Below are positions 1 to 64,000 of a stretch of 64,000 nucleotides of DNA, one piece after another (the stretch's first letter is position 1; each line of letters starts with the position of its first letter). Origin of the DNA: Steroidobacter denitrificans (GTDB taxonomy: Bacteria; Pseudomonadota; Gammaproteobacteria; Steroidobacterales; Steroidobacteraceae); NCBI RefSeq assembly GCF_001579945.1, contig NZ_CP011971.1:1762001-1826000 (forward strand), in the 5' to 3' direction. The notes under the pieces were generated by a model. It had not been told where the DNA came from and ran no database searches. It saw nothing but the letters and a program-made list of their open reading frames with translations. Both the position numbers and the translations under genes were made by a program.

Positions 1-2641
1 CGGCGGCCTGTGCTTCCTGCGCGAACCCACCCAGATCCCGTCCGCGCACGTTGGACTGCACCACGATGCGGCGACTGCCGTTGTTGCGACTGATCTGGTT
101 GGATCCTTCGCGCACGTCGATACGCGCCACCGATGACAAAGGCACCACCGTGCCATCGGGTGCAACGATGGGTAATGCCGCCAGTTGCGTTGGATCATTC
201 CGGACGACTTCTTCCAGTCGAATCACGATGTCGAAGCGGCGGTCGCCCTCGAAGATCTTTCCGGCGGATGTACCACCGATACCGATTGCCACGGCCTCAC
301 TGACATCAGCGGCGCTCAATCCATATTGGGCCGCGGCCGCGTGATCGATCTGGACCGTGAGCGTAGGCAGCCCGGAGACTGGCTCCACACGCACGTCGGC
401 AGCTCCCGGAATGCCACGTAATTTGACTGCTATCTGGTCAGCTGTTCTTTGCAGGATGTCGAAGTCGTCACCAAAAACCATGATAGCCAGATCGGTCCGC
501 ACGCCGGAAATCAATTCGTTGAAACGCAGTTCGATCGGTTGACTGAATTCAAATACATTTCCGATCTGATCATCCAGCTGTGATTCGAAGCGCTGGATCA
601 GTGCTTGCTTATCCAGCGATCCATCCGGCCACTCGGACCGAGGGCGCAGTACGATGACAGTGTCGGTAATATTAGGCGGCATCGGATCGATGGCCACTTC
701 GGCGGTACCCGTACGCGAGAAGATGGTTTTGACTTCCGGTTCATTCGCCAAAGCCTTCTCCAAGGCAAGCTGCATCGATAGCGATTGCTCCAGGGAAGTC
801 GAAGGCACCCGCAGGACCTGCATGGCGAGGTTGCCTTCATCAAGCGTCGGCATGAACTCACGGCCCAGTGAAACGAAAGTCGTCAATCCGACAGCGAGCA
901 TGAGAACGGCACCAGCAAATACTGCTCGTGGCCGCCTCACCACTCGACGAATGATCGGTTCAACCCTGGCACGCACGAAGCGGATAAGGCGGGTCTCGTG
1001 CTCGTCTTCATTCGCATGCTCGCGCTCATCGGCCTGCATCTTTGGCTCACGCACGAACAGGGCGGCCATCGCCGGTACGAAGGTGAACGAAAAGATGAAG
1101 GCGCCGACCAGTGCCAGCATGAACGTCGCTGCCATGGGCTGGAAGGTCTTGCCTTCCACCCCCTCCAAGGTGAGGATGGGGGCGAATACCAGCAGGATGA
1201 TGAACTGACCGAATGCGGCCGGACGCACCATCTTGCGCGCAGCCTGAACCGCCACTCGCAATCGCTCAGTGACAGACAGGGCACGGCCCAGTTCGGTACG
1301 CATCTGCCCGAGCATGAGCAAGATCGCCTCGATCACGATCACGGCGCCATCGACGAGAATACCGAAATCGAGTGCACCGAAACTCATCAGGTTGCCACTG
1401 ATTCCGCAGCGGTTCATGCCGATCACCGCGAACAGAAAGGACAATGGGATGATCAGTGCCGTAATAGCTGCCGCGCGTAGATTGCCCAGCAACAAGAACA
1501 GCACAGCGATGACCAGTAACGCGCCTTCGGTCAGGTTCTTGGCCACCGTCTTGATCGTTGCATTGACCAGTTCACTACGATTCAGCACCGGCTCGGCAAC
1601 GATGCTCGGTGGCAATGAACGGTTGACTTCGACAAGTCGCGCCGCGGCCGCCTGTGCGACCGTCCGGCTATTGCCGCCCGCGATCATCAAGGCGGTGCCG
1701 AGTACTGCCTCATGACCGTCGTGTGTCGCCGCGCCCAGGCGCGGTGCCCGACCCAGACCCACACTGGCTACATCAGAAACCCGAACAACAAGGCCGTTGC
1801 GCTGAGTGACCGGCGACTGCGCCAGGTCATCAACAGTTAGCGCGAGCGCATCGGTGCGGACGATCAAGCCTTCGCCCGCACGCTGAATGAATCCGGCACC
1901 CGCCTGAATGTTGGATCGTTCGAGTGCGAGCACGAGATCGCCAAGGCCAAGCCCATAGGCCGCCAGTTGCTCCACTTTGGGCCTAACCGCGTACTCTTTG
2001 ACGTAACCCCCGATCGTATCGACGCCGGCAAGCCCTGGTGTAGAGCGCATCAGCGGGGCGATGATCCAGTCCTGGACTGTTCTGAGGTAGGTGGCACGCT
2101 CTTCGAGCGTCGTGAGCCGCTCCCCTTCCGGCGTCAGATAGATCTCGTTGGCCTGCCAGCCCGGCTCGCCGGGAGAGGTAGTTTTATCCGGAGCGAATGG
2201 TGTGAAATCCACCGTCCACATCAGGACTTCGCCAAGCCCCGTGGTGACAGGTGACATCATCGGCGTCACCCCTTCAGGCAGATCCCCAGCCACCTCGCGC
2301 ATGCGCTCGCCCACTTGCTGACGCGCAAAGTAAATGTCGGTCTGGTCGGTGAAGATGGCCGTGACCTGCGAGAACCCATTGCGTGATATGGAGCGGGTAC
2401 TGGTCAGCCCCGGTATGCCGGCGAGTGCGGTTTCAAGCGGATAGGTCACCTGGCGCTCGATTTGCGCGGGCGCCAGCGCGGGTGCGAGGGTATTGATCTG
2501 CACCTGACGATTGGTGATGTCCGGAACAGCATCGATGGGAAGCCTGCTGAGCTGAAACAACCCATAGGCCATGACAAGCGTCGCGGCGAATACCACAGCC
2601 CAACGAAACTGGACTGATTTCTCAATAATCATCTTGAACAT
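1..2641 (-). CDS. czcA: CzcA-type heavy-metal RND efflux pump (C-terminus cut by window edge)
   Basis: This is the inner-membrane pump of a heavy-metal (HME) RND system, which uses the proton gradient to expel divalent cations such as Zn, Co, Cd or Ni through a three-part channel. About 880 codons are visible. The family is usually a little over 1,000 residues, so the C-terminal part lies beyond the left edge. The frame is open from the ATG at 2641 to base 1. Around residues 420-436 is the proton-relay segment ALDFGILVDGAVIVIE, with both Asp residues; this is the CzcA pattern rather than the copper/silver CusA pattern. A little further on is the family signature FAPILTLEGVEGK. The start lies 10 bases after the czcB stop, so the genes are co-transcribed. 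The exact metal cannot be read from the sequence. Confidence 0.93.
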   Translation of the reverse strand, partial: MFKMIIEKSVQFRWAVVFAATLVMAYGLFQLSRLPIDAVPDITNRQVQINTLAPALAPAQIERQVTYPLETALAGIPGLTSTRSISRNGFSQVTAIFTDQTDIYFARQQVGERMREVAGDLPEGVTPMMSPVTTGLGEVLMWTVDFTPFAPDKTTSPGEPGWQANEIYLTPEGERLTTLEERATYLRTVQDWIIAPLMRSTPGLAGVDTIGGYVKEYAVRPKVEQLAAYGLGLGDLVLALERSNIQAGAGFIQRAGEGLIVRTDALALTVDDLAQSPVTQRNGLVVRVSDVASVGLGRAPRLGAATHDGHEAVLGTALMIAGGNSRTVAQAAAARLVEVNRSLPPSIVAEPVLNRSELVNATIKTVAKNLTEGALLVIAVLFLLLGNLRAAAITALIIPLSFLFAVIGMNRCGISGNLMSFGALDFGILVDGAVIVIEAILLMLGQMRTELGRALSVTERLRVAVQAARKMVRPAAFGQFIILLVFAPILTLEGVEGKTFQPMAATFMLALVGAFIFSFTFVPAMAALFVREPKMQADEREHANEDEHETRLIRFVRARVEPIIRRVVRRPRAVFAGAVLMLAVGLTTFVSLGREFMPTLDEGNLAMQVLRVPSTSLEQSLSMQLALEKALANEPEVKTIFSRTGTAEVAIDPMPPNITDTVIVLRPRSEWPDGSLDKQALIQRFESQLDDQIGNVFEFSQPIELRFNELISGVRTDLAIMVFGDDFDILQRTADQIAVKLRGIPGAADVRVEPVSGLPTLTVQIDHAAAAQYGLSAADVSEAVAIGIGGTSAGKIFEGDRRFDIVIRLEEVVRNDPTQLAALPIVAPDGTVVPLSSVARIDVREGSNQISRNNGSRRIVVQSNVRGRDLGGFAQEAQAA

Positions 2642-2651
2642 GGGATTCGCC

Positions 2652-3842
2652 TCAATGACCGTGCTCGGCCTCGGCCTTGGCGAGTTCGGCTTTCAACAGA
2701 AAGGCATTGGTGCCAGCAATACGTTCATCACCGGACAGGCCATTGAGGATTTCAATGAATCCACCCGCACGCCGGCCAACAAGCACCGGTGTGGCGCGAA
2801 AGCCGCTGTTTCCTACCACGAATACGACGGATCGTCCTTCCACCGTTTGCACGGCATCGGCAGGTACAGTGAGTCCGGCTTCCTGTCGGTCCGTGACGAC
2901 AATTGCCGTGAGGGGTGAACCGGCCGGCGGCAGATCTTCGGCCGTTGATCGCGCTCGGATCACCGTGGCACCAGTGTGCTCGCGGGCGCTGGCGGCAACG
3001 CCGATCACGACCGCTTCAAAGTTGCGGGATACTCCGGTCACTTGGATGCGGGTTCCCGCGGCGACTTCGGATGCCAGCGCCGGAGGCGCGTTGAACACCA
3101 GTTCCACCCGAGCCGGGTCGGCGATTTCCGCCACAGCGCCGCCCGCCGCCACAACCCCACCGAGGGTGATATTCACGGCGCTGACGATGCCGGCAATCGG
3201 GCTGTTGATGATGAGTCGTCCAGAGGTATCAGGCGACCCGCTGGCAGCGACTTGTGCTTGCGTTGCCCTCGCTGTCGCGTCAGCGGCAAGAGACCGTGCT
3301 CGGGACGCTTCCATCTCCTGACGGGCGACGATACCTTGTGCAACGAGATTCAGGTCCCGCTGATAGACAAGTCGTGCAGCCTCCGCCTCTGCCGCGGCAG
3401 CATCGGCATTGGCGCGTAATGTTGCAGCTTCACCGCTGACGATGATGGCAAGAGATTGACCCACTTCCACTGATATGCCGGGAGCAATGAATATTTGTTC
3501 AACCCGGCCGCTGGTGACCGCCGCGACAATGGCCTTGGCGTCAACCGCCGATTCAACGCGGCCGGACAGTCGGTATTCACTCCCTCCGCCACGACTGACG
3601 CTGACGATACCGATGCCCGATGCCTCGATCTGCCTTTGCGTCAGCGCGACAACATCTTCTTCTGACCACTCCTCCTCGTACTCGTCATGGTTATCGTGTT
3701 GTTGGTTTTCTTTATGACTCTCATCATGAGCGGCATGATTGCCATGCTCTGCATGCGGCATGAATCGGGCGGCGCTGAAACCAAGACCAAGAGCGATCAA
3801 TAAAGCTGCTCCAATGAGGAGTCGGTTTTTGTTTGGGTTCAT
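2652..3842 (-). CDS. czcB: CzcB-type periplasmic adaptor of the metal RND pump
   Basis: This is the membrane-fusion adaptor (396 aa) that links the CzcA pump to the outer-membrane channel. The ATG at 3842 is chosen because GAGGAAGC sits just upstream and because it gives a proper signal or anchor segment at residues 7-26 (LLIGAALLIALGLGF); the frame is open for another 33 codons upstream. Residues 31-55 are very rich in His, Asp and Glu, and the protein ends in HGH, as in metal-binding CzcB adaptors. The rest has the lipoyl-like and beta-barrel layout of the family, with a paired coiled coil around residues 125-205. It lies 10 bases after czcC and 10 bases before czcA, a tight operon. Confidence 0.92.
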   Translation of the reverse strand: MNPNKNRLLIGAALLIALGLGFSAARFMPHAEHGNHAAHDESHKENQQHDNHDEYEEEWSEEDVVALTQRQIEASGIGIVSVSRGGGSEYRLSGRVESAVDAKAIVAAVTSGRVEQIFIAPGISVEVGQSLAIIVSGEAATLRANADAAAAEAEAARLVYQRDLNLVAQGIVARQEMEASRARSLAADATARATQAQVAASGSPDTSGRLIINSPIAGIVSAVNITLGGVVAAGGAVAEIADPARVELVFNAPPALASEVAAGTRIQVTGVSRNFEAVVIGVAASAREHTGATVIRARSTAEDLPPAGSPLTAIVVTDRQEAGLTVPADAVQTVEGRSVVFVVGNSGFRATPVLVGRRAGGFIEILNGLSGDERIAGTNAFLLKAELAKAEAEHGH

Positions 3843-3852
3843 GAATGCTTCC

Positions 3853-5091
3853 TCAGAACGGAGCACGGCCATCAAGGCCTGCAAGTTCAACTTCCGCACG
3901 GACGCGTACCAACCGCGCATTGACGGCTGTATTGCGTGCACTGATCAGAGCCGATCGGATACTGCGCAGCTCCAGTTGCGAGATACGCCCGACGTCGAAA
4001 CCCGCACGCGCGAGTTGATAGGCTTTCTCAGCCGAAGTAACGCCATTGTCGGCAGCACGTATGCGGGTCATGGACGCATCAAGACGGGCTTGGGCAGCAG
4101 TGCGATCAGCCTGGATTTGCAGCTTTGCAGTGGTCAATCTGGCGGCGGCGGCGCGCTGCTCAGCCTGGGCGGCACTGATTGCGCCCTTGTTTTTGTCGAA
4201 CAAAGGGAGGGATACATTGATGCCGAAGGTGAATGCCTCGGTGTTGTATTCCTGGAACCTCCGCACACCAAGCGATACGCTTACCGCGGGACGCGCACGC
4301 AACCGCTCGACACTGACCGATTTAGTCGTAGCCTCCAGTTCTGCCTCGGCAATCTGAACGGTGAGAGGAGTGTCCATGCCCTGGAACAAGGCATCAGGAG
4401 AGCGGTTCAATAAACTGGGTTCGATGGCGGTCACTGGCTCAACCAGCATCGCAGCGGCGGTCAATCTGGCAAAAGCGGCATCGCGGTTCGCCCGCGCTTC
4501 ATCCGCTGCAGCACGGGCGGCCTCAACTTCGCTGTTCGCCTGAATGCCGCGCAGTGAGGGTTCTCGACCTTCTTCAATCAGCAGCATGACTGCGTTGGCG
4601 TCCGCTTTCGTCAGCTCCAGCGCCTCGACAGCCAGCTCACACTGCAGAGAAGCCGCTTCCGCTTCAGAATAGATCAGCGCAAGACCACCGGCGACCGTCC
4701 ACTGTGTTTGATCGCGTCGCAGCGCCGCGACCTTCGCCTCCGCTTGCGCGGCATCGATGCGTGCGCCTCGCTGGCCCCACAGCTCCAACGGTTGACTGAG
4801 GGTCAATGTCGATTCCGCTGCGTCGTACCCAAAAAAGGGGGCACGACCGTAGACGTTTTCAGTCTCCACGGAGACAGAGGGATTGGGCAAAGCTCGCGCC
4901 TGTTGCGCGCGCGCATTGGCAGCGTCGAGCAACGCCTCCACTTCAAGCGTGATGGGAATGCGATCGAGGCTCTCGATCAATGATTCATAAGGCGGAGCCG
5001 GTTTGGCCCGCGCAGATAATGCGAATAAGATCGCTGTCACGGTCACAGCAAACTCAACCGCCCACTGCGGTCGACTGAACGACATAAGCAT
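3853..5091 (-). CDS. czcC: CzcC-type outer-membrane efflux channel protein
   Basis: This is a TolC-like outer-membrane factor (412 aa from this start) that completes the CzcCBA metal exporter. The sequence has two internally similar halves rich in Ala, Arg, Glu and Gln, typical of the long periplasmic helical barrel. The N-terminus has a cleavable-looking signal ending ALSARAKPA. The ATG at 5091 is preceded by a weak GGGA; a GTG at 5133 would add 14 residues and cannot be excluded. It is the first of the three channel genes and is 63 bases downstream of a small His-rich secreted protein gene. Confidence 0.88.
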   Translation of the reverse strand: MLMSFSRPQWAVEFAVTVTAILFALSARAKPAPPYESLIESLDRIPITLEVEALLDAANARAQQARALPNPSVSVETENVYGRAPFFGYDAAESTLTLSQPLELWGQRGARIDAAQAEAKVAALRRDQTQWTVAGGLALIYSEAEAASLQCELAVEALELTKADANAVMLLIEEGREPSLRGIQANSEVEAARAAADEARANRDAAFARLTAAAMLVEPVTAIEPSLLNRSPDALFQGMDTPLTVQIAEAELEATTKSVSVERLRARPAVSVSLGVRRFQEYNTEAFTFGINVSLPLFDKNKGAISAAQAEQRAAAARLTTAKLQIQADRTAAQARLDASMTRIRAADNGVTSAEKAYQLARAGFDVGRISQLELRSIRSALISARNTAVNARLVRVRAEVELAGLDGRAPF

Positions 5092-5154
5092 GAGAAAATC
5101 CCAAAGCTGAACGAGTTGACGAAACGGTCGCACGAAGGGTGCGGCCAGGAGTCG

Positions 5155-5502
5155 TCAGGCTTTGGGCGGGCGCATCAACTCGTCGGGAGTGCGAGATGCA
5201 AGGGCAGTACTAGCTGGCCACTGGTGCGTTAAATTGAGGGGCTCGGTTTTGGGGGCTGTGCCTGGGGGAGCGTGAGCGTAGATATGGTGACAATGCCCAT
5301 GGCTGCAGGCGTCATGATCTTTGTCTGAGTCCGAACCGTTGTTCTGGCTGTCCCCACCCTCATCGTGGGAGTCCGCCATGACATAGTGGGCATCAATACT
5401 CTCGAATGCACACAGGAACATGTCAGCCACAGGAATAGCAACGAACGTTGCAAGCAGCAACGCCATCACCATGAGCCTGTGCCTGAGAAAAAAATGTACC
5501 AT
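5155..5502 (-). CDS. Small secreted His/Cys-rich protein at head of czc operon (CzcI-like role possible)
   Basis: This is a 115-aa protein starting at MVHFFLRHRL with a hydrophobic signal-like segment (about residues 9-26). Asp- and Ser-rich sequence follows, and then a Cys/His cluster, CSHGHCHHIYAHA, that could bind metal. It lies directly upstream of czcC on the same strand, where several czc operons carry the small periplasmic regulator CzcI. I see no clear sequence match to CzcI, so the role is inferred from position and composition. The frame is open further upstream into the end of the malic enzyme gene; starting at 5502 avoids that overlap. Confidence 0.55.
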   Translation of the reverse strand: MVHFFLRHRLMVMALLLATFVAIPVADMFLCAFESIDAHYVMADSHDEGGDSQNNGSDSDKDHDACSHGHCHHIYAHAPPGTAPKTEPLNLTHQWPASTALASRTPDELMRPPKA

Positions 5503-5524
5503 TACAACATGACCGGCAGCCGGC

Positions 5525-7225
5525 CTATGAGGCTCGCCTGTAAGGCAGGTAGCGCGGCGTCCACATCTTTTCATCGATGCGATGGATGAGTTCCTCATCG
5601 GTCATCGCCGGCGCCAAATCCGCTCTCTCGGCTTCGCGAGCCACGGCGAGCGCAACATGCCGTGACGCCTCACGCACCTGCTCCACGGTCGGCAGCAAGG
5701 GGGCCGAGGCGTCGGCGAGCGCCGGTGAAAGCCCACTCAGCGCCCGGGCCGCGGCAACGAACATGGCATCCGTGATCCGCGCTGCGCCGGATGCAAGCAC
5801 ACCCAGGCCCAAGCCTGGAAAAATGAAGGCGTTGTTGCACTGAGGAATCGGGATGCTTCGGCCCGCATACTCGACGGGTGCGAACGGGCTGCCCGTCGCA
5901 ATCAAGGCGCGAGCATCGGTCCAGCGAACCAGGTCTTCCGGAAGCGCTTCGCAACGCGAGGTCGGATTCGACAATGGAAAGATGGCCGGATATTCGACAT
6001 GGCGCGCCATTTCACGCACAATTTGCTCATCGAACGCACCCGGCTGTGCGGCGGCGCCGATCAGCACGGTCGGCCGTACCTGACGCACAACCTCGAGCAA
6101 TGAAGGAATCGTCGAGTTCGAACCGCTGAATAGTGCTTGCGGCTGCGCATAGAGGCGCTTGCCGGCGTCCAGATCCTCTCGTCCGTCGTGCACGAGTCCC
6201 TGGCTGTCGATCAAGCAGATTTGTGCTCTCGCGGCATCAGGGGAAAGACCGCTCTCGACCATTGCAATAACGAGTTGAGTAGCGATTCCCACCGCGGCCG
6301 AACCGGCGCCCAGCAAGACGATGCGCTGCTCGGCAATGCTCGTCGCCGTCGCTGCGGACGCCGCCATCACCGCAGCCAGTGTGACTGCGCCCGTACCCTG
6401 GATATCATCATTGAAGCTGCACAGACGATCTCGATAACGCTCCAGCAACCGCCCGGCGTTGTTTTTGGCAAAATCCTCCCATTGCAATACCGCGTGAGGA
6501 AATCGTTTCGCCACGGCGGTGACGAACGCTTCCATGAACGCATCATAGCGATCGCCCCGAATGCGCTCGTGACGGCGTCCCAGGTACAGTGGATCCTCGA
6601 GCAACTCTCGATTGTTGGTTCCCACATCGAGCACGATCGGCAAGGTCGTTGCAGGATGGATCCCGGCGCAAACGGTATAGAGAGAGAGTTTGCCGATCGG
6701 TATGCCCATCCCGCCGATCCCCAGATCGCCCAGCCCCAGGATGCGCTCGCCATCGGTCACACATATGACCTCGACATCCCGACGTACCGCCGCCAGCAAC
6801 TCATCGAGCATGTCTTGCTGATCGATCGAGATATAGAGCCCGCGCGGACGATGATAAATGCGGCTGTATTCCTGGCACGCGATGCCCACGACCGGCGTGT
6901 AGATGATCGGCACCATTTCCGTAAGGTGCTCGCTCAAGAGGTGATAGAACAAGGTCTCATTGCGATCCTGGAGCGCAGTGAGACATTGGTAACGCTCGAG
7001 ATCGGTCGTCTTGCTCTTGTAGTTGGCATAGTTGCGCGCGAGCTGATCCTGTTCACTCGATACGGCGGGCGGCAACAACCCGGCCAGGCCGAATACGCGG
7101 CGTTCCTGCTCGGTGAACGCAGTACCTTTGTTCAACAGCGGATCTTCGAGCAGGGCACGGCCGCTCAACGCGGTTTCCAGATAAGCCTCGTTGCTGTCGG
7201 CGTCGCGCCGAATCCTGTAGGGCAT
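5525..7225 (-). CDS. maeA: NAD-dependent malic enzyme
   Basis: Cytoplasmic enzyme (566 aa) that oxidatively decarboxylates malate to pyruvate, linking the TCA cycle to pyruvate. Visible family motifs include [27 protein letters not shown], the [13 protein letters not shown] segment, the metal-binding WEDFAKNNA and FNDDIQGTG, and the Rossmann loop [12 protein letters not shown]. Length and N-terminal layout match the long bacterial MaeA/SfcA form rather than the MaeB form fused to a phosphotransacetylase domain. It is transcribed away from the tRNA genes. The start of the czc operon lies within 25 bases of its stop. Confidence 0.93.
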
Positions 7226-7473
7226 GTCGATCAGACTCCGATCCTCAAATCATGCCGACATCGTATCGATCAGTGATCGTGCCGGGCTTGGTTGAATGGC
7301 AGCATGGCATGCCTGGCTATCCGGCACGGTACCCAGAGGGTATCGCGATAGGATAGGTTCGGCGGGTATTATCCACGAACGCGGCGACCATCGATATCTG
7401 CCGTAACGATGCGCCGGGCACGGCACCCAAGAGCCGATCATGAAAATTCATCCCCTGTACAAGCGCCATACGC
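7226..7473. other. Intergenic between maeA and the tRNA promoter
   Basis: No gene is seen. The region must hold the maeA promoter on the minus strand, but I find no hexamer pair good enough to report. Confidence 0.4.
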
Positions 7474-7501
7474 TTGACAGCCCGGCCGCCAGCCCTAAAA
7501 T
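7474..7501 (+). promoter_or_regulatory. Sigma-70 promoter for the tRNA-Gly/tRNA-Cys unit
   Basis: A perfect -35 TTGACA (7474-7479), a 16-base GC-rich spacer and a near-consensus -10 TAAAAT (7496-7501) lie 34 bases before tRNA-Gly. Strong promoters of this form are usual for stable RNA operons. Confidence 0.8.
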
Positions 7502-7535
7502 AGCTGATTCATCCGGAGTGATCTTCGGGCGGCGT

Positions 7536-7611
7536 GCGGGAATAGCTCAGTTGGTAGAGCGCAACCTTGCCAAGGTTGAGGTCGCGAGTTCGAGCCTCGT
7601 TTCCCGCTCCA
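7536..7611 (+). tRNA. tRNA-Gly (GCC)
   Basis: A 76-base cloverleaf: acceptor GCGGGAA pairs with TTCCCGC, the D-loop reads AGCTCAGTTGGTAGAGC, the anticodon stem closes the loop TTGCCAA (anticodon GCC), the T arm carries GTTCGAG, and the CCA end is encoded. It is the first gene after the promoter at 7474. Confidence 0.97.
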
Positions 7612-7748
7612 GTCCTTGCCGGTTCTTGATATTCCTCCAGTGCCGACCCCGGGCCATCGGTTCGGGGTTTTGTGTTTCAGGCGCCGTCTCGATGCCTGCC
7701 GGATCCGGTTCCGACCGGAGGGGACTGTGCTTGTCGATTGTCGCCTCA

Positions 7749-7822
7749 GGCTAGGTGGCAGAGTGGTCATGCAGCGGCCTGCAAAGCCGTGTACGCCGGT
7801 TCGATTCCGACCCTAGCCTCCA
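7749..7822 (+). tRNA. tRNA-Cys (GCA)
   Basis: A 74-base cloverleaf: acceptor GGCTAGG pairs with CCTAGCC, the anticodon loop is CTGCAAA (anticodon GCA), the T-loop contains GGTTCGATTCC, and TCCA ends the gene. It lies 137 bases after tRNA-Gly, so both are probably cut from one transcript. The convergent pgsA stop is 8 bases away. Confidence 0.96.
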
Positions 7823-7829
7823 ATCAAAT

Positions 7830-8432
7830 CTATAAAGCCCCCGAACGCATCAAATCGGGCCAGGCCGCCTTCAGATACAGCACCATGGACCACAGGGTCA
7901 GGGCGGCGGCGGCCATCAGGCAATAAACTCCCATTTCGTACGCGGGCACGAACCACACGTCGCTGCGAAACAGCATCATGGACAGCCCCGTCATCTGGAA
8001 GATCGTCTTCAGCTTGCCGACCGACGAGACCGCAACCTTGCCGCGTGCGCCGACTTCGGCCATCCATTCCCGCAGTGCCGAGATCGTGATTTCACGACCG
8101 ATGATGATGGCTGCCGTGAGTGTGATCAGCAGATCCGGATTGAATGGGATGAGCTTCAGATCCTGGGATCTGTGACTGACCAGCAGTACCAGTGCAACGG
8201 CCACCATCAGCTTGTCCGCAACCGGATCCAGGAAAGCGCCCAGACGAGAGGTTTGCCCCAACCGGCGGGCCAGATAGCCATCCAGCCAGTCTGTCAGCGC
8301 CGCCAGGATGAATGCGATCGCCGCTGCGGGGTTGGACCAGGAATACGGCAAATAGAACAGCACGACCACCAGCGGAATCATGAGCATCCGCACCAGGGTC
8401 AGGACATTCGCGACGGGGAAACTCACCGCCAT
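7830..8432 (-). CDS. pgsA: CDP-diacylglycerol-glycerol-3-phosphate 3-phosphatidyltransferase
   Basis: Integral membrane enzyme (200 aa) for the committed step of phosphatidylglycerol synthesis: it transfers the phosphatidyl group from CDP-diacylglycerol to glycerol-3-phosphate. The CDP-alcohol phosphotransferase motif is intact: DWLDGYLARR followed by GAFLDPVADKL, with all the conserved Asp, Gly and Arg residues. Several hydrophobic helices span the protein. It follows uvrC on the same strand by 138 bases; uvrC-pgsA is a common order in gammaproteobacteria. Confidence 0.95.
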   Translation of the reverse strand: MAVSFPVANVLTLVRMLMIPLVVVLFYLPYSWSNPAAAIAFILAALTDWLDGYLARRLGQTSRLGAFLDPVADKLMVAVALVLLVSHRSQDLKLIPFNPDLLITLTAAIIIGREITISALREWMAEVGARGKVAVSSVGKLKTIFQMTGLSMMLFRSDVWFVPAYEMGVYCLMAAAALTLWSMVLYLKAAWPDLMRSGAL

Positions 8433-8570
8433 CTACTCGATCGCCTGATTCTGGACATATGCAGGAATCCTTATATCGACGTCACCATTGCGAGGTCATT
8501 GCGGTTCGCAGTGGTGACGAATGGCGTATTCGCGCCGAAATTCACGCAGCGTATCGATTGTAAGTAATTT

Positions 8571-10388
8571 TCAGCCGCTGGAGTGCAGGGTATCGTAGAT
8601 CGACTGTGCCAACCGGCGTCCTATGCCCCGAACCCTGGCCAGATCATCGATGCCGGCGCGAGAGATGCCCTGCAGGCCGCCGAACTGGCGCAGCAGCTCA
8701 CGGCGCTTGTGCGGTCCCAGGCCCGGTACGTTTTCCAGCACGGAACGGGTGCGAGCCTTGGCCCGCCGCTGACGATGACCGGTGATCGCAAAGCGATGTG
8801 CCTCGTCGCGCACCCGCTGGATCAAGTGCAATGCCGGTGAATCCGGAGGCAGGATCATGGCGGGCTCATGGCCGGGCCGAAACAAGCGTTCCTGTCCGGC
8901 GCGCCGATCGGCTCCCTTGGAAACGCCGACCATCGTCACCCCTTGAATATCCAGCGCCGCCATGACCTTCACGGCCTCGGCGAGCTGTCCCGGTCCGCCA
9001 TCGATCAATAGCAGATCGGGCATGGGCGCTTCACCCTTCTTGAGGCGTGCATAACGGCGGCCCAAGGCCTGGCGCATCGCACTGTAATCATCGCCGGGCG
9101 TCAGGCCTTCGATATTGAAACGGCGATAATCGCTCTTGATGGGCCCTTCGGGTCCAAAGACCACGCAGGACGCCACAGTGCGTTCACCCAGGGTATGGCT
9201 GACATCAAAACATTCGATGCGCGCCGGTATTTCCGGCAGCATCAGCGCCTCCGCCAACGCTTGCGATTGCTGCACGGCGGTGGCCTCGGTCGCGCGGCGC
9301 AACTTGAGCCCGATGCCGGCATTGGTACGCGCCATCTCCAGCCAGCGCGCACGCACACCTCGTACCGAGGCGCGGATGCGCACGGTGCGCTGCATACGCT
9401 CGGACAACGCCGCCGCCAGGAGGCCGGCCCCCTCGATGCGTTGCTCCACGAGGATTTCCGCCGGCGCCTCGCAGCCCAGGTAGTATTGCGCCAGGAACTC
9501 CGCCAACAACTCGCCGGCCTCGGCGATACCGCCGCGCGGAAAGAAATTCGAACTGCCCAAATTGCGCCCGCCGCGCACGAATACAATCGACACGCAGTGG
9601 TCGTTGCCCTGGGATGCAAGAGCGACCGCGTCGATATCTGCGCGGACACTGCGGGTGACGGATTGGGTCGCATGAATGGCCTTGATGCCGTTGATTTGAT
9701 CGCGGATGCGAGCGGCACGCTCGAAGTCCAGTGCGGCTGCGGCTTGCTCCATACGCTTGGCCAGTTCATCGATCAGGTCGGTACCCCGCCCTTCCAGCAC
9801 CTTGATCGCATCCGCGACATCCTGTGCATAGGCCGGCTTGGAGATGAATTCCACGCATGGCGCCGAGCAGCGTTTGATCTGATATTGCAGACAGGGGCGC
9901 GAGCGATTGGCGAAAAAACTGTCGCTGCACGGTCTGAGTAGAAATAATTTCTGCAGCAGCAATAGTGTCTCGCGGGTAGCTCGCGCATTCGGATAGGGTC
10001 CGAAAAAGCGCCCCGGCAGCTTGCGGCTGCCGCGATGGAAACTGATGCGCGGATAGTCGTGTTGGGTGGTGATGTATAAATAAGGAAAGCTCTTGTCGTC
10101 GCGCAAGGTGACGTTGTAGCGCGGCCGGTGCTGCTTGATAAGATTGTATTCCAGCAGCAACGCTTCGGTCTCGGAGGCGGTTGCCGTCACTTCGACATTC
10201 ACGACCTGCGCAATCATCGCCATGGTCTTCGCCGACTGCGCCTTGCCCACGAAATAGCTGCTCAGGCGATTTTTAAGGTTGCTTGCCTTGCCGACATACA
10301 ACAGTTCGCCATTTGCGCCGATCATCCGGTACACCCCCGGACGCCGGCTGACATTGGCGAGAAAACGCTTGGCATCGAACGTCGTCAT
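8571..10388 (-). CDS. uvrC: Excinuclease ABC subunit C
   Basis: Nuclease subunit of nucleotide excision repair (605 aa); with UvrB it cuts on both sides of a DNA lesion. In order: a GIY-YIG domain at residues 15-90 (PGVYRMI, LLYVGKASNLKNRL), a Cys-rich stretch, a UVR helical pair around 205-235, the RNase H-like C-terminal nuclease (CFDVSHTLGE, LLIDGGPGQL), and tandem helix-hairpin-helix motifs at the end (VPGLGPHKRRELL, VRGIGRRLAQSIY). Length is normal for the family. It lies upstream of pgsA. Confidence 0.97.
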   Translation of the reverse strand: MTTFDAKRFLANVSRRPGVYRMIGANGELLYVGKASNLKNRLSSYFVGKAQSAKTMAMIAQVVNVEVTATASETEALLLEYNLIKQHRPRYNVTLRDDKSFPYLYITTQHDYPRISFHRGSRKLPGRFFGPYPNARATRETLLLLQKLFLLRPCSDSFFANRSRPCLQYQIKRCSAPCVEFISKPAYAQDVADAIKVLEGRGTDLIDELAKRMEQAAAALDFERAARIRDQINGIKAIHATQSVTRSVRADIDAVALASQGNDHCVSIVFVRGGRNLGSSNFFPRGGIAEAGELLAEFLAQYYLGCEAPAEILVEQRIEGAGLLAAALSERMQRTVRIRASVRGVRARWLEMARTNAGIGLKLRRATEATAVQQSQALAEALMLPEIPARIECFDVSHTLGERTVASCVVFGPEGPIKSDYRRFNIEGLTPGDDYSAMRQALGRRYARLKKGEAPMPDLLLIDGGPGQLAEAVKVMAALDIQGVTMVGVSKGADRRAGQERLFRPGHEPAMILPPDSPALHLIQRVRDEAHRFAITGHRQRRAKARTRSVLENVPGLGPHKRRELLRQFGGLQGISRAGIDDLARVRGIGRRLAQSIYDTLHSSG

Positions 10389-10515
10389 GCGGTCATTCTA
10401 ACCAGCCTGGCCGGCGGCTTCAGGCTCATCGCTGCCCTGCCCGCCGCGGTGCCGGCCGCAGCCTGGGTGCCAGTGAGCGGCGCCGGAAACGAACCAGGTT
10501 CTGGAGCCGCTCTGT

Positions 10516-11475
10516 TCAGTCCATTGCATCCAACAATGAACGGGCCCGCGCAAAGACCGCTTCGAACATGGCCGTCGTGAGACGGCGGGTCTGGGTGTTG
10601 TAGCGGCTGCAGTGATAGGAGTCGAGCAACACCTGCCCGCCGGGCAAGCGAAACTCCGCTGCATGCGCGAATTTGTAACGTGCCGGCGGCAAGGACAGGG
10701 CGCGCAACACCGCGCCATGTGCGATCGAACCCAGCGCCAGCAGGACGACTTGTCGTGGTGCCTGGGCCAGTTCCGCTGCCAGGTAGCGATTGCAGGTCCG
10801 GATCTCGGTGGACGTCGGTTTGTTCTGGGGCGGGACGCACTTGACGGAGTTCGTGATACGGCAATCGAAGAGTTCGAGACCGTCGTCGATCGAGACCGAG
10901 ACCGGCCGGCTGGCGAAGCCGAACCGATGCAATGTCTGATACAACAATACGCCGGCATGATCTCCCGTGAATGGACGCCCCGTGGCGTTTGCGCCATGAA
11001 AGCCGGCGGCCAGACCCACCAGGATCAAGCGCGCGTTCGCATCACCGAAGGGTGCCACCGGTGCGCAATAATAATGAGGATACTGTTTACGGCCTTCCGC
11101 CAGATATCTTGCCAGGCGTGGACAGGCGGTGCAGCCGCGGTCGAATACCACACCATCGGAGGGCCACAGCCCGGGCGCCTCGCCTGCTTCGCGCACCGCT
11201 GCAGTTGGACGATCCGGCGAGCCGCCCATGTGGGAAGGATGCCGGCGCGATGCTCCCGGCTGCGCGGCTCCGCTGGGCGACGCGGCGCTCGGGGGCGCAG
11301 TGACGCTTGAGGAAACCGTAGCGGCGCCCCCAGCGGCGATTGCGCGCATATTCTCCCTGGAGGACTCGTTGTTCCTGGAGGACTTGCCGCCGTCGGCAAG
11401 CAGCTGAGGAAGCAAGGGTTGCCCGGTGCGCCTGGGCAAGGCGAAACGGACGCGTGAGGATTTCGCGGCTTTCAT
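10516..11475 (-). CDS. Uracil-DNA glycosylase, family 5 (UdgB-like)
   Basis: DNA repair enzyme that removes uracil (and often other deaminated bases) from DNA. The active-site loop GLAAGFHGANATGRPFTGD matches family 5 glycosylases, which lack the usual polar catalytic residue there. The second motif is SYHCSRYNTQTRRLT, where relatives normally read HPS at the HCS position. Four Cys residues suitable for a 4Fe-4S cluster are present: ACPRL, YYCAP, VKCVPP and CNRYL, with others nearby. The first about 85 residues are low complexity (Ala, Ser, Pro) and unlike the family, so the true start may be the ATG near 11233 rather than the first one used here. It lies 127 bases upstream of uvrC on the same strand, another repair gene. 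Confidence 0.85.
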   Translation of the reverse strand: MKAAKSSRVRFALPRRTGQPLLPQLLADGGKSSRNNESSRENMRAIAAGGAATVSSSVTAPPSAASPSGAAQPGASRRHPSHMGGSPDRPTAAVREAGEAPGLWPSDGVVFDRGCTACPRLARYLAEGRKQYPHYYCAPVAPFGDANARLILVGLAAGFHGANATGRPFTGDHAGVLLYQTLHRFGFASRPVSVSIDDGLELFDCRITNSVKCVPPQNKPTSTEIRTCNRYLAAELAQAPRQVVLLALGSIAHGAVLRALSLPPARYKFAHAAEFRLPGGQVLLDSYHCSRYNTQTRRLTTAMFEAVFARARSLLDAMD

Positions 11476-11606
11476 CGCTACAGTCTAGCGGAACAATTTG
11501 GCGAAACAGCTAGCGAACCTGGCGATCCGGCGGTGCGGCGCATCCCGCGCTCCCGCTCCGCCGGAATATCGGCGGAACGAGGAGCGTCCCCAGGGGAGCG
11601 CCCCCC

Positions 11607-11650
11607 GAGGAGTATCCCCCGAGGAGTACCCTCCTGAGGAGTACTCCAGG
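11607..11650. repeat. Three spaced GAGGAGTA repeats downstream of isocitrate lyase
   Basis: GAGGAGTA occurs at 11607, 11621 and 11636, that is every 14-15 bases (about 1.4 helical turns), within C-rich flanks. The last copy runs into GGAGTACTCC, a palindrome. It lies between the aceA stop (11689) and the glycosylase start, so it may act at the aceA 3' end. No function is known to me. Confidence 0.6.
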
Positions 11651-11688
11651 GGCATACCAAGGAAATCGACGATTTACGGCGCCGAAAC

Positions 11689-12975
<1,287 letters not shown>

Positions 12976-13288
12976 CGGAAATTCCTCGTGCGTTGGGGTT
13001 AAGAGATCGATGCCCTCGAAGCAGCCTGAAGTCGGTGGGTCCTGGCATGCTCGGGACGGATGAGCCGGCGATATGTATCGGGACTCCCGGCGAGACGGAG
13101 AGGAGTGCAATGCATCGGCCATCGAGCGGACTCAATCTGGCTGTCGAGGTGCATCGCCCGAACCGTCTCGCTAAATGGAAGTGAATTCCGACTGGCAGTG
13201 CCATATCACTGGCCGCTACCTTAACCATTTCTATTTTGATCGTAAAATATATGGTAAATTGCTTATCAATATTTAATAGATATATCTA
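12976..13288. promoter_or_regulatory. Divergent aceA / lysR-type intergenic region with palindromes
   Basis: The half next to the LysR gene is strikingly AT-rich. It holds a perfect 12-bp palindrome TAGATATATCTA (13277-13288) that touches the LysR start codon, and an ATTTT/AAAAT inverted repeat (13233-13248). These are possible binding sites for the LysR protein. No ribosome binding site is visible before the LysR ATG. Confidence 0.5.
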
Positions 13289-14305
13289 ATGGAATTACGT
13301 CACCTGCGCTATTTCATTGCGGTCGCCGACGAACAGCATATGACCCGTGCCGCCGAACGCCTGGGGATCCAGCAACCTCCCCTGAGCATCCAGATACGTG
13401 CACTGGAGCAGGAATTGGGCGTGCAGCTACTGCGCCGCAAGCCGCGCGGGGTGGAATTGACCGAGGCAGGCGGCGTTTTCCTGGCGCGCGCGCGCGCGAT
13501 CCTGGATGAGGTCGACCGCACCATCGCCTCGGTACGCCGCACGGCCCGCGGTGAACAAGGCCGGGTCGTCGTGGGCTTCACCAGCTCCGCCCCCTTTCAT
13601 CCGTTCGTGCCCCGAGTCATTCGCGCCTTCCGGGAAATGTCACCCCGGGTCTCGCTGGAACTGGCGGAAAGCGGCAGCAGCGCCCTGGTACAGGCGCTGC
13701 ATGAGGAGGAGATAGATGCGGCGTTCATTCGCTCGCCGGTGGTCGACATCGTCAATCTCATCGTGGAGCCGCTGCTGGAGGAAAGAATGCTGCTGGCGCT
13801 GCCGGCGGGGCATGCGCTGGCGAATATCACACCTCAGGATGAGGACGCCGGGTCTCTTGGCCGCACCGCTCCCCTGCCCTTGTCCGCGCTCGCAAACGAA
13901 ACCTTCATTCTGTACAAACGTCCCGGCGGTCCGGGGTTGTACGACACCATCATTGCCGCTTGCCGTCATGCGGGATTCAGTCCCCGCGTAGGTCAGGAAG
14001 CGCCGCGCATCATCTCGACCTTGAATCTGGTTGCAGCCGGCCTGGGCGTCTCGGTGGTACCCGAGTCCCTGCAGCGGCTACAGATGGACGGCGTGGTGTA
14101 TCGGCGTTTCGAAGAAACCGTGCATCTCAATGCACCGTTGCTGCTTGCTTGCCGGCGCACCGAGAGCGCCGCGGCGGCGCAACGCTTCATCGAGCTGGTG
14201 CGCAGCACCGCCCGGCATATCGATCCAGCCGGTGAATCCGCGGTAGATCAGTCGCATTTCCGAGAGCCGGCTCCCTCGCCTTGCGGTACGAACCAGTCCG
14301 AATGA
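13289..14305 (+). CDS. LysR-family transcriptional regulator
   Basis: DNA-binding regulator (338 aa). Residues 1-60 are the winged helix-turn-helix (MELRHLRYFIAVADEQHMT, AAERLGIQQPPLSIQIRALEQELG), followed by a linker helix and a substrate-binding domain from about residue 90 to 300 (VVVGFTSSAPFHPFVPRVI). The last about 35 residues are a non-conserved tail. The N-terminus is canonical, so the start is secure even though no ribosome binding site is seen and a palindrome abuts the ATG. Its position, divergent from aceA, suggests control of the glyoxylate shunt and of itself; the inducer is unknown. Confidence 0.93.
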   Translation: MELRHLRYFIAVADEQHMTRAAERLGIQQPPLSIQIRALEQELGVQLLRRKPRGVELTEAGGVFLARARAILDEVDRTIASVRRTARGEQGRVVVGFTSSAPFHPFVPRVIRAFREMSPRVSLELAESGSSALVQALHEEEIDAAFIRSPVVDIVNLIVEPLLEERMLLALPAGHALANITPQDEDAGSLGRTAPLPLSALANETFILYKRPGGPGLYDTIIAACRHAGFSPRVGQEAPRIISTLNLVAAGLGVSVVPESLQRLQMDGVVYRRFEETVHLNAPLLLACRRTESAAAAQRFIELVRSTARHIDPAGESAVDQSHFREPAPSPCGTNQSE

Positions 14306-14324
14306 CGCTCTCCTGGACGGCGCC

Positions 14325-14996
14325 ATGATGCATGCCCCTGCCCTGCTGCTATTCAACAAGCCTTTCCAGGTGCTGACGCAATTCACCAGTTCGGACGGTA
14401 AATCGACCTTGAAAGACTGGATCGACGCGCCGGGGATGCGCCCGGCCGGTCGGCTGGATCATGACAGTGAGGGGTTGGTACTGCTGACCGACTCCGGCCG
14501 GCTGCAGGCCTATCTGGCCGAGCCGCGCTGGAAGGTTCCCAAAACCTACCTGGCGCAGGTCGAGGGCGAGTTGAATGAAGCGGCGCTGCGGCAGTTGAGG
14601 GCCGGCGTGCGCCTGAAGGATGGTCTGACGCTGCCGGCACTGGCCGAGCAGGTGCCGGAGCCGGCATGGCTGTGGCCGCGCGATCCGCCGATCCGGCATC
14701 GCAAGGCGATCGCCACGTCCTGGCTGCGCCTGACGATCAGCGAGGGTCGCAACCGGCAGGTGCGGCGCATGAGCGCCGCGGTGGGCTATCCGACCTTGCG
14801 GCTGATTCGCTGGTCGGTGGGCCAGTGGTCGCTCGATGGGCTGTCGCCCGGTCGATGGCGTCACGTGCCGGAAATACAAGTCATGCGCTTCATGGACGAA
14901 CGATACGAAGCCGCCTGCGGCACTGCGCGAGGCGCGCCTAGGTTCCGGTATCGATCAGGTGCTGTTCGCGCAGGACCACGATCAACACGCCGATGA
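14325..14996 (+). CDS. rluE: 23S rRNA pseudouridine synthase, RluE/RsuA family
   Basis: Converts a uridine in ribosomal RNA to pseudouridine (223 aa). The catalytic-loop motif RPAGRLDHDSEGLVLLTD contains the active Asp, and the later motifs KTYLAQVEG and EGRNRQVRRMSAAVGYPTLRL are those of the RsuA/RluB/E/F group. There is no S4 domain at the N-terminus, which fits RluE rather than RsuA, RluB or RluF. The gene follows the LysR gene by 19 bases. Its last 59 bases overlap the convergent transporter gene. Confidence 0.88.
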   Translation: MMHAPALLLFNKPFQVLTQFTSSDGKSTLKDWIDAPGMRPAGRLDHDSEGLVLLTDSGRLQAYLAEPRWKVPKTYLAQVEGELNEAALRQLRAGVRLKDGLTLPALAEQVPEPAWLWPRDPPIRHRKAIATSWLRLTISEGRNRQVRRMSAAVGYPTLRLIRWSVGQWSLDGLSPGRWRHVPEIQVMRFMDERYEAACGTARGAPRFRYRSGAVRAGPRSTRR

Positions 14997-15846
14997 GCGT
15001 TGCCGTACCGCCCAGCAGCATGCGCACGGTGAGTTGATCGTGCAGCAATGTCACGCCGAAGAACACGCTGCATACCGGTGACAGCAAGGTGGCGGGCGCC
15101 ACGCTGGTCACCGGATAGCGCGACACCAGGTGGTACCAGATGGTGTGGGCAACCAGGCTGGATACGAGGGTGGTGAAGGCCAACGCGGACCATCCCCGGA
15201 TATCCGCGTTTTGTATCGCAGCCCATTGTCCGGATTCCAACATCAGACTCATCAGCATCAGCATCGGCCCGCCGACCACGGCAATCCAGGCCTGCAGTTC
15301 CAGCGGGCGAACACCACGCAGTCGCTTGATGTAGACCAGGCCGAGGGAACCGAAAAAACAGCTCAGCACCACCAACGCCACGCCATCCCAGGCGGCAAAC
15401 ACGTGCGGATCGAAGCTGATGATCGCGACGCCGCCGAACGCCAGAGTGATACCCAGGCGGCGACGCCAGCGAATCGTCTCACCCAGCAGCCACACTCCCA
15501 GCAGGGTCGCGATCGGCACACTCAGTTGCGTGACGATCGCCACCGTAGAAGCATCCTCGACCATGGACAAACCGATGAACAACAACGCGAAGGCCACCGG
15601 ACCGGTCAGCATCGCCGCGGCCAGCAACTGTTTCATCTGTCCGTAATGCAATTTCAGGAACGGCAGAAGGAACAGGGCGAGCAAACCGAAGCGCAGGGCG
15701 GTGAAAAAGATGGGTGGAAACTGGATGACGCCGGTTTTGGCGGCAACCAGGTTGAACCCCCAAATCAGGTTCATGGCGATGAGCAGCGCAAAATCACCGG
15801 TCGAGATCGACGCCCGGTCGATCGCCTGGATAGAACTAGCAGACAT
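14938..15846 (-). CDS. EamA/DMT-family transporter
   Basis: Inner-membrane protein (302 aa) with about ten hydrophobic helices arranged as two repeated EamA domains, the hallmark of drug/metabolite exporters such as RhtA and YdcZ-like carriers. The two repeats begin near residues 20 (LIAMNLIWGFNLVAAKTGV) and 160 (VALVVLSCFFGSLGLVYIKR). The substrate cannot be told; amino-acid export is common in the family and the neighbours are amino-acid synthesis genes. It converges with and overlaps the rluE gene. Confidence 0.85.
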   Translation of the reverse strand: MSASSIQAIDRASISTGDFALLIAMNLIWGFNLVAAKTGVIQFPPIFFTALRFGLLALFLLPFLKLHYGQMKQLLAAAMLTGPVAFALLFIGLSMVEDASTVAIVTQLSVPIATLLGVWLLGETIRWRRRLGITLAFGGVAIISFDPHVFAAWDGVALVVLSCFFGSLGLVYIKRLRGVRPLELQAWIAVVGGPMLMLMSLMLESGQWAAIQNADIRGWSALAFTTLVSSLVAHTIWYHLVSRYPVTSVAPATLLSPVCSVFFGVTLLHDQLTVRMLLGGTATLIGVLIVVLREQHLIDTGT

Positions 15847-16248
15847 GCGAAAATGAAGGCGGACGCAATCTCGACGGATCCCTTCGGCTCGGTTTGCGAC
15901 TTTTGGATTCAGGCCAGTACGCCGGCCAATGATCTCATAAAATCATGATTTCCATCGTGATGAATGCCTGCCGGCGGCGTCCGGCAGAGCTGAAAATCCA
16001 TGGAATTCTTCGCATTCGATCGCAAGCCGTTGCGGCACGCCGCGGGATGCGCATCCGTATGGCGCAGCTTGCCAAGCAGTGTGCTCATATCTTGACAAGT
16101 TACGCACCCATATGTTGGTATCTTAAAGTTTTCTCCGCCGGTATGAGGTCTCCAAGCAACTCTATCGGGATGCGATGGCTACCGTCTTCAAGGCAAAGGT
16201 CACGGCGTGCGGCAGGATGATTTACAGAGCATGCCGGATGGAAGTGAC
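15847..16248. other. Intergenic upstream of the ilvC leader
   Basis: No gene is seen. A perfect -35 box TTGACA occurs at 16092-16097, with only a poor -10 (TGGTAT, 16116-16121) at 18-base spacing. If used, it would give an RNA starting about 120 bases before the ilvC leader peptide. Confidence 0.4.
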
Positions 16249-16332
16249 ATGAGTGCCGCCGACATCATCGTACGAGCAGGCATTGACGCATCGGCTCTGT
16301 CCCCGAAGCCGGTGTGCGGGATCGACGGCTGA
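16249..16332 (+). CDS. Putative ilvC leader peptide (27 aa)
   Basis: A short frame begins MSAADIIVRAGIDASALS and ends at a TGA at 16330. GGAAG lies just upstream. Seven of its 27 residues are Ile, Val or Leu, with an Ile-Ile-Val run at codons 6-8 (ATC ATC GTA). Its last sense codons (CCG GTG TGC GGG) overlap the 5' arm of an antiterminator. This is the layout of a translation-coupled attenuator for a branched-chain amino acid gene. The Ile/Val run is weaker than in classical ilv leaders, so translation is unproven. Confidence 0.55.
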   Translation: MSAADIIVRAGIDASALSPKPVCGIDG

Positions 16333-16377
16333 GCGCCTAGCAGGCAGACGAATTCGCCACATGAACCCCGCACCGGC
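16308..16377 (+). promoter_or_regulatory. Candidate antiterminator of the ilvC attenuator
   Basis: Bases 16308-16320 (GCCGGTGTGCGGG) can pair with 16367-16377 (CCCGCACCGGC) through 11 base pairs with a 2-base bulge. The 3' arm is the 5' half of the ilvC terminator, so the two structures exclude each other. A ribosome stalled at the Ile/Val codons (16264-16272) leaves the 5' arm free; one that reaches the stop codon covers it. Confidence 0.6.
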
Positions 16378-16404
16378 CAGTCCGAGGCGGGGTTCTTTCA
16401 TTTT
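16366..16404 (+). terminator. Attenuator terminator upstream of ilvC
   Basis: CCCCGC (16366-16371) pairs with GCGGGG (16387-16392), with an inner CGG/CCG pair, followed by TTCTTTCATTTT. It stands 25 bases before the ilvC start codon, where it can only act as an attenuator. Confidence 0.7.
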
Positions 16405-16428
16405 CAATACACGCTTTCAGGAGCGCAC

Positions 16429-17421
16429 ATGCAGATCTACTCGCAGAAGGACGTCAAAAAGAAGGCTCTCAAGGGTGCACGTATCGCCATTCTCGGCTAC
16501 GGCAGTCAGGGTCGTGCACATGCGCTGAACCTCAAGGACAGCGGTTTCGATGTCGTCGTCGGCGTACGCAAGAACGGCGATAGCTGGAAGAACGCCAAGA
16601 AGGACGGCCTGCCTGTGGCCGAGCCAGCCGATGCCGTCAAGGGCGCTGCGCTGATCGCGTTCCTGACCCCCGATCTGACTCAGAAAGATGTGTATGCGGA
16701 AGTCATCGACAACATCGCCAAGGGCGCAACGATCCTGTTCGCGCACGGCTTCAATGTCCACTTCAAGCAGATCAAGCCGCGCCAGGATCTGGACGTCGTA
16801 CTGATCGCCCCCAAGGGCCCGGGCGGATTGGTGCGCCGCCAATATCAGCAGGGCCGCGGTGTACCGTGCCTGATGGCGGTGTACCAGAACGCCACCCGCA
16901 AGGCGAAGGACAATGCGCTGGCCTATGCCGACGGCATCGGCGGAACCCGCGGCGGCGTCCTCACGACGACCTTTGCCGAAGAGACCGAAACCGACCTGTT
17001 CGGTGAGCAGGCGGTACTGTGCGGCGGTGCGACCGAACTGGTCGTGAAGGGTTTCGAGACGCTGGTGGAAGCCGGCTATCAGCCCGAGGTCGCCTACTAT
17101 GAATGCCTGCATGAATTGAAGCTGATCGTCGACCTGCTGCATGAAGGCGGCCTGGCCAAGATGCACCAGTTCATCAGCGAAACGGCCAAGTACGGCGACC
17201 TCACCCGCGGCCCGCGCATCGTCAACGCCGCGACCAAACGCGAGATGAAGAAAGTCCTGAAGGAGATACAGGACGGCAAGTTTGCCCGTCAGTGGATCGC
17301 CGAAAACAAGCGTGGCCGCAAGCGGTACAAACAGCTGATGAACAAGGATCTCAAGCATAAGATCGAAAAGGTCGGCGTGAAGCTGCGCCGCCGCATGCCC
17401 TGGCTGCAGGAAACAGCCTGA
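16429..17421 (+). CDS. ilvC: Ketol-acid reductoisomerase (class I)
   Basis: Second common enzyme of valine, leucine and isoleucine synthesis (330 aa): it isomerises and reduces acetolactate or acetohydroxybutyrate. The Rossmann motif [17 protein letters not shown] is at residues 25-41, with the NADPH-selective Arg/Lys/Ser region [10 protein letters not shown] after it. The C-terminal metal and substrate site is present ([30 protein letters not shown]). Length is that of the short class I enzyme. Pro and His at the usual positions (APKGPG, FAHGFN) are intact. AGGAG precedes the ATG. The gene sits behind a leader peptide and terminator and is followed at 54 bases by ilvE. Confidence 0.97.
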
Positions 17422-17475
17422 TCCCCGGGTCCGAATACTTACCGCCGAACGCCGCACGCACAGGAGCACAGCGTC

Positions 17476-18435
17476 ATGCCCATCCAGGCTGCCAAGCATA
17501 TTTGGTACAACGGCAAACTCGTGCCCTGGGAGAAGGCGACCGTTCACGTACTGGCGCACGCCCTGCATTACGGCTCGACCGTTTTCGAGGGCGTGCGCTG
17601 CTATGCGACCGCGCAAGGTCCCGTAATCTTTCGCTTGCGCGACCATACGCGACGGCTGTTCGATTCGGCCCGGATCTATCGCATCGACATTCCCTACACG
17701 CCGGATGAGATCAATGCGGCATGCAAGGAAATCATCGTCGTCAACGGACTCGACAAGGGCGCCTACATGCGGCCGTTCGCCTTTCGCAGTTATGGCGAAA
17801 TCGGCGTGGCGCCCAAGACGCCGCCGCCGATCGATACCGTCGTGGCGGCGTTCGAATGGGGCGCCTACCTGGGGGCGGACGGCCTGGAGAACGGTATCGA
17901 CGTGTGCGTCTCCTCCTGGCAGCGTCTGGCGGCGAACACCATTCCCGCCTTGGGCAAGGCGGCCGGTAATTATCTCTCCAGTCAGTTGATCAGCATGGAA
18001 GCCAAGCGCCTGGGATTCGCCGAGGGCATCGGTCTGGGCATCGACGGCAGCGTGAGCGAAGGTGCCGGCGAGAATCTGTTCGTGGTCCGGGACAATGTGA
18101 TCTATACCCCGGGACTGGCCAATGCGATCTTGCAGGGCATCACCCGCGACACGGTGATCACCCTGGCGCGTATCCATGGCTTCGAGGTACGTGAGCAAGC
18201 GCTGCCGCGTGAATTTCTGTATCTTGCCGATGAAATCTTCCTGACGGGATCCGCCGCCGAGATCACACCGGTGCGTTCGGTCGACCGGATCGAAGTCGGC
18301 AGCGGCAAGCGCGGCCCGGTCACGGAAGCACTGCAGTCCGCCTTCTTCGGCCTGTTCGACGGCAAAACCGAGGACAAGTGGGGTTGGCTGGAGCGCTGCG
18401 ACGATATCGGCGCCAAAACCGCGGCCAACGCCTGA
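17476..18435 (+). CDS. ilvE: Branched-chain amino acid aminotransferase
   Basis: Fold-type IV PLP enzyme (319 aa) for the last step of valine, leucine and isoleucine synthesis. Motifs include HALHYGSTVFEGVR near the start, the PLP-site region with KAAGNYLSSQLISMEAKRLG, GSVSEGAGENLFVV, and the C-terminal LTGSAAEITPVRSVD. CAGGAGCACAGCGTC precedes the ATG as ribosome binding site. It follows ilvC and probably shares its attenuated transcript; the leuCDB genes follow after 324 bases. Confidence 0.96.
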   Translation: MPIQAAKHIWYNGKLVPWEKATVHVLAHALHYGSTVFEGVRCYATAQGPVIFRLRDHTRRLFDSARIYRIDIPYTPDEINAACKEIIVVNGLDKGAYMRPFAFRSYGEIGVAPKTPPPIDTVVAAFEWGAYLGADGLENGIDVCVSSWQRLAANTIPALGKAAGNYLSSQLISMEAKRLGFAEGIGLGIDGSVSEGAGENLFVVRDNVIYTPGLANAILQGITRDTVITLARIHGFEVREQALPREFLYLADEIFLTGSAAEITPVRSVDRIEVGSGKRGPVTEALQSAFFGLFDGKTEDKWGWLERCDDIGAKTAANA

Positions 18436-18759
18436 TCAGGCCAACGAGAGCGATACCGCTCCTTTCGGGGCGGTCCTCCGGAATCATTTCAGGGCAATAC
18501 GCCAAGCGTATCCACCAGGGCCGCCGCCCAGGGCATCGCTGGAAGTCAGGACATCCCCCAGACATATCACCCAGACATATCACCCAGAGATAACAACCAG
18601 AGACATCGCCAGAAACGATGGCTGCCTGAACAATGGTCAATCCGCCAGCTCAAGAGCTTGGCATGCTGGTATCCGGCGCAGTCACCGAGGTGCCGCCGGA
18701 GGCAGCCCGAGCCGGATACGCCGTCATATGTGCCGGCGCGCAGCTCAGCGAGGAAAGTC
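18436..18759. other. ilvE-leuC intergenic region with repeats and inverted repeats
   Basis: No gene is supported. It holds an 8-bp hairpin at about 18454-18473 (ACCGCTCC/GGGGCGGT) without a T-tract, three tandem 13-base repeats (18557-18595), and a perfect 9-bp inverted repeat GTATCCGGC/GCCGGATAC (18669-18677 with 18711-18719) in the probable leuC leader. The elements may belong to leuCDB control. Confidence 0.5.
18557..18595. repeat. Tandem 13-bp repeat upstream of leuC (3 copies)
   Basis: CCCAGACATATCA occurs at 18557 and again at 18570 without change; a third copy at 18583 has two mismatches, and a decayed fourth follows. The 13-base period is not a helical repeat, so slippage is as likely an origin as protein binding. 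Confidence 0.75.
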
Positions 18760-20211
18760 ATGAATACACGCACCGATCCCCGACGTAGCGAACCGCTGAC
18801 CCTGTTCGAAAAGGTCTGGAAGCAGCACGAGGTGGTGCCGCAGACCGCGGATACACCGGCTATCCTGTATATCGACCTGCATCTGATCCATGAAGTGACC
18901 TCCCCGCAGGCCTTCTCGCTGCTGCGCTCGCTGGATCTGAAACTGCGGCGTACCGATCGCACCTTGGCAACCATGGATCATTCCACCCCCACCGATCCGG
19001 ACGAGATATCCGGCCGGGTGCCGATCAAGGTCGAATCGGCCGCCCGCCAGCTGAAGCAGCTGGAAGTGAACTGTCGCGAATTCGGCGTCAACCTGCGCGG
19101 TCTGGGCAGCGATCAGCGCGGCATCGTGCACGTGATCGGCCCGGAACTGGGCGCGACGCAGCCCGGCAAGACGATCGTCTGCGGCGACAGTCATACTGCG
19201 ACTCATGGCGCATTCGGCGCACTGGCCTTCGGTATCGGCACCACCGAGGTCGGCCACGTCCTGGCGACGCAATGCCTGCTGCAACGCCGCCCCAAAACCA
19301 TGGCGATCGAGGTAAGCGGCCGGCTGGGACCCGGTGTCACCGCCAAGGACCTGATCCTGGCGATCATCGGTCGGATCGGCGTATCCGGCGGCACCGGACA
19401 TGTCATCGAATATCGTGGCACGGCGATCGAGGCGCTATCCATGGAAGAGCGCATGACGGTCTGCAACATGTCGATCGAGGCCGGCGCGCGCGCCGGTATG
19501 ATCGCGCCCGATGACACTACCTTTGCCTATCTGAAGGGCCGGCAATACGCCCCCACGGGCGCCCACTGGGATGCCGCGGTGGAACGCTGGCGGGCGCTGC
19601 GCACCGATCCGGGCGCCCTCTTTGACGAGATCGTGCATATCGATGCGGACTCGATCGCTCCCATGATCACCTATGGAACCCATCCGGGCATGGTCGTACC
19701 GATCGGCGCCGCGGTTCCGCAGCGGCCCGGCGATGCGGCACACGCAAAGTCGCTGGCCTACATGGGACTGCAGGAGGGCGAGGAAATCATCGGCAAGGCG
19801 ATACAGGTGGTTTTCCTCGGCAGCTGCACGAACGGTCGCCTCTCCGACCTGAAACAGGCGGCGCAGGTATTGAAGGGACGCAAGATTGCGCCCGGGGTGC
19901 GCATGCTGGTCGTACCAGGTTCGCAACAGGTGAAGCGCGAGGCCGAAGCGATCGGACTGGACAGGATCTTCATCGAAGCCGGCGCCGAATGGCGCGAGCC
20001 CGGTTGCTCGATGTGCCTGGGGATGAATGGCGATCTGGTCGCGAAAGGCGACTATGCGGTCAGTACCAGCAACCGCAACTTCGAAGGACGCCAGGGGCCG
20101 GGCGCACGCACATTGCTCGCCAGTCCGGCGACGGCGGCGGTGGCGGCGCTGACCGGACGTATCACCGATCCGCGTGAATTTCTTGCCGGCGCCGCGCCGG
20201 CCGCTCATTGA
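18760..20211 (+). CDS. leuC: 3-isopropylmalate dehydratase, large subunit
   Basis: Large subunit (483 aa) of the aconitase-like enzyme that isomerises 2- to 3-isopropylmalate in leucine synthesis. It carries the 4Fe-4S cysteines: one in [11 protein letters not shown] and two in [11 protein letters not shown]. The substrate motifs DHSTPT and [21 protein letters not shown] are clear. The ATG at 18760 has AGGAAAG six bases upstream; the frame is open 34 codons earlier without similarity. leuD follows after 12 bases. Confidence 0.97.
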
Positions 20212-20223
20212 AGGAGCCGCGAC

Positions 20224-20814
20224 ATGGAACCTCTGCGCACGATCGAATCGCGTACCGTCGTCTTGGCCACGACCAATATCGACACCGACCAGATCATCCC
20301 TGCGCGCTTTCTCACAACGACGACCAAGGAAGGCTTGGGAAAGCAATTATTCGCAGACTGGCGCTACGATGCTGCCGGTATGCCGAAGCCGGATTTCATT
20401 CTGAACCAACCTGCCGCCGCGGGCTGCGAGATCCTGGTGGCAGGACGTAATTTCGGCTGCGGCTCGTCGCGCGAGCATGCGCCCTGGGCGCTGCACGACT
20501 ACGGCTTTCGTGCAGTGATCAGCACCCAGATCGCAGACATCTTTCGCAACAATGCGCTCAAGAACGGCGTCGTACCGGTGGTGGTGGACAAAGACACTCA
20601 CCTCTGGCTGTTGAACAATCCCGGGACGCTGGTGCGCATCGATGTGGAAAGCAGCAGCCTGACTCTGCCCACGGGTGCGCGGACCGGCTTCCCGCTGGAA
20701 CCCTTCGCACGCTACTGCCTGCTGAACGGTATCGATGAACTCGGCTACATCCTCAAGCAGGCCGATACCATCAGCCGATTCGAACAGAGTCACGACCAAA
20801 TCTATCCAGCATGA
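20224..20814 (+). CDS. leuD: 3-isopropylmalate dehydratase, small subunit
   Basis: Swivel-domain subunit (196 aa) that pairs with LeuC. Family motifs are [16 protein letters not shown] near the start and [17 protein letters not shown] in the middle. The stop overlaps the leuB start by four bases (ATGA), so leuD and leuB are translationally coupled. Confidence 0.97.
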
Positions 20815-21884
20815 GCAACTCTCACAAGATCCAGGCCACCATCGTGGTACTTCCCGGCGACGGTGTCGGTCCGGAAGTCACCCACGAGGCAGTACGCGTA
20901 CTGGAAGCGGTAGCGGCACGCCGCGGACACAGCTTCGATTTCGAATCGCATCCGATCGGTGGCGCAGCCATCGACGCCTGCGGCAGCGCCTTGCCGCCCG
21001 GCACGACCGCCGCCTGCCAGCGAGCACACGCGGTGCTGCTAGGCGCGGTGGGCGGCCCGAAATGGTCGGATCCAGCTGCGCCGGTGCGTCCCGAGCAGGG
21101 TTTGCTGGCACTGCGCAAGGCGCTGAACCTGTTTGCCAATCTGCGCCCGGTGACGCTGCACCCCGCCCTCCTCGATGTTTCTCCTCTCAAGGCGGACATC
21201 CTCCAGGGCACCGATATCATGGTGGTACGCGAGTTGACGGGCGGCATCTACTTTGGTGAAAAGCAGCGTACGGCAACCTTCGCGAGCGATCTGTGTACCT
21301 ACAGCGTGGAAGAGATCGAACGTGTCACACGTGTGGCCGGAACGCTGGCGCGCTCACGCCGCCGGTCCATCGTCTCGGTCGACAAGGCCAACGTGCTGGA
21401 GACCTCGCGTTTGTGGCGCAGTACCGTGGAATCCTTGCTGAAGACGGAGTTTCCCGATGTAAAGTTCGAACACATGCTCGTCGATGCTGCGGCCATGCAT
21501 TTGATCCGTCGGCCGTCGAGCTTCGATGTGATCCTGACCGAAAACATGTTCGGCGATATCCTGACCGACGAAGCCTCGATGCTGGCGGGCTCGCTGGGCC
21601 TGCTACCATCGGCATCGTTGGGTTCCGGTACACAGGGTCTGTATGAGCCCATCCATGGTTCGGCACCCGATATCGCCGGCCAGGGCGTCGCCAATCCCTA
21701 CGGCACGATTCTGAGCGCTGCCATGCTGTTGCGCCATTCCCTCGGCCTCCACGAGGAAGCGGCACTGGTTGAAAAAGCGGTAGCCGAGGCGATCGTAGCC
21801 GGCGTGCGGACTGCCGATATCGGGGGCTCCGGCAAGGCGGCCACGACGGCTCAGGCAGGCAGCGCCGTCGTAGATCGAATCTAG
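20811..21884 (+). CDS. leuB: 3-isopropylmalate dehydrogenase
   Basis: NAD-dependent oxidative decarboxylation of 3-isopropylmalate, third step of leucine synthesis (357 aa). Family motifs: [20 protein letters not shown] at the start, the substrate segment [28 protein letters not shown], and the NAD/metal region [20 protein letters not shown] with [15 protein letters not shown]. Last gene of leuCDB; a strong terminator lies 269 bases on. The first enzyme, leuA, is not in the window. Confidence 0.97.
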
Positions 21885-22152
21885 AATCTCTGACTAAGCT
21901 ATTGATTTCTAGTTAAATCTAAGCTTAAAAGTCTGGAACCGAAGATTCTTGCCCAAATTATCGGCCAGACCGGTTATCATCGTCCCTGCGACAGGTGCTG
22001 ATTCTCCTGCCGCAGCCTTCGGGCAAATCTCCATATCTCGGCCAACGGTCGAGGTGTCTTTGGTGGAACAGGGCTCGTGTCGGGTTAGTCCCCAAGGTTG
22101 ACGCCGGTTCAACCGGCGTCGGCCACGACGGTAGTTCTTAGTTGCCACACCC
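21885..22152. other. Structured intergenic region after leuB
   Basis: No convincing gene. It contains a 9-bp hairpin GACGCCGGT/ACCGGCGTC. On the minus strand there is a 10-bp stem CTGCGGCAGG/CCTGTCGCAG enclosed by a TTGCCC/GGGCAA pair; that stem is perfect (with one G-U) only when read as minus-strand RNA. A 79-residue GTG-started minus-strand frame crosses it but has no ribosome binding site. Confidence 0.35.
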
Positions 22153-22179
22153 CAGGCCGGCTATGCCGGCCTGTTTTTT
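22153..22179 (+). terminator. Rho-independent terminator after leuCDB
   Basis: CAGGCCGGC and GCCGGCCTG form a perfect 9-bp stem with a TAT loop, followed by six T. It is oriented to stop leuCDB transcripts before they enter the convergent metB gene. Confidence 0.9.
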
Positions 22180-22237
22180 ATCTCCAAACCGGCTATGCGG
22201 CCTATCCTTCTCCATCGAACGGATTCGGAACGGCAGG

Positions 22238-23452
22238 CTATGCCACGCAGCTGTCGGCCGCTGCCTGCGTCAATGCCCGCGCGGCACGATCCAGGCCCGC
22301 CTGCAGATCATTCAGCAGATCCTGCGCCGTCTCGATACCAATCGACAGACGCAGCAGCGAGTCGCTGATACCCGCGGCCTGCCGAGCCTGCGCGTCCATG
22401 GCCGCATGGGTCATGCTGGCCGGATGAGCGACCAGACTCTCCACTCCGCCGAGGGATTCGGCCAGCGAGAAACACTGCAACCCGTCCAGAAACGCGCGCA
22501 CTGATGCAAGACCACCGTGCAATTCAAAGCTCATCATGGCGCCGAAACCAGACTGCTGGGTACGGGCGAGATCGTGCTGGGGGTGGGTCGGCAATCCGGG
22601 AAAATAGATCTGACGCACGGCCGAATGTCCGTTCAGCAGCTGCGCGACCTGAAGCGCATTTTCGCCGTGCGCACGCATGCGGGCGTGCAAACTACGCACT
22701 CCGCGCAGCGTCAGGAAACTGTCGAACGGCGCTCCGGTCACACCGATGCAATTCGCCCACCACTGCACCCGCTCGTGCAGCTCTGCGGTGGCGCTGACGA
22801 GCGCACCGCCGACCACATCGCTGTGGCCATTCAGATATTTTGTCGTGGAATGCAGTACCAGGTCGGCACCGAGCGCGAAGGGTTGCTGCCACACCGGTGA
22901 TAAAAAGGTGTTGTCCACCAGCAGCAGCGCACCCGCTGCATGTACCTGCCGCGCTGCCGCGCGAATATCCACGATGCGCAACAGCGGATTGCTCGGGGTT
23001 TCCACCCAGACGAGCTTCGGTCCGCCCGCCAGCGCTGCGGAAAAAGCCGCATCGTCGGTCTGATCGACGAAGACGACGCGCAGCGCGCCACGCGCGGCCA
23101 AGGAACTCAACAGGCGATAAGTTCCGCCATAACAGTCGTGCGGCGCAATCAGCAGGTCATCGGCGTGCAGCAATTGGCAGGCGAGCTGGGCAGCCGCCAT
23201 ACCGGAGGACGTCACCGTGGCACCCGCTCCACCCTCCAGGTCTGCGAGTGCGGTCGCGAGCGCATCCCGAGTGGGATTGCCCGATCGGGAGTAGTCATAT
23301 TGGCGCCGTTCGCCGAAGGCCTTGAACGCAAACGTCGAGCTCAGATGCAGCGGCGGCACGACCGCACCATGCTGGTCGTCGGTTTCGAGTCCGGCGCGCA
23401 CGGCGCACGTGGCGCCGCTCCAGGCAGTAGGGGTCGGGGAATGAGTCGTCAT
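22238..23452 (-). CDS. metB: Cystathionine gamma-synthase-type PLP enzyme
   Basis: Cys/Met-metabolism PLP enzyme (404 aa). The PLP lysine lies in HSTTKYLNGHSDVVGG, and the family motifs YDYSRSGNPTRDALATALADLEGG and WVETPSNPLLRIVDI are clear. With metX just upstream it should act on the O-acylhomoserine made there, to form cystathionine or homocysteine. The cystathionine gamma-synthase call over a direct sulfhydrylase rests on overall resemblance only. Its ATG overlaps the metX stop by four bases, and both genes lie behind a SAM-I riboswitch. Confidence 0.9.
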   Translation of the reverse strand: MTTHSPTPTAWSGATCAVRAGLETDDQHGAVVPPLHLSSTFAFKAFGERRQYDYSRSGNPTRDALATALADLEGGAGATVTSSGMAAAQLACQLLHADDLLIAPHDCYGGTYRLLSSLAARGALRVVFVDQTDDAAFSAALAGGPKLVWVETPSNPLLRIVDIRAAARQVHAAGALLLVDNTFLSPVWQQPFALGADLVLHSTTKYLNGHSDVVGGALVSATAELHERVQWWANCIGVTGAPFDSFLTLRGVRSLHARMRAHGENALQVAQLLNGHSAVRQIYFPGLPTHPQHDLARTQQSGFGAMMSFELHGGLASVRAFLDGLQCFSLAESLGGVESLVAHPASMTHAAMDAQARQAAGISDSLLRLSIGIETAQDLLNDLQAGLDRAARALTQAAADSCVA

Positions 23453-24540
23453 GATTCACCATCGTTGTCGTTCAGAGCTACGGCGTTGTCGTTCAGGGCT
23501 GCGGCGAAGACTTGGCGCAGTGCATCGGTTTCTTTCAGGAAGGCATCGTGCCCATACAGGGAGGACAGCTCGACAAGTCGAACCGGACCGCCCAGGCGCT
23601 GTTGCAGCCTGCGCATGTCCGCAATAGGGACCAGCTGATCCTCCACGATACCCACCAGCGTCGTGGATACCCGGACCTGGCTGGCATCGATGCGGTGCAG
23701 ATCGATGGATTCCGACAGGCACACGAAGGCTTCGGGAATATAGTTCGCCGCATAGGCATCGCCACGCGCCAGCAAGTAGGACTCGACCGGGAACTGATAG
23801 CGTCCATCGATACGGACCGCGGGTTGATCGAACCGGTCCGCGAATTCCCGCGCGCTGCGATAAGTCGTCATGGCCAGAGCCCGCGCCAGACGCAGGCCCT
23901 CCGGCCCGTCACCGCGTGCCGTGGCATAGCGCACCACGGCGCGCTCCACGCTGCGCCAGGCGGTGGAGAGTGGATGCGGCTGGTCGGCGGCGCTGATCAC
24001 CACGATGCGTTCCACCAGTTGCGGCCAACGCTGCGCGAACGCCAAGGCCACCATGCCGCCGTAGGATGCGCCGATGATGGCGGCGAGTGGATGGATGCGC
24101 CCGGTGGAAGCACCCTTGCCGGGGATCGCGGACTGGCGCACATGCGCCAGCACCTGTCTGAGAATTTCCGCCTGATCGGTGGTACTGATGGAAGGAAAAT
24201 CCACCTGTCCGGGGCGCGGACCCGTTGTCGTGCCGCTGCCGCCCAGAAAATCGATGCCGAGCACTTGATACTGGTTCAGATCGAGCGCCTTGCCTACGCC
24301 GATGATGCCGCCCCACCAGCCCTTCTGTGTCTTATCGACATCGGCAACCGCCCGGCCGGCCGAGATGCCGCCCAGGGCGGCCACCAGGGGAGCTTGCGGA
24401 TTTCCGCTGACGCGCCAAGCGACGCTGACCGTATCGAGGCGCCCCCCGAATGTCAGAGTCAGGGGTGCGGAGAGTTTCAGGATGCCCTCACGCACGGGCA
24501 CCGGCGCATATTCGCCTTCCTTTTGATTCACTAGACTCAT
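23449..24540 (-). CDS. metX: MetX-type homoserine O-acyltransferase
   Basis: Alpha/beta-hydrolase-fold enzyme (363 aa) that activates homoserine for methionine synthesis by acylation. The nucleophile elbow GASYGGM, the Asp in VGIVEDQLVP and the His in YGHDAFLKE form the triad; GGSGTTTGPRPGQVDFP is the MetX oxyanion/loop region. The N-terminal part is divergent from classical acetyltransferases, so succinyl-CoA may be the donor; this cannot be decided here. The ATG at 24540 (MSLVNQKEGE) is preferred over a longer frame because the extra 25 residues run into riboswitch-leader sequence. It starts the metX-metB operon. Confidence 0.9.
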   Translation of the reverse strand: MSLVNQKEGEYAPVPVREGILKLSAPLTLTFGGRLDTVSVAWRVSGNPQAPLVAALGGISAGRAVADVDKTQKGWWGGIIGVGKALDLNQYQVLGIDFLGGSGTTTGPRPGQVDFPSISTTDQAEILRQVLAHVRQSAIPGKGASTGRIHPLAAIIGASYGGMVALAFAQRWPQLVERIVVISAADQPHPLSTAWRSVERAVVRYATARGDGPEGLRLARALAMTTYRSAREFADRFDQPAVRIDGRYQFPVESYLLARGDAYAANYIPEAFVCLSESIDLHRIDASQVRVSTTLVGIVEDQLVPIADMRRLQQRLGGPVRLVELSSLYGHDAFLKETDALRQVFAAALNDNAVALNDNDGES

Positions 24541-24701
24541 GACCCGGACACTCCAATACCGAATCCTGCCGGACAGGATTCGAATCCAGCCTTGTCGGCC
24601 GGACAGGGTTTGCACATCGCAGAAACCCTACGGAGCACCCGTAGTGGAAGGAGGTCGCCGGGCCCTACCGCCAGCACAATACACCGGCAGCTACACGGCA
24701 A
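24541..24701 (-). other. Expression-platform region between riboswitch and metX
   Basis: This is the 160-base stretch through which the SAM-I aptamer must act. It contains a 6-bp hairpin CTACGG/CCGTAG (24639-24644 with 24628-24633) followed by GGTTT, and a GGAG ten bases before the metX ATG. Whether control is by termination or by hiding the ribosome site is not clear. Confidence 0.45.
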
Positions 24702-24828
24702 CTCATCTGCCGGGCATGTTCCCGCCGTTTGGCAGGAACACCCGCAGGAGTTGGCACCTTTTCGAATGGGTTGGATTCGACGGTTGCCCCGGCGTCAATG
24801 GGCCTGACCCTCAGCCGGTCTCGATGAG
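24702..24828 (-). promoter_or_regulatory. SAM-I (S-box) riboswitch upstream of metX-metB
   Basis: Read on the minus strand, the aptamer begins CTCATC and ends GATGAG, which pair as P1. In between, in the right order, are the core elements GAGGGTCAGGCCC, GCCGGGGCAACC, AAAGGTGCCAACTCCTGC and a stable final hairpin (TGTTCCTGCC/GGCGGGAACA). These match the S-box consensus (GAGGG, GGCCC, GGCAACC, AAGGTGCCAATTCCTGC). The RNA binds S-adenosylmethionine and normally turns the downstream genes off when SAM is plentiful, which fits a methionine operon. Confidence 0.93.
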
Positions 24829-24862
24829 CGGCTGGCAGTGTAGGTGGGACAAGGCCGAAGCG

Positions 24863-26668
24863 TCAAGGCACGCCGTCCGCATCCTCGGTCTCGCGATCCG
24901 TCACCGCACCCAGCGACGCACTGCTGACCACGCGCGCATACTTCGCGAGCACACCGCGGCGGGTATAGGGTGGCGGCGCCTGCCAGGTTTTGCGGCGCCG
25001 GTCCAGGACGGACTGCGGCACATTCAAGTGGATCTCGCGGGTCTGAGCATCGATCGTGATCTCATCGCCATCCTCCACCAGCGCAAGCGTTCCGCCTACG
25101 GCGGCTTCGGGCGCCATGTGCCCGACGACAAAGCCGCGGCTGCCGCCGGAAAAACGGCCGTCCGTGATCAGGGCGACCTTGTCGATCAGGCCGATGCCCG
25201 CCAGGGCGCTGGTGGGACTGAGCATCTCGCGCATGCCCGGACCGCCCTTGGGCCCCTCGTAGCGAATCACGACGACTTCACCGGCTTGCACTTCACCATC
25301 CAGGATCGCCTGTACCGACTTTTCCTCGCCATCGAATACGCGAGCACGACCGGTAAACGACAGGCCCTCCTTGCCGGTGATTTTTGCGACTGCCCCTTCG
25401 GGGGCCAGATTGCCATACAGGATGACCAGGTGGCTGTCCGGCTTGATGGGATCGGCGAACGCTCGAATGATGTCCTGGTTTTTCGGATACGGCTTGACCT
25501 TTCTGAGGTTCTCGCCCAAGGTCTTGCCGGTCACGGTCAGACAATCTCCGTGCAACAGCCCCCGGTCCAGCAGCATCTTCATCAGCGGCTGGATGCCGCC
25601 GATGCGAATCAGCTCCGACATCATGTACTGACCGCTGGGACGCAGATCCGCCAGTACCGGTACGTGCTTGCCGATCCGCGTGAAATCATCCAGTTCCAGC
25701 GGTATTCCTGCGGCATGTGCCATTGCCAACAGATGCAGTACGGCGTTCGTGGAGCCGCTGAGCGCAATGACCACCGTGATGGCATTCTCGAAAGCCTTGC
25801 GGCTGAGGATCTGTGATGGGGTGATGCCGAGTTTCGTCAGCTTCACCACCGCCTTGCCGGCCGCCTCGCAATCCTTGATCTTGGTGCGCGAAACAGCTTC
25901 CTGTGCCGAGCTGTTCGGCAAACTCATGCCCAGCGCTTCGATCGCCGATGCCATCGTGTTCGCCGTATACATGCCGGCACAGCTGCCGGCGCCCGGTATC
26001 GCGGTGCATTCGATCTCCTTGAGTTCGCGTGCGGAAATCGCGCCGCTGGCGAATGCACCGCGCGCCTCGAACACCGAAATGATATCCCGGTGTTTCGGGC
26101 CGGGTCGTATCGTGCCACCGTAGACGAACACCGCGGGGCGATCCAGACGCGCCAGCGCCATCATGCAGCCCGGCATATTCTTGTCGCAGCCCCCGATGGC
26201 AACGATGCCATCGAAACCCTGTGCGCCGGTGACGGTCTCGATGGAGTCGGCGATCACTTCGCGCGACACCAGAGAATAGCGCATGCCCGGCGCGCCATTG
26301 GTGATACCGTCGGAAACGGTGATCGTGCCGAACGTGGTGGCCTTGCCGCCGCTGCGATCGACCGCTGCCGCTGCCGCGCGTGCCAGACGATCGATATGCA
26401 TATTGCAGGGAGTGAGATTACTCCAAGTCGAGGCGATGCCGATTGCCGGCTTCTTGAAATCCGCATCCGTATAGCCGACCGCACGCAGCATCGCTCTGCT
26501 GGGTGTCTGTTTCAGGCCATCGACGACCTCGCTGGAATAGCGGCGTGGATTGACCTTTACATCGGCGACATGCTTGACGCCGGCTGAAGCCTGACGTCGA
26601 GCCGTGGTTCGGGAATTCTTTTTCAAGGACTTTTTTACGGACTTTTTCACGGGATTCTTTACGGACAT
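24863..26668 (-). CDS. ilvD: Dihydroxy-acid dehydratase
   Basis: Fe-S enzyme (601 aa) for the third common step of valine and isoleucine synthesis (and the leucine precursor). Conserved Cys lie in [22 protein letters not shown] and [15 protein letters not shown]; the C-terminal motifs [13 protein letters not shown] and [23 protein letters not shown] are intact. The first about 40 residues are an unusual Lys-rich, repeat-like extension ([12 protein letters not shown]) before the family start at about PRRYSS. It is not in an operon with ilvC-ilvE, being on the other strand 6 kb away. Confidence 0.96.
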
Positions 26669-26782
26669 GATACTTCCGGCCGGGTGATCTCGAATGATTC
26701 GGACAAGAATGGCTTGAACAATGGAATCAGCGCAGTTTCTCGCAGCAGATCCTCGTCTGCCGCTTCCCTGTAGCCGCCTTTT

Positions 26783-28147
26783 TCATCGTCCTCTCAGGGG
26801 AATATGCAATCCGGCGATACGCATGGCCAGTTCCAGGGACTGCTCATAGTTCAGACGCGGATCGACTTGCGAGCGGTAGGCCCGTGCCAGATCGGCGTCG
26901 GTGAGACCACGCGCGCCGCCGGTGCATTCGGTAACATTGTCGCCGGTCAGTTCGATATGCACGCCTCCGAGGCGCGATCCGGCTTCGTGATGGAGCCGGA
27001 ATGCCGCTTCCAGTTCCGCGAGGATGTTATCGAAGCGGCGCGTCTTGAGCCCGGAGCTTGCCGTTTCGGTATTACCGTGCATGGGGTCGCACAGCCATAG
27101 CACCGGACTGCCGGTGGCGCTCACCGCCTGGATCAACGGCGGCAGATACTTGTCGATATCCTTTGCACCCATACGGTGGATCAGCACGATACGGCCGGGT
27201 TCGTTGTGCGGATTGAGCGTCGCGATCAGGCCCTGGATCCATTCGGCATTCATGGCCGGGCCCACCTTGATGCCGAGCGGATTGGCGATGCCGCGAAACA
27301 GTTCCACATGCGCGCCATCGAGCGCCGCCGTGCGCATGCCGATCCAGGGCATATGGGTCGACAGGTTATACCAGCGTCCCTGCCGAGCGATGTAGCGCGT
27401 CTGTGCCTGCTCGTAATGCAGATGCAGTCCTTCGTGGCTGGCATAGAACCTGGCTCGCGAGGTTTCGTGAATCGGGCTGCGCGTCATGGCCTCCAGAAAG
27501 CTCAGTGAGTCGGAAATCGATTGTACGATCCTTTCGTAGGCCTCTTTGAGGGGCGAATGCTGTACGAAGTCCAGATCCCAGTACCGAGTGTGATGCAGGT
27601 CGGCGAATCCGCCATCGATCAGCGCCCGCACGAAATTCAGCGTCAACGCGGCGCGCTCGTAGCCGCGTAGCAATAATTGTGGATCCGGCCCCCGTTCCTC
27701 GGCGCTGAAGCCGGGGCGATTGACGATCGCACCACGATAGCTGGGCAGGCTCACTCCGCCGCGTATCTCGGTGTCGGCCGAGCGCGGTTTTGCATACTGT
27801 CCGGCCATGCGGCCGATGCGCACCACCGGCTTTTTGAGCCCATGCACCAGTACCAGGCTCATCTGCAGGAGAATTTTCAGTTTCTTGGCGATCGTGTCGG
27901 AGGCGCAATCCTCGAGGGTCTCGGCGCAATCCCCTCCCTGCAGCACAAAGCGCTCCCCGCGCTGCGCCGCAGCGATTTCCTCCTTTAACATTTCGATTTC
28001 CCCAGACACCACCAGCGGCGGCAGGCGGGCAAGCTCGCTGACGACGGCGTCCAGGGTGACCTTGTCCGGATAATTGGGCTGCTGTTGAGCGGGCTTGCCT
28101 TGCCAGTTCGCCGGATGCCATTCGGCCAGATGAGAATGACGCGTCAT
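26783..28147 (-). CDS. Class II 3-deoxy-7-phosphoheptulonate (DAHP) synthase
   Basis: First enzyme of the shikimate pathway (454 aa), condensing phosphoenolpyruvate and erythrose-4-phosphate. It belongs to the plant-like class II: the start WHPANWQGKPAQQQPNYPD, FVLQGGDCAETLEDC, GRMAGQYAKPRS, THMPWIGMRT and LWLCDPMHGNT are all characteristic. Class II enzymes are usual in xanthomonads and pseudomonads and are unrelated in sequence to E. coli AroF/G/H. It stands between ilvD (115 bases) and the divergent saccharopine dehydrogenase gene. Confidence 0.96.
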   Translation of the reverse strand: MTRHSHLAEWHPANWQGKPAQQQPNYPDKVTLDAVVSELARLPPLVVSGEIEMLKEEIAAAQRGERFVLQGGDCAETLEDCASDTIAKKLKILLQMSLVLVHGLKKPVVRIGRMAGQYAKPRSADTEIRGGVSLPSYRGAIVNRPGFSAEERGPDPQLLLRGYERAALTLNFVRALIDGGFADLHHTRYWDLDFVQHSPLKEAYERIVQSISDSLSFLEAMTRSPIHETSRARFYASHEGLHLHYEQAQTRYIARQGRWYNLSTHMPWIGMRTAALDGAHVELFRGIANPLGIKVGPAMNAEWIQGLIATLNPHNEPGRIVLIHRMGAKDIDKYLPPLIQAVSATGSPVLWLCDPMHGNTETASSGLKTRRFDNILAELEAAFRLHHEAGSRLGGVHIELTGDNVTECTGGARGLTDADLARAYRSQVDPRLNYEQSLELAMRIAGLHIPLRGR

Positions 28148-28285
28148 GCCGGCAGATTAGCACTCGAACGACCTGGCGCAAAAGCGCGTAAACCACGGCG
28201 GTTTGGCATACTTCATTTGGAGTTACGACGCAGCACCGGCTGTTCTCAAATGGCCGTCCGGCCAAACAGCCCTGGAGAAGTACGG

Positions 28286-29470
28286 ATGATTCGAGTCCTC
28301 ATTCTGGGCGCCGGCAAGATCGGCGCCCTCATTTCCGGTCTGCTGGCGGATTCAGGCAGCTATGAAGTGCATCTCGCGGATATCAATCCGGAGGCCGCCC
28401 GGGCCGTCGTCAAGGCTCATGCCTTGGCGCAACTGCACGCCCATGTCCTGGATGCCGCGAGTCCGGCCGCGCTGAAAGCGCAGCTGACGCAATATCCCGT
28501 GGACGCCGTGGTTTCCGCTCTTCCCTATTATTGCAACATAGCGGTTGCCGAAGCCGCCCGGCACGCCGATTGTCATTATTTCGATCTCACCGAGGATGTG
28601 GAAGTGACGCGCGCGGTGCGCCGCATCGCCATGGGGACTGCCCAGGCGTTCGTACCCCAGTGCGGGCTGGCGCCGGGCTTCGTGTCCATCGCCGCCAGCG
28701 AGTTGATCGGCCACTTCGATGAGTTACGCTCGGTCAAGCTGCGTGTGGGCGCCCTGCCCCAGCATCCGAACAACGTACTCAAGTACTCGCTGACCTGGTC
28801 CACCGAAGGTCTGATCAATGAATACGGCAACCCCTGCGAAGCCATCGTCGAAGGAAGGCGCGTGGAAGCCGCACCGCTGGAAGGCCTGGAGGGGATCGAG
28901 ATCGACGGCACGGCCTACGAGGCCTTCAACACTTCCGGTGGCCTGGGCTCGCTGAGTGAAACTTACGGGGCACACTGCCGCAGCATGGACTACAAGACCA
29001 TGCGCTATCCGGGGCATTGCGCCCAAATACGCCTGTTGATGAACGATCTCAAGCTCAACCAAGACCGCGGCACGCTCAAACGTATTCTGGAGAATGCGAT
29101 TCCCCAGACCTTGCAGGATGTGGTGGTGATCTATGTGGCGATCACCGGCACTCAGGATGGCGAATTCCGCGAGGAAAATTACGTCAACAAGATCTATCCC
29201 CAGGCGATCGCCGGCCGCCTGTGGTCCGCGATCCAGGTCACGACGGCTTCCAGCCTATGTGCCGTGCTCGACCTGGTCGTCAACGCGAACGGCCGCTATC
29301 GCGGCTTCGTGCGTCAGGAGGATTTCGGCCTGCTGGAAGTTCTGCAAAATCGCTTCGGCAGCCACTATACCGCCGGCGTCGGCAAGGAACTCTCCAGCCG
29401 CATGGTGGTGAGCGGACAGGCAGGTCATCAGCGCAGCACCGAGCATCGCGCGCCGGCACGATGCGGCTGA
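28286..29470 (+). CDS. Saccharopine dehydrogenase family oxidoreductase
   Basis: NAD(P)-binding protein (394 aa) with the Rossmann start [20 protein letters not shown] and the saccharopine dehydrogenase/reductase C-terminal domain. The ATG at 28286 has GGAG ten bases upstream; an open frame reaches back across the DAHP synthase promoter but has no similarity. The next gene, 11 bases on, is an ALDH7-like semialdehyde dehydrogenase. The pair together suggests lysine breakdown: saccharopine to glutamate and aminoadipate semialdehyde, then oxidation to aminoadipate. The exact reaction (saccharopine cleavage or a related imine reduction) is inferred. Confidence 0.82.
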
Positions 29471-29481
29471 AGGAGCCATGC

Positions 29482-31128
29482 ATGAGCAGAAACGAACACA
29501 CTGACACGCGGCAGGATGCCAGGAAAAGTTCGCCGGCAAGCACGCCGGAAGCCACCTGTGACCGGCAGGCGCGCCAGGCGATATTGCGTGCCCTGGATCT
29601 GCAGGACAGCAATGCCGGTGTGTGGTGTGCCCGGGACGGCTGGTCGCAGGATCCCGCGGCGCCGTCTATCGAGTCCATCGACCCGACCACCGGTCAGCCC
29701 CTGGCAAGTGTGCGCTGCGCGACGGCGGCCGACTACGAGCGCCTGCTGCGGAGCGCAAATGAGATTTTCACTCTCTGGCGCCAGGTGCCGGCGCCGCGAC
29801 GCGGCGAGGCGATTCGGCTGATCGGACAGATCCTGCGGGAAAACAAGTCTGCCCTGGGCAGCCTGGTGAGCCTGGAAACCGGCAAGATCAAGCCCGAAGG
29901 CGACGGTGAAGTCCAGGAAATGATCGACATCGCGGATTTCGCCGTGGGCCAGTCGCGCATGCTGTACGGCTCGAGCATGCACTCGGAACGGCCGCAGCAT
30001 CGCATGTATGAGCAATGGCACCCGCTGGGTACGGTCGGAATCATCAGCGCCTTCAATTTTCCGGTCGCGGTATGGTCCTGGAATGCCTTTCTCGCGGCGA
30101 TCTGCGGCGATGTCTGTGTCTGGAAACCCTCCCCCAAAGCGCCTTTGTGCGCCATTGCAGTCCAGAAACTGGTGAATCAGGCGCTGGCTGCGGCAGGCTT
30201 TCCCGGCATCTTTCAACTGCTGGTCAGCGCCGATGAGGCACTGGCAACTCGTCTGGTCGAGGATCGGCGAGTGGATCTGGTATCGTTCACCGGCTCCACC
30301 GAAGTCGGCCGCAAGGTGGGTGAGCGCGTGGCGGCACGCCTGGGGCGCAGCCTGCTGGAACTGGGCGGCAACAACGCCATCGTCGTGGACCAGCATGCGA
30401 ACCTGGACCTGGCCGTACCCGCCATCGTGTTCGGCGCGGTCGGCACGGCCGGCCAGCGCTGCACCAGCACGCGGCGTGTGTTCGTGCACGCCTCCCGGGC
30501 GCCGGAGTTGGAGCGACGTCTGCTGCAGGCCTATCGCCAGGTGCAGATCGGCGATCCTTTGCAGACCGGTACGCTCATGGGACCGTTGATCGATGCGGCC
30601 GCCGTGGAACGCTACCGGCAGGCGATCGAATCCGCGCAACGCGCCGGGGGCACGCTGCTATGCGGCGGCGGCACGCGCGGCCCAGGCTACTTCGTGGAAC
30701 CGGCGATCGTGCTGGCGCGCAACGAATGGGAGATCGTACAGACCGAGACCTTCGGGCCGATCCTGTATCTGATCCGCTACGACACCCTGGAGCAAGCGAT
30801 CGAGATGCACAACTCGGTGCGTCACGGCCTGTCCTCGGCCATCTTCACCGACAAACTGCAGCATGCCGAGCAGTTCCTCTCGGCCGTCGGCAGCGATTGC
30901 GGCATCGCGAACGTCAACATCGGCACCTCGGGCGCCGAGATCGGCGGCGCCTTCGGCGGCGAAAAGGACACCGGCGGCGGCCGTGAATCCGGCTCCGACA
31001 GCTGGAAGGCCTACATGCGCCGCCAGACCAACACCATCAACTGGAGCCGTGAACTGCCGTTGGCGCAGGGAATCGATTTCAATGCCCCTTGCACCAAAAG
31101 CGTTACATGTAGCGCAATTACATCATGA
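29482..31128 (+). CDS. ALDH7-type aldehyde dehydrogenase (aminoadipate-semialdehyde / piperideine-6-carboxylate dehydrogenase)
   Basis: NAD(P)-dependent aldehyde dehydrogenase (548 aa). The catalytic Cys is in [12 protein letters not shown] and the general-base Glu in LLELGGNNA; the C-terminal sequence [20 protein letters not shown] is typical of the ALDH7/AmaB group that oxidises 2-aminoadipate semialdehyde. AAGGAG stands six bases before the ATG at 29482. The first 40 residues are a polar extension absent from most relatives. Co-transcribed with the saccharopine dehydrogenase gene. Confidence 0.88.
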
Positions 31129-31183
31129 AGCAAGCCGGCATGCCGTAGTACTGCATGGCGCCTGGCGATACAGGCCCCGCATT

Positions 31184-31954
31184 CTATTTTTTCATTGTCG
31201 CATCGACGGCGGCCCAGTGATCGGCGTGCGTCCAGGTGCGCACGAACCATTCTCGCTCGATCGCACGACGCTCCTCGCCGGACAAACCCTGCTGTGCAGC
31301 CGATGCCATCGCCTTGTAGGCGCGTATGACTTGAGGCTGCTGTCCGAGCAAAGGTTCGAGAAACCCGGCGACGCAGCTCTCCAGTCTCTCGCCCTCCTCG
31401 GCCACCCTATCGAACAAGCCGGCTCGCTGCGCTTCCAATGCCGGCAACGGCTTTGCCGTCAAGCCGTGAAGCATTGCGCGTGAACCGCCCAGCAGCTGCA
31501 TCAGATCCGCTCCTCCGCCAAAGCCGCAGGTAATGTTCAAGCGTCCGTGAATGTAGCCGATCGAGGCATGCGCGGCGGCGACACGAAAATCGCATGCCAA
31601 CGCAAGTTCGGCACCGCCTCCCAACGCCCAGCCGTTCACGGCAGCCACGACAGGCGTTGGGAACTTGCGGATCTTGTCCAGCACGCTGCTGGCCAGATCG
31701 AATAGCTGCTCGGTCTGCGCCGCAGTTCGAATTGCGGAAAACTCCTTCAGATCGCCGCCCGCCGCGAAGGATTCATTGCCTTCCCCGGTCAACACGACAG
31801 CCTTCAACGCCGGCTCGGCGGCATACTCTGTACACGCCCTACCCAACTCGCCGAGTGTCGCCAGACTCAAGGCATTGCGTACCTTGGGCCGATTTATTTT
31901 TACCCACAACACCTGATCGCGGATCTCGACGATGAGATTCTTGTAATACATCAT
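31184..31954 (-). CDS. Enoyl-CoA hydratase/isomerase family protein
   Basis: Crotonase-fold enzyme (256 aa). The oxyanion-hole segments are FAAGGDLKEF and NGWALGGGAELALACD; the second carries one catalytic Glu. The usual second Glu region (PEI-PG) is replaced by GRLNITCGFGGG, so simple hydration is doubtful and a decarboxylase or isomerase activity is possible. It lies 58 bases downstream of a class III CoA-transferase gene on the same strand, suggesting a joint acyl-CoA pathway. Confidence 0.83.
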   Translation of the reverse strand: MMYYKNLIVEIRDQVLWVKINRPKVRNALSLATLGELGRACTEYAAEPALKAVVLTGEGNESFAAGGDLKEFSAIRTAAQTEQLFDLASSVLDKIRKFPTPVVAAVNGWALGGGAELALACDFRVAAAHASIGYIHGRLNITCGFGGGADLMQLLGGSRAMLHGLTAKPLPALEAQRAGLFDRVAEEGERLESCVAGFLEPLLGQQPQVIRAYKAMASAAQQGLSGEERRAIEREWFVRTWTHADHWAAVDATMKK

Positions 31955-32012
31955 CAGACAACTACATCCTCGACATTATCGCCGACGGTACCGGAACATC
32001 TGCGCCGCAGCG

Positions 32013-33158
32013 TCATTGCTTGCCTGCGCGTATACGCTCTGCCAGCGAGGCGAGCACCGTCGCGGTGTCCGCGCCCAGCGCAGGAACTGCCCCCAGTGTA
32101 CCGGTCTCGCCGTCGACCACCGGCGCCGGTCGCGGACAGGAAACGGCGCCGGTCGCGGTCCGTATCTGTACACGACGCAGATGCGGATGGCGGGCAAGAC
32201 CATGCATGTCGTGAATCTCCGCGAACGCCAACTCTGCATCGGCCAGACGGTGCATCAATACCGCCGCATCCCGCTGGGCAAATGCTTGGGCGACCAAGGT
32301 ATCCGTATCGCTGCGCCGCCGGACGCGTTCGAGATTCGTGGCAAATCCCTCGCACTCGGCGAGATCCGGACGTTCCAGGACACGTTCGCAGAACACACGC
32401 CACTCTCGATCGTTCTGAATCGAAATAAGCACCGCATGCCGATCTTTTGTAGTGAATGCACCATAGGGAGCAATGGAAGGATGCGCCAGTCCAATACGTT
32501 GTGGATGACAGCCGCTGTCGGCATGCAGCAGGGGTACGGTGAGCCACTCCGCCATGACATCGAACATGGCTATCTTGATGTCCGCGCCGACACCCGTGAC
32601 GCTGCGGGAAATGAGTCTTTCGAGCACCGCGCCATAGGCGGTGGCGCCGGTTGCAATATCCGCTATCGAAATACCTACTCGCGCCGGGCCTTCGGCTCCG
32701 CCTGTGATCGAGCACAGGCCCGTATCCGCCTGAATGAGCAGATCATAAGCCTTGCGATGCGCATAGGGGCCGTCATCACCATACCCGCTGATGGAGCAGC
32801 AAATAAGACGAGGATGCCGGGCGCGCAATGCCTCGATCGGCAATCCCATGCGATCGAATGCTCCAGGCTTGAGATTTTGCACCAGGATATCCGCTGCCGC
32901 GATGAGTTCCTGGAGCGTGTCGCGATCAGACTGTTGCGTCAGGTCCAGCACGACCGATTCCTTGCCGCGATTCAACCAGACGAAATAACTGCTTTCACCG
33001 CCCGCTGCCGTATCGTAAGCGCGAGCAAAGTCTCCGCTGCCAGGGCGCTCGATCTTGATGACTCTGGCACCCGCATCGGCCAGGCGCGAGGTGCAGAACG
33101 GTGCAGCGACCGCCTGTTCGACCGCAACCACCACGATCCCATGGAGTGGCTTATCCAT
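32013..33158 (-). CDS. Class III CoA-transferase (CaiB/BaiF family)
   Basis: Transfers CoA between carboxylic acids (381 aa). It shows the N-terminal GIVVVAVEQAVAAPFCTSRLADAGARVIKIERP, the NLKPGAFDRMGL segment, and the active-site Asp near residue 167 in VGISIADIATGATA. It is closest in look to the mesaconyl-/succinyl-CoA transferring members, but the substrates are not determined. It is the first gene of a two-gene unit with the crotonase-family gene. Confidence 0.87.
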   Translation of the reverse strand: MDKPLHGIVVVAVEQAVAAPFCTSRLADAGARVIKIERPGSGDFARAYDTAAGGESSYFVWLNRGKESVVLDLTQQSDRDTLQELIAAADILVQNLKPGAFDRMGLPIEALRARHPRLICCSISGYGDDGPYAHRKAYDLLIQADTGLCSITGGAEGPARVGISIADIATGATAYGAVLERLISRSVTGVGADIKIAMFDVMAEWLTVPLLHADSGCHPQRIGLAHPSIAPYGAFTTKDRHAVLISIQNDREWRVFCERVLERPDLAECEGFATNLERVRRRSDTDTLVAQAFAQRDAAVLMHRLADAELAFAEIHDMHGLARHPHLRRVQIRTATGAVSCPRPAPVVDGETGTLGAVPALGADTATVLASLAERIRAGKQ

Positions 33159-33320
33159 AGCGGATCAACAGGAGCACGGCAGACTGAGCACCTGTCCGGC
33201 GAGGTACTTCGGATGTATGGCTATCACCTTGGTAGCTGGAGTGCGGCAATGGCGGCTGGAGTGCGGAAAAACGCTTTATCCTCGCCGAAAACAACTCTCC
33301 GCGGAAGGATATCATCGTTA

Positions 33321-36300
33321 TTATCCCGCCCCGCTCTCCTGGCGCAATTGCGCCCGGGCACGTTCGAGCTGTGCGGCCAGCCGCTTGTCCGACACCGGCA
33401 CCGCGGTGCGTAAATCCTGGGCAAACAAGGACACGCGAAACTCCTGGAGCATCCATTGCAGCCGGTCGAGCTCCATGCGCAACGCCACGCCGCGTGCCTC
33501 GCGTTCCAATTGCTCGCAAGCGGCGGCGAACGGTGCTGCACGGGCGAGCAGCTCGGCATCGCGCCGTGCATTGCCGGCGGCCTTCTCGATGCGTCGCGTG
33601 AGTGCCTTCATGTAGCGCGCCAAGTGAGGCCACAGCAGTTCGGGAACATCTCGTGGGAAATCCTCGGGCATCAGTTGCTGCAATTGCAGCTGCACATCAC
33701 GCTGCAGCTCCTGATATCCCGGGGCGCTCAGCTGCGCCAGGCCCTGTCGTATGCTGCGCAGCTCACGCAATACCTGCAACACCTGCGCCAGCACGCGCTC
33801 AGTCACTTCGGCGAGGCCGGCCCGACGCCGATCCAGCAGTGATTGGAACTGCGCTGCATTGCGCGGCAGCGCATCGGTCGAGGTACGCGGCAGCGCATCC
33901 TGTTGCAGATCGGCCAGGATCGCCATTCCCGTACCGGCACCACCTTGCGATCCACTCTCCCACAATCCGTCTGCGAACACTCGCCAGGCCAGTGCATCGG
34001 CCAGCGGCTGCCGGGCATTGACGCCCTGTCCCAGCAGCGCCAGCTCGCGTTCCCGCTGGAATCGGCTGCGTGCATACTTGTATTGATCCGGCAAGGCCAG
34101 GATCGCCAGCCGTATGATGCCGGCGCGCAGCGCCTGCTGCGCCGGGATGGGATGGGCAAACTGCGCCGGCACGACGCCGTCGCCGCGATCCAGCAGACCT
34201 GGATATACCGTGTAGCGCAGTCCCTGGCGTTCCAGGATCCGGCTGGCAGGCAACTCGCCAAAGTCCCAGGCACGATGATACCGCTGCTCCGCGGTGGGCG
34301 AAACCGGCGCTGGGTGTGTCGCTTCCGGCCTGCGTGCGGCCGGTATCGAACGAGGTGCAGGTGCTAGTGCTGCCGATGCCGATATTGGTGCCGGATGCGC
34401 CCCGATCACAGGCTGTCTCGCCTTTCCGGCTGCGGACCGATGGCCGCAAGAGGCGGCCATCGGGGACGTTTCAGCCGGATCGTTCATCAATGCCGCCGAC
34501 TCGAACTCATGCTCGCGCAGACGGCGCTTCAGCACCTGCAGATCGCGGCCCTGAGCAAGCAATCCGCCGTCGAGATCCACCACCCGCACGTTCATGCGCA
34601 GGTAATCCGGGATCGGCAGATCCGCAAGCATGGCAGCAGACAGTCCCGCCTCGCCCGCAAAGGCCGTCAGAGCCGCCGCGCCGCCACCGGCGCGCACCGT
34701 CGCATTGATCCAGTCAGCCAATACGGCATGGTAGTCCGCACCGGCGCGGATTTGTCCGGCGGCAAGCGCCGCGTGCTCCGGGACGGGTACGAAGTATCTC
34801 CGTATCGGCTTGGGCAGCGCGCGCAGCAGCGCCGTGATCGCCTCCTCGCGCCAACCCGGGATCGGCGCCAGATGCGCCGGCAGCGTGGCGGCCAGCAACG
34901 GCAGCGGTAGCGACAAACTCACACCGTCGTCGGCCTCGCCAGGCTCGAAACGATAAAGCAGCGGCAGGGCATTACCGGCGATCGACAGCGTATCCGGATG
35001 ACTGTCCGCAGTCATTTCCGGCGTGCCGCGCCGCATGAGATCGCTGCGGGTCATGAACAACCGGCGTGCCCGATCCCCTTCAGATTCATGACTCGATGAG
35101 ACTGAACGCGAACGGCCGCCACCTTTCAGCCATTTCTCCAGCGCCGCCGTGGAATGCACCTGTTCGGGCAGATGCCGCAGGTAGAAATCGCATATCGTCT
35201 GTTCGTCTACCAGGATGTCGCGCCGCCGTACCCGGGCCTCCAGGGCCTCGAGTTCGCGGCGCAGCCGGTGGTTGTGCTCCAGAAACGGCGCTCGCAGGCG
35301 AGTGCGCCCTTCCACCAATGCCTCACGCACGAAAATCTCGCGCGCCTCCCGCGGCGCAACGCTGCCATAGTTGATCCGGCGGCGTGCAGCCAGCGTCAGC
35401 CCATACAGCGCCACGGCCTCATAGGCGGCGACGAAGCCGCGCTCCGGCACCCAGTGCGGCTCACTGTAGCTGCGCCTGAGCAGATGCGCACCGGCCGACT
35501 CGATCCAATGCGGTTCCACCGCGGCGACGCTGCGGGCATACAGGCGCGTGGTCTCCATCAGACTTGCGGCCACCACCCATTTCGGCGGCTTGGCAGCCAG
35601 GGGCGTTCCGGGAGCGATCACGAAACGTGTGCCGCGTGCGCCTTCGTATTCCCGGCGCTCATCCAGCACACCGATGCCGCCCAGGAAGCCGGTCAGGATG
35701 GCCTGATGCAGTTCGTCATACCGCGGAGGCGTATCGTTGGGCCGCAGATCCAGCTCGCGCACGGTCTCCTCCAACTGGCGGCGCAGATCCTGCCACTCTC
35801 GCAGGCGTAGATACGACAGGAAATGCTCGCGACACCACTTGCGCAGCTGACTGCCCGACAGATTCGCCGATTGTTCGGTAAAGACTGTCCACAGATTCAG
35901 CACCATCATGAAATCCGAGCGCGGATCGGCGAACAGCGCATGCTTCTGATCGGCCTGAGTCTGCTGGTCCGAAGGCCGCTCACGAGGATCCTGTACGGCG
36001 AGGAAGGCGGCGATCACCAGCATCTGCGCCAGGCAGCCATGATGGCTGGCGCTGATCAGCATGCGTCCCAGGCGTGGATCCAGCGGCAACGTAGCGAGTT
36101 GGTGCCCCAGGCGGGTCACTTGCCGAGCATCATCGACCGCCTTGAGCTCCTGCAGCAGGCGATAACCATCGTTGATGAGCCGGGTATCGGGTGGATCCAG
36201 GAACGGAAAGGACTGCGGGTCACCCAGCTCCAGCGCGGCCATCTGTAGAATCACGCTGGCCAGGTTGGTACGCAGCACCTCCGGCGCGGTGAAGGCGGCG

Positions 36301-37565
36301 CGCTGTTCGAAGTCTTCCTCGCCGTACAGGCGAATACAGATACCGGCGCGCTCGCGCCCGGCCCGGCCCTTGCGCTGATCGGCACTCGCCTGCGACACCG
36401 GCTCGATCGGCAGGCGCTGCACCTTGCCGCGCACGCTGTAACGGCTGATGCGTGCCAGCCCCGAGTCGATCACGTGGCGGATGCCGGGGACGGTGAGCGA
36501 AGTCTCCGCGACATTCGTCGCCAGCACGATGCGGCGCGGCCCATGTTTCTCGAAGATCTTTTCCTGGTCGCGTGTGGACAGGCGCGCATACAGCGGCAAC
36601 ACCTCGGTGTGGTGCAGATGTGCCTTGTCGAGCGCGTCGGCGGCCTCGCGAATCTGTTTTTCTCCAGGCAGGAACACCAGCACGTCGCCACGGTCGCGGC
36701 GATCCAGTTCCTGGACCGCTGCGATGACGCCCTCGCTCAGCGACAGCTCCAGGTCATCCTGGTCGCCGGACAGCGGGCGATAGCGTACTTCGACCGGATA
36801 ACTCCTGCCGGAGACTTCGATGACGGGAGCACCGCCGAAGAATCCCGCGAAACGCTGCGGATCGATGGTCGCGGAAGTGATGATCACTCGCAGCTCGGGG
36901 CGCCGCGGCAGCAGTTCCTTGATCACGCCCAGCAGAAAATCGATATTGAGGCTGCGCTCGTGGGCCTCGTCGATGATCAGGGTATCGTAGCGGCGCAGCA
37001 GCCGGTCGTTCTTCAGTTCGCGCAGCAGGATACCGTCGGTCATGAGCTTGACACGGCAATCCGGACCGCTGCGATCCGTGAAGCGCACCTGGTAGCCGAC
37101 GGCGCCACCCACGTTCGTACCTAATTCGTTGGCCAGGCGTGCGGCGATCGCCCGCGCAGCGATGCGCCGAGGTTGCGTGTGGCCGATCAATCCGAAGCTG
37201 CCGCGTCCAGCTTCCAGGCAGATTTTGGGCAACTGCGTGGTCTTACCGGAGCCGGTCGCACCGCAAACCACGACGAGTGGATGCTGATGCAGGGCCTGCG
37301 CGATCTCATCGCGATGCGCGGTGATGGGTAGCGCCGGATCGTACTGAAGCCGCAGCGGCAGTGCGCGTAGACGCTCCACCTGTCCAGCCGAGTGCCGAAT
37401 CGCCTGCGACAGCATCTCGGCAGACTGGGCCGACGCGCTCGAAGCGCCGCGCGCGAACAAGCGGTCCAACTCGCGTGCGAACCTCGTCCGATCGACATAT
37501 CGCGTCATGATCAGGCGTTCGCGCAGATCGAGCAGCGTCGTGTTGAAATCAGCCGGTGAGATCAT
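33321..37565 (-). CDS. hrpA: ATP-dependent RNA helicase HrpA
   Basis: Large DEAH-box helicase (1,414 aa from this start; E. coli HrpA is about 1,300) that acts on RNA and rescues stalled ribosomes. Motifs: Walker A GATGSGKTTQLPK, DEAH in LIIDEAHERSLNIDFLL, SAT in ITSATIDPQRF, and QRKGRAGRERAG in the C-terminal RecA domain, followed by the ratchet and OB-like domain and the long HrpA C-terminal extension. The insert around residues 1030-1080 is Pro/Ala-rich. The start at 37565 (MISPADFN) has no good ribosome site; an alternative is 37508. The frame also runs upstream over the 3' end of the sensor kinase gene. Confidence 0.95.
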   Translation of the reverse strand: MISPADFNTTLLDLRERLIMTRYVDRTRFARELDRLFARGASSASAQSAEMLSQAIRHSAGQVERLRALPLRLQYDPALPITAHRDEIAQALHQHPLVVVCGATGSGKTTQLPKICLEAGRGSFGLIGHTQPRRIAARAIAARLANELGTNVGGAVGYQVRFTDRSGPDCRVKLMTDGILLRELKNDRLLRRYDTLIIDEAHERSLNIDFLLGVIKELLPRRPELRVIITSATIDPQRFAGFFGGAPVIEVSGRSYPVEVRYRPLSGDQDDLELSLSEGVIAAVQELDRRDRGDVLVFLPGEKQIREAADALDKAHLHHTEVLPLYARLSTRDQEKIFEKHGPRRIVLATNVAETSLTVPGIRHVIDSGLARISRYSVRGKVQRLPIEPVSQASADQRKGRAGRERAGICIRLYGEEDFEQRAAFTAPEVLRTNLASVILQMAALELGDPQSFPFLDPPDTRLINDGYRLLQELKAVDDARQVTRLGHQLATLPLDPRLGRMLISASHHGCLAQMLVIAAFLAVQDPRERPSDQQTQADQKHALFADPRSDFMMVLNLWTVFTEQSANLSGSQLRKWCREHFLSYLRLREWQDLRRQLEETVRELDLRPNDTPPRYDELHQAILTGFLGGIGVLDERREYEGARGTRFVIAPGTPLAAKPPKWVVAASLMETTRLYARSVAAVEPHWIESAGAHLLRRSYSEPHWVPERGFVAAYEAVALYGLTLAARRRINYGSVAPREAREIFVREALVEGRTRLRAPFLEHNHRLRRELEALEARVRRRDILVDEQTICDFYLRHLPEQVHSTAALEKWLKGGGRSRSVSSSHESEGDRARRLFMTRSDLMRRGTPEMTADSHPDTLSIAGNALPLLYRFEPGEADDGVSLSLPLPLLAATLPAHLAPIPGWREEAITALLRALPKPIRRYFVPVPEHAALAAGQIRAGADYHAVLADWINATVRAGGGAAALTAFAGEAGLSAAMLADLPIPDYLRMNVRVVDLDGGLLAQGRDLQVLKRRLREHEFESAALMNDPAETSPMAASCGHRSAAGKARQPVIGAHPAPISASAALAPAPRSIPAARRPEATHPAPVSPTAEQRYHRAWDFGELPASRILERQGLRYTVYPGLLDRGDGVVPAQFAHPIPAQQALRAGIIRLAILALPDQYKYARSRFQRERELALLGQGVNARQPLADALAWRVFADGLWESGSQGGAGTGMAILADLQQDALPRTSTDALPRNAAQFQSLLDRRRAGLAEVTERVLAQVLQVLRELRSIRQGLAQLSAPGYQELQRDVQLQLQQLMPEDFPRDVPELLWPHLARYMKALTRRIEKAAGNARRDAELLARAAPFAAACEQLEREARGVALRMELDRLQWMLQEFRVSLFAQDLRTAVPVSDKRLAAQLERARAQLRQESGAG

Positions 37566-37650
37566 CGGTTCTGCATCGGGCCGGATCGAAACGGCAGACG
37601 CATGGTCGAGGCCAGATCCACGACGCATTCGACCAGGACGAATCGGCGGG

Positions 37651-39150
37651 TCAATTGGGTGCCAACTGTACTGCGATGCATGCTCCGCCCAGCGGCGATA
37701 TACCGATCGACAGGCTGCCGCCGTTGAGCCGCACCAATTCGCGTACCACGGATAGCCCGATACCCTGGCCGCTGATGTGTTCATCAAGACGTGCACCGCG
37801 CTCCAGGACACGGCTACGTTCCTCCTCCGGAATCCCGGGCCCGTCGTCTTCGATCAGCAGCTGCAGCCCATCGCGCCGTGCCGCCGGCCGAGGCCAGCGC
37901 TGCGCACTCATGCGCACCCGGCCGCGGCACCACTTGAAGGCATTGTCCAGCAGATTGCCGGCGATTTCGGTCAGATCCTCGCGATCGCCCCTGTACATGC
38001 AATCCTCGCTCACCCTCAGCTCGCAGTCGATATCACGATCCGCATATACCTTGAGCAGCGCACCGCGCAGTGCCTCCAGGGCCGCACCCACATCGACGGG
38101 AGCATTGCCCAGCCCTGTTCCACCGGCTGCCGCAGCACGCTTGAGCTGATAGTTCACCATCTCATCCATGCGGTCGACCTGTTCATCGAGCTGCCGCGCC
38201 ATGGGCAGCAAACGCGCCGGCGAGCTGCCCAGCAGGTTGCGCATCACCGCCAGCGGCGTCTTGAAGCTATGCGCCAGGTTGCCGAGGGTATTGCGGTAGC
38301 GGGCCATGCGCTCACGTTCACTGTGCAGCAGGGTATTGAGGTTCGTGGTGATACCGAGCAGCTCGCGCGGATAACCGCCGCCCAACTCGGTCAATTCGCC
38401 GGCCTCGATCGCCTCGATTTCCTGCTCCACCCGACGCAAAGGTGCAAGCAGACGGCGCAACAGCAGAGCCAGAGTCCCCAGCAACAGAGCCATCAGTATT
38501 CCGAACCCGCCGAACAGTCCGCCGCGCAGGCGGCGCAGCTGCGCGTAATAGGGCTCCAGGCTTTCGGCGACGCTGTAGACGAACGGGCGCATCGTGCCGT
38601 CGCTGAACTGCCAGTCGATGCCCATGCTGAAGCCCAGCACCAGGGTACCGTCATCACGCCTGAGTTCACCGAAACGGCGTTCGCCGATCCTCAGATAGGC
38701 AGGGAAAACCAGACCCGACCCGGTCAAGGACTTGGAACGCCACACGCTTTCGTTGTGCCTATCGGCCGGCGTCACGACCTGTCCGCCGGTACCGGCAGCG
38801 CGAATGCCGGCGATCTGCGCATACAGGCCGGAGCCGGGATTGTCGAACCGCGGCTCGGCGAGCTGCTGCGGCCGCAAACCACCTTCCTCGTCCTCCTCGG
38901 AGGCCGACAGCAGGGCGATCACCTGCACCTCGAGGCGATCACGAATCGCCCGCTCGCTTAAATCGCGAAATACGAAATCCAGCGCCAGGATCGTGATGCC
39001 GAAAAACACCACCAGCACCGCGCTGACCGACAAGAGCAGGCGGGTACTCAGCGAGCGAGGTTGCATATTCGGGTTCAGGCGGATTCGGACGCCGACCGAA
39101 TCCGCCGTGGGCGGATCCGTCGCAGCCGTGCCTGCCGCACATTGGTCCAT
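37651..39150 (-). CDS. PhoQ-like sensor histidine kinase
   Basis: Membrane sensor kinase (499 aa from this start). Two membrane segments (LLLSVSAVLVVFFGITILALDF and, near residue 215, FGILMALLLGTLALLLRRLL) flank a periplasmic sensor rich in acidic residues (SASEEDEEGG). A HAMP-like region, the H-box LAHSFKTPLAVM, the N-box EIAGNLLDNAFKW and G-boxes DDGPGIPEEE and GQGIGLSVVREL follow. PhoQ relatives usually start just before the first helix, so the ATG at 39066 is an alternative. It follows the response regulator by 13 bases. Confidence 0.9.
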   Translation of the reverse strand: MDQCAAGTAATDPPTADSVGVRIRLNPNMQPRSLSTRLLLSVSAVLVVFFGITILALDFVFRDLSERAIRDRLEVQVIALLSASEEDEEGGLRPQQLAEPRFDNPGSGLYAQIAGIRAAGTGGQVVTPADRHNESVWRSKSLTGSGLVFPAYLRIGERRFGELRRDDGTLVLGFSMGIDWQFSDGTMRPFVYSVAESLEPYYAQLRRLRGGLFGGFGILMALLLGTLALLLRRLLAPLRRVEQEIEAIEAGELTELGGGYPRELLGITTNLNTLLHSERERMARYRNTLGNLAHSFKTPLAVMRNLLGSSPARLLPMARQLDEQVDRMDEMVNYQLKRAAAAGGTGLGNAPVDVGAALEALRGALLKVYADRDIDCELRVSEDCMYRGDREDLTEIAGNLLDNAFKWCRGRVRMSAQRWPRPAARRDGLQLLIEDDGPGIPEEERSRVLERGARLDEHISGQGIGLSVVRELVRLNGGSLSIGISPLGGACIAVQLAPN

Positions 39151-39163
39151 CGTCGGCGCAAAC

Positions 39164-39850
39164 TCAAGCCGCACTCTCGCGCTGCAGGGCAAAGCGATAG
39201 CCGCGGCCACGCAAAGTCTCGATGGGCTTGATCGTATCGTCGGGATCGAGCTTGCGCCGCAGGCGGCCGATGAACACTTCGATGGTATTGCTGTCGCGAT
39301 CGAAATCCTGGGCATACAGACGCTCGGTGAGCTCGGCCTTGGAAATGACCTCGCCAGCCCGATGGATCAAGTATTCCAGGATCCGGTACTCGAAGCTGGT
39401 GAGCTCGACCTTGAGGTCCCGGACCGTGACATCCTGGGTCCGGGGATCCAGTGCCACCGGCCCGCAGCGCAATACCGGCTGCGCCCAGCCGCCGGAACGG
39501 CGCAACAGCGCCTGCATCCGCGCCAGCAGTTCCTCGAAATGAAACGGCTTGACAAGGTAGTCGTCAGCGCCCGCCTGCAGACCCTCCACCTTGTCCTGCC
39601 AGCGGTCGCGCGCAGTAAGGATCAGGATCGGATACGTTTTGGATCCTTCGCGCAGCTTGCGGATCAGTTCCAGGCCCGGCAGCTTCGGCAACCCCAGGTC
39701 GATGATGGCCAGATCCAGCGAGTATTCCCGACCGTAGTACAAGCCCTCCTCGCCATCGGCTGCGGCATCCACATTGAAACCGGCTTCCCGGAGCTGCCGG
39801 ACGATCGATTCGCGCAGTATGGTTTCGTCTTCGACGATCAGGATACGCAT
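39164..39850 (-). CDS. PhoP-like response regulator (OmpR family)
   Basis: Two-component regulator (228 aa): receiver domain at residues 1-115 with acidic pocket VEDE, phospho-Asp in AIIDLGLPKLPG and Lys in DDYLVKPF, and a winged-helix DNA-binding domain from about 130 (SFEYRILEYLIHRAGEVISK, NTIEVFIGRLRRKL, LRGRGYRFAL). It pairs with the kinase downstream and is preceded by PepSY and glycine-zipper envelope genes, a context typical of PhoP/PhoQ envelope-stress or Mg2+ sensing. Confidence 0.94.
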   Translation of the reverse strand: MRILIVEDETILRESIVRQLREAGFNVDAAADGEEGLYYGREYSLDLAIIDLGLPKLPGLELIRKLREGSKTYPILILTARDRWQDKVEGLQAGADDYLVKPFHFEELLARMQALLRRSGGWAQPVLRCGPVALDPRTQDVTVRDLKVELTSFEYRILEYLIHRAGEVISKAELTERLYAQDFDRDSNTIEVFIGRLRRKLDPDDTIKPIETLRGRGYRFALQRESAA

Positions 39851-39874
39851 GGGGTCAATACCGATCGGAGCGGA

Positions 39875-40180
39875 TCAGTTCATGTCGCCGGAATCGGCGT
39901 CCACATACACGGTCCAGACCTTGCCTTCGCTGTTGAGCAGGCGAATCTGGTGCATCCGCCGGTTGCCGCTGCGCACGGTTTCAGCCCGAACCGCCTTGGC
40001 ATGATAACGTCGCTGCGCCATACGTACCGCCTGGTCCAGGGATACCTCGGAGGATTCACGCGCCTCGTGGCGCGGCCGCCGATCGAGCAGTTCCTGCGCG
40101 TGCGCGGATGCGATACCCCATAGCGCACATGCTGTCATCAGGGTCAGCAGGGTTGCTGGAAATGGCCGGCCAATGTGCAT
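39875..40180 (-). CDS. Secreted PepSY-domain protein
   Basis: Small exported protein (101 aa) with a signal peptide (LTLMTACALWGIASAHA) and a PepSY domain (SLDQAVRMAQRRYHAKAV, VWTVYVDADSGDMN). PepSY proteins are often periplasmic inhibitors or ligands and are frequently linked to PhoPQ-type systems. The ATG at 40180 is chosen because the signal sequence follows directly; the frame is open 48 codons earlier. It precedes the response regulator by 24 bases. Confidence 0.85.
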   Translation of the reverse strand: MHIGRPFPATLLTLMTACALWGIASAHAQELLDRRPRHEARESSEVSLDQAVRMAQRRYHAKAVRAETVRSGNRRMHQIRLLNSEGKVWTVYVDADSGDMN

Positions 40181-40241
40181 GGGGCTCGTAGTGTACGTGC
40201 GACGAGGCGTGACTTCACGCCTCGAGGTGCAATCGGCCGTA

Positions 40242-40832
40242 TCAAGGTGCCGGAACGACCGACACGCGCACCCGAATGCGGTCGCCCGGATCGTAGGGCA
40301 TCTGGGTATCGTACTCGCGGCCATCGACCCGATAGCTCACCCGGTAGCCTTCGATGCGCTCCTGATACTCCTGTCGATAGCTCACTTCGCAGCGCTGTAC
40401 GACTTCCTCGCGCACACCCGCAGGATAGCGCTTTGCCGCGCTGTCATAGCCCACACCGGCGCCGATCGCGGCGCCCGCTACGGTCGCCGCGTCACGGCCG
40501 CGCCCGCTGCCGAACTGGTGCCCGATGACGCCGCCGATGATGCTGCCCAGCAAGGTGCGTCCCCCTACCGCGGGATCGGAAATATGCGCGCGCGACTCCA
40601 CATACCGCGCCTCATCCCAACACTCGCGCCGCGGCGTATCGACGCGCACCTGGCGAATGATGGGTTCCACGCGCGTCACCGGCGCGTACTGATAAGTCCC
40701 TTGGGAGGGTTGAGAGGAAACAGTATGGCGCGAATTCGCCCAGGACGGCGAGGCTGCCAGCGCCGAACCGATCATGCCGGCAACGCCCGCTGCGACCGCC
40801 AGGATCTGCACCGTGCTCTGTTTGTTGCGCAT
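40242..40832 (-). CDS. Glycine-zipper 2TM domain envelope protein
   Basis: Exported protein (196 aa) with signal sequence (VQILAVAAGVAGMIGSALAASP), a central glycine zipper (TLLGSIIGGVIGHQFGSGRG, AGAAIGAGVGYD), and a C-terminal domain YRVSYRVDGREYDTQMPYDPG found in SlyB/YgdR-like outer-membrane proteins. GGAGAG precedes the ATG at 40832. It is the first gene of a unit with the PepSY protein and the PhoPQ-like pair. Confidence 0.85.
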   Translation of the reverse strand: MRNKQSTVQILAVAAGVAGMIGSALAASPSWANSRHTVSSQPSQGTYQYAPVTRVEPIIRQVRVDTPRRECWDEARYVESRAHISDPAVGGRTLLGSIIGGVIGHQFGSGRGRDAATVAGAAIGAGVGYDSAAKRYPAGVREEVVQRCEVSYRQEYQERIEGYRVSYRVDGREYDTQMPYDPGDRIRVRVSVVPAP

Positions 40833-40987
40833 TTTCGTTCTCTCCAAGCCCGAACAGGATTCTTGCCGCATTCGGCACGGACATTTCCGAGCCTGGGAGA
40901 CAGGGTAGAGGTCGAGGTCTGAATGAAGCCTGAACTGTCCCGGACATGGGGCTCCGGCGGTCGCGAACACTACGCACAAGGCATTGC

Positions 40988-41228
40988 GGACAATCCCCCC
41001 CGCTCATGGCTTGCTCCAGCGATGCATTTGCCTTTCGATGCTTCGCCGGGAGGAAGCCGGAGACGTTACGGACAATCCCCCCGCTCATGGCCTGCTCCAA
41101 GGATGCATTTGCCTTTCGATGCTTCGCCGGGAGGAAGCCGGAGACGTTACGGACAATCCCCCCGCTCATGGCCTGCTCCAAGGATGCATTTGCCTTTTGA
41201 TGCATCGTTGGAGCAGGCCATGAGCGGG
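40988..41228. repeat. 81/82-bp tandem repeat array (2 full copies and a part) ending in a long palindrome
   Basis: The unit starting GGACAATCCCCC occurs at 40988, 41070 and 41151 (82- and 81-base steps). The second and third copies are identical over the shared part; the first differs at a few positions and has one extra C. The unit carries the core CCGCTCATGGCCTGCTCCAA. The third copy turns into its own inverted copy after about 40 bases. Confidence 0.9.
41161..41228. repeat. 29-bp-arm inverted repeat closing the 81-bp array
   Basis: Bases 41161-41181 pair perfectly with 41208-41228 (21 bp); after one mismatch GATGCAT/ATGCATC adds seven more, leaving a 10-base loop. It looks like a REP/BIME-type element and would form a strong hairpin in RNA from either strand. 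Confidence 0.88.
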
Positions 41229-41271
41229 AGGGCCAACCCCTGGATGACTCTCAGCAGCCATGCGACAGGCT

Positions 41272-42093
41272 TCAATGTCCCAGCCGCTTGCCCTCCTCCC
41301 ACAATGCATCCATCTCCTCCAGGCTGGCGTCCTGCAGACTGCGCCCGCGCTCCCGAAGCCGCCGTTCCACATGCCGGAAGCGGCGCTCGAACTTGGCGTT
41401 CGTGCCGCGCAGGGACGTCTCGGGATCGATCTGCAGATAGCGGCAGACATTGACCAGGCAAAACAATACATCACCGATCTCCGCGGCGATCGCCTCGGGA
41501 TCCGCGCCGCGTGCCAGCTCCGCACGCATTTCGGCGATTTCCTCATCCAGCTTGTCCAACGCACCGGCGACATCCGGCCACTGAAAACCGGCCTGTGCGG
41601 CACGCCGGCCAAGTTTTGCAGCACGCGTCAGTGATGGCAGGGCCAGCGGCACGTCCGACAGCAGGCTTGCCGCATCGCTTCCGGAACCGTCAGCAACGCC
41701 GCTCGCCGAATGCCCGCCGCGGGGGGCGCGCTCACGCTGCTTGATCTGTTCCCAGGCAAGGTTCTGTTGCGCAACTGTATCGATCCGTTCATTCCCGAAA
41801 ACATGCGGATGACGTCTTTGCATCTTTTCACAGATTCCTGCGACGACCTCCTCGAAGCCGAAGATTCCCTGCTCCTGTGCGATTTGCGCATGGAAGACGA
41901 TCTGGAACAACAAATCTCCCAGTTCCTCGCGCAAACCCTGCAGGTCATTGCGCTCGATCGCATCGACGACTTCGTAGGCCTCCTCGATCGTGTAGGGCGC
42001 GACGCTGCGAAAATCCTGTTCCAAATCCCATGGACAGCCCCGCTGCGGATCACGCAGCAGCGCCATGATATTCAGCAAACGTTCGATCGACAT
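41272..42093 (-). CDS. mazG: Nucleoside triphosphate pyrophosphohydrolase MazG
   Basis: House-cleaning enzyme (273 aa) that hydrolyses NTPs and dNTPs to monophosphates. Two MazG domains are seen: the N-terminal with CPWDLEQDFRSVAPYTIEEAYEV and EELGDLLFQIVFHA, and the C-terminal with KLDEEIAEMRAEL and EIGDVLFCLVNVCR. The linker is Gly/Ser-rich and longer than usual. It lies 47 bases downstream of the Nudix gene on the same strand. Confidence 0.94.
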   Translation of the reverse strand: MSIERLLNIMALLRDPQRGCPWDLEQDFRSVAPYTIEEAYEVVDAIERNDLQGLREELGDLLFQIVFHAQIAQEQGIFGFEEVVAGICEKMQRRHPHVFGNERIDTVAQQNLAWEQIKQRERAPRGGHSASGVADGSGSDAASLLSDVPLALPSLTRAAKLGRRAAQAGFQWPDVAGALDKLDEEIAEMRAELARGADPEAIAAEIGDVLFCLVNVCRYLQIDPETSLRGTNAKFERRFRHVERRLRERGRSLQDASLEEMDALWEEGKRLGH

Positions 42094-42140
42094 GCGAATC
42101 CCGCCTCTTGCGATGCATTGCCAAGGTTCGCCAATCCCGC

Positions 42141-42797
42141 TTAGCGCAGCAGCTGATACAACTCCATCAGCATGCCCGCGGTCGCTCCCCAGATACGATG
42201 CCCGCGGTAGGGAATGTCATGTACCTGCAGGCGAAGTTCACCGAGCATACGTTCCTGCGTGTGATGGTTGCGACTATCCATGATGTGCTCCAAGGGCACT
42301 TCGAAGGTCGATTCCACTTCGTGGTGATCGATATTCAGGGTGAACCCGGGCCGTACGAAGGCAACCACCGGCGTGACCCAAAAGCCGGTGAACACCGGTT
42401 GCGGATCCAGGTAGCCTGCAATCGTAATGTGCTCGCGTGCCAACCCGATCTCCTCCTCCGTTTCGCGCAACGCTGCCGCCAGCGCTCCGTCATCCCCGGG
42501 CTCGATGCGCCCGCCAGGAAAACTGATCTGTCCGGGATGATTCTTCAAATGCGCGGCGCGCTGAGTGAGCAGTATCGACAGCCCGTCCGGATGATCGATG
42601 ATGGGCACCAGGACCGCGGCAGCCACGGGTGGCGATAAATAGTATTGTCGCAGGACGGCGGCGGCCCCAGCGAACAATTCAGCCGGCGGCGCCGTGCCGG
42701 AACCCGTGAGAGGGCGGGTATCTTTCAGCCGTTCCTGGATCAGGTACCGCAGCGCGCTGCGGCGCGCGAGTACGGCGCTCGTCGGCAGAGTCTTCAC
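42141..42797 (-). CDS. CoA pyrophosphatase-like Nudix hydrolase
   Basis: Nudix enzyme (218 aa) likely to split coenzyme A derivatives (NudL/YeaB type). The motif ISFPGGRIEPGDDGALAAALRETEEEIGL has the RE-EE-G catalytic core with Asp in place of the first Glu, and the preceding LTQRAAHLKNHPGQ matches the UPF0035 CoA-binding signature (LTKRS-L--H-GQ). It lies 6 bases after fumC and upstream of mazG, so three metabolic house-cleaning genes share one transcript. Confidence 0.88.
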   Translation of the reverse strand: MKTLPTSAVLARRSALRYLIQERLKDTRPLTGSGTAPPAELFAGAAAVLRQYYLSPPVAAAVLVPIIDHPDGLSILLTQRAAHLKNHPGQISFPGGRIEPGDDGALAAALRETEEEIGLAREHITIAGYLDPQPVFTGFWVTPVVAFVRPGFTLNIDHHEVESTFEVPLEHIMDSRNHHTQERMLGELRLQVHDIPYRGHRIWGATAGMLMELYQLLR

Positions 42798-42803
42798 AAG
42801 ACC

Positions 42804-44246
<1,443 letters not shown>

Positions 44247-44592
44247 TTAGGACGAGACCCCGCCGGGCGCACTGGCCGGGCTCACTGGCCGGACGCGCAG
44301 TGAAATCACTCCACAGTATCGCCTATCCGGGATCCTCGGGCGTATCCGGCTCGGGGTATATCAACCACCTGGCGTACCGGACGCTTCGGCGCTACCGGAT
44401 GCCCCCGGCGTATACCCGGCACCTCGGCGGATCGAATGCCTCGGATGCCGCCGGAACCCCCGGATGCTACCGGATCCCTAGGTGTTTGCGGGAACGCCGC
44501 CGGGTCCGGCGGCGCTTCAAAAAGATCTCGGGATGTTTTCGCCGCGGGCCTCATCGATAATGCCCGGCTCTACCGTCACGGCGACCCCTTGC
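44247..44592. other. Intergenic between fumC and purB
   Basis: Divergent promoter region of fumC and purB. It is GC-rich, with loose repetitions of CGGAT and CACTGGCCGG that form no regular unit. No promoter or gene could be supported. Confidence 0.4.
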
Positions 44593-45960
44593 ATGAACCA
44601 TAGCTCCCTGAACGCGATTTCCCCCATCGATGGCCGCTACGCTGAAAAAGCCGCCGAACTGCGCCCGCTGTTCAGCGAGCGAGGACTCATCCGTCAGCGC
44701 GTGCGTGTCGAGGCATTGTGGCTCAAGGCGCTGAGCGCCGATGGCGGCCTCCCGGAACTGGGTGGCCTGCCCGCCGAGGCGCTCGCCGTCCTGGATGCGC
44801 TGGCTGCCGAGTTCACGGAGGACGATGCCGCTGAGGTCAAGCGTATCGAGCGCGAAACCAACCACGACGTCAAGGCCGTCGAATATTTTGTGAAAAACCG
44901 CCTGGATGCGGTGCCCGCCTGGCGTACACGGCGCGAGTTCGTGCATTTCGCCTGCACGTCCGAGGACATCAACAATCTCAGTTATGCGCTGATGCTCAAG
45001 GAGGCTCGCGACCAGGTACTGCTGCCGCGGCTGGACGCGCTGATCGGACAGTTGCGCGCCCTGGCACATGCGCATGCCGCCCTGCCGATGATGTCGCGCA
45101 CCCACGGCCAACCCGCCACGCCGACCACTCTGGGCAAGGAGATCGCCAATTTCACCTTCCGGCTGCGCGAGCAGCGCAACCGCTTTGGCGCGGTTGCCAT
45201 CGCCGGCAAGATCAACGGTGCGGTGGGTAATTTCAATGCGCACCTGGTCGCCTATGCCCAGACCGACTGGCCGCATCTGGGGCGGTGTTTCGTGGAATCC
45301 CTGGATCTGCATTGGAATCCCTACACGACCCAGATCGAACCGCACGACTGGATGGCGGAATACTTCGATGCACTGGCGCGTATCAACACCGTGATGATCG
45401 ATATGTGCCGCGATCTGTGGAGTTACATTTCCCTCGGCTATTTCCGCCAGCGCACGCTGGCCGGTGAAGTGGGCTCCTCGACGATGCCTCACAAGGTCAA
45501 CCCTATCGACTTCGAGAACGGCGAAGGCAACCTCGGCCTGTCCAATGCACTGCTGCGCTTCCTGGCGGACAAGCTGCCGGTATCGCGCTGGCAGCGCGAC
45601 CTGACCGATTCCACCGTGCTGCGTAACGTCGGCGTGGCCGTCAGCCACGCGCTGATCGCCTGGCGCTCCATCGAGCGCGGCCTGGAGCGGATCGATGTGG
45701 ATGCAGCCTGCCTCGCCGCGGACCTCGAGGCCAACTGGGAACTGCTGGCCGAACCGATCCAGACGGTGATGCGCCGCTACGGAGTCGAAAATGCCTATGA
45801 ACAGCTCAAAATCCTGACCCGCGGCCAGCGTGTCGATGCCGAGACTCTGCACGGTTTCATCGCCTCCCTGGCGATTCCCGAGCACGCCCGGCGGGATCTG
45901 CTTGAACTTTCACCGGCCCGGTACGTTGGGCTTGCAGAACGATTCGCCCGTGAAGTTTAA
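44593..45960 (+). CDS. purB: Adenylosuccinate lyase
   Basis: Purine synthesis enzyme (455 aa) that releases fumarate from SAICAR and from adenylosuccinate. It starts NAISPIDGRYAEKAAELRP, typical of the E. coli-type PurB, and carries ERETNHDVKAVEYF, SRTHGQPATPTTLGKE and the lyase signature GSSTMPHKVNPIDFEN. The ATG at 44593 is chosen because similarity starts there; the frame is open 37 codons upstream. It lies head to head with fumC and upstream of nudJ-mnmA. Confidence 0.97.
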   Translation: MNHSSLNAISPIDGRYAEKAAELRPLFSERGLIRQRVRVEALWLKALSADGGLPELGGLPAEALAVLDALAAEFTEDDAAEVKRIERETNHDVKAVEYFVKNRLDAVPAWRTRREFVHFACTSEDINNLSYALMLKEARDQVLLPRLDALIGQLRALAHAHAALPMMSRTHGQPATPTTLGKEIANFTFRLREQRNRFGAVAIAGKINGAVGNFNAHLVAYAQTDWPHLGRCFVESLDLHWNPYTTQIEPHDWMAEYFDALARINTVMIDMCRDLWSYISLGYFRQRTLAGEVGSSTMPHKVNPIDFENGEGNLGLSNALLRFLADKLPVSRWQRDLTDSTVLRNVGVAVSHALIAWRSIERGLERIDVDAACLAADLEANWELLAEPIQTVMRRYGVENAYEQLKILTRGQRVDAETLHGFIASLAIPEHARRDLLELSPARYVGLAERFAREV

Positions 45961-46019
45961 AGGTAAAAACCCGGGATGAAGTCACAACCCACTGTAAAAG
46001 CGGAAGTTATACTAATTGC

Positions 46020-46535
46020 ATGAGTATCAGGCCCGAGCTGACCGTCGCCGCCGTCGTGGAACGCAACGGCCAATTCCTGCTGGTCGAAGAGCGTGTCGGC
46101 AATCGCATGGTCTTCAATCAGCCGGCCGGCCATGTGGAGCGGGGGGAAACCTTCCTGAACGCCGTGGTGCGCGAAACGCTCGAGGAAACCGCCTGGGAAT
46201 TCCACCCCGAGGCGCTCATCGGTATCTACCTGTGGGAACAGCCGGAACGCCAGCGCAGCTTTCTGCGTGCCACGTTCTGCGGGCAGGTGAGCGGCCACGA
46301 TCCCGCCCGGCCGCTGGATCGAGGCATCGAGCGGGCGGTATGGATGAGCCGCGCGCAGATCGTCCGCCAGGCCACGCGTCTGCGCAGCCCGATGGTGTTG
46401 CGCGGCATCGATGATTACCTCGAAGGTACGCGCTACCCCATGGAGATCCTGAAACAGGTGCTCCAGGACGCGCGCGTCCTGAGCACGCGCGAACTGCGCA
46501 CCTGCGAGCACCCTGCGCTCAACCCGCTGCCCTGA
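46020..46535 (+). CDS. nudJ: Phosphatase NudJ (Nudix family)
   Basis: Nudix hydrolase (171 aa) with motif GHVERGETFLNAVVRETLEETAWEF, which contains all Nudix residues. E. coli NudJ acts on thiamine pyrimidine pyrophosphate and nucleotides. The order purB - nudJ - mnmA on one strand supports the call, since nudJ and mnmA are neighbours in many gammaproteobacteria (hflD is absent here). The ATG lacks a close ribosome site, and TATACT lies only 6 bases upstream, so a leaderless message is possible. Confidence 0.9.
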   Translation: MSIRPELTVAAVVERNGQFLLVEERVGNRMVFNQPAGHVERGETFLNAVVRETLEETAWEFHPEALIGIYLWEQPERQRSFLRATFCGQVSGHDPARPLDRGIERAVWMSRAQIVRQATRLRSPMVLRGIDDYLEGTRYPMEILKQVLQDARVLSTRELRTCEHPALNPLP

Positions 46536-46565
46536 CGGGCGTCCTTACATGCCTGCCGCGCACTC

Positions 46566-47714
46566 ATGACCGCTCCGTTGGTGATCGTCGGCATGTCCGG
46601 CGGCGTCGATTCCAGCGTCGCTGCCTGGCTATTGCAGCAACAGGGCTATGCGGTCCAGGGGTTGTTCATGAGCAACTGGGACGAGGACGAGGATGGTTAC
46701 TGCACGGCCGCGCAGGACTTCCAGGATGCCCGCGAGGTATGCGAACGGCTGGGTATCGTGCTGCACAAGGTCAGCTTCGCGGGCGAATACCGCGAACGCG
46801 TCTTTGCGCATTTTCTCGCCGAATATCAGGCCGGTCGCACGCCTAATCCGGATGTCTTGTGCAACCGGGAGATCAAGTTCGGCGTGTGCTTCGAGTATGC
46901 TCGCCGCCTGGGTGCCGAGCGGGTCGCCACCGGGCATTACGCTCGCGTGGAGCACGTGCCGGCGGGTGTGCGTCTACTCAAGGGCATCGACACCGACAAG
47001 GACCAGAGCTATTTCTTGCACGGCATCGACGCCGCCGCGCTGGCGCATACGCTGTTCCCCCTGGGCGGCCTGCGCAAGCGCGAGGTTCGCCGTTTGGCGC
47101 TGGAACAGGCGCTGCCGGTCTTCGACAAAAAAGACAGCACCGGCATCTGTTTTATCGGTGAGCGGCCCTTCGCCGAGTTTCTGCAACGCTACCTGCCAGC
47201 CCAGCCAGGGGAAATCCGCACGCTTGACGGCCGCCGGCTCGGCGAGCATCGCGGCCTGATGTATTACACCCTCGGCCAGCGCCAGGGCCTGCGCATCGGG
47301 GGACGCCGCGATGCCGGGGAATTGCCTTGGTATGTCGCGGCCAAGGATGTGGCCGGCAACGTGCTGATCGTCGTACAGGGGCATGATCATCCCGCCTTGC
47401 TATGCAGCGAGGCGCGGGTCGCCCGGCTGACCTGGATCGCCGGGGCAGCGCCGGCCGAGCGTTTTCGCTGCGGCGTCAAGGTGCGCTACCGGCAGCCGGA
47501 TCAGCCCTGCACGGTGGAAATCGCACCAAACGGCGGCGCATATATCGCTTTCGATATGCCGCAGCGCGCGGTAACTCCCGGACAATATGCGGTTTTTTAT
47601 GATGCAGACGTATGTCTGGGGGGCGGCGTGATCGAATCTGCCGGCCCATGCGCCGGCCAAGGACCGGGGACGCGCCAGGGCCTGCCTGAGGGGGCTTTTG
47701 CATGCCACCCCTGA
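46566..47714 (+). CDS. mnmA: tRNA-specific 2-thiouridylase MnmA
   Basis: Adds sulfur to U34 of tRNA-Lys, -Glu and -Gln (382 aa). The PP-loop [27 protein letters not shown], the first catalytic Cys in [13 protein letters not shown] and the second in [13 protein letters not shown] are all present, with the C-terminal barrel after about residue 290. The last about 15 residues (after VIESAG) are an Ala/Gly-rich tail. It starts 30 bases after nudJ. Confidence 0.97.
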
Positions 47715-47733
47715 ACTGAGCCGCCGAAGCCGC

Positions 47734-47773
47734 TATAATCCGCGCCGCTTTAGTACACTGGTTAGTACATTGG
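47734..47773 (+). promoter_or_regulatory. acnA promoter -10 and tandem 12-bp repeat
   Basis: A perfect -10 TATAAT (47734-47739) is followed, about where transcription would start, by two head-to-tail copies of TTAGTACAYTGG (47750-47761 and 47762-47773). The -35 is poor. The repeats would fall at the 5' end of the acnA message or in an operator. Confidence 0.5.
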
Positions 47774-47826
47774 GCCCGCCGAAGGCAACCTGGCGCTGCG
47801 CCCCCTAATTTCCTCTCGGAGGACGC

Positions 47827-50517
47827 ATGAAAGACTCGTTCAAGGCGCGCACGACGCTCGCTTGCGGCAGCGGCAACCTGGAAATCTTCAGTCTGACCGC
47901 ATTGCAGGACCGCAATGTCGGCCGCCTGCCTTTTTCGCTGAAGATCCTGCTCGAGAACCTGCTGCGCTTCGAGGACGGCGTCAATGTTACACGCGCCGAT
48001 ATCGAGGCCCTGCTGAGCTGGGATCCCAAGGCGGCGCCCGCCTACGAAATTTCATTCTCTCCCAGCCGGGTGATCATGCAGGACTTCACCGGCGTGCCGG
48101 CCGTGGTCGACCTGGCCGCGATGCGCGAGGCCATGACCCGGCTCGGTGGTAATCCCGATGAAATCAATCCTCTGTCGCCCGCCGAACTGGTCATCGATCA
48201 TTCAGTACAAGTCGACGTCTATGGCACACCGGACTCGCTGGCCAAAAACAACGCCATCGAATTCGAGCGCAATGCCGAGCGTTACTCCTTCCTGCGCTGG
48301 GGCCAGGGCGCTTTCAGCAATTTCAAGGTCGTTCCGCCGAACACGGGTATCGTGCACCAGGTCAATATCGAGCATCTGGCGCGGGTGGTGTTCGATGTCG
48401 ATAAGAACGGCACCCGCCGGGCCTATCCCGATACCTTGGTCGGCACCGATTCGCACACCACGATGGTCAATGGCCTGGGCGTGCTGGGCTGGGGTGTGGG
48501 AGGCATCGAGGCCGAGGCAGTCATGCTGGGCCAGCCCATCACGATGCTCATTCCGCATGTGATCGGCGTCAAACTCACCGGCAGCCTGCCCGCCGGCACG
48601 ACGGCGACCGACCTGGTGCTCACCGTGACCGAAATGCTGCGCAAGAAGGGTGTGGTCGACAAGTTCGTGGAATTCTTCGGCGACGGCTTGGCGAGCCTGC
48701 CTCTGGCCGATCGCGCCACGATCGCCAACATGTCGCCCGAATTCGGCAGTACCTGCGCCATTTTCCCGATCGACAACGAAACTCTGCGCTATCTGGAATT
48801 GACCGGCCGCGGCGCCGAGCACATCGCGCTGGTGAAGGCTTATGCGCAACATCAGGGCTTGTGGCGCGAGAATGGCCAGCCGCAGGCGGACTATACCGAC
48901 GTGGTGGAGCTGAACCTGGATTCCGTCGAGTCTTCGCTGGCGGGTCCGAAGCGTCCGCAGGACCGCGTACCGCTGCGCACCGCAAAACCGATCTATCAGG
49001 CCGCACATGCGAAGATGGCCCAGGAGCGCAGCGCGAAGAACCCTGCCGCCACCGGCCAGGCCACCGTGAAAGGCGGACAGCCCTTCGAAGTGAAGGACGG
49101 CGCCGTACTGATCGCGGCGATCACAAGTTGTACAAACACGTCGAATCCGGCGGTGTTGGTCGCTGCCGGGCTGCTGGCGCGCAATGCACGCCGCCTGGGT
49201 CTGACGAGCAAGCCCTGGGTGAAAACCAGCATTGCGCCGGGATCGCGCGTAGTGACCGACTATCTGGAGAAGGCCGGCCTCACCGGGGATCTCGAGGCAC
49301 TGGGCTTCTACACCGTCGGCTACGGCTGTACCACTTGCATCGGCAATTCCGGTCCGCTCAAGCCGGAGATCAGCGAGGCCGTGCGGACCGCCGACCTCAT
49401 CGCCTGCTCTGTGCTCTCGGGCAACCGCAACTTCGAAGGCCGCGTGCATCCGGAAGTGAAAATGAACTTCCTGGCTTCCCCGCCCCTGGTCGTCGCCTAC
49501 GCGCTCGCCGGAACCCTCGAGTTGGACCTGACTCGCGAGCCGCTGGGCACCGGCAAGGACGGCAAGCCGGTCTATCTCAAGGACATCTGGCCGACGCAGG
49601 CGGAAATCCAGGAGGTGATCGCCAAATCGCTCGATGCAGCCATGTTCAAGCGCGGCTATTCGAGCGTGTTCGCAGGTGACGAACACTGGAACTCGATCAA
49701 GGTGCCGGCTGGCAAGATTTACGCCTGGGATGAAGCCTCGACCTACGTCAAGAATCCACCCTACTTCGTCGGCATGACCATGAAACCCGACCCGGTAGCG
49801 GACATCCGCAATGCGCGGGCGCTGGCTCTCCTGGGCGATTCGGTCACGACCGACCACATCTCGCCGGCGGGCAATATCGCCAAGACCAGCCCGGCGGCGC
49901 AATACCTGATGTCCCTGGGCGTACAGCCCAAGGACTTCAATTCCTACGGCTCGCGCCGCGGCAATCACGAAGTCATGATGCGCGGTACTTTCGCGAATAT
50001 TCGTCTGCGCAACGAACTGGCCCCGGGAACCGAAGGGGGTATCACGGTGCATGTGCCCAGCGGCGAGCAGATGAGCATCTATGACGCCGCCATGCGCTAC
50101 CGGCAGGAAGGCACGCCGCTGGTGATCCTGGCCGGCAAGGAATATGGCACGGGCTCCTCGCGCGACTGGGCCGCCAAGGGCACGATGCTGCTGGGCGTGA
50201 AGGCCGTCATCGCCGAAAGCTTCGAACGCATCCATCGCTCCAATCTGATCGGCATGGGTGTACTGCCGCTGCAGTTCAAGGATGGCCAGAGTGCGCAATC
50301 GCTCGGCCTTACCGGCAAGGAAACCTTCGAGATCATCGGCCTCAACGCGGGTGCCGCGAAGAAGGTGACCGTGGTTGCAACGCCTGCATCGGGTGCTGCG
50401 ATCAAATTCGAAGTGCTAGTGCGTATCGATACGCCCAAGGAACGCGAATACTTCCAGCACGGCGGCATTCTGCACTACGTGCTGCGCCAACTCGCCTCCT
50501 CCACCAAGGCCGCCTGA
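47827..50517 (+). CDS. acnA: Aconitate hydratase A
   Basis: TCA-cycle aconitase (896 aa) of the AcnA/IRP type. The cluster ligands lie in [10 protein letters not shown] and [12 protein letters not shown]; other motifs are [26 protein letters not shown], and [35 protein letters not shown] in the swivel domain (quoted in two parts: SRDWAAKGT and [16 protein letters not shown]). Length matches E. coli AcnA (891). AGGA precedes the ATG. A terminator follows its stop, and the mobile element begins directly after. Confidence 0.97.
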
Positions 50518-50533
50518 GCCGGCGGCGTGAGAT

Positions 50534-50566
50534 CCGGCGTCGGCGGGAACGCCGCCGCCGGATTTT
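50534..50566 (+). terminator. Rho-independent terminator of acnA
   Basis: CCGGCGTCGGCG and CGCCGCCGCCGG form a 12-bp stem with one mismatch and a GGAA tetraloop, followed by ATTTTC. It lies 16 bases after the acnA stop. Confidence 0.8.
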
Positions 50567-50771
50567 CGACTGTTCAGCGTCGGCGCCTTTTTTTGTTTCA
50601 GCATGACTCCAGCCCGGTAGTTCGCTGGACTGCGCCACAGCTCGATACAGCAGGTTTATCAATAGCTTACGCGCGTCCATCATATGCCGGTGCTTTCTGA
50701 AACTTGACCCGGTTTTCCCTCGCGCCGCTCCTATCTGGCTCTTGGAATCCGGGTCGTTCCAAGGAGTCATC

Positions 50772-51971
50772 ATGGCAAAGATCAAGCTCACCAAGACCGC
50801 CGTGGAGTCGGCGCAACCCCAGGCCAAGGATGTCGAACTGCGGGATACCGTGGTGCCCGGCTTCCTGTGCAAGATTACCCCGACGGGCCGCCGGGTGTTC
50901 ATGCTCCAGTACCGCACAAACTCCGGCCAACCCCGCAAGCCCTCGCTGGGGTTGTACGGGGAACTGACCGTCGAGCAGGCGCGTGTCAGGGCGCAGGACT
51001 GGCTGGCCGAGGTTCGCCGGGGCGGCGACCCCGGCGGCGCCAAGGCCGAGGCGCGCAAGGCGCCCACGATGGCCGAGTTGTGCAAGAAGTTCATGGAGGA
51101 CTACTCCAAGAAGCGCAACAAGCCCAGCACGCAGGAAGGCTATCAGGGCGTCATCGACCGCAACATCATCCCGCTGCTGGGCCGCAAGAAGGTGCAGGAC
51201 GTGAAGCGGCCCGACATTGCCGGGCTGATGGAGAAGCTGGCCTACAAGCCGACCGAGGCGAACAAGACCTTCGGTGTGCTACGCAAGATGTTCAACCTAG
51301 CCGAAGTGTGGGGCTTCCGCCCGGACGGCACGAATCCGTGCCGCCACGTCCCGATGTACCCGCCGGGCAAGGAAACTCGGCTCATCGTGGACGAGGAACT
51401 GGTGCGGATCTTCCGCCATCTGGAGAAGCTGGAGGCGGAAGGGCTGGAGAACTACGTCATTCCGCTGGCGATCCGGCTGCAATTCGAGTTTGCCGCCCGG
51501 CGCTCCGAAATCTGCCCGCTCGAATGGAGCTGGCTGGACTTCGAGAACCGGCGCGTGGTGTGGCCCGACAGCAAGGTCGGCGGCATTTCCAAGCCCATGA
51601 GCGAGGAAGCCTATCGGCTACTTTCGACGGCGCCACGCCGGGAGGGCTGCCCCTATGTCCTGCCGTCGCCGAACGACCCGGCAAAGCACCTGACCTTTGG
51701 CGAGCACTATGGCGGCTGGTGCCGGGCGCTCAAGGCCGCCGGCGTCCCGCACGTCGGCACGCACGGCATCCGCCATCGCTCGACCACCGACATTGCCAAT
51801 TCCGGCGTGCCGACCAAAGTGGGCATGAAGCTGACGGGCCACAAGACCGTGGCGATGTTCATGCACTATGTTCACACCGAGGACAAGCCGGTGCGTGAAG
51901 CGGCCGAACTGGTAGCGAGCCGGCGGCAGGCCATCACGGGCGCGCGGCAACCCCAGGAGGCCGTGGCATGA
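50772..51971 (+). CDS. Site-specific tyrosine recombinase / integrase
   Basis: Phage-type integrase (399 aa) that would insert and excise the element. It has an N-terminal arm-binding domain (residues 1-90, KDVELRDTVVPGFLCKITPTG), a core-binding domain (about 98-180) and a catalytic domain with Arg in FAARRSEICPLEW, Lys near VWPDSKVGG, HGIRHRS, GHK, and the nucleophile Tyr in MFMHYVHT. AAGGAG lies 5 bases before the ATG at 50772. Its stop overlaps the next gene by four bases. It stands about 200 bases after the acnA terminator, pointing into the element. Confidence 0.93.
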   Translation: MAKIKLTKTAVESAQPQAKDVELRDTVVPGFLCKITPTGRRVFMLQYRTNSGQPRKPSLGLYGELTVEQARVRAQDWLAEVRRGGDPGGAKAEARKAPTMAELCKKFMEDYSKKRNKPSTQEGYQGVIDRNIIPLLGRKKVQDVKRPDIAGLMEKLAYKPTEANKTFGVLRKMFNLAEVWGFRPDGTNPCRHVPMYPPGKETRLIVDEELVRIFRHLEKLEAEGLENYVIPLAIRLQFEFAARRSEICPLEWSWLDFENRRVVWPDSKVGGISKPMSEEAYRLLSTAPRREGCPYVLPSPNDPAKHLTFGEHYGGWCRALKAAGVPHVGTHGIRHRSTTDIANSGVPTKVGMKLTGHKTVAMFMHYVHTEDKPVREAAELVASRRQAITGARQPQEAVA

Positions 51972-53131
51972 ACAGAAAGACGCTTACGGCGGCGGGGAAA
52001 TCCCCCGCCGCCTTGCCGGCCGGCTATGCCGGCATTCACGGCGGCATCGTGGAAGTGCTCGATGCTGCGCGCCGCGCGACAGCACGCAGCGTCAATGCGC
52101 TGATGACGGCCAGCTATTGGGAGATTGGTCGGCGCATCGTGGAGGCCGAGCAGCAGGGAAAGCGGCGTGCGGGGTATGGCGAGCAGTTGATCGAACGGCT
52201 GTCTGCTGACCTGACTGCGCAGTTCGGGCGCGGGTTCAGCCGCCCGAACTTGCAGCAGATGCGATCGTTTTTCCTGACCTGGCCAATTCGCCAGACAGTG
52301 TCTAGCGAATCTTCCCCTGCGCCGATGCAAGGGCGCTCCCTGCTGGTGCCGGGGCGTCCTTGGCGGCTGGACGAACTGGCCCACGTCTTCCCGCTGCCGT
52401 GGTCGGCCTATGTGCGGCTGCTAATGGTCAAGGACGACCATGCCCGCCAGTTCTACGAGGCCGAAGCCCTGCGCGGCGGCTGGAGCGTGCGCCAACTCGA
52501 CCGGCAGATCGGCAGCCAGTTCTACGAACGCACGGCGCTGTCGAAGAACAAGGCGGCGATGCTGGTCAAGGGCGCCGTGCCGACGCCGGCCGATGCCGTC
52601 ACCGCCGATGACGCGATCAAAGACCCGTATGTGCTGGAGTTCCTCAACCTCAAGGACGAGTATTCCGAATCCGACCTCGAACAAGCCTTGATCCGGCGGC
52701 TCGAAGATTTCCTGCTGGAGCTGGGCGATGGCTTCACCTTCGTTGGGCGGCAGCGTCGCTTGCGCATCGACCAGACTTGGTATCGCGTCGATCTGCTGTT
52801 CTTCCATCGCAAGTTGCGTTGCCTGGTCATCATCGACTTGAAGCTCGGTGCGCTGACGCATGCCGATGTGGGCCAAATGCACTTGTATTGCAACTACGCG
52901 AAGGAGCATTGGACGTTTGCCGAGGAAAACCCGCCCGTGGGCCTGATCCTCTGCGCCGACAAGGGACATGCGCTGGCGCGGTACGCGCTGGAAGGCTTGC
53001 CTACGAAGGGCATGGCGGCGAACTACCGGATGGTGCTGCCGGATGCCGAAGTGCTGCAAAAGGAACTGGAGAACACGCGGCGGCTGATCGAGTCTCGCGT
53101 GACGGTGCTTCCCAAGAAGCGCAAGCGATAA
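51968..53131 (+). CDS. YhcG-type PD-(D/E)XK nuclease domain protein (DUF1016)
   Basis: A 387-aa protein with an N-terminal helical DUF1016 domain (SYWEIGRRIVEAEQQGKRRAG, about residues 25-110 and on to 190) and a C-terminal nuclease-like domain. The latter shows the Asp and (I)D-x-K pair of the PD-(D/E)XK fold in RVDLLFFHRKLRCLVIIDLK. Family members accompany restriction systems and mobile elements; the function is not established. It overlaps the integrase stop (ATGA), so the two are translationally coupled. A Ser/Gln-rich insertion (RQTVSSESSPAPMQ) separates the helical halves. Confidence 0.87.
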   Translation: MNRKTLTAAGKSPAALPAGYAGIHGGIVEVLDAARRATARSVNALMTASYWEIGRRIVEAEQQGKRRAGYGEQLIERLSADLTAQFGRGFSRPNLQQMRSFFLTWPIRQTVSSESSPAPMQGRSLLVPGRPWRLDELAHVFPLPWSAYVRLLMVKDDHARQFYEAEALRGGWSVRQLDRQIGSQFYERTALSKNKAAMLVKGAVPTPADAVTADDAIKDPYVLEFLNLKDEYSESDLEQALIRRLEDFLLELGDGFTFVGRQRRLRIDQTWYRVDLLFFHRKLRCLVIIDLKLGALTHADVGQMHLYCNYAKEHWTFAEENPPVGLILCADKGHALARYALEGLPTKGMAANYRMVLPDAEVLQKELENTRRLIESRVTVLPKKRKR

Positions 53132-53456
53132 CCGGGCGTCCCGGCGTACCGCCGTCGGGTTCTCGGGCTGCGCCCCGCGCCTCGTACCGAGTCGCGGCCA
53201 TCCGGCTTTGACCCCTGACGCCTCCGGCCCTGTCGGGCCTGCGCGCTCCGCTTGCCGCAAAAGCCGAGTGTGTGCAGTGGGCGGGTGTGGTCGGTCTTGC
53301 TGTTCCCTTCACCGTATCACGGCGTTCTCGCCGTCAAGGGCGGCGCGCGCCATGCGCGCTTGCGTCCTGGCGGCCGTCTTCGACCCCTGACTGCTTGCGC
53401 TGCGCCGTGCTGGCCACGGTTCCGGGCAATTCCGCCCGAGCAACCGGAGCACGATC
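53132..53456. other. Spacer between nuclease and radC, with first copy of a duplicated module
   Basis: No gene. The second half (53292-53438) recurs upstream of the first DUF2958 gene. It also contains GGCCTGCGCGCTCCGCTTGC, a phrase that recurs with small changes in other spacers of the element. Confidence 0.6.
53292..53438 (+). repeat. Duplicated spacer module, copy A (before radC)
   Basis: Runs from CGGTCTTGCTGTTCCCTTCA to GGGCAATTCCGCCCG. It shares long identical blocks, in the same order, with copy B (54081-54223), such as CACGGCGTTCTCGCCGTCAA and GACCCCTGACTGCTTGCGC. Two small hairpins are conserved in both: ACGGCG/CGCCGT and CGGGC/GCCCG. Both copies end shortly before a start codon. 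Confidence 0.9.
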
Positions 53457-53966
53457 ATGTCGCAACTGTCCTTTTCCTCGTTCGATTCCTCGCTGATGGT
53501 GCGTGACGCACAGGGCCGCTACCTGTTGGCGACCACCGACCAGATTCTGGAGGCCGCTCGCCAGGCCATCGAGCACAAGATGCAGCGCAGTGCGTCGTTC
53601 AGTTCGCCGGCGGCGGTCAAGGAATACCTGCGCGCCAAGCTGGCCGGCTTCGAGCATGAGGTGTTCGCTGTGCTGTTCCTCGATACGCAGCATCGCCTGA
53701 TCGAGTACGTCGAGATGTTCCGCGGCACGATCGACAGCGCATCGGTGTATCCGCGCGAAGTGGTCAAGCAGGCACTGCGGCTCAATGCGGCGGCAGTCAT
53801 CATTTCGCACAACCACCCGAGCGGGAATCCGGAGCCGAGCAGAGCCGACAAGGTGCTGACCCAGCGGCTCAAGGAAGCACTGGCGCTGGTGGATGTCCGC
53901 ACGCTGGATCACATCATCGTGGCGGGTAGCTCCACCACGTCGTTTGCCGAACGCGGCCTGATCTGA
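53457..53966 (+). CDS. radC: RadC family protein (JAMM/MPN domain)
   Basis: A 169-aa protein with the JAMM-like metalloprotease-fold motif HNHPSGNPEPSRAD and upstream FLDTQHRLIEY, as in all RadC proteins. The usual helix-hairpin-helix N-terminus of chromosomal RadC is missing, which is typical of element-borne copies. Despite the name, no repair role is proven; genetic data elsewhere link such genes to mobile-element maintenance. GGAG lies ten bases before the ATG. Confidence 0.93.
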   Translation: MSQLSFSSFDSSLMVRDAQGRYLLATTDQILEAARQAIEHKMQRSASFSSPAAVKEYLRAKLAGFEHEVFAVLFLDTQHRLIEYVEMFRGTIDSASVYPREVVKQALRLNAAAVIISHNHPSGNPEPSRADKVLTQRLKEALALVDVRTLDHIIVAGSSTTSFAERGLI

Positions 53967-54080
53967 CCGATGGGGCTTCGGCCCCCTTTTGCTGCGGCCG
54001 GTGGCGCAACTCCGGTCCTCGCGGGCCTGCGCGAGCTGCGCACTTGCCGAAAGCCGGGGTGCATGGAGGTGCGAGGGAGG

Positions 54081-54223
54081 CGGTCTTGCTGTTCCCTTCA
54101 TCGTGCCACGGCGTTCTCGCCGTCAAGGGCAGCGCGTGCTTGCACGCTTGCGGCCTGCGGCCGTCGTTGACCCCTGACTGCTTGCGCGCGCCGTGCCCCG
54201 GAGGGGTCGGGCAATTCCGCCCG
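54081..54223 (+). repeat. Duplicated spacer module, copy B (before DUF2958)
   Basis: Second copy of the module at 53292-53438. It ends 21 bases before the DUF2958 start codon. The direct orientation and the presence of one gene per copy suggest a gene-plus-spacer duplication followed by replacement of the gene. Confidence 0.9.
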
Positions 54224-54244
54224 GCAACCTTTCAGGAGTTCACC

Positions 54245-54595
54245 ATGAACAACGCACTCATCACCGACGAGCAGCGCGTCGTGCTGCTGGCCAACGGCCG
54301 CGAATCCTTGGAGAACCCGGACTTCGATCCGGCCCCCGTGGTCAAGCTGTTCACGCCGGACGCTGGCGCGACCTGGCTGCTGACCGAGATTGATCCCGAT
54401 GACCACGACCACGCCTTTGGTCTTTGCGACCTGGGCCTGGGTGCGCCGGAAATCGGCTGGGTCAGCCTGGGCGAGCTGGCGACGGTGCGCGGCGGGCTGG
54501 GCCTGCCGGTCGAGCGCGACCTGTCGTTCCGCGCCGAGAAGCGGTTGAGTGCCTACGCGCGCGATGCGCGGCTGGCCAGGCGGATCGTTGTCTGA
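54245..54595 (+). CDS. DUF2958 domain protein (copy 1)
   Basis: A 116-aa acidic cytoplasmic protein beginning MNNALITDEQRVVLLANGRE, with the conserved core PVVKLFTPDAGATWLLTEID and GLCDLGLGAPEIGWVSL. Function unknown; members sit on ICEs and plasmids beside RadC and ParB-like genes. A second, clearly related copy of the same length is at 62647. CAGGAG precedes the ATG. Confidence 0.88.
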   Translation: MNNALITDEQRVVLLANGRESLENPDFDPAPVVKLFTPDAGATWLLTEIDPDDHDHAFGLCDLGLGAPEIGWVSLGELATVRGGLGLPVERDLSFRAEKRLSAYARDARLARRIVV

Positions 54596-54660
54596 CCCGG
54601 CCCTTGGAGCGCCGCAAGGCGCTCCTTGCGCTTTCTCAACCATCGAAGGAGATCAATGTC

Positions 54661-54939
54661 ATGAGCAGCCATCACGACTACATCATCGAAATCACGGCGC
54701 AGCACGATGCACTCAAGCCGTTCGCGCCGGAGAACGGCCAGCCCTTGCGCTTCAAGATCAGCGACGCGGTGATCTTCACCAACGAATACGGCGCGCATTT
54801 CCGGTGCCGCGTCACCGGGCTCTACCGGCCCACCGGACTTTCTGGCATGTACGCCCGCGGTGCGCGCTACCTGCTGGACTCGTCATCGCCTTGGATGCCG
54901 GTTGCGGAATCCAGCCTGCGTCCTGACGACCCGGCGTGA
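54661..54939 (+). CDS. Conserved hypothetical protein of the element (92 aa)
   Basis: Starts MSSHHDYIIEITAQHDALKP with AAGGAG upstream. It is probably a small beta-rich protein (DAVIFTNEYGAHFRCRVTGLY). I do not recognise the family. It follows the DUF2958 gene by 65 bases and is the last forward gene before the reversed nhaA gene. Confidence 0.7.
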   Translation: MSSHHDYIIEITAQHDALKPFAPENGQPLRFKISDAVIFTNEYGAHFRCRVTGLYRPTGLSGMYARGARYLLDSSSPWMPVAESSLRPDDPA

Positions 54940-54959
54940 TGCCTACGCGCCCCTGATGG

Positions 54960-55030
54960 GGCGCTGCGCGCTTCGCTTGCCTCCAGGGGAAAGCCCTGCG
55001 GGCTATCCCGGCCGCGCGGTGCTTGGCGCC
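54960..55030 (+). repeat. 71-bp dispersed repeat, copy 1 (next to nhaA)
   Basis: GGCGCTGCGCGCTTCGCTTG... through GCTTGGCGCC; 66 of 71 bases match the copy at 61881-61951 by direct comparison. It lies between the 92-aa gene and the 3' end of nhaA. Confidence 0.92.
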
Positions 55031-55069
55031 TCTGCAAAGCCTGCCGCCCCGACTGCGCCGGCGTGGCCC

Positions 55070-56422
55070 TCACGCAGCTCTGCTCGTGCGTCGATAGATG
55101 ACACCCCAAGCCAGGCCCAGCACGGCCGCAACCAACGACCCCAGCAGCACGCCGAGTTTGGCTGCGCCCAGCATGGCTTCATCAGTGAAGGCAAGCATGG
55201 CGATGAAGATGGACATGGTGAAGCCGATTCCGGCCAGCAGGCCGATCAGGCAGATGCCGCCCCAGGAAACGCCGGGCGGCAGACGGCACCAACCCAGCCG
55301 AACCGCGATCCAGCTCACCCCTACCATGCCCAGCGGCTTGCCAGCCACCAGCGCCAACGCAACGCCACCCATGACCCACTGCGGACCTGCGGCGGACAGA
55401 TCAATGCCACCCAGGTTGACTCCGGCGTTGGCCAGAGCGAACAGCGGCATGATCCCGAAGGCCACCCAAGGATGCAGCGCCATCTGCACCCGAACCACGG
55501 GCGGCAGCAACTCCCGCTGCGCCAGCCGAAGCTGCTTGAGTGGCACGGCCATGTGATGCGCGTCCCTGGCGGCGCTGTCGTCATGGTCACGCAGCTTCTC
55601 GGCTGCGCGCATCACCATGTCCAAAGGGCTTTCGCGCATGCGCAGCGGAATCACCGGAGTCATCATGCCGAGCACGACGCCCGCCAGCGTCGGGTGTGCG
55701 CCGGTCATCAGCAGGCCGATCCAGGTAATGGCGCTGGGAAGCACATAGGCATAGGCCGAACCAATGCCGAGCCGGTGGAACCCGAGCACCATCAGGATGC
55801 CGAGGCCCGCGACGATGAAGCCGTGGTAGTCGAGTCCGCCTGAATAGAACAGCGCAATGATGAGCACGGCGATGATGTCGTCGATGATCGCCACCGCCAA
55901 CAGGAAAACGCGCACATTGGCAGGGATCGAGCGGCCTAGCAGCGCCAGCACGCCCACGGCAAAGGCAATGTCCGTGGCGGTTGGCACGGCCCAGCCGTGT
56001 TGACGCACCGGGTCAGTGTTCAAGCTCAAGTATATGAGCGCGGGCACGGCCACGCCGCCCACCGCGGCCATGATCGGCAGGCTCGCCTGCCTCATATCGC
56101 TCAACGCGCCTTCGTGTATTTCACGGCGGATTTCCATGCCGACGACCAAGAAAAAGATGGTCATCAAGGCATCGTTTATCCAGAAATGCAGGGATTGCGA
56201 AAACACGTAGCTGCCGATACCGATCGACAGCGGCGAATGCCAGAGCGCGTGATAGCTATGTGCGAGCGGTGAGTTGGCCCAGATCAGTGCAGTAGCTGCC
56301 GCAATCAGCAGCACGATGCCGCTGGCGGCCTCGATATGAAGGAAGCGTTCGAGGGTGGCGAAAGCGCGTTCGGCCAAGAGTTGGGCGCGCGGCAGATCCT
56401 GCCGCGAGGTGTGGCGGTGCAT
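55070..56422 (-). CDS. nhaA: Na+/H+ antiporter NhaA
   Basis: Inner-membrane antiporter (450 aa, about 12 helices) that exports Na+ or Li+ in exchange for protons. The ion-binding Asp pair is in [20 protein letters not shown] and the unwound-helix Asp in [16 protein letters not shown]. It has a hydrophilic N-terminal tail with HRHTSRQD and a longer central loop than E. coli NhaA (388 aa). It is the only gene in the visible element pointing left until the XRE gene, and sits between genes that are otherwise co-directional, so it is probably cargo. Confidence 0.95.
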
Positions 56423-57054
56423 GGTCGTGGAAACTCCGCGTGGCGGCCCGACCAGCGCATGAACCTGTTCCGCTGCGATATGCAGCTAACACCTGCGCTC
56501 TATTTTACAGGATGAGATCGGGAAGATCGACCACATTGAAGTTCAGGGCGTCCCCGGCCAAGAAGCATGGCCGGTCGCGCTGTTGTGCTGCGCATCGAGC
56601 CTCGCTGCGCGAGTCTCGCCCCTGACGGGCTTCCATCGTTCCCTCGCTCCGCTCGGCTGACGCCTCCGGCCCGGATTTCTCGATCCGGGCCTGCGCGCTT
56701 CGCTTGCCGTGCGGTCGGCGCAAAGAGGCGGCCGTTGCCTTGTCCAGCCGTCTCCCCTGACTTCATCACCTTGTCCGCGACTGTAGCCCGCGCCCGTGTG
56801 CCGTCAAGGCGCGCAGGGCCGTGTCCTCGGCTGCGCCTGCGGGCCGCACCAACCCTGCGCTTGCCTCCTTGACGGCACCCGTCCGCGCGCTCCTGACCGT
56901 CGCGGGCGATGAACTCAGGAAAGACGGTGGCAACAGGGCCAACCGGGTTCCTCGTGCCGACCGCACCGAACAGCCGAAAGGCTGGGCTCCGAATCTAGGA
57001 ATCCGGTGTGCGGTGTGAACAGCAAACCCTTTTTCCTTTGTCAGGAGAAATGCC
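56423..57054. other. Spacer between nhaA and the DUF932 gene
   Basis: No gene is supported over 632 bases. It includes the nhaA promoter region (AT-rich near 56500-56515), the element phrase GGCCTGCGCGCTTCGCTTGC (about 56690), and a perfect 12-bp inverted repeat GTGCCGTCAAGG (56798-56809) with CCTTGACGGCAC (56867-56878). Confidence 0.5.
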
Positions 57055-57639
57055 ATGCAACTCGCATCCCGCTTCGCTTCCCGTTCCCCGGTGCTGCGTT
57101 CGGAACGTCCCTTGTCCGATGACCAAATCCGGGCCGTGGCCCCGTCCATCTTCGCGGACGCCCCGCACGAAAGCCGCTCCGAGCGGTACAGCTACATCCC
57201 CACCGCTACGGTGTTGCAGGAACTGCGCGGGGAAGGCTTCGAGCCTTTCATGGTGACGCAAACCCGCGTGCGCCACGACGACCGCCGCGACTACACCAAG
57301 CACATGATCCGGCTGCGCCACGCCAGCCAGATCAACGGCCGCGAGGCCAACGAAATCATCCTGCTGAACTCCCATGACGGCACCAGCAGCTATCAGATGC
57401 TGGCCGGGATGTTCCGCTTCGTTTGCAGCAATGGCCTTGTCTGCGGCGACACCGTGGCGGACGTGCGCGTGCCCCACAAAGGCGACGTAGCCGCCCACGT
57501 CATCGAAGGCGCTTACGAAGTCCTGCACGGTTTCGACCGGGCGCAGGAATCCCGCGATGCCATGCGCGCAATCACGCTGGACGCCGGGGAATCGGAAGTG
57601 TTCGCCCGCGCTGCGCTCGCGTTGAAGTACGACGAAGAC
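57055..57639 (+). pseudogene. DUF932 gene, 5' part (cut by IS3-family insertion)
   Basis: Residues 1-195 of a DUF932 protein (MQLASRFASRSPVLRSERPL to ALKYDED). CAGGAG precedes the ATG. The reading frame ends because the first three bases of the insertion sequence supply TGA. The 3' part continues at 58907 in the same frame once the IS and one copy of the GAC target repeat are removed, giving 274 residues in all. DUF932 proteins are common on ICEs and plasmids; their function is unknown. The truncated protein lacks the last 79 residues, including the conserved QENLTKGGLS region, and is probably inactive. Confidence 0.92.
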
Positions 57640-57668
57640 TGATCTTGCCTCGATTCGACGTACACCAC

Positions 57669-58532
57669 CTATGCAGCCCTGAGACTGGATTCAGCAGCAG
57701 CCGGCGTCTGATAGCCGATCGATGAATGCATTCGTTGCAGATTGTAGAAGCCTTCTATCCAGTTGACGAGGTCGAGTCGAGCTTGGGCTCGCGTTTCGTA
57801 ACGCAGTTGATAGACGCGCTCAACTTTCAACGTCTTGAAGAAACTTTCAATTGGGGAGTTGTCCCAGCAGTTCGCACGCCGACTCATCGACTGAACCATT
57901 CGGAAGTCCTTGATCATGTTGCGATATCGGTCGCTTGCGTACGGGCTGCCGCGATCGGTATGCATGATCAGATCCCCCGCCGGTTTGCGACGCCAATACG
58001 CCGAGCGCAGAGCGCTGCACACCAGGTCGGCATTGATGCGATCGCTCATTGAGCAGCCCACGATGCGCCGGCTGCTCAGATCCATCACCGCAGCCAAGTA
58101 CAGCCAGCCCTCGCCGGTCGCAACGAACGTGATGTCGGCCACCCACGCCTGGTTGACCGACCAGCCATCGAATCGACGCTCCAGAACGTTGGCCGCGATC
58201 GGCTTGCGATGATTCGAGTCGGTCGTTACACGGTAGGCACGCTTGTAGACCGGCCGTAGACCCTGGCGGTGCAGGCTCTTGCGCACCCGTTCGTGGCCAA
58301 CCGTGAGCCCCTGGCTGCGCAGGCCTTCTACGATCCGCGGACGCCCGTAGCTGCGTCCGCTAGCCGCATGCATCGCCGCCACTCGTGCGTCGAGCGCCGC
58401 ATTGGCCAGTGTACGTTCGCTCGGCGGGCGGCCACGCCATTGGCAGTAGCCCGAGCGCGAGACGGCGAGCAGCCGGCACAATCGGCTCACACTGTACTGG
58501 TCGCGATGTGCTTCGATCCAGGCGTACCTCAC
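57669..58532 (-). CDS. IS3-family transposase OrfB (integrase catalytic domain)
   Basis: Catalytic part (287 aa with GTG start). HTH_21-like helices are followed by the DDE domain: first Asp in WVADITFVATGEGWLYLAAVMDL, second in IMHTDRGSPYAS, Glu in NCWDNSPIESFFKTLK. It begins inside the end of orfA and is in the -1 frame relative to it, so the active OrfAB fusion would be made by ribosomal frameshifting. Confidence 0.95.
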   Translation of the reverse strand: MRYAWIEAHRDQYSVSRLCRLLAVSRSGYCQWRGRPPSERTLANAALDARVAAMHAASGRSYGRPRIVEGLRSQGLTVGHERVRKSLHRQGLRPVYKRAYRVTTDSNHRKPIAANVLERRFDGWSVNQAWVADITFVATGEGWLYLAAVMDLSSRRIVGCSMSDRINADLVCSALRSAYWRRKPAGDLIMHTDRGSPYASDRYRNMIKDFRMVQSMSRRANCWDNSPIESFFKTLKVERVYQLRYETRAQARLDLVNWIEGFYNLQRMHSSIGYQTPAAAESSLRAA

Positions 58533-58840
58533 CGCGATTCCCTTGCGAAATACGCCGCCGCTTTTTTTACGATCTCAAGATCTAACTTGGCGTTCGCCAG
58601 TTCGCGACGCAACCGGGTGTTCTCAATCTCCAACTCCGACACGGGCCGCTTTACCGGCGCTGCCCCAGGCTCGCCAAGCGTCCCCGCCTTGCTGCGGCGA
58701 ACCCAGTTCGTTACCGTGGACTGCGGAATCCCTAAGCGCTTGGCTGCAGGATTACCTCCGATCGACGCCGCAAGTCGCACCGCTTCGATCTTGAACTCAT
58801 CCGTATACTGCCGGTTCGACGTGTACTCTTTCTTGCCCAT
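58529..58840 (-). CDS. IS3-family transposase OrfA (helix-turn-helix)
   Basis: DNA-binding part (103 aa): a homeodomain-like helix-turn-helix (QYTDEFKIEAVRLA, AAKRLGIPQSTVTNWVRR) and a leucine-zipper segment (VSELEIENTRLRRELANAKL). The ATG at 58840 (MGKKEYTSN) is preferred over one 10 codons upstream because GGGAGAACGAA precedes it. Near its end, A7 at 58562-58568 in codons GTA AAA AAA GCG is a classical -1 slippery site. Confidence 0.93.
   Translation of the reverse strand: MGKKEYTSNRQYTDEFKIEAVRLAASIGGNPAAKRLGIPQSTVTNWVRRSKAGTLGEPGAAPVKRPVSELEIENTRLRRELANAKLDLEIVKKAAAYFARESR
58562..58568 (-). other. Predicted -1 ribosomal frameshift site of the IS
   Basis: Seven A on the coding strand, read A-AAA-AAA in the orfA frame. 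A slip of -1 moves ribosomes from the orfA frame into the orfB frame, which is open from this point into OrfB (SGGVFRKGIAVRYAW). Confidence 0.75.
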
Positions 58841-58906
58841 TTCGTTCTCCCGTTCATCAGAAAATACCAATAATCTGATGTACGTGAAACCGAGGCAGCG
58901 TCAGAC

Positions 58907-59146
58907 AAGCCCGCGCCCATCACGGAATCGCAAATCCTGATGCCGCGCCGCCATGACGACGACCGCCGCGACTTGTGGAGTGTGTTCAACCGCACGCAGG
59001 AGAACTTGACCAAAGGCGGCCTGTCCGCCCGTGCCGCGAATGGCCGCCGCCAGACCACCCGGCCCGTGCAGGGCATCGACCAAAGCGTGCGCCTGAATCG
59101 CGCCCTGTGGCTGCTGGCCGATGGCCTGCGTCAGCTCAAAGCCTGA
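58907..59146 (+). pseudogene. DUF932 gene, 3' part (after IS insertion)
   Basis: The last 79 residues of the disrupted DUF932 protein, from KPAPITESQILMPRR to LLADGLRQLKA. They join in frame to residue 195 (YDED) of the 5' part when the IS is removed. An internal ATG at 58940 could start a 68-residue fragment, but no ribosome site is seen. Confidence 0.9.
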
Positions 59147-59224
59147 TTCCCCACGCGGCAGGGGCAGGCAGCAGCCCTTGCCGCTTCTCTCGCTGCTGCA
59201 TCCCAACCGCTAGGAGAAATCACC

Positions 59225-61273
59225 ATGAACGCCGTACTCAAAACCGAAGCCGTCGCCATCGAAGCCGCCGCACCGCTGGAAGTGGCCGACCCGACCAAGA
59301 ACCTGATCCTGGTTCCCCTCTCGCAGTTGCTGCCGCGCCGTTCCAAGCGCAACGTCCGCACGACCCCGCGCCAGTCCATCCCCGAACTGGCCGCGAGCAT
59401 CGCCCGCATCGGCCTGCTGCAAAACCTGATCGTCATCCTCGCCGCCGATGGCGAGCAATACGAAGTCGTCGCAGGCGACCGCCGCCTGACCGCCTTGAAG
59501 CTGCTGGCGAAGAAGAAGCGCATCCCCGCCGACTACGAAGTGCCGTGCCTGCTGGTGCCCGATGCCTCGGCCCGCACCGTCAGCCTCGCGGAGAACGTGC
59601 AACGCGAGAACATGCACCCCGCCGACCAGTTCGCGGCCTTCGCCGCGCTGGTCAAGGAAGGCCGACCCATCGAGGACATTGCCGCCGACTTCGGCGTGTC
59701 CCCGCTGGTGGTGCAGCGCCGCTTGAAGCTGGCGAACGTCTCGCCGCGCCTGATGGCCGACTACCGGGCCGGTGGCGTGACGCTGGAACAGTTGATGGCC
59801 CTGACCATCACTGACGACCACGCCGCGCAGGAAGCCGCGTTCTATGGTGCGCCGGAATGGCAGCGCAGCCCGTCCAAGCTGCGCGAGCGCCTGACCGAAC
59901 GCGAAATCGACGCCGCGCACGCGCTGGTGCGCTTCGTCGGACTGGACACCTACCGGCAGGCAGGCGGCGGTATCCGCCGCGACCTGTTCGCCGAAGGCGA
60001 TGCCGGAACCTACCTCACCGATACCGGAGTGCTGGAAACGCTGGTGCGCGACAAGCTGGCAACGCTGGCCGAGGACGTGCGCGCCGAGGGATGGGCGTGG
60101 GTGGAGGCCGTGCCGCATTTGGCCTACGAGGAACGGCAGGCGTTCCAGAACGCCCCGCGCCACCGCCGCGAGCCGACCACCCGCGAGGCCCGCCGCATCG
60201 CCGCGCTGGAAACCCGCCTCGAAAAGATCGACGCCGAACTGGAAGAAGCCTGCGACGCCGAGGACGAGGCCAAGGCCGAGAAACTGGAACAGCGGCGCGA
60301 TCAGGTGGTCGGGGAACTGCAAGACGCGGAGGACGCCTTGCAAGGCTATGCGCCAGAGGTGCGCGACGTGGCCGGCTCCATCGTCACCATCGACCGCAAC
60401 GGCGAGGCCGTCATTCATCGCGGCCTGCTGCGCGAAGCCGAGGCCAAGGCGCTGCGCACGCTCGACAAGCTGCGACGCGGTTTCGGCAGCACCGAAGGCG
60501 AAGCCGCCAACGACGAGCACGAGGACGACGACGCGCCCAAGGCGGCAAGCCTGTCCGACCGACTGGCGCAGCGGTTGAGCGCCCACCGCACGGCGGCGCT
60601 GCAAATCGAAGTCGCCCGGCATCCGCACGTCGCGCTGGCCGCGCTGGTGCATGGCATGGTGCAAACCGTCTTGCAGCCCGACGCCTACGGCGATGGCCTG
60701 CCGCTGGGCGTGCGCCTCACGGTGCAAGACCGGCTGGAAGGCATGGCCCCGGACTGGCCGGAATCGCCTGCCACCGTGGCACTGCGCGAACTGCAACAGG
60801 TGGCAGGTGTTGCCTTGCCGGAGGACAGCGCCGAACTGTTCGCCGTGCTGCTGGCGAAGCCGCAAGACGAACTGGTGCGCCTGCTGGCGGTATGCGTGGC
60901 CGCAACGGTGGACGTGGTGACGCCCCGCGCCACGACGCACCAGCGCGGCGAGGAACTGGCGCAGGCCGTGGGCCTCGACATGGCCGCATGGTGGAAGCCA
61001 ACCGCAGAGGGCTACTTCAAGCACGTTTCCAAGGCCGCGATTCTGGATGCCGTGGGCGCGTTTGCGCCGGAATCCGTCACCCGGCTGGCGAAGCTCAAGA
61101 AGGCCGACATTGCCAGCGAAGCCGAGCGGCTGGCGGATGGCACGGGCTGGATGCCCGCCATCTTCAAGGCCGCAGGCCCGCAGGAGGCCGCGCAGGAAGA
61201 AGGCCCGGAGCAGGACGCCCCGGAGGATGCCGACGCCGTGACGGATGAACCCGCCGAGGCGCTGGCCGCTTGA
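59225..61273 (+). CDS. ParB/Spo0J-like protein of the element (682 aa)
   Basis: ParB N-terminal nuclease-like domain (about residues 28-130): SQLLPRRSKRNVR, the arginine box GDRRLTALKLL, and LAENVQRENMHPADQFAAF; then a KorB/ParB helix-turn-helix around 150-175 (IEDIAADFGVSPLVVQRRLKLANVS). The large C-terminal region has a charged coiled coil (about 325-395) and an acidic tail rich in Glu, Asp and Ala. At 682 residues it is twice the size of partition ParB; such large forms are typical of ICEs and plasmids and may act in maintenance or regulation rather than chromosome partition. AGGAG precedes the ATG. Confidence 0.92.
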   Translation: MNAVLKTEAVAIEAAAPLEVADPTKNLILVPLSQLLPRRSKRNVRTTPRQSIPELAASIARIGLLQNLIVILAADGEQYEVVAGDRRLTALKLLAKKKRIPADYEVPCLLVPDASARTVSLAENVQRENMHPADQFAAFAALVKEGRPIEDIAADFGVSPLVVQRRLKLANVSPRLMADYRAGGVTLEQLMALTITDDHAAQEAAFYGAPEWQRSPSKLRERLTEREIDAAHALVRFVGLDTYRQAGGGIRRDLFAEGDAGTYLTDTGVLETLVRDKLATLAEDVRAEGWAWVEAVPHLAYEERQAFQNAPRHRREPTTREARRIAALETRLEKIDAELEEACDAEDEAKAEKLEQRRDQVVGELQDAEDALQGYAPEVRDVAGSIVTIDRNGEAVIHRGLLREAEAKALRTLDKLRRGFGSTEGEAANDEHEDDDAPKAASLSDRLAQRLSAHRTAALQIEVARHPHVALAALVHGMVQTVLQPDAYGDGLPLGVRLTVQDRLEGMAPDWPESPATVALRELQQVAGVALPEDSAELFAVLLAKPQDELVRLLAVCVAATVDVVTPRATTHQRGEELAQAVGLDMAAWWKPTAEGYFKHVSKAAILDAVGAFAPESVTRLAKLKKADIASEAERLADGTGWMPAIFKAAGPQEAAQEEGPEQDAPEDADAVTDEPAEALAA

Positions 61274-61335
61274 CCCGCGCCGAAGGCAAGCGCCCCGGCC
61301 TCGACTGGGGCGCTTCGCTGGAAGGAGAGCAGCCC

Positions 61336-61545
61336 ATGACCCGCACCACGACCAGCCGCCCACGCATGGCGGCGACCTACGCCCCCGGCACGGTACGCGC
61401 CCGCCGCTGGCACGGCGAAGGCGACGTGCGCGGCTATCGTCCGTCCTCGGGCTGGATGGCCTGCGCCGACCTCACCGACATTCACCCCATCACGGGCCGC
61501 GCCTTGCCGCGTGCCGTGTGGTGGCTTATCGAAACGAAGGAATAA
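61336..61545 (+). CDS. Small conserved hypothetical protein (69 aa)
   Basis: MTRTTTSRPRMAATYAPGTV..., with GGAAGGAG upstream; a basic N-terminus and the segment GYRPSSGWMACADLTDIHPI. It follows the ParB-like gene by 62 bases. I do not recognise the family. A longer TTG-started frame exists but is less likely. Confidence 0.65.
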   Translation: MTRTTTSRPRMAATYAPGTVRARRWHGEGDVRGYRPSSGWMACADLTDIHPITGRALPRAVWWLIETKE

Positions 61546-61595
61546 CCGCGATCGACACCGCGCCCAGGCCGTGCCGTCCTTGGCGCGGTGTACGC

Positions 61596-61627
61596 AAAAA
61601 TCCGGGCGCGGCAGTGGCCGCGCCCGG
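61596..61627 (-). terminator. Rho-independent terminator reading leftward
   Basis: CCGGGCGCGGC and GCCGCGCCCGG form a perfect 11-bp stem with a 4-base loop; on the minus strand it is followed by ATTTTTGCG. It could end transcripts of the XRE gene, about 400 bases after that gene's stop. Confidence 0.65.
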
Positions 61628-61880
61628 TGTTCAAGCCCAACTGCGAAATCGGAACGCCCGCAGTACGCAGGAATGACCAGCAGTTTTCGGCCTGCCGCGT
61701 GCATGGCCCGCAGTTTGAGCAGCGCCCATTTCATCAGAGGCATATTCGCGCTCCCTGCTTGGAAATCTGGAACGGCCTGGGCGTGTCGGCGCGATGCGCC
61801 GCCGGGCATTCGGGCTGCGCCCCGTGCCGTCTTTGCCGTCACGGCCATTCGGCTTCAATCCCTCACGCCTTCGCGCCTGC

Positions 61881-61951
61881 GGCGCTGCGCGCTGCGCTTG
61901 CCTCCGGGGGAAAGCCCTGCGGGCTATCCCCGCCGCGCGATGCTTGGCACC
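61881..61951 (+). repeat. 71-bp dispersed repeat, copy 2
   Basis: GGCGCTGCGCGCTGCGCTTG... through GCTTGGCACC; five mismatches to the copy at 54960-55030. The same phrase is familiar from spacers of related ICEs, in my recollection. Confidence 0.92.
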
Positions 61952-62037
61952 CCTCGATGCGGCCGAACCGGCTGCGCCGGATCGGCCCGCCGCGATGGAC
62001 GGGGCGCTGTGCTGCTGGCGCAGCACGTCACGCGCGC

Positions 62038-62331
62038 CTACGGCGCGTCGCGCTCCTCCAAGACGGCCTCCAGTTCCTGGCGCACTTGCGCCAGAAGTTG
62101 CTCGGTCTTGCGCGAGCTGTCACCGGCATAGGCCAGCGTCAGCAGCGTGAGCGGATGCACTTCCATGACCTCGCACAGCTCGGTCAGCTTGTGCATCGTC
62201 GGGCTTTTCAAGTCGCGTTCCAGCGAACTCATATAGGTGCGGCTGGACACGTCGGAGAATGCTTCCTGGCTCAAGCCGCGCGCTTTCCTGACCGTCCGTA
62301 TTGCCGCCGCCAATGAGGGTTTCGCTGCCAT
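62038..62331 (-). CDS. XRE-family transcriptional regulator
   Basis: Small regulator (97 aa) with a lambda-repressor-like helix-turn-helix at residues 9-65 (IRTVRKARGLSQEAFSDVSS, RTYMSSLERDLKSPT, LTELCEVMEVHPLTLLTLA) and a short helical tail. It is divergent from the second DUF2958 gene across a promoter region with repeated CTATAG boxes. Regulators in this place often control ICE maintenance or transfer. Confidence 0.9.
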   Translation of the reverse strand: MAAKPSLAAAIRTVRKARGLSQEAFSDVSSRTYMSSLERDLKSPTMHKLTELCEVMEVHPLTLLTLAYAGDSSRKTEQLLAQVRQELEAVLEERDAP

Positions 62332-62646
62332 CCGATGGTTTCCGTAAAAACCAAGATGACAGTCGATTGCGACCTATAGGGCTACAATCTATAGTGTTCA
62401 TTCCGGCGAACCGACCCGCTTTCGTGCTTTTACGGAAACCAGCATTGGCGGATTCCGACAGAATCGGGGAACCGCATTCGTGTCTTTCCTGGCCCTCACA
62501 GTTCCGCTTCTGCGTTTCCGTGCATGTACGGATTCGACGGCTTGCGTATCCGTGCTTCCGGGCGAAAGCGTGGATGCGGCTTGGCGGTTCTGCGCTTTGA
62601 CTGAAAAGCGTGTCCGTGCATCCTCGGATGTGTGGGGTCCCCGACT
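62332..62646. other. Divergent regulatory region between XRE and second DUF2958 gene
   Basis: It contains the promoter and CTATAG boxes (62367-62395), then several imperfect copies of a TCCGTGC motif (about 62420, 62477, 62516, 62548, 62611) spread over 200 bases, one of them inside the near-palindrome CCGTGCATGTACGG. No gene is supported. Confidence 0.5.
62367..62395 (+). promoter_or_regulatory. Promoter with paired CTATAG boxes
   Basis: Rightward: -35 TTGCGA (62367-62372), 17-base spacer, -10 TATAGT (62390-62395). The palindromic hexamer CTATAG occurs at 62374-62379 and 62389-62394, the second over the -10; a weaker leftward -10 (TATAGG) overlaps the first. The boxes are good candidates for XRE operator half-sites. 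Confidence 0.6.
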
Positions 62647-62997
62647 ATGACTCAGCCACTGACCACTCCCGAGGAGCGCGCGCAACTGCTCGCCAACGGT
62701 GCGGCGCGCGCCGTTGGCCGAAGCATCGACCCTATGCCGGTGGTGCGGCTGTTCACACCGGACGCGCACGCGACCTGGCTGCTGGCCGCACTCGACCCGA
62801 CCGATGGCGACACGGCCTGGGGGCTGATCGACCTCGGCATCGGTATGCCTGCGTTGGGAACGATCAAGCTGTCCGACCTGGCAAGCATCCTCGGGCCGCG
62901 GCGGCGCCCCGTTCTGCGCGACTTGCATTTTCGCGCCTCGCGGCCGCTATCGGAGTACGTCCAGCTCGCGCAGCGCGATGGTTCCATCCCCGACTGA
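62647..62997 (+). CDS. DUF2958 domain protein (copy 2)
   Basis: A 116-aa protein (MTQPLTTPEERAQLLANGAA) with the core PVVRLFTPDAHATWLLAALD and GLIDLGIGMPALGTIKLSDL, colinear with the copy at 54245 and equal in length. The two are diverged paralogues rather than a recent duplicate. Function unknown. It starts the unit that leads to the DUF2285 gene. Confidence 0.87.
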   Translation: MTQPLTTPEERAQLLANGAARAVGRSIDPMPVVRLFTPDAHATWLLAALDPTDGDTAWGLIDLGIGMPALGTIKLSDLASILGPRRRPVLRDLHFRASRPLSEYVQLAQRDGSIPD

Positions 62998-63322
62998 CCG
63001 GCGCATTGTGTCTTTTTCGGTCTGAACCAAGACGGTTGCGGTCTGAATAGTCACTCATGCACCGAGGGAGTGCGTCCCTGACCGAAAGGGACATGATGCT
63101 CGGCGCGGCTTGCGGCAGGGTGCGCAGTGCTGCGCACCATTTCCGGGCCGCGCGGCCGTCGCACTCGGACAATCCGCGCAAGGCTTCGGAGTCATTCCGT
63201 CTTGACACCGACCGTTGTGGCTTGAAATTAACCGCCCTCGATGACGCTTTGATGTCGTGATGCCATAGCCCTACTGCGTTCGATGCCCGTGGCGACGTTC
63301 CAACAGGGAAGGAGTCCACGTC
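62998..63322. other. Spacer between DUF2958 copy 2 and the DUF2285 gene
   Basis: No gene. CGGTCTGAA occurs twice 18 bases apart (about 63018 and 63039). A TTGACA at 63202 has no matching -10. Confidence 0.45.
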
Positions 63323-64000
63323 ATGGCTGACCGAAGCGCCGAGCATTGGTATCCCACAGCCGCATATCTGTATGTTCTGCATCTCGATGGGCCTGCTCTG
63401 GCCTGGGAATATCTCCGAAGAAATCCCGACTACCGGCGCGACTGGCTGCGCCGTCGCCGCCGTCCGGAAGCGGCACATGGCTGGGGCCTGCGCCTGCTGG
63501 AAGACCCGGCCTTGGATGCGCGCGATGCACATCCAGCTTGGTTCCCCGACCATGACGCCGTGCTCCAGCTCTACCCGGATGCCGACCCACCGCCGGATGC
63601 CCACGCCTTCGAGTTCTGGCGTGTCCCTGGCTGGAAACACCTGATCCATGACGGTAGGCGCTTGGCGCTGGTGGCGCGCTGGCCCGGCTGCTGCGCCCGG
63701 CTCGTACTGGCGCCGGGCCTGGCCGATGGCATGGCCTATCTCTACACCGTCCGCGCCTGCTCGGCACCCTGCGCACGCTACCGTGCATTCGCGGCAGAGC
63801 TAGACAAGCTGACGATGGCGGCCGTGGCCGCGCCGAGGGCGGCAGCGCGATCCCGGCCCACTCCCGCTGCATTGCTGGAACTGCACACCTTGCAGGCGCT
63901 CGACGCGACCCTCGCGGGCGCGTCCTTGCGCGAAACAGCCGTTGGGCTGTTTGGCACCGACGCCGTGGCCGACGGTTGGCACGCAGACGGCGGCTTGCGC
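63323..64000 (+). CDS. DUF2285 / transcriptional-regulator-domain protein (3' end outside window)
   Basis: 226 codons are visible from the ATG at 63323, which has AAGGAG 8 bases upstream. The N-terminal part (YPTAAYLYVLHLDGPALAWE, EYLRRNPDYRRDW) matches the short regulator-like domain seen in many ICE proteins. The rest (WPGCCARLVLAPGLADGM, ELHTLQALDATLAGASLRE, ETAVGLFG) matches the DUF2285 domain. Such proteins lie next to AlpA-like and replication/transfer genes in ICEs; the function is unknown. The end is cut by the window. Confidence 0.83.
   Translation, partial: MADRSAEHWYPTAAYLYVLHLDGPALAWEYLRRNPDYRRDWLRRRRRPEAAHGWGLRLLEDPALDARDAHPAWFPDHDAVLQLYPDADPPPDAHAFEFWRVPGWKHLIHDGRRLALVARWPGCCARLVLAPGLADGMAYLYTVRACSAPCARYRAFAAELDKLTMAAVAAPRAAARSRPTPAALLELHTLQALDATLAGASLRETAVGLFGTDAVADGWHADGGLR

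Follow-up and report, generated by a model that had tools for sequence, protein, structure and literature searches.

The ilvC locus and its leader region

The window, meaning here the whole stretch of 64,000 nucleotides analysed, carries ilvC (ketol-acid reductoisomerase; NCBIfam TIGR00465 and NF004017) at 16429-17421 of the forward strand. On the same strand, ilvC is followed by ilvE (branched-chain aminotransferase; NCBIfam TIGR01122) at 17476-18435, leuC (NCBIfam TIGR00170) at 18760-20211, leuD at 20224-20814 and leuB at 20811-21884, with leuD and leuB named from their translations alone. A gap of 324 bases separates ilvE from leuC, and leuC, leuD and leuB are possibly co-regulated with ilvC-ilvE. 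Imperfect tandem repeats (CAGACATATCACC) were seen by eye in this gap at 18557-18600.

An element on the forward strand lies in front of ilvC. Its leader frame (16249-16332), read from the sequence, consists of an ATG, 27 sense codons (MSAADIIVRAGIDASALSPKPVCGIDG) and a TGA, with the ribosome site GGAAG upstream of the ATG at 16240-16244, as the earlier note had described. Such a putative leader frame with a ribosome site, placed upstream of a biosynthetic operon, is what is expected of a leader-peptide attenuator. Another frame, of 25 codons (MATVFKAKVTACGRMIYRACRMEVT; 16175-16252), overlaps the start of the leader (ATGA, 16249-16252) and was counted against the attenuator reading.

The terminator (16363-16404) was found just before ilvC, in agreement with the same note. 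Its stem is formed by 16363-16371 with 16387-16395 and contains a further inner 3-bp stem, the T-rich tail TTTCATTTT occupies 16396-16404, and 24 bases separate its end from the ilvC ATG at 16429. The folding energy of 16361-16404 was -23.9 kcal/mol; the U-tract is interrupted (TTTCATTTT), which was also counted against the attenuator reading. When a simple sigma-70/terminator scanner was run over 15900-16700, neither the promoter described below nor this terminator was listed, the terminator being missed because the scanner's loop limit is 8 and the actual loop is longer.

The proposed 11-bp antiterminator sharing the 5' arm of the terminator was likewise recovered. Segment 2 (16308-16320), its 5' half, pairs with segment 3 (16367-16377), which is common to the antiterminator and the terminator 5' arm, through 11 bp with a 2-base bulge. 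When the upstream stretch was shuffled 500 times with dinucleotides preserved, 3 shuffles gave a duplex as good as the best one here (-26.3 kcal/mol). Beyond what the earlier note contained, folding predicted a 1:2 hairpin (16288-16296 with 16307-16315) that takes up the antiterminator 5' half and completes the classical 1:2, 2:3 and 3:4 set; the antiterminator and the 1:2 hairpin would thus be mutually exclusive in the modelled folds. Across 68 regions, the window included, the 41 bases at the 1:2 hairpin folded with a median raw energy of -14.0 kcal/mol.

Taken alone, the window sequence holds structure that exceeds chance only modestly, the fold of 16249-16428 having a z of -2.1 against shuffles, with 5 of 200 as low. 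These figures, together with the 3 of 500 shuffles for the duplex, would suit a chance meeting of an unrelated terminator, a fortuitous frame and a complementary stretch. However, the same element recurs with the same position, register and promoter in most family regions examined, and chance is extremely improbable. Thus, the element is judged real because it is conserved across the family, not from single-sequence statistics.

A probable promoter, also additional to the earlier note, was recognised from the sequence and from relatives at 16092-16121 of the forward strand, with TTGACA at 16092-16097, an 18-base spacer and TGGTAT at 16116-16121. The window spacer (AGTTACGCACCCATATGT) is nearly identical to that of the relatives L009-L011 (AGTTACGCAGCC[AG]TATGG). 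Counting the window, 76 of the 77 regions that carry a leader have a perfect TTGACA at a distance of 17-18 bases from a hexamer resembling the -10. This arrangement would place the transcription start of the window copy near 16128. The distance of 127 bases from the -10 to the leader ATG was counted against the attenuator reading. The first in-frame ATG lies 109 bases from the window -10, the farthest among the regions examined (next, 82).

In 14 of the 62 other promoter-bearing regions with a downstream in-frame ATG, this codon comes 5-10 bases after the -10 (L018, L029, L113, L121, L122, L128, L130, L155, L174, L179, L180, L181, L184, and L188). Judging from this spacing, the RNA for those 14 leaders probably begins at the ATG or close to it, with no 5' leader. 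The window copy, with its 5' stretch and ribosome site, is not of this near-leaderless type. In seven further family members (L037, L040, L048, L124, L131, L138, and L148), the ilvC promoter was seen by eye to be followed by a terminator within about 45 bases, and neither a leader peptide nor an antiterminator was seen by eye between the two.

Conservation across Steroidobacteraceae and the order

A search of 154 family genomes located ilvC in 142. The comparison drew on 110 ilvC upstream regions, each from a different genome of the family (30 from one search and 80 from later retrievals), of which two came from genomes below the completeness limit and a few were short at contig ends. A CCCCGC...GCGGGG terminator with a T-rich tail was present in 101 of the 110, and the antiterminator core (at least 7 of 8 bases, 20-100 bases upstream) in 77 of these 101; 24 regions had the terminator and lacked the core, and 9 were without such a terminator. 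A predicted intrinsic terminator before the first gene, as expected of an attenuator, thus appears to be conserved. With the Leu/Val/Ile codons in the expected frame described below, these counts uphold the proposal of a leader-peptide attenuator before ilvC. The same note had considered attenuation of ilvC-ilvE by so sparse a leader unusual; on the comparative evidence, predicted attenuation of ilvC is in itself common in Steroidobacteraceae.

A strict core pattern was found in 67 of 154 family genomes and its reversed control in 0 of 154. The window fails the strict pattern because its segment 2 carries a 2-base insertion within the conserved GGTGCGGG core.

For the alignment and covariance model, 45 of the 77 leader-positive regions were used: redundancy filtering left 51, and L005, L030, L114, L116, L159, and L181 were dropped by hand, the antiterminator having been called in another register or place. 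The antiterminator was paired in 86.5% of cells versus 34-49% for slid versions, and the terminator in 95.8% versus 36-58%, percentages that lean upward since the 45 rows were picked for having a leader and an antiterminator. The antiterminator covariation score was 0.046, versus 0.003-0.024 for slid versions. Four antiterminator pairs had changed on both sides, a number that 0 of 500 shuffles reached but the +2 slide, one of six, did. The terminator was mostly invariant, and 41 of 500 shuffles equalled its 3 double-change pairs. The covariation support for the two stems is therefore thin.

The covariance model matched the window at 61.7 bits (E 1.5e-10 in its own genome); the 45 rows from which the model was built include the window itself. 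In that genome the element is the sole convincing match, L192 being its reverse strand. Five weaker matches there (L193-L197; E 0.02-0.4) were rejected, since by eye they resemble terminators at other genes and no suitable leader accompanies them. Across the order, 207 of 296 genomes had a match at E <= 0.01, a tally that includes reverse-strand and weak matches and, with few of the 150 listed matches inspected, may include ordinary terminators. From the core, the position and the leader register, the window element appears to be a homologous copy of the family ilvC attenuator, and its shared descent is suggested by the model match, the in-register leader and the shared promoter spacer.

In a distant-mode nucleotide search of plasmids with 14938-17421, the best 20 of 40 matches aligned only from query position 1547 or later, that is, with ilvC. 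Literature on ilvC attenuation, leader peptides, ilvCGM and Steroidobacter yielded no paper on the element among the matches listed; "ilv" is absent from PMC2965389 and "ilvC" from PMC8632094.

Leucine, valine and isoleucine codons of the leader

For the frame test, regions were anchored on the RNA core alone, and the 11 codons before the core were counted with leader content left out of the anchoring. In the 79 of 110 regions with a usable core (the other 31 include L002-L005 and L007), the leader frame held on average 6.5 Leu/Ile/Val per 11 codons, versus 1.6 and 0.7 in the other two frames. At least 5 of 11 were found in the leader frame of 62 of the 79, versus 1 and 3 in the other frames; L010, whose anchor fell out of register, had 3 in its leader frame and 6 in another. 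Typical leaders of relatives read MIAAIIVVERVVVSGLLRRAGCGTGV (L008) and ...LPVLLIGLLLLTSSRCGVLAIA (L025). This coding evidence is stronger than the covariation evidence for the stems.

The frame test also bears on the idea of a metabolite riboswitch or T-box in place of a leader-peptide attenuator. The strong conservation of the terminator and antiterminator sequence would fit such an RNA, but Leu/Val/Ile enrichment in one frame only among relatives does not, nor does the finding of 0 Rfam matches up to E = 1, at a lax threshold, within 12000-22000. By eye, no conserved aptamer was seen upstream of the leader in the regions viewed. A riboswitch or T-box is thus highly unlikely.

In most relatives, the Leu/Val/Ile run lies in a control zone of codons -15 to -5, numbered relative to the Cys-Gly of the leader tail, which corresponds to 16270-16302 of the window. 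Over its last 22 codons the window leader aligns in register with the leaders of L008, L010, and L013, and the V-C-G tail is kept. Its control zone, however, holds 3 Leu/Ile/Val in 11 codons (a single Ile, a single Leu and, at its edge, a Val). Neighbouring proteins contain 23% Leu/Ile/Val in 4195 residues, and 3 of 11 is therefore at background level (P = 0.48). By comparison, 70 relatives average 6.9 of 11 in a set pre-filtered for Leu/Ile/Val leaders, 12 of 89 regions having been set aside for low content (L003, L012, L026, L112, L125, L140, L142, L156, L160, L161, L163, and L187). The 6.5 of the frame test is the fairer figure, because this removal raised the 6.9. A run of end-product codons at the control position, which defines such attenuators, is absent from the window copy, and this was counted against the attenuator reading.

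The earlier note had pointed to an Ile-Ile-Val run, and the run is present at 16264-16272. It comprises codons -17 to -15, reaching the control zone only at its upstream edge; segment 1 lies 15 bases away and segment 2 lies 35 bases away. Its role as the control site did not hold up: this only Leu/Ile/Val run of the window leader ends at -15, whereas 59 of 70 relatives have a run of at least 3 whose end falls at -12 or further downstream, most commonly at -5. The edge of a ribosome lies about 12 bases past the A-site codon. On this geometry, a ribosome stalled on Ile-Ile-Val would leave segment 1 free, so that the 1:2 hairpin would fold first and the terminator after it, the opposite of the proposed response; the run thus appears to lie too far upstream. 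With the ribosome stalled at Ile 16282 or Leu 16297, segment 2 would be exposed as the mechanism requires.

Within the genus, ilvC was found in 12 of 14 genomes, window included, and the 11 others were compared. L002, L003, L005, and L006 have the terminator and no matching antiterminator core (best duplexes of -14.9, -16.3, -22.4, and -19.3 kcal/mol, respectively), and L007 has neither terminator nor core. L004 carries terminator and core together with a leader poor in Leu/Ile/Val (4 of 11), its duplex reaching -25.5 kcal/mol. L008-L011 and L013 likewise carry the two parts, with Val-rich leaders (5-7 of 11) and duplexes of -25.9 to -28.5 kcal/mol. Loss of a stem in close relatives, named in the earlier note as telling against its proposal, is thus seen in the first five, and the other six keep both parts. 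In the ilvC tree, L008-L011 and L013 were grouped with full support, and the placements of the window and the other Steroidobacter were not separated. From these sequences we infer that the sparse window leader reflects a loss inside Steroidobacter, and likewise the direction and order of the losses.

Taken together, the window element is most probably the Steroidobacter copy of a family-wide ribosome-mediated attenuator, with its switch parts intact and its sensing of branched-chain amino acids weak or lost, controlling ilvC and probably the genes behind it. On the comparative sequence evidence, we give this reading a probability of about 0.78. Transcription would start near 16128, and a ribosome would read the 27-codon leader behind RNA polymerase. 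Stalling in the control zone (16270-16302) would cover segment 1, so that segments 2 and 3 pair and ilvC is transcribed. A ribosome reaching the stop codon would instead cover segment 2, so that segments 3 and 4 pair and transcription terminates near 16400. Most relatives have a run of Leu/Val/Ile codons through which this zone would act. In the window the run would have eroded to one Ile, one Leu and the edge Val, so that little or no sensing is to be expected. The element is ordinary in design, and what is unusual is the worn sensor in the Steroidobacter lineage.

Two sub-cases differ in any present response. In the first, Ile (16282-16284) and Leu (16297-16299) would serve as a sparse sensor giving a modest response to branched-chain amino acids. 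Segments 1-4, the ribosome site, the frame register and the V-C-G tail are all kept, the window duplex (-26.3 kcal/mol) resembles those of the full-leader relatives (-25.9 to -28.5) and is at least as good as those of L002-L006 with poor or lost leaders (-14.9 to -25.5), and Escherichia coli trpL works with two Trp codons. Nevertheless, the 3 of 11 equals background composition, Leu and Ile are common amino acids whose single codons are rarely limiting, and parts of the system are gone from several close relatives. A working sparse sensor is therefore a tentative proposition, though slightly the likelier of the two.

In the second sub-case, the element would be a decaying remnant whose leader senses nothing and whose terminator sets a fixed basal level. 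The four congeners with a terminator and no matching core, and L007 with no terminator, are consistent with decay of this kind, but the window retains the antiterminator of 11 bp, the 1:2 hairpin that competes with it and a leader behind a ribosome site, some of which random decay would be expected to break. Decay to a remnant is thus doubtful.

Related cores and comparison with known attenuators

Cores of the same kind were also found before other genes. From the model matches listed in the order, 18 further ones were picked, favouring sites away from known ilvC places; 7 proved to be at ilvC and 11 elsewhere. In other genera of the order, the core precedes leuA (L198, L200, L202, and L213), pheA with Phe codons in the leader (L199 and L201), a threonine dehydratase gene (L206-L208) and, with a poor leader, a gene for a bifunctional aspartate kinase/diaminopimelate decarboxylase (L211). 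No gene was identified behind the match at L205. Seven of the gene names came from a profile scan, and L200, L207, and L208 were named by likeness of gene starts.

In the pheA leaders, Phe codons (MHGSNCTGFFFRTALGYGPTG and MCMNRLFGLFFTTTQRCGPTA) take the place that Leu has in others. In one genome the stop-codon context is alike before leuA (GCGGGACGACGGGCTGAC) and pheA (ACGGGCCGACGGGCTGAC), and the ilvC copy of that genome lacks it. Because of this shared context, a common origin of the leuA and pheA cores is suggested, although their likeness may reflect convergence on a common GC-rich terminator. More broadly, one ancestral core may have been copied before ilvC, leuA, pheA and the threonine dehydratase gene with the codon run swapped (Leu/Val/Ile or Phe), the Steroidobacter ilvC copy having dropped its sensor, kept its switch and come to report general leader translation rather than branched-chain amino acid supply. 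We regard this scenario as rather unlikely.

In the genome of the window, no such attenuator was seen by eye in the 400 bases before a pheA match (L219). The same genome has a Leu-rich frame (MRTIQQLPTLPLRGSELLRMRLHLRR) before position 1501 of L221, ahead of a gene that resembles leuA (31% match). The ATG of this frame follows a -10-like TAGATT at a distance of 6 bases. In alphaproteobacterial contigs of Sphingosinicella and Sphingomonas (L069 and L075), a Leu/Val/Ile-rich frame and a GC-rich terminator precede ilvC.

The regions collected here form a large alignable set of leader-peptide attenuators from a little-studied order. The set holds a graded series from full sensor through sparse sensor to terminator alone, as well as like cores with another amino acid specificity. 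With such a set, changes in attenuator specificity and the course of attenuator decay become open to testing.

In E. coli, ilvGMEDA, ilvBN and leuABCD are controlled by leader-peptide attenuators with branched-chain amino acid codons, and ilvC is controlled by IlvY. The element described here resembles these three attenuators in its leader frame for branched-chain amino acids, its 1:2, 2:3 and 3:4 pairings and its terminator before the first gene. It differs from them in preceding ilvC, with ilvE and leuCDB behind, and the window leader differs further in having no codon run. Amino acid attenuators of proteobacteria were reportedly predicted by comparative genomics by Vitreschak and colleagues in 2004, possibly including ilvC-led operons of Xanthomonadales, and the Steroidobacteraceae ilvC attenuator family may already have been predicted in that survey.

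The ilvBNC operon of Corynebacterium glutamicum belongs to a different phylum and has a different gene order from Steroidobacter ilvC. Excerpts of PMC11857589 describe its attenuator as translation dependent, with a leader containing branched-chain amino acid codons (MTIIRLVVVTARRLP) and three hairpins including a terminator; the likeness to the present element was judged from that description. According to the same excerpts, transcription of ilvBNC starts one base from the leader start codon (PMC11857589), much as is proposed here for the 14 of 62 relatives and unlike the window. In Sinorhizobium meliloti, trpLE(G) is described in excerpts of PMC7298713 as an attenuator that depends on the ribosome and has an RNA starting directly at the leader ATG, an arrangement that some of the relatives here would share. 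As far as those excerpts go, trpLE(G) differs in sensing tryptophan, and the window copy differs from it in having a 5' stretch and a ribosome site ahead of its leader.
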